Shown piece by piece: positions 1 through 13,321 of a DNA stretch of 13,321 bases. The translations under genes and the position numbers were made by a program. The stretch is from Leptospiraceae bacterium. Its GTDB lineage: Bacteria > Spirochaetota > Leptospiria > Turneriellales > Turneriellaceae. The stretch covers positions 1 to 13,321 of the forward strand of contig JAEUSA010000212.1 in NCBI GenBank assembly GCA_016788945.1, in the 5' to 3' direction. The notes under the pieces were generated by a model. It was given only the letters and a program-made list of their open reading frames with translations. It made no database searches and was not told the origin of the DNA. Positions within the stretch are counted from its first letter, which is position 1; each line of letters starts with the position of its first letter.

Positions 1-820
1 GATCGGCATCGGGGTGGGATTCATACTCGCAGGGTGGTTTGTCTACGATCTGCTGCAACGCTCGCCCTTAGGCAAAAGCCAGCTGGGTTTTGGGATTGTT
101 TTCTTTGCTCTCGTTATGGGTGCCACCTGGTATATCTGCCACACCTTCGGCGGCCGAGCGGCCTATCTGCATGTCGGCGCGATGCTCGGCACAATCATGG
201 TCGCGAACGTCTTCTTCGTCATCATACCCTCACAGCGCGAACTCGTTATTGCGAAAGAGCAGGGTCGTTTACCCGAAAAGAAAATGGCCGAGATGGCGAA
301 GAACCGTTCGCTGCATAACAACTACCTGACGCTGCCGGTGCTGTTTATCATGATTTCGAATCATTACCCGATGACGTTCTCGCACGAATACAACTGGGCG
401 ATCTTAGGCGCGATCTCGATGGGTGGGGCCTTAATACGCCACTGGTTCAATATGCGTGGCCAGGGGAAATCCGCCCCCTACCTGTGGGCCATCAGTGCCG
501 CCGTCTTCATCGCAGTGATCTGGTTCACGGCACCGAAAAAACAGGCTGCAGGCGCGCCCGTGGCCTTCGCAGAAGTCGATGCGATTATGGGTAAACATTG
601 CCGGGGATGCCACTCAGAAAAGCCAACGGACCAGATCTTCAAGATCGCCCCCAACGGCGTGAGATACGACACGCCCACACAGATCGCAACAATGGCCTCC
701 AAAATCAAACAAAGGGCGGTGGAAACGACTTCAATGCCCTTTGGGAACAAATCGAATATGACGGCCGAAGAGCGCACGCTTTTGGGCCGCTGGATCGATC
801 AGGGAGCGAAAATTGAATAA
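1..820 (+). CDS. puuD: Urate hydroxylase PuuD (membrane domain plus C-terminal cytochrome c), 5' end outside the window
   Basis: This is the C-terminal part of a PuuD-type urate oxidase, which converts urate to 5-hydroxyisourate in the inner membrane and passes electrons to a fused cytochrome c. The frame is open to base 2 with no stop, so the GTG at 14 is internal and the gene begins upstream; roughly the first third of a family-length protein (about 400 residues) is missing. Counting from that GTG, hydrophobic segments lie near residues 2-12, 25-43, 52-71, 105-117, 127-140 and 157-172. They are followed by a heme c motif CRGCH (C196, C199, H200) and a late Met-Pro segment (TTSMPFGN, about 228-235) that probably supplies the axial Met. 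The end (AEERTLLGRWIDQG) is typical of small c-type cytochrome domains. This is not the unrelated putrescine-pathway puuD. The following allB overlaps its stop codon, so the two are surely co-transcribed. Confidence 0.88.
   Translation, partial: IGIGVGFILAGWFVYDLLQRSPLGKSQLGFGIVFFALVMGATWYICHTFGGRAAYLHVGAMLGTIMVANVFFVIIPSQRELVIAKEQGRLPEKKMAEMAKNRSLHNNYLTLPVLFIMISNHYPMTFSHEYNWAILGAISMGGALIRHWFNMRGQGKSAPYLWAISAAVFIAVIWFTAPKKQAAGAPVAFAEVDAIMGKHCRGCHSEKPTDQIFKIAPNGVRYDTPTQIATMASKIKQRAVETTSMPFGNKSNMTAEERTLLGRWIDQGAKIE
801..806 (+). promoter_or_regulatory. Ribosome binding site that supports the TTG start of allB
   Basis: AGGGAG lies within the last codons of puuD, six bases before the TTG at 813. 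This spacing is ideal for a Shine-Dalgarno site. The next in-frame candidate, GTG at 834, has no comparable site, so the TTG is preferred. Confidence 0.55.
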
Positions 821-2186
821 CCCTCACCCGCGGGTGATTGTCTTCAAGAGTAAGCGCGTCGTCCTTCCTGAGGGAACCCGACCGGCGACCGTCGTCCTCG
901 AGGGAGAGAAAATTCGGGAGATACTGCCTTTCGAGGCAGATATCGGCTCATCCGACATCCGCATCATTGACTACGGTGATCTCGCACTGATGGCCGGCGT
1001 TGTCGATACGCATGTGCATATCAATGAACCCGGCCGCACCGAATGGGAAGGTTTTTCGACGGCAACGCTTGCGGCAGCAAAAGGCGGCATTACGACGCTC
1101 GTCGATATGCCACTCAACTGTGACCCGGTGACGACAACGGTGGCGGCGCTACAAAGCAAGCTTAAAGCATGCTCTTCGCTTCTGCACGTCGATTGCGGTT
1201 TTTACGGCGGCGTCATTCCGGGTAATACGGCAGAGCTTGAACCGCTGATCGATGCCGGAGTTCTCGGCTTTAAAAGTTTTCTAATCCATTCGGGCATCCA
1301 TGAATTTCCACATGTCGCAGAAGAAGATATACGGCGGGCAATCCCCATCTTGAAAAAAGGCGGAGTGCCCTACCTTATGCATGCGGAACTGGAGACCTCA
1401 CCCTCCCCACCGCCCTTAGGGGTGAGGTCGGGAGGGGGCAGTGAGGCCCGCCGCTATTCCACCTACTTGGCCTCGCGGCCGCGGCGTTGGGAGAACGACG
1501 CCGTCGAGTTGATGGCCCGCCTCGCCGGCGAAACCAATGCACACCTGCATGTGGTGCATCTGTCATCCAGTGATGCATTAGGTACGCTGCAAAGCGTCAG
1601 AAAAAACGGTGTGCCCGTGAGTGTGGAAACCTGTCATCATTACCTGACCTATTGCTCAGAAGAAATACCCGATGGCCATACCGAGTACAAATGTGCTCCG
1701 CCGATTCGCGAGCGAGAAAACCGGGAGAAACTTTGGCAGGCTCTCAAAGATGGTGTAATTGATTTTGCCGTGTCTGATCATTCTCCGTGCACGCCGGCAC
1801 TCAAAGAGAAAAGCACGGGCGATTTTATGAAGGCATGGGGCGGCATCGCCGGCCTGCAATTCAGTTTGTCGGTGTTTTACACCGGCGCTTTGGCGCGCGG
1901 CCTTGATCTCGCACAGGTCAGCCATGCATTGTCGGCGGCACCGGCAAAGTTTGTGGGATTGCAAAATAAAGGCAGCATTGCCCCCGGTAAAGATGCCGAC
2001 TTTACCGTATTTGATACACTGGCGAAGTTTCGTGTCGAACCGAGCATGATTGCCCACCGTCACGATGTTTCACCCTACATTGGTATGGAGCTTACCGGTA
2101 TGGTCAAGGCGACCTGGTTGAGGGGTACTTTGGTATTCGGTGAAGGTGCGGGCAACAAACCTGCAGGCCTTCCCATCTTGCGCTGA
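813..2186 (+). CDS. allB: Allantoinase
   Basis: A 457-residue amidohydrolase of the dihydroorotase/hydantoinase superfamily, close to the usual allantoinase length. It opens allantoin to allantoate. The binuclear metal site is visible: D65-T-H67-V-H69 followed by INEPGRTEWEGF (an allantoinase-type signature), the carboxylated lysine in GFKSF (K154), H190 in LMHAE, H249 in HLSSS, and the aspartate in SDHSPC (D322). The C-terminal GSIAPGKDADFTVFD is typical of the superfamily. The start is TTG at 813, overlapping the puuD stop by 8 bases, with AGGGAG upstream. Residues about 195-211 (TSPSPPPLGVRSGGGSE) look like an extra low-complexity insert encoded by a palindromic repeat. The insert lies just after the H190 metal ligand, in the loop before the conserved YLASRP..WE segment. 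The reading frame is intact through it, so the enzyme is probably functional. Neighbouring puuD and allC support allantoinase over hydantoinase. Confidence 0.93.
   Translation: MNNPHPRVIVFKSKRVVLPEGTRPATVVLEGEKIREILPFEADIGSSDIRIIDYGDLALMAGVVDTHVHINEPGRTEWEGFSTATLAAAKGGITTLVDMPLNCDPVTTTVAALQSKLKACSSLLHVDCGFYGGVIPGNTAELEPLIDAGVLGFKSFLIHSGIHEFPHVAEEDIRRAIPILKKGGVPYLMHAELETSPSPPPLGVRSGGGSEARRYSTYLASRPRRWENDAVELMARLAGETNAHLHVVHLSSSDALGTLQSVRKNGVPVSVETCHHYLTYCSEEIPDGHTEYKCAPPIRERENREKLWQALKDGVIDFAVSDHSPCTPALKEKSTGDFMKAWGGIAGLQFSLSVFYTGALARGLDLAQVSHALSAAPAKFVGLQNKGSIAPGKDADFTVFDTLAKFRVEPSMIAHRHDVSPYIGMELTGMVKATWLRGTLVFGEGAGNKPAGLPILR
1396..1436 (+). repeat. GC-rich palindromic element inside allB
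   Basis: CCTCACCC (1396-1403) is the exact reverse complement of GGGTGAGG (1420-1427). A second pair, CCCTCCC (1401-1407) and GGGAGGG (1430-1436), is also exact and overlaps the first. The two hairpins would be mutually exclusive or interleaved. The composition resembles the dispersed CCCTCACCC...GGGTGAGG type of intergenic palindromes seen in many bacterial genomes. Here it sits in frame in a coding region and encodes a Pro/Gly/Ser-rich stretch absent from typical allantoinases. Whether other copies exist in the genome cannot be seen from this window. Confidence 0.6.
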
Positions 2187-2276
2187 TAGATATCCGATAT
2201 ACCCCAACAAGACACGCCGAGGGTCACCTGCCCAAAACGGGCTTGTCCTGTTGAGTAGGGCGGTGCAGGAACGTCC

Positions 2277-4151
2277 ATGATCCGGAATTTGCCGATCGCC
2301 TTGCTGGCGCTCACCATCAGCTTCGCTGCGTGCAAAGAATCGCCGCCCCCGTATAAAGTTCCCGACGAACCGGGCGCAAATTCGGGTCCGACAAAGCCAC
2401 CGATTGTTCCTGGCATTGCCGGCGGGCAAATTGCCGCTCCATTGATTCCCTCGGCGCCCGCCACCGAACCGCCACACCATCCGGCAGCCGTCGACGACGC
2501 ACCGAAATTTTTTGAAAGCATCGGCACAACGCCGACCGAAGTGCAACAGGTTGCGGTGCAACAGACAGCGCCTGCGATTGCGCTGACATTCACTACTTCT
2601 CTCGTCGCACAGCCCGTGCAGACAAATAATGTCACCGGTACAATGTGGGATATCACCGGCAATTTTATGCCGGGTTTTCTCTGGGGTGTCGCGGTCGCCG
2701 CGCATCAGGTCGAAGGCTACAACACCAACAACGACTGGTGGTTATTTGAAACCTTCTGCAATAGCTTCTGGGAGGCGATCAGCACTTGTTTTCCGAAATT
2801 TATCCGCGACTCTGGTCGCGCGAGTGATCACTATAGCCTGTTCACCGACAGCGATCTTGACCGGGCACGCGATTTGGGTTCGAATACCTATCGCATGAGC
2901 ATCGAATGGTCGCGCATTGAACCGCAGAACGGTGTTTATTCTGCCAGCGCGACACAGTATTACCGCAACTATCTGACGAAGGTACGCGCGCGCGGCATGA
3001 AGCCGATGGTGACACTCTGGCATTTCACGCTGCCGCAATGGGCGCAAAAACCGGGTGTCTACTACGACATCTGGGGGCGCCATGACAATATGGATAGCTC
3101 GCTGGGTGGCTGGCAAAATCCGGTGATGGTGCAAAAGTTCGCCAACTTCGCCAAGTATTGTGCACAAAATTTCGGCGACCTCGTCGACATTTGGGTAACG
3201 CACAACGAACCGGTTGGAACAGTTATGGTAGGTTATATGGCGGGCTTTTTTCCACCGGGGTATCTGTTGAATTTTAATGGCGCAAAAGCAGCACTGCTTA
3301 ACCTGACGCGTGCGCACAATGCGGCATACGACGCAATTCACCAGTATGATACGATATCGGCACATCCCGGCCCGGCGGCGCAAGTGGGCCTTGTGCAGCA
3401 CTTTCGCTACTTCAGACCGAATAACCCGAACGACGCCGACGACATGAATGCGTTTCGCAAACTCGATTATTTCTATCACTACCACATGCTCGACGGCGCC
3501 ACATCGGGCCGCATCGATACCAATTGGGATGGTAGCGGCGATGAGTTGGTGGCTGGCAGTTCAAAGCTGGATTTCATCGGTGTGAATTATTATTCAACTT
3601 ACATGGTTGGCCCGAAGTACGCCGCGAACCTGCCTTTTTTTCTCGCGAGGGCCTACCCCGAGCTCGGTTATACGCCTTACATACCTGATAACAATTCAGC
3701 CAGCGTACCGCATAACTCGTTGGGTTGGGAAATTTATCCCGCGGGTTTCTATGAGACGCTCATGAAAGTAAAAAACCGCTACCACCTGCCGATTATGATC
3801 ACCGAAAATGGCATGGCCGACTCTGATGGCACGACCAATAAGCGTGCTCAATATATCATTTCGCACCTGCAGATGGCGCTCAAGGCCTACCGTGACGGCG
3901 CAGACATACGCGGTTATTATCTGTGGACTCTGACCGACAATTTTGAATGGCGCGAGGCCTTTCGCAAAGAAGCGCATTTCGGATTGTACAACGTCAACAC
4001 GAACGGGCGCGATGTCGCAGAAACGGGTGACTCGCTCGCGCGTACGCCGACAGCGGCCGTGGCAGCCTACCGGGCAATTGTCACCAACAATGGCATCTCG
4101 CAATCGCATATTAATACCTATGGAAGTTTTCCGCAATTGCCGAGACCATAA
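2277..4151 (+). CDS. GH1 family beta-glycosidase, predicted lipoprotein
   Basis: A 624-residue protein with a short lipoprotein signal (hydrophobic residues 6-17, lipobox FAAC with C19), a Pro/Ala/Thr-rich linker to about residue 125, and a complete glycoside hydrolase family 1 domain (about 131-600). GH1 landmarks appear in order: GFLWGVAVAAHQVEG (Q144 and E146 region), LWHFTLP (H249), the acid/base motif THNEP (N310, E311), NYYS near 437, the nucleophile motif ITENG (E510), and LWTLTDNFEW near 549-558. All catalytic residues are present, so it should be an active retaining beta-glycosidase at the cell surface or in the periplasm. The substrate cannot be read from sequence. AGGA stands six bases before the ATG. 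It lies 90 bases after allB and 33 bases before allC on the same strand, so co-transcription with the ureide genes is likely. GH1 enzymes are usually cytoplasmic or secreted at about 450 residues, so the lipidated, linker-bearing form is unusual. Confidence 0.92.
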   Translation: MIRNLPIALLALTISFAACKESPPPYKVPDEPGANSGPTKPPIVPGIAGGQIAAPLIPSAPATEPPHHPAAVDDAPKFFESIGTTPTEVQQVAVQQTAPAIALTFTTSLVAQPVQTNNVTGTMWDITGNFMPGFLWGVAVAAHQVEGYNTNNDWWLFETFCNSFWEAISTCFPKFIRDSGRASDHYSLFTDSDLDRARDLGSNTYRMSIEWSRIEPQNGVYSASATQYYRNYLTKVRARGMKPMVTLWHFTLPQWAQKPGVYYDIWGRHDNMDSSLGGWQNPVMVQKFANFAKYCAQNFGDLVDIWVTHNEPVGTVMVGYMAGFFPPGYLLNFNGAKAALLNLTRAHNAAYDAIHQYDTISAHPGPAAQVGLVQHFRYFRPNNPNDADDMNAFRKLDYFYHYHMLDGATSGRIDTNWDGSGDELVAGSSKLDFIGVNYYSTYMVGPKYAANLPFFLARAYPELGYTPYIPDNNSASVPHNSLGWEIYPAGFYETLMKVKNRYHLPIMITENGMADSDGTTNKRAQYIISHLQMALKAYRDGADIRGYYLWTLTDNFEWREAFRKEAHFGLYNVNTNGRDVAETGDSLARTPTAAVAAYRAIVTNNGISQSHINTYGSFPQLPRP

Positions 4152-4184
4152 TAGCATCTGCCAACGCACCATTGACGAAACATT

Positions 4185-5396
4185 ATGAATTACACACAAC
4201 TCGCGGCTGAAGCGCTCAGCCGTGCCGATGAACTGGCAACGTGCACTGAAGTGCCGGGCATTCTTAAGCGAACTTTTTTGTCTGAACCAATGAAAAAGGC
4301 ACACGGCCTCGTACGCGGCTGGATGCAAGAAGCCGGTATGTCGGTGCGCGTCGACGCCCTTGGCAATATTATCGGGCGCCTTTCTGGCAAAAACGATCAA
4401 GCTTTCTTAACAGGCAGCCATCTCGATACAGTACCCGACGCCGGAAAATATGACGGGATGCTCGGCGTGCTGATTGGCATCGCCGCGGCCAAGGCCATTG
4501 GAGCCAACAACCTTCCATTTCATTTCGACACGATTGGCTTCAGCGACGAAGAAGGGGTCCGCTATAAAATGCCCTACCTCGGCTCGCTTGCCGTAAGCGG
4601 CTTGTTTCAAGAAGAATTTTTCGCTCGCGTCGACGAAAATGGAATCACGATGGCCGACGCCATCAAGAACTTCGGCCTGAATCCCGCGGATTACCGAAGT
4701 GCGGCTTACGATTTCACCTCTGTCAAAGGTTTTGCCGAAGTACACATCGAGCAGGGGCCGGTGCTCGAAAAAGAAGATCTTGCGCTCGGCGCCGTCACCG
4801 GTTTAGTCGGCCAGTCACGTATCAAACTGTTTTTTCGCGGGTTGGCAAGCCATGCCGGCACAACACCGATGCCCGGCAGGCGTGATGCCTTTGCCGGACT
4901 CAGTGAGCTTTCAGTTTTTGTGGAGAAATATGCTCATTCAGTACCGCACCTTGTCGCCACGATCGGCATGGCTCAGGTTCGACCGGGCGGCGCCAACGTC
5001 ATACCGGGAGAAGTCTACTTCAGTTTAGACATCCGCCATGGCGAACAGGCAAAACTCGACGAGGCAACCGAAGTTATTCTTTCACAAGCGGAATACATTG
5101 CACGGCATCGCCATCTAACACTTGAAATTGAAACGCGTGAGGCTCAGGCGGTGGTAAAATGCGATGCGGCTTTGGTAGATAAGATGGCGGCAGCGATGGC
5201 CCAGCATGGTCATAAGAATTTTCGGTTGGCCAGTGGCGCGGGTCACGATACGGCAATCTTATCGAAGGTTACACCCACCGCGATGTTATTTATTCGCAGC
5301 CCCGGCGGCATCAGCCATAACCCGATTGAAACGGTGCAGGTTGAAGACGTGGCTGCCGCGATTGAGGTTTTTACAGAGTTCCTGAAATCGGTATAA
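4185..5396 (+). CDS. allC: Allantoate amidohydrolase (M20 family)
   Basis: A 403-residue M20-type metallohydrolase of the allantoate amidohydrolase / N-carbamoyl-L-amino acid hydrolase / ureidoglycolate amidohydrolase family, at normal length. Visible motifs are GSHLDTVPDAGKYDG (H79, D81, D90 metal region), FSDEEGVRY (E122/E123, bridging and catalytic acids), EVHIEQGP (H187), RGLASHAGTTPM (H223, dimer-domain substrate residue), SGAGHDT (H354) and SPGGISHNP (H378). It hydrolyses allantoate to ureidoglycine plus CO2 and ammonia. From sequence alone a carbamoyl-amino-acid hydrolase is possible. The company of puuD, allB, allE and allA makes AllC the better call. The ATG at 4185 has only a weak ribosome site. 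The gene ends 11 bases before the convergent oxidoreductase gene, and no clear terminator is seen in between. Confidence 0.88.
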   Translation: MNYTQLAAEALSRADELATCTEVPGILKRTFLSEPMKKAHGLVRGWMQEAGMSVRVDALGNIIGRLSGKNDQAFLTGSHLDTVPDAGKYDGMLGVLIGIAAAKAIGANNLPFHFDTIGFSDEEGVRYKMPYLGSLAVSGLFQEEFFARVDENGITMADAIKNFGLNPADYRSAAYDFTSVKGFAEVHIEQGPVLEKEDLALGAVTGLVGQSRIKLFFRGLASHAGTTPMPGRRDAFAGLSELSVFVEKYAHSVPHLVATIGMAQVRPGGANVIPGEVYFSLDIRHGEQAKLDEATEVILSQAEYIARHRHLTLEIETREAQAVVKCDAALVDKMAAAMAQHGHKNFRLASGAGHDTAILSKVTPTAMLFIRSPGGISHNPIETVQVEDVAAAIEVFTEFLKSV

Positions 5397-5407
5397 AAAC
5401 CGCGCCT

Positions 5408-6562
5408 TCAGGACTCTACCGCAAATGCCAGGCCGGCATATTTTTGCAATCGTTCGACGAGCGATTCTGCCATAAGGCCGCCCGGTGTGTAAAAACCACC
5501 GGGAGCTTTAACGTCGAGCAAAGCAAGCGCCGCTTCGGATATCATTTTGCTCGTTGAACCATAACCGGGGTCACGGTCACCCTTAACGGAGGTTCGCAGA
5601 TAGCGTCCATCGGGGAAGATACCGGTAAACACCACATCGTAAAAACCATTTTCCCGCTCTTCTTTTGACGGCCCGTCACCCGGCTTCAAACCTTTGCCGC
5701 TAAACGGGTTTGCCTTCGCCGCCGCATCGACCAGTGCGCGCGCGGCTTCACCGAGAGTCGTGAGCATCATTTCATCGTAGACAAAATTCTTTCCGTAGGC
5801 ATGGCCGAGCAAAAAGTTCGTACGGTGCACGTTTTTGGTGTTGATCGGCGCCATAACGAAAGGCGCGGCCCACACACCGAGTTCTTTGTCGTATTCGGGT
5901 ACGAGCCCATTGGGTTGTGACGGGCCTTCAAACCCCGGTGTCAGAGCAAATGGGTTATTGAGCAGGCTTAGTATCGAAGGATCTTTAATCGAAGCTTTGA
6001 GCGTGGCCTTCATACTCGCCATGGTGCCGCCCGAAGCGCCGCCCTGCATTTTTCGCACACGGCCTTTGACGCGCGGGGCAGGCGAGCCAAATTGTTTTTT
6101 TGCCTGCTGTTGCAGAAACCAAACGCCGAGGTCGAAAGGAATCGAATCAAAGCCGGCAGATAATACAATGTGCGCTCCGCTTTGTTTTGCTGCGGCCTCG
6201 TGCGCATCGATCATTTGCCGCGCCCATGCGGGTTCACCGTTCAGGTCGACGTAGTCGGTGCCGGTCGCGGCGCAGGTCTGTACGAGGTCTGAGCCGTATA
6301 GCTGGTAAGGCCCGACTGTGGTGAGTATAACGCGCGCGCTTTCGCACATCGCTTTGAGGCTTGCCGGGTTTGAAGAATCTGCTTCGATGAGCGCAATATC
6401 TTTTGCAGCGCCGATTTCATCGCGCACCTCGGCGAGCTTCGCCTTATTGCGACCAGCCATTGCCCAGTTCTTAATCTTGCGCCCGGTCAGGTATTCGGCA
6501 ACCAGTTTGCCGGTAAAACCCGTGGCACCGTAGACCACAAGGTCGAATTCTCTTTTAGCCAT
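5408..6562 (-). CDS. Saccharopine dehydrogenase-like NAD(P)-binding oxidoreductase
   Basis: A 384-residue protein with an N-terminal Rossmann fold: DLVVYGATGFTGKLVAEYL, glycine motif G12-x-x-G15-F-T-G18, and an AGRN segment near 36-39 at the end of the second strand. The late DPGYGSTSKMISEAALALL (about 331-349) is the hallmark of the SCCPDH / mycobacterial trans-acting enoyl reductase branch of the saccharopine dehydrogenase family. These are NAD(P)-dependent reductases, often linked to lipid metabolism. True saccharopine dehydrogenase activity is unlikely for this branch, and the substrate is unknown. The ATG at 6562 gives a proper family N-terminus although no ribosome site is evident upstream. 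It follows allA by 63 bases on the same strand and may be read from the allA promoter. I see no direct link to ureide catabolism. Confidence 0.85.
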   Translation of the reverse strand: MAKREFDLVVYGATGFTGKLVAEYLTGRKIKNWAMAGRNKAKLAEVRDEIGAAKDIALIEADSSNPASLKAMCESARVILTTVGPYQLYGSDLVQTCAATGTDYVDLNGEPAWARQMIDAHEAAAKQSGAHIVLSAGFDSIPFDLGVWFLQQQAKKQFGSPAPRVKGRVRKMQGGASGGTMASMKATLKASIKDPSILSLLNNPFALTPGFEGPSQPNGLVPEYDKELGVWAAPFVMAPINTKNVHRTNFLLGHAYGKNFVYDEMMLTTLGEAARALVDAAAKANPFSGKGLKPGDGPSKEERENGFYDVVFTGIFPDGRYLRTSVKGDRDPGYGSTSKMISEAALALLDVKAPGGFYTPGGLMAESLVERLQKYAGLAFAVES

Positions 6563-6625
6563 GGGGTTAATGGTTCAATCGGCAACGAAGCGTCAAAGGC
6601 AATATCTACCGGTAGTCCCAAAAGG

Positions 6626-7126
6626 TCATAACCGTATCTGTATCGGTAGTTTCAGGGTAAATTCTTCACAATCAAGCGGCGTGCCATCTTCCCACGCCAG
6701 CATCGCGAATTCAGCGGGCTGGTCTAGGGCGATGATCGGGTGATGCCAGACGCCGGCATTGTAGTTAATACCCTGCCCGGGCAGGCAAAGAAATGCCTGC
6801 AGCTGTTCGGTATCGGGTGAACCATGGCGCAAATTAGGCGCCGCAATGATCATAAAGCGGCTTACGATCATAGGCATAAATGCCTGCGTGTTTTGCGGAT
6901 GCCGTTCAAGCAACTTAATCGTAATAGGAGGCTCTAGCGGCGTGCTGCGAAAAACGGCAAGGTTCGGTTTTGCCTCGCTGCGTGCATTGCTAAGACCGGC
7001 ACACCAGTCGAAACGCACTGCCGTACCCTGATTGGCACTTGAACCCTGCTTGAGGCCGGCGCTGACAACCTGACCAAAAGGGGAAAATGCCTCAGCCGTC
7101 AATGGTTGTGCCTGTATTTGGTGCAT
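6626..7126 (-). CDS. allA: Ureidoglycolate lyase
   Basis: A 166-residue protein matching the cupin-fold AllA family at its usual length (about 160). It splits ureidoglycolate into glyoxylate and urea. Family landmarks are an N-terminal LTAEAFSPFGQVV, the segment LERHPQNTQAFMPM (about 83-96, ERHP and QAF conserved), an AFLCLPGQGINYNAGVWHHP stretch (GVWHHP conserved) and a closing DCEEF. The start at 7126 gives the expected N-terminus; no good ribosome site precedes it. It is transcribed away from the gene starting near 7225. A possible promoter on this strand lies at 7174-7203. It is on the opposite strand from the other ureide genes and about 1.2 kb from allC, so its expression may be separately controlled. 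Confidence 0.9.
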   Translation of the reverse strand: MHQIQAQPLTAEAFSPFGQVVSAGLKQGSSANQGTAVRFDWCAGLSNARSEAKPNLAVFRSTPLEPPITIKLLERHPQNTQAFMPMIVSRFMIIAAPNLRHGSPDTEQLQAFLCLPGQGINYNAGVWHHPIIALDQPAEFAMLAWEDGTPLDCEEFTLKLPIQIRL

Positions 7127-7173
7127 GCGCAGAAATGCATACGCGCATCGGCATGTCGTGTCATGCCAATTTT

Positions 7174-7203
7174 AGTTTACGTTACCGCACGGAAAACCGG
7201 CAA
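7174..7203 (-). promoter_or_regulatory. Possible sigma-70-type promoter for allA
   Basis: Reading the minus strand, TTGCCG (7203-7198) and TAAACT (7179-7174) are separated by 18 bases and point towards allA, about 50 bases ahead of its start codon. Both boxes match consensus at four of six positions. The match is suggestive only, since spirochaete promoters are poorly predictable by eye. Confidence 0.25.
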
Positions 7204-7224
7204 TTTCCCGGAGACTCATCGGCA

Positions 7225-7635
7225 GTGGCATCATATAGGAATTTCATTTTTTCTCCTGATGAGCAATCCGTCTTTTTTGAGAAATTGCAACAGGCCGTGA
7301 GAAATTTCTCAGCGCACAATAAAAAACCAGGCTCGCTCATGGTGGACGATAAACGGATTCGTCTCGAGTTTGGTCGCGAAGAATACTATTTCTACTTTCT
7401 CACCGCTGAAGGCGACGCTGTGGCTGAAGAATCGCGCGAAATTGCCGCAAACCACAAACAACGCCCCGAATCGGCTGCGATACAAAACTGCCGCTATCGC
7501 ATAGAATTTTATGGCGAAGATGATCAGAACATGGACTATTTCAATGATTTTTTCGGCCTGATGGAAGAAGTAAAGAAAATACGGGGAACAGTCATCTTTG
7601 ACTATCCTAATGCCCGTTTTTTCGGGGATACGTAA
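7225..7635 (+). CDS. Hypothetical protein, start uncertain
   Basis: I do not recognise a named family. The frame is open from an ATG at 7087, but that start overlaps the divergent allA, and the first 45 or so residues are compositionally poor. Candidate starts are ATG 7153 (no ribosome site), GTG 7225 (GGAG at 7210-7213) and an unconventional ATT 7246 preceded by AGGA. I chose GTG 7225, giving about 136 residues. The body is soluble, aromatic and acidic, with a FGREEYYFYF strand, a central Lys/Arg/Glu-rich loop, and a C-terminal part EFYGEDDQNMDYFNDFFGL followed by a helix and VIFDYPNARFF. It looks like a small alpha/beta protein. It is 15 bases upstream of the PilZ gene and probably forms an operon with it, so a partner role in signalling is possible but unproven. 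Confidence 0.7.
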   Translation: MASYRNFIFSPDEQSVFFEKLQQAVRNFSAHNKKPGSLMVDDKRIRLEFGREEYYFYFLTAEGDAVAEESREIAANHKQRPESAAIQNCRYRIEFYGEDDQNMDYFNDFFGLMEEVKKIRGTVIFDYPNARFFGDT

Positions 7636-7650
7636 GACAGGTGGGTTAAT

Positions 7651-7965
7651 ATGGTTTTACCGCAGGGACAGCACGACGACCGCCGCTCACACCCGCGCTA
7701 TAAATTTGTCAAAGCCGTCGAGGTACATGCGGCAAAGCGGGTTATCAAGGGTTTTGCGGTGGATATCGGACAAGGGGGAATTTCGTTCATTATCGACAGT
7801 ATTCTCGCTCCCGGAAATGTCATTGTGGAAATACCTGAAGTACAGCTGACTCTCGAAGGCAAGATTCTCAATCATCAACCTACTTCAAACGCCGGTCTAT
7901 ACCGGCACCAAATGCAATTTAAAGAAATGCTACTCAATGCGGTTCTTGAAGAAATTCTGACCTGA
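7651..7965 (+). CDS. PilZ domain protein with degenerate c-di-GMP motif
   Basis: A 104-residue single-domain protein. The N-terminal DDRRSHPRYKF contains the PilZ RxxxR motif (R12-S-H-P-R16), and the second half-motif is D38-I-G40-Q-G-G43, followed by the ISFIID strand. In canonical c-di-GMP receptors this second motif is (D/N)xSxxG; here the Ser position is Gly, so binding may be weakened or absent. The rest fits a small PilZ beta barrel (VIVEIPEVQLTLEGKIL) with a closing C-terminal helix. A strong ribosome site, AGGTGG, lies just ahead of the ATG. It is placed 15 bases after the hypothetical gene and 7 bases before the aquaglyceroporin gene, indicating one transcript. Its target is unknown. 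Confidence 0.85.
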   Translation: MVLPQGQHDDRRSHPRYKFVKAVEVHAAKRVIKGFAVDIGQGGISFIIDSILAPGNVIVEIPEVQLTLEGKILNHQPTSNAGLYRHQMQFKEMLLNAVLEEILT

Positions 7966-7972
7966 GACGCAT

Positions 7973-8692
7973 ATGCTGACACCATTCTGGGGCGAATTCT
8001 TTGGTACAATGGTACTCATTATTCTCGGCAGCGGTGTCGTCGCCGGAGTGTTGCTCGAAAAGTCGAAGGCGCAGAATGCGGGTTGGGTCGTCATCACGGC
8101 GGGCTGGGCTTTTGCAGTGACTCTCGGCGTCTTTACGGCAAAAACTTTCGGTAGCCCTGACGCTCACCTTAACCCGGCAGTCACGCTGGCGTTTGCCATT
8201 AAATCAGGTTCATTTGACAATCTGCCCATCTATTTCGCAGCCCAATTTGCCGGCGCGTTTGTCGGCGCGATCGTTACCTATCTGCAGTACCTACCGCATT
8301 GGGCTGAAACAAAGAATGCAGAACTCAAACTTGCCGTGTTTTCGACAAACCCTGCGATCAGGCATCCGATCGCGAACTCCATTAGCGAAACCTTTGGCAC
8401 GCTCGTATTGATCATTGGAATTTATGCAATTTTTTCGCGGGGTTCTGGCGGCGTCACCGCTGGTATGGGGCCTTTTCTTGTCGGCATACTCGTATGGGCA
8501 ATCGGTCTTTCGATGGGCGGCACTACGGGTTACGCGATTAATCCCGCGCGTGATTTAGGCCCGCGTCTGGCGCACGCCATCTTACCCATAGCCGGCAAAG
8601 GTCATTCTGACTGGAAATATTCTTGGGTGCCGGTGATTGCACCACTCATTGGCGGCGCGATCGGCGGCCTGTTAATCAGAATCGCGGGATAA
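7973..8692 (+). CDS. MIP family aquaglyceroporin (GlpF-like)
   Basis: A 239-residue major intrinsic protein with six membrane segments and two half-helices. The first channel motif is HLNPAVT (N67-P68-A69) and the second is NPARD (N190-P191-A192-R193-D194). The Asp after the second NPA-Arg marks the glycerol facilitator branch rather than water-only aquaporins. W45 and Y187 align with the tryptophan and phenylalanine of the GlpF aromatic/arginine filter, with R193 as the arginine. Transport of glycerol, and plausibly urea or other small neutral solutes, is expected by facilitated diffusion. No glycerol kinase gene is adjacent. It starts 7 bases after the PilZ gene and ends 3 bases before the signal-peptidase-like gene, so it is part of a tight run. 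The ribosome site is weak. Confidence 0.92.
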   Translation: MLTPFWGEFFGTMVLIILGSGVVAGVLLEKSKAQNAGWVVITAGWAFAVTLGVFTAKTFGSPDAHLNPAVTLAFAIKSGSFDNLPIYFAAQFAGAFVGAIVTYLQYLPHWAETKNAELKLAVFSTNPAIRHPIANSISETFGTLVLIIGIYAIFSRGSGGVTAGMGPFLVGILVWAIGLSMGGTTGYAINPARDLGPRLAHAILPIAGKGHSDWKYSWVPVIAPLIGGAIGGLLIRIAG

Positions 8693-8695
8693 TCC

Positions 8696-9760
8696 ATGGG
8701 TAAGCGTTCAGCGGCGGCGGCGATAGCGCTGAATTTCTTTTTTCTGCCGATGGGATACTTGTATCTGAAGGCCAACGGAAGATTTATCGCGGGCGCACTT
8801 TTTTCCGTTTTTATGACGATATTTTTTTCTTTTTTGTTGTGGTTGTTTCCGCGTTTCTTGCCAGCTGTGATCACCGCGCCACTGACAATTATTGTTAGTC
8901 TCGGTATCACGACACTGATTATCATTGATTCGTTCAGGTTGAGCCGCATGCCGCAGCCGTCAAAGTACTGGCCGGTCTTTGCTAAACCGCATGTCTTTTG
9001 GTTCATACCCGTTTACTTGATAGCAGTGGTCGCGATTGCGATTATCAGTGAACCGATCGAAAAGCCGTTCGCAAAACCGCATAATATTCCTTCACCGGCG
9101 ATGGAGCCCAACGTGCAAGTGGGGGATTTTGTCTTCGCGGATTACATGATCAACAAATCGCAACTGAAACGATCGGATATCGTGATCCATGAGGGGATAG
9201 GGTCATATAAAGGAAAGCGTCTTATCAAACGCATCATTGGCCTGCCGGGCGAGCGAGTGCGTCTGTTTGAAGAAAGAGTTTTCGGAAAAGATGGCACCGA
9301 ATATCATGTGACCCGGTATGCCATCAATGGTCGCACGATACCACTGATTTTCCGCGGTAACTCAGACAACAAATATAAGCTACAAAAGTATAGCAAATTG
9401 AGCAATCTCGGAGTATTCACTGAAAAACCGGAAGGCACCGGATATGACATATTGGAAGAAGAACGGCCGTTTGATTTTCCCGAAGGCAGGCGCACAGATT
9501 TTGAACTCGGCCCGGATGAATTTTTTCTATTAGGCGACAATCGTGATCATGCACTCGATTCGCGGCACGACGGTCCGGTTCACAGATCACAGATTTTAGG
9601 CAAATACATGCATACCTACTTTTCGTTCTTTATTGAAGATGCAAGTTGTGAAATGACCCATCCTGTCTTATTTGTCATAAAGGCTATGTCCGCGAATTCA
9701 GGACATCCTTGTAATGGCGTGACAATCCGCTGGGAGAAAGCCGGTTACACTGCCCGGTAA
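8696..9760 (+). CDS. Signal peptidase I homologue lacking the catalytic serine (probable pseudoenzyme)
   Basis: A 354-residue S26-family protein with an unusual N-terminal membrane domain: hydrophobic segments near residues 8-23, 30-50, 57-77 and 101-118, against two in E. coli Lep. The periplasmic core shows all boxes in order: IPSPAMEPNVQVGD (box B, 131-144), RSDIVI (box C), KRLIKRIIGLPGE (box D, general base K178) and LGDNRDHALDSRHDG (box E, 279-293). In box B the nucleophile position before Met is Ala135 (GCG, 9098-9100) instead of Ser. In box E the serine that hydrogen-bonds the lysine (Ser278 of E. coli) is Ala286 (GCA, 9551-9553). The lysine, the oxyanion-hole serine (S133) and the GDNRD scaffold are kept, and the frame is intact. 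A working serine/lysine dyad is therefore absent. It may bind or present pre-proteins, or act with another SPase, rather than cleave. Sequence error at two separate codons is unlikely. Confidence 0.9.
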   Translation: MGKRSAAAAIALNFFFLPMGYLYLKANGRFIAGALFSVFMTIFFSFLLWLFPRFLPAVITAPLTIIVSLGITTLIIIDSFRLSRMPQPSKYWPVFAKPHVFWFIPVYLIAVVAIAIISEPIEKPFAKPHNIPSPAMEPNVQVGDFVFADYMINKSQLKRSDIVIHEGIGSYKGKRLIKRIIGLPGERVRLFEERVFGKDGTEYHVTRYAINGRTIPLIFRGNSDNKYKLQKYSKLSNLGVFTEKPEGTGYDILEEERPFDFPEGRRTDFELGPDEFFLLGDNRDHALDSRHDGPVHRSQILGKYMHTYFSFFIEDASCEMTHPVLFVIKAMSANSGHPCNGVTIRWEKAGYTAR

Positions 9761-9809
9761 TTTTTCCCTAAATGCGTTGACACAGCCCTAAACCAAAGCT
9801 TCTGAGTCG

Positions 9810-10190
9810 ATGATGAAGCTACCGATCGTTATCGCCTTCGCAGGCGCCGTGGTTATTTCGTGCGGAGAAAAATCGAAAGCGAGCCAAGCAGCTCAACACG
9901 CTGTCGAACCTGATCTTGTTCTGGACCACAACTCATATACCGCGCTAACGGCGACAAAGTTACATGCAAGTCCATCGGTGAATTCGCCGCAGGTACAATG
10001 TGAAATCCGCACGGACGATTGCGGCCAAGAAGCTTGCATGCGTAAGTTCACCACTGTGCCCATAGGCACCTTGCTGCAAATCGAAGCGCGCACAAAATCA
10101 TCAGAAACCCACGACGGCAAAAGCGGATATTGGCATCGGGTGAATAATTGCGGCGCCTGGGTTTTTGGCGGATATATCCAGAAAAATTAA
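9810..10190 (+). CDS. SH3-domain lipoprotein
   Basis: A 126-residue predicted lipoprotein: hydrophobic residues 4-17 and a lipobox VISC with C18 as the lipidated cysteine, then a short Ser/Ala/Gln linker. The C-terminal part (about 43-124) looks like a bacterial SH3 fold, with TKLHASPS near the start, an IGTLLQIEAR strand and the closing YWHRVNNCGAWVFGGYI. Four further cysteines (C64, C71, C76, C114) could form two disulfides, consistent with an envelope location. Proteins of this shape are common in leptospires; their role is unknown, perhaps binding cell-wall or surface ligands. Two ATG codons in tandem (9810, 9813) are possible starts and only a weak ribosome site is seen. It lies 49 bases after the signal-peptidase-like gene and 52 bases before allE. 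Confidence 0.78.
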   Translation: MMKLPIVIAFAGAVVISCGEKSKASQAAQHAVEPDLVLDHNSYTALTATKLHASPSVNSPQVQCEIRTDDCGQEACMRKFTTVPIGTLLQIEARTKSSETHDGKSGYWHRVNNCGAWVFGGYIQKN

Positions 10191-10242
10191 CCAACAGGCA
10201 TTCGCGACTTGACGGGGCAATCTGCGCCTCGCATGCGCTCCC

Positions 10243-10986
10243 ATGCAGACACCCCACACCGCCCTCACACGCAGCCGCATCACCAACGATCATGCGCTGA
10301 TTACTCCGGAAAGCCATGTACTACTTTCGCCGCCCGGCTGGCTAAAGGCTACCGTCGTCTATTTCATTTCGCCACAGATGGGGGCGAATTTCACCATGTT
10401 CATGGGCGTGTACGAAACCGGCGGCGAATGCCAGCGCAACCTGAAAGATAATGAGGTACTCGCCTACGTACTTGAAGGTGATGTGGACTTACGCTTTGAA
10501 GGCGAGAATATGCTGAAGACCGGCGGCTTCTTTTTTCTGCCCCCCGGTAGCAGTTTCACGATCAAGGCAAAATCAGCAGCACGCGTGCTGTTTTTCGAAA
10601 AGATGTATGAACCGTTAGACGGGGTTAATCCGCCGCAGGCAATTATTTCACATGAAAGCAAAATCACCAAAGAGCCGTTTCTGGGCGACCCCGGCGCTCT
10701 GCTGCAGGTGCTGATGCCTATGGATGCTCAGTATGATATGGGAGTGAATATTTTCGAATTTGCACCGGGTGGCACGCTACCGAACGTCGAAAACCACTAC
10801 ATGGAGCATGGGCTTTATGTGCTGCAGGGGCAAGGCGTGTACCGCCTCGCCGAAAGCTGGTACCCGGTGCAGAAAGATGATGCAATCTGGATGGCGCCGT
10901 ATTGTCTGCAATGGTTTGTCGCTTCAGGCAAACAGAGTACGAAGTATATTTATTACAAAGACATGAACCGCCCGCCGTTGGTTTAA
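10243..10986 (+). CDS. allE: (S)-ureidoglycine aminohydrolase
   Basis: A 247-residue bicupin of the YlbA/AllE/UGlyAH family (E. coli AllE is about 260). It removes ammonia from ureidoglycine, the unstable product of allantoate hydrolysis, to give (S)-ureidoglycolate for AllA. The N-terminal cupin contains FMGVYETGGECQ and a GGFFFLPPGSSF turn. The C-terminal cupin holds the metal site: E183-N-H185-Y-M-E-H189, then LYVLQGQGVYRL, and Q223 in CLQWF. This matches the Glu/His/His/Gln manganese ligands of the family. The closing IYYKDMNRPP segment is also characteristic. The ATG at 10243 gives the expected N-terminus (TRSRITNDHALITPESH) but no clear ribosome site precedes it. It is 4.8 kb from allC on the same strand, next to an SH3 lipoprotein with no evident link to the pathway. 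Confidence 0.93.
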   Translation: MQTPHTALTRSRITNDHALITPESHVLLSPPGWLKATVVYFISPQMGANFTMFMGVYETGGECQRNLKDNEVLAYVLEGDVDLRFEGENMLKTGGFFFLPPGSSFTIKAKSAARVLFFEKMYEPLDGVNPPQAIISHESKITKEPFLGDPGALLQVLMPMDAQYDMGVNIFEFAPGGTLPNVENHYMEHGLYVLQGQGVYRLAESWYPVQKDDAIWMAPYCLQWFVASGKQSTKYIYYKDMNRPPLV

Positions 10987-11183
10987 ATGACCGATTGGGA
11001 TAAGTGCAACACGAAACAGGCGTCCCCTTGTAGTCGTCAAAGATCTCAGCAATCAAGCTCGATAACGGGACCGCATTCCAAGGGCAGCAACAGTTGGCAC
11101 TTTACGAGCCGCCTCGGGTAAGCCTGCTTTAGATTCACAGAAAGAACTATACCTCTGACAAATATGCCGTGCATTATCCATTG

Positions 11184-11200
11184 TTCCTTCGTTTAAGGAA
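11184..11200 (+). repeat. Short inverted repeat ahead of the small membrane protein gene
   Basis: TTCCTT (11184-11189) and AAGGAA (11195-11200) form a perfect 6-base inverted repeat around a 5-base loop, a few bases before the ribosome site of the next gene. It could be an operator or a weak leader hairpin, or chance. No T-run follows, so it is not a terminator. Confidence 0.3.
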
Positions 11201-11204
11201 TCAC

Positions 11205-11212
11205 AAGAGAGG
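11205..11212 (+). promoter_or_regulatory. Ribosome binding site suggesting a TTG start at 11219
   Basis: AAGAGAGG directly abuts the ATG at 11213 but stands six bases before an in-frame TTG at 11219. The spacing favours the TTG as the real start of the small membrane protein. Confidence 0.4.
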
Positions 11213-11479
11213 ATGATCTTGGAAAAACAGATCTTGGTCCAATATATAACCGGAGCTATCGCCATCGGTATTGGTCTTTGGGGTATTTTTGCCCCCATGG
11301 AGAGAAATATATTTGCCTTCAAAGACAGAGGTTTGGGCCTGATTTTACAGAATAAATTATCTGCCACAACCCTGAGAAAAATACCAAAAATCATCGGATT
11401 TGTCATGCTATTCGGCGGATGTTTAATTATCGCGGTCACCGCCTTTGGCGTGAAGTTCGCGCGCCATGCGGTCAACTGA
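11213..11479 (+). CDS. Small two-helix membrane protein
   Basis: An 88-residue protein (86 if the TTG at 11219 is used) of no family I recognise. Two hydrophobic segments are clear: VQYITGAIAIGIGLWGIFAP (about 9-28) and IIGFVMLFGGCLIIAVTAFG (about 60-79). A basic loop between them includes ALKDRG-like and TTLRKIPK stretches, which suggests an inner-membrane hairpin. The loop ends RKIPK and the tail VKFARH is basic, hence probably cytoplasmic. It is separated from allE by about 226 bases with no other gene and is visibly more AT-rich than its neighbours, so it may be a later arrival or simply a different gene class. Coding status rests on its membrane pattern and the ribosome site. Confidence 0.6.
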   Translation: MILEKQILVQYITGAIAIGIGLWGIFAPMERNIFAFKDRGLGLILQNKLSATTLRKIPKIIGFVMLFGGCLIIAVTAFGVKFARHAVN

Positions 11480-11563
11480 GAGTGCAATTCGTGAGTACTT
11501 CGGCTACCGCTTGTCAGTATGCAGTTTTCATGTTTGGTGATGATCCCACACACTTGCCATAAA

Positions 11564-13321
11564 TTACATCCGAATACTCACCAACTTGCCTGACACTGTT
11601 GGGATATAGAGTCGGCTTTTATGAATCAAAGGCCGCGCGCGAATTTTTTCTTTTACATCGAATTCGCGCTCGATTTTGCCGTCGGCAGCAGCAATCTTCA
11701 GAATTTTTCCACTGACCGTTGCGGTGAAAACGGAATTGCCATCGAGCACCGGAGATGATAATCCAAATCCGCCTTCTGAAGCTGCTGACTTCATGGGCTC
11801 TACGCTCCAAATTTTTTTGCCATCTTTGGTGAAGGCCGAAATACGATCGCCAAAGCCGACAATGACTTTGTCGTCTACGAGCGCGATGCGCTCACCGTCG
11901 AACGCTTGCATATTCGAGACACTCTTGAGGCCCATGTGCACGAAACTTGCCTCTGCATGCGCCATCGGTGGTGCTCCGCCGACGAAACCGTTTCCAGAAT
12001 CAAGCTCCGCGCTTTCACTGGCAAATTTTGTCGCTAATTGCACGCTGGCGTCAAGATACGGTGCGGATTGTGTTTCGCTGGTGAACATCAGTGACCGAGT
12101 GTTCTGATCGAACGCAGAAAGCTGTTCGAGCATCGGCTGCCCCGAGCGCTCTCCGCGGCGCAGCATGAAGATGCGGCTATCGGCAAACATGGGCAGCGAT
12201 GTGCCGCGCAACCGGTGCGCTATTACGGGTGCACCGGCGCGAAAACCGTACACGATGCCGGCAAAAGTGGAAAAGAATACGGTGTCGCCGAAGATAACGG
12301 GTTTCGAAATGATTTCGCTATCGATGGCATGCTGCCAGACGATGGCACCGGTTTTGGCGTCGAAAGCCGCAATGGCATGGCTTGCCTGGCCGGTCGTTGA
12401 AAACGGGTATGAAGTGATGACCTGACCGCGGTGGATTATCGGCGTGCTGATTAGCGGGTCGCCGAGAAAAGCCGACCATCTTTGTTTGCCGGTTTTTCCA
12501 TCGACAAGAAAAAGTGTGCAAGATTCGGTATTGAAGGCGACAACACCCGAACCGCACGCGGGCGTTGAGGGACCATTGTCGCTGAGGCCCACGGCCCATT
12601 TAGGGTTGAATGTCTCCGCATCAAACGCGTAGAATTCGCGGCTATTAAACCCTCCCCCCGTGTACAATGTGTCGTCACAGATGACGGGAGTCGTAAGGTT
12701 ACGCGCTCCGGGAAAAGTGATCGTTACTGTCGCACCGGCGATGGCGACTTGTTTGGTGTTAGAGCGCGCGGGGGTGACGTGGCCGGGAGAAAATTTTTGC
12801 GGCAGTTTTAGTTTCGTGAATTTTTTTATTTCGGGGAGGATGTCACCCTCTGCATATTCGTGTTTCTGCGCATAGGCGAGCCGTTCATTGCTAAAATTAC
12901 TCTGGGTGCCGTCGGCGAGAAGACCGCCGCGGCCGAAGGTGATGACAAAGCCGCGAAACCAGCCCAAGGACATAGTGTCGTACTGACAGCCCGTCTGGTA
13001 GGTCTTCAACCATTTGATTTCTTTATCTGCGAACAGGTCGGGTGCGAGAGCGCTGAGATTTTCGAGAATCTGACCTTCAACTGCCTCATCGGCCACTACG
13101 ACGTCATGAACGCATCGCACAGAAAAAAAGGTCACACTATCTATACGTTTTCCGCGCGCGGCGGCGAATTTCCCTGCATCATCGGGGTGAATGCCGAGAT
13201 TCGACCGGTCGACACGAATCGCGACTTGGTTTTTTCCGAGGTTGCCGTCGAAACGGCGGATCTTGGTCACGGTAAATTTACGAACGCCTGCTGTTTGAAA
13301 CGGATTCGCCGGCGGCTCATT
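11564..13321 (-). CDS. PQQ-like beta-propeller repeat protein, 5' end outside the window
   Basis: At least 585 residues are visible. The frame stays open past the GTG at 13270 to the right edge, so the true start and any signal peptide lie outside. From about 190 residues in (counted from the GTG) there is a run of beta-propeller blades with the PQQ/BamB-like pattern, such as LFLVDGKTGKQRWSAFLGD, AIAAFDAKTGAIVWQHAIDS, ISAFTKDGKKIWSVEP and a last blade KILKIAAADGKIEREF, each followed by a PVI.GDTVF-type strand. No methanol-dehydrogenase-type catalytic motifs are seen, so it is more likely a scaffold or binding protein in the periplasm or outer membrane than a quinoprotein enzyme. The N-terminal 180 or so residues are not recognised. 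It converges on the small membrane protein gene, with 84 bases between and no clear terminator. Confidence 0.8.
   Translation of the reverse strand, partial: NEPPANPFQTAGVRKFTVTKIRRFDGNLGKNQVAIRVDRSNLGIHPDDAGKFAAARGKRIDSVTFFSVRCVHDVVVADEAVEGQILENLSALAPDLFADKEIKWLKTYQTGCQYDTMSLGWFRGFVITFGRGGLLADGTQSNFSNERLAYAQKHEYAEGDILPEIKKFTKLKLPQKFSPGHVTPARSNTKQVAIAGATVTITFPGARNLTTPVICDDTLYTGGGFNSREFYAFDAETFNPKWAVGLSDNGPSTPACGSGVVAFNTESCTLFLVDGKTGKQRWSAFLGDPLISTPIIHRGQVITSYPFSTTGQASHAIAAFDAKTGAIVWQHAIDSEIISKPVIFGDTVFFSTFAGIVYGFRAGAPVIAHRLRGTSLPMFADSRIFMLRRGERSGQPMLEQLSAFDQNTRSLMFTSETQSAPYLDASVQLATKFASESAELDSGNGFVGGAPPMAHAEASFVHMGLKSVSNMQAFDGERIALVDDKVIVGFGDRISAFTKDGKKIWSVEPMKSAASEGGFGLSSPVLDGNSVFTATVSGKILKIAAADGKIEREFDVKEKIRARPLIHKSRLYIPTVSGKLVSIRM

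Follow-up and report, generated by a model that had tools for sequence, protein, structure and literature searches.

A signal peptidase I homologue lacking the nucleophilic serine in a Turneriellales genome, and a short dyad-less S26 paralogue across the class Leptospiria

Homologues of type I signal peptidase (family S26) that have lost their catalytic residues have so far been known from Gram-positive cases, namely SipA and SpsA. According to the parts of the two sources consulted, SipA, which belongs to the pilus loci of Streptococcus pyogenes (PDB 4n31, 4k8w), carries Asp and Gly at the positions of the Ser/Lys dyad and Asn in place of Gly272 (PMC4049620), and SpsA of Staphylococcus aureus is classed as inactive (PMC12445088). 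In the open-licence literature, papers on these two proteins were found and, in the parts consulted, none on dead S26 homologues in the class Leptospiria; a comparative genomic study of Leptospira mentions signal peptidase and, in its consulted parts, no dead copies (PMC4758666).

The window analysed here, that is, the whole 13,321-nt contig JAEUSA010000212.1 (assembly GCA_016788945.1; class Leptospiria, order Turneriellales), comes from a genome of 3.70 Mb in 465 contigs that is 94% complete, and it carries on its forward strand (8696..9760, +) an intact open reading frame for a 354-residue S26 homologue without the Ser/Lys dyad. Membership of the family is given by scores above the curated cut-offs of Pfam PF10502 (81.5 bits; cut-off 22.9) and of the NCBIfam signal peptidase I model TIGR02227 (83.3 bits; cut-off 47), together with a predicted structure in which the signal peptidase fold is kept and the domain starts near residue 124. 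Box B (9089..9109, +) reads PSPAMEP, with Ala135 (GCG, 9098-9100) replacing the nucleophilic Ser and Ser133 kept; Lys178 (AAA, 9227..9229, +) occupies the general-base position of Escherichia coli Lys145; and box E (9533..9565, +) reads GDNRDHALDSR, with Ala286 (GCA, 9551-9553) in the place of E. coli Ser278 and with Gly280, the equivalent of E. coli Gly272, kept. Of the residues expected in an active type I signal peptidase, the Lys is therefore present and both the nucleophile Ser and the box E Ser are missing. In an alignment with 156 other S26 proteins, Ala135, Lys178 and Ala286 sit in the Ser90, Lys145 and Ser278 columns, and the original prediction of an S26 homologue with two such alanines and a retained lysine is borne out by codons, profiles and alignment alike.

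The N-terminal membrane part (residues 6-122; 8711..9061, +) consists of a first helix that is weaker and broken, followed by three clear hydrophobic ones. Hydropathy peaks lie at residues 28-56, 53-83 and 94-122, with a weak peak at 6-24, and the structure model places helices at 6-16 and 19-23, 27-54, 57-84 and 97-122, in keeping with the expectation of about four membrane segments, of which the predicted first is the least sure. An earlier structure model built from ten sequences (pLDDT 58.9) was set aside, and the VIA-align comparison is a re-examination of Foldseek's matches only and does not rule out other families.

Among the database matches listed, 157 rows gathered by similarity to the window family and hence no random sample, Ser and Lys are present together in 143, absent as a pair in 13 and unread in one, and the box E Ser is found in 146; with such conservation, the replacements in the window protein are not chance. 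The combination Ala/Lys/Ala occurs once in the 157 rows, in the window protein alone. Lys is kept without Ser in five of the 13 dyad-less rows, namely the window protein (P0001), P0010, P0121 and P0123 (the latter three Ala/Lys/Ser) and P0119 (Cys/Lys/Ser), so that an S26 with Lys and without the Ser nucleophile is not unique to the window protein. As a side observation, P0119, with Cys at the nucleophile position (GACMEP) and its Lys kept, is possibly a cysteine version.

The immediate relatives are few. A search of 5.8 billion proteins, with the best 120 of 170 matches examined, set nine sequences (P0001-P0009, the window protein being one of them) far above the remaining matches, with P0010 as a distant tenth, and a profile search that scored the 7998 candidates with most words in common gave these ten no fewer than 362 bits and the next match 89. 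Across the Ser90/Lys145/Ser278 columns, the window protein reads Ala/Lys/Ala, P0002, P0003, P0004 and P0008 read Ser/Lys/Ala, P0005 reads Ser/His/Ser, P0006 and P0007 read Ser/Gln/Ser, the truncated P0009 retains Lys and Ala, and P0010 reads Ala/Lys/Ser; P0002-P0009 are known here as protein sequences alone. The complete trio Ser/Lys/Ser is found in none of the eight full-length close members, and what has been lost varies from member to member. Of the eight close members whose box B can be read, the window protein alone has Ala at the nucleophile, which is found in the distant P0010 too; Ala in box E is shared by six of the nine (the window protein, P0002-P0004, P0008 and P0009). Within this family, Lys178 accompanies Ala286 in 6/6 members and His or Gln at 178 accompanies Ser286 in 3/3; among the 157 rows, the five outside the family that have no Lys all have Ala.

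In the family tree, the window protein groups with P0002-P0004 (97/97), and P0008, which has Lys, is sister to P0007, which has Gln (97/95), so that catalytic positions have changed more than once. The nearest other proteins in the class are L007 of genome G029 (Ser/Lys/Ser, 33% identical) and L008 of G034 (28%; box B without Ser, and Ser replacing Lys), both on long branches and of unsure position. The window family is an accessory branch of S26 with very few members, and it need not be non-catalytic as a whole, as the Ser/Lys relatives P0002-P0004 and P0008 may be weak peptidases. The observation behind the original prediction is right, and the fixed, Lys-retaining double-Ala class drawn from it is wrong: the nucleophile is Ser in every one of the seven close relatives whose box B can be read (P0002-P0008), an outcome that the original prediction itself had named as refuting, and His or Gln has taken the place of Lys in P0005-P0007.

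The source genome has five S26 matches in all, the window protein included. L001 is an intact LepB (SPSMEP / VKRVV / GDNRGHSLDCR), the presence of which had been set as a check; L004 is a second S26 with Ser and Lys; L005 has Ser and Lys by eye, in a stretch outside profile coverage; and L002 (G000:C62) carries Ser/Cys/Thr at the three positions. Beyond this genome, no S26 gene of the window family was found in six other species of the genus (hereafter congeners; genomes 82-99% complete), whose matches are general S26 genes, and among 296 genomes of the phylum searched at 1e-25 only the distant G020, G029 and G034 passed besides the source genome itself. Scanning named genomes with the window protein by itself found no relative, and a repeat with the alignment gave 80 loci whose best segments, mostly in the catalytic part, are 23-50% identical. 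A plasmid-borne family was rejected, as tblastn against plasmids returned 193 records, none covering 80% of the query and all below 60% identity.

The S26 gene lies 3 bases downstream of a MIP channel gene (7973..8692, +; Pfam PF00230, 126.7 bits), which is itself preceded by a PilZ-domain gene (7651..7965, +; Pfam PF07238, 35.1 bits), and it is followed by a small open reading frame with a lipoprotein-like start by eye and no family match (9810..10190, +). The MIP gene is present in congeners G001, G004 and G006, where the window-family S26 gene was not found; in G001 and G004 it adjoins the PilZ gene as it does here, with other genes after it. The S26 gene is therefore best described as an accessory in a variable slot, and the PilZ and channel neighbourhood, once offered as a clue to function, carries little weight: a functional link is unsupported when two congeners keep the pair without the S26 gene. 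The flanking PilZ, MIP and cupin genes are 70, 83 and 82% identical to those of G001, which places the S26 gene inside genus DNA, and contamination of the contig was rejected on these grounds.

Elsewhere in the window (14-7126 and 10243-10986) lie several genes fitting purine catabolism, a GH1 glycosidase gene among them; the candidates are a urate oxidase domain ending in a cytochrome c match below threshold, an amidohydrolase, a member of the M20 peptidase family, a ureidoglycolate lyase and a cupin. The 182-residue open reading frame preceding the PilZ gene (7087-7635) matched nothing in Pfam, NCBIfam or PHROGs. A Pfam scan of 13 of the 14 likely genes on the contig found no sortase or pilin; the remaining one, an 88-residue frame at 11213, was scanned against PHROGs.

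With its nucleophile missing, the window protein has no use of the known mechanism, and we infer that it cannot cut as a Ser/Lys peptidase. The signal-peptidase cleft of this membrane-anchored protein would most likely still face the periplasm and bind, without cleavage, stretches resembling signal peptides in exported or membrane proteins, the ligand being a guess; the protein's role, guessed likewise, would be that of a holder or modulator beside the true LepB. The reading as a whole, a non-cutting signal-peptide binder beside LepB of the SipA/SpsA kind, is the one towards which the evidence leans, if by a modest degree. It is suggested by the apparent conservation of the cleft, as judged from sequence, whose motifs are kept together with Gly280-Asp-Asn-Arg and the membrane anchor.

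The main rival of the binder reading is decay, that is, a recent loss in a dispensable accessory gene, the dead form being functionless and on its way to disappearance. Ala135 is one base away from Ser (GCG against TCG) and is carried by just this one of the eight readable close members, and the absence of the family from the congeners, which have other genes after the MIP gene, is what such an account would expect; yet the frame is intact over 354 codons, the N- and C-terminal family motifs are kept, and relatives that lost Lys are also full-length. The GC content of the S26 gene (46.7%, against 52.5% for the window) might be counted on the side of decay as well, but the PilZ gene, which congeners keep, is similarly low (47.6%), and low GC is for that reason no sign of foreign origin. 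Moreover, when the window protein was set against P0002-P0004 in twelve Tajima tests, P0005-P0008 serving as outgroups, chi-square lay at 0.00-2.52 and never reached significance. The window protein is not faster-evolving than its sisters, which argues against long neutral decay, rejected here for want of any rate excess and with frame and both termini intact; it leaves room for a loss of very recent date and for a strain allele. If the loss of Ser is very recent, equal rates say nothing on function without cutting. On the preferred reading, the protein is apparently recently dead. Taken together, we regard functionless decay as unlikely, if a serious contender.

Considerably less probable is an assembly or strain artefact at Ala135, under which the usual allele would be Ser and the protein a weak signal peptidase like P0002-P0004, with Ala in box E; the E. 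coli enzyme with Ser278 changed to Ala keeps some activity. The residue is known from one contig, since the genome copy G000:C225 is the window contig again and offers no independent check, and it amounts to a single base change where 7/7 readable close relatives have Ser. Set against this are the undisturbed frame and a 90% database cluster of 15 member sequences, known here as a count. Of the two positions at which a sequencing error had been considered, Ala286 is unlikely to be one because the same Ala is common to relatives, and Ala135 stands on the single contig. A peptidase with a different nucleophile, such as Ser133, which lies two residues before Ala135 (and whose E. coli counterpart we take to be an oxyanion-side residue), or other chemistry at Lys178, is very improbable: both residues are kept in the window protein, but many S26 proteins have Ser in the column of residue 133 (51/157), most of them with an ordinary dyad, and Lys178 has been lost in three relatives.

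Taken singly, the window protein adds one more to the dead S26 homologues; of greater interest is the genome's short S26 paralogue without the dyad (L002:1282-1968), a kind of protein for which no description was found in the open-licence literature. Among the matches listed, the three catalytic positions were read in 126 distinct S26 frames from 174 loci of 48 class genomes: Ser and Lys are both present in 76, one or both are missing from 44 with the two positions readable, and six are unsure, two of them with Cys at the Lys position. Four further places stand outside these counts (one Ser/Lys/Ser, two fragments and one with Ala at the Lys position). At least one dyad-less S26 occurs in 40 of the 48 genomes, or 42 with the two unsure Cys frames, and an S26 retaining the dyad in 45. 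The short paralogue itself is present in one copy in each of 42 genomes, mostly at 171-258 residues stop to stop; it is missing or unresolved in G003, where a 69-residue fragment at a contig end shows the second Cys and the Asn of the order, in G023, which has a frame with Ala at the Lys position, and in G021, G024, G036 and G043.

In the window's order, all 17 readable genomes have Cys for Lys145, Cys for Met270, and Asn or His for Gly272. Both Cys occur in none of the 25 other class genomes; in five of these (G022, G031, G034, G037 and G044), it is the Gly272 and Ser278 positions that are Cys, and this alternative pair (L243, L205, L216, L219 and L217) lies in the same pocket. A database search gave 90 hits, and among the closest 60 (P0158-P0217) all 59 readable ones are Cys/Cys/Asn, 51 of the 60 have exactly two cysteines in all, and the Ser90 position is Ser in 46, Ala in nine and unread in five; in the next 30 hits, Lys is found in 25 and the Cys pair in none. 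In the E. coli enzyme, Met270 packs on Lys145. Strand beta5, with Lys145, is there bridged to beta6, with Met270-Met271, as described in the part of the source consulted (PMC12984324), and a disulfide across the dead pocket is for this reason plausible. SipA, so far as its description was consulted, likewise combines a lost Lys with Asn for Gly272 (PMC4049620).

Two copies without Ser and Lys, L231 and L234, are 77% identical, with dN/dS 0.12 at dS 1.26 over 193 codons, a few of them upstream of the likely start; the estimate of selection rests on this one pair, 13 of the other 20 pairs being saturated and the rest having dS of at least 1.8. In addition, a radical-SAM gene lies within 500 bases of the short S26 in 16 of the 17 order genomes, adjoining the source genome's own copy at L002:1968-2897 (Pfam PF04055); we take it to be of the lysine-aminomutase type.

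A class tree of 122 rows, with four of eight unlabelled rows dropped, puts all 42 short copies on one side (SH-aLRT 98), and their split follows the family groups of the genomes (quick method). A single ancient loss first seemed likely from this class-only tree and was broken by the addition of 20 short S26 sequences from the phylum, hand-chosen, mostly as the best, from 45 matching non-class genomes (11 with Ser and Lys, nine without). The wider tree has a 56-row group (95% SH-aLRT) of the 42 class copies, nine dyad-less sequences and five with Ser/Lys, its inner order being open; it needs two changes for the class label, and one origin is also compatible with it. The dyad-less sequences among the 20 added are L276, L278, L281, L282, L284, L285, L286, L291 and L295. 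Furthermore, at 1e-12 the order's profile A3 matched only 31 of the 48 genomes in the class and also 45 from outside it, so that score does not delimit the short group sharply. The short paralogue is thus older than the class and has often lost its dyad, all 42 copies in the class being without it.

A broader reading would be that the class keeps a dead S26 copy beside LepB, one per genome in most, under selection; that in the window's order it has a Cys pair at the Lys145 and Met270 positions, probably a disulfide across the dead pocket, where some other lineages have Cys at Gly272 and Ser278; that the window protein is an independent recent conversion; and that the fold serves as a standing signal-peptide-binding module, perhaps predating the split of the orders. 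We hold this view tentatively and at somewhat less than even weight, lowered because the wider-phylum tree broke the single loss. One small family already shows close relatives losing catalytic residues differently, and in most class genomes there is a further dead S26 copy, whose replacement residues are its own and are fixed in the window's order. Many 'signal peptidase I' annotations in this class are thus probably not peptidases, and the function of an S26 fold without cutting becomes a testable question in a free-living relative.

Compared with E. coli LepB (PDB 1t7d, 1b12), the window protein has Ala for Ser90 and for Ser278. Its domain starts near residue 124, after a longer membrane part, against residue 80 in the E. 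coli enzyme. ER-type signal peptidases have a Ser/His dyad, whereas the window protein has Lys178, and of its relatives only P0005 has His. Dead S26 homologues such as SipA are the closest known kind, and the window protein likewise has the fold without a complete dyad, Lys being kept and Ser lost. It differs from SipA in having Ala/Lys at the dyad, in about four membrane segments against one in SipA, and in its setting, with no pilus or sortase gene recognised on the 13.3-kb contig; furthermore, SipA, according to the part of its description consulted, has both the Lys and Gly272 replaced (Gly85 and Asn140; PMC4049620), whereas Lys178 and Gly280 are kept here. SpsA offers a parallel, being a dead S26 paralogue in a genome that also has an intact signal peptidase; by its description, in the part consulted, it is set apart by the lack of two conserved catalytic residues (PMC12445088), the window protein keeping its Lys. 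The short class-wide paralogue is, like the window protein, a dead S26 of the same genome, but it has about 190 residues, Cys for Lys in its own order and Gly272 replaced, and the window protein falls outside the short group in the class tree, together with L007 and L008 (83% SH-aLRT; quick method). With the pattern of its family and a Cys-paired paralogue in the same genome, the case goes beyond one more dead S26.
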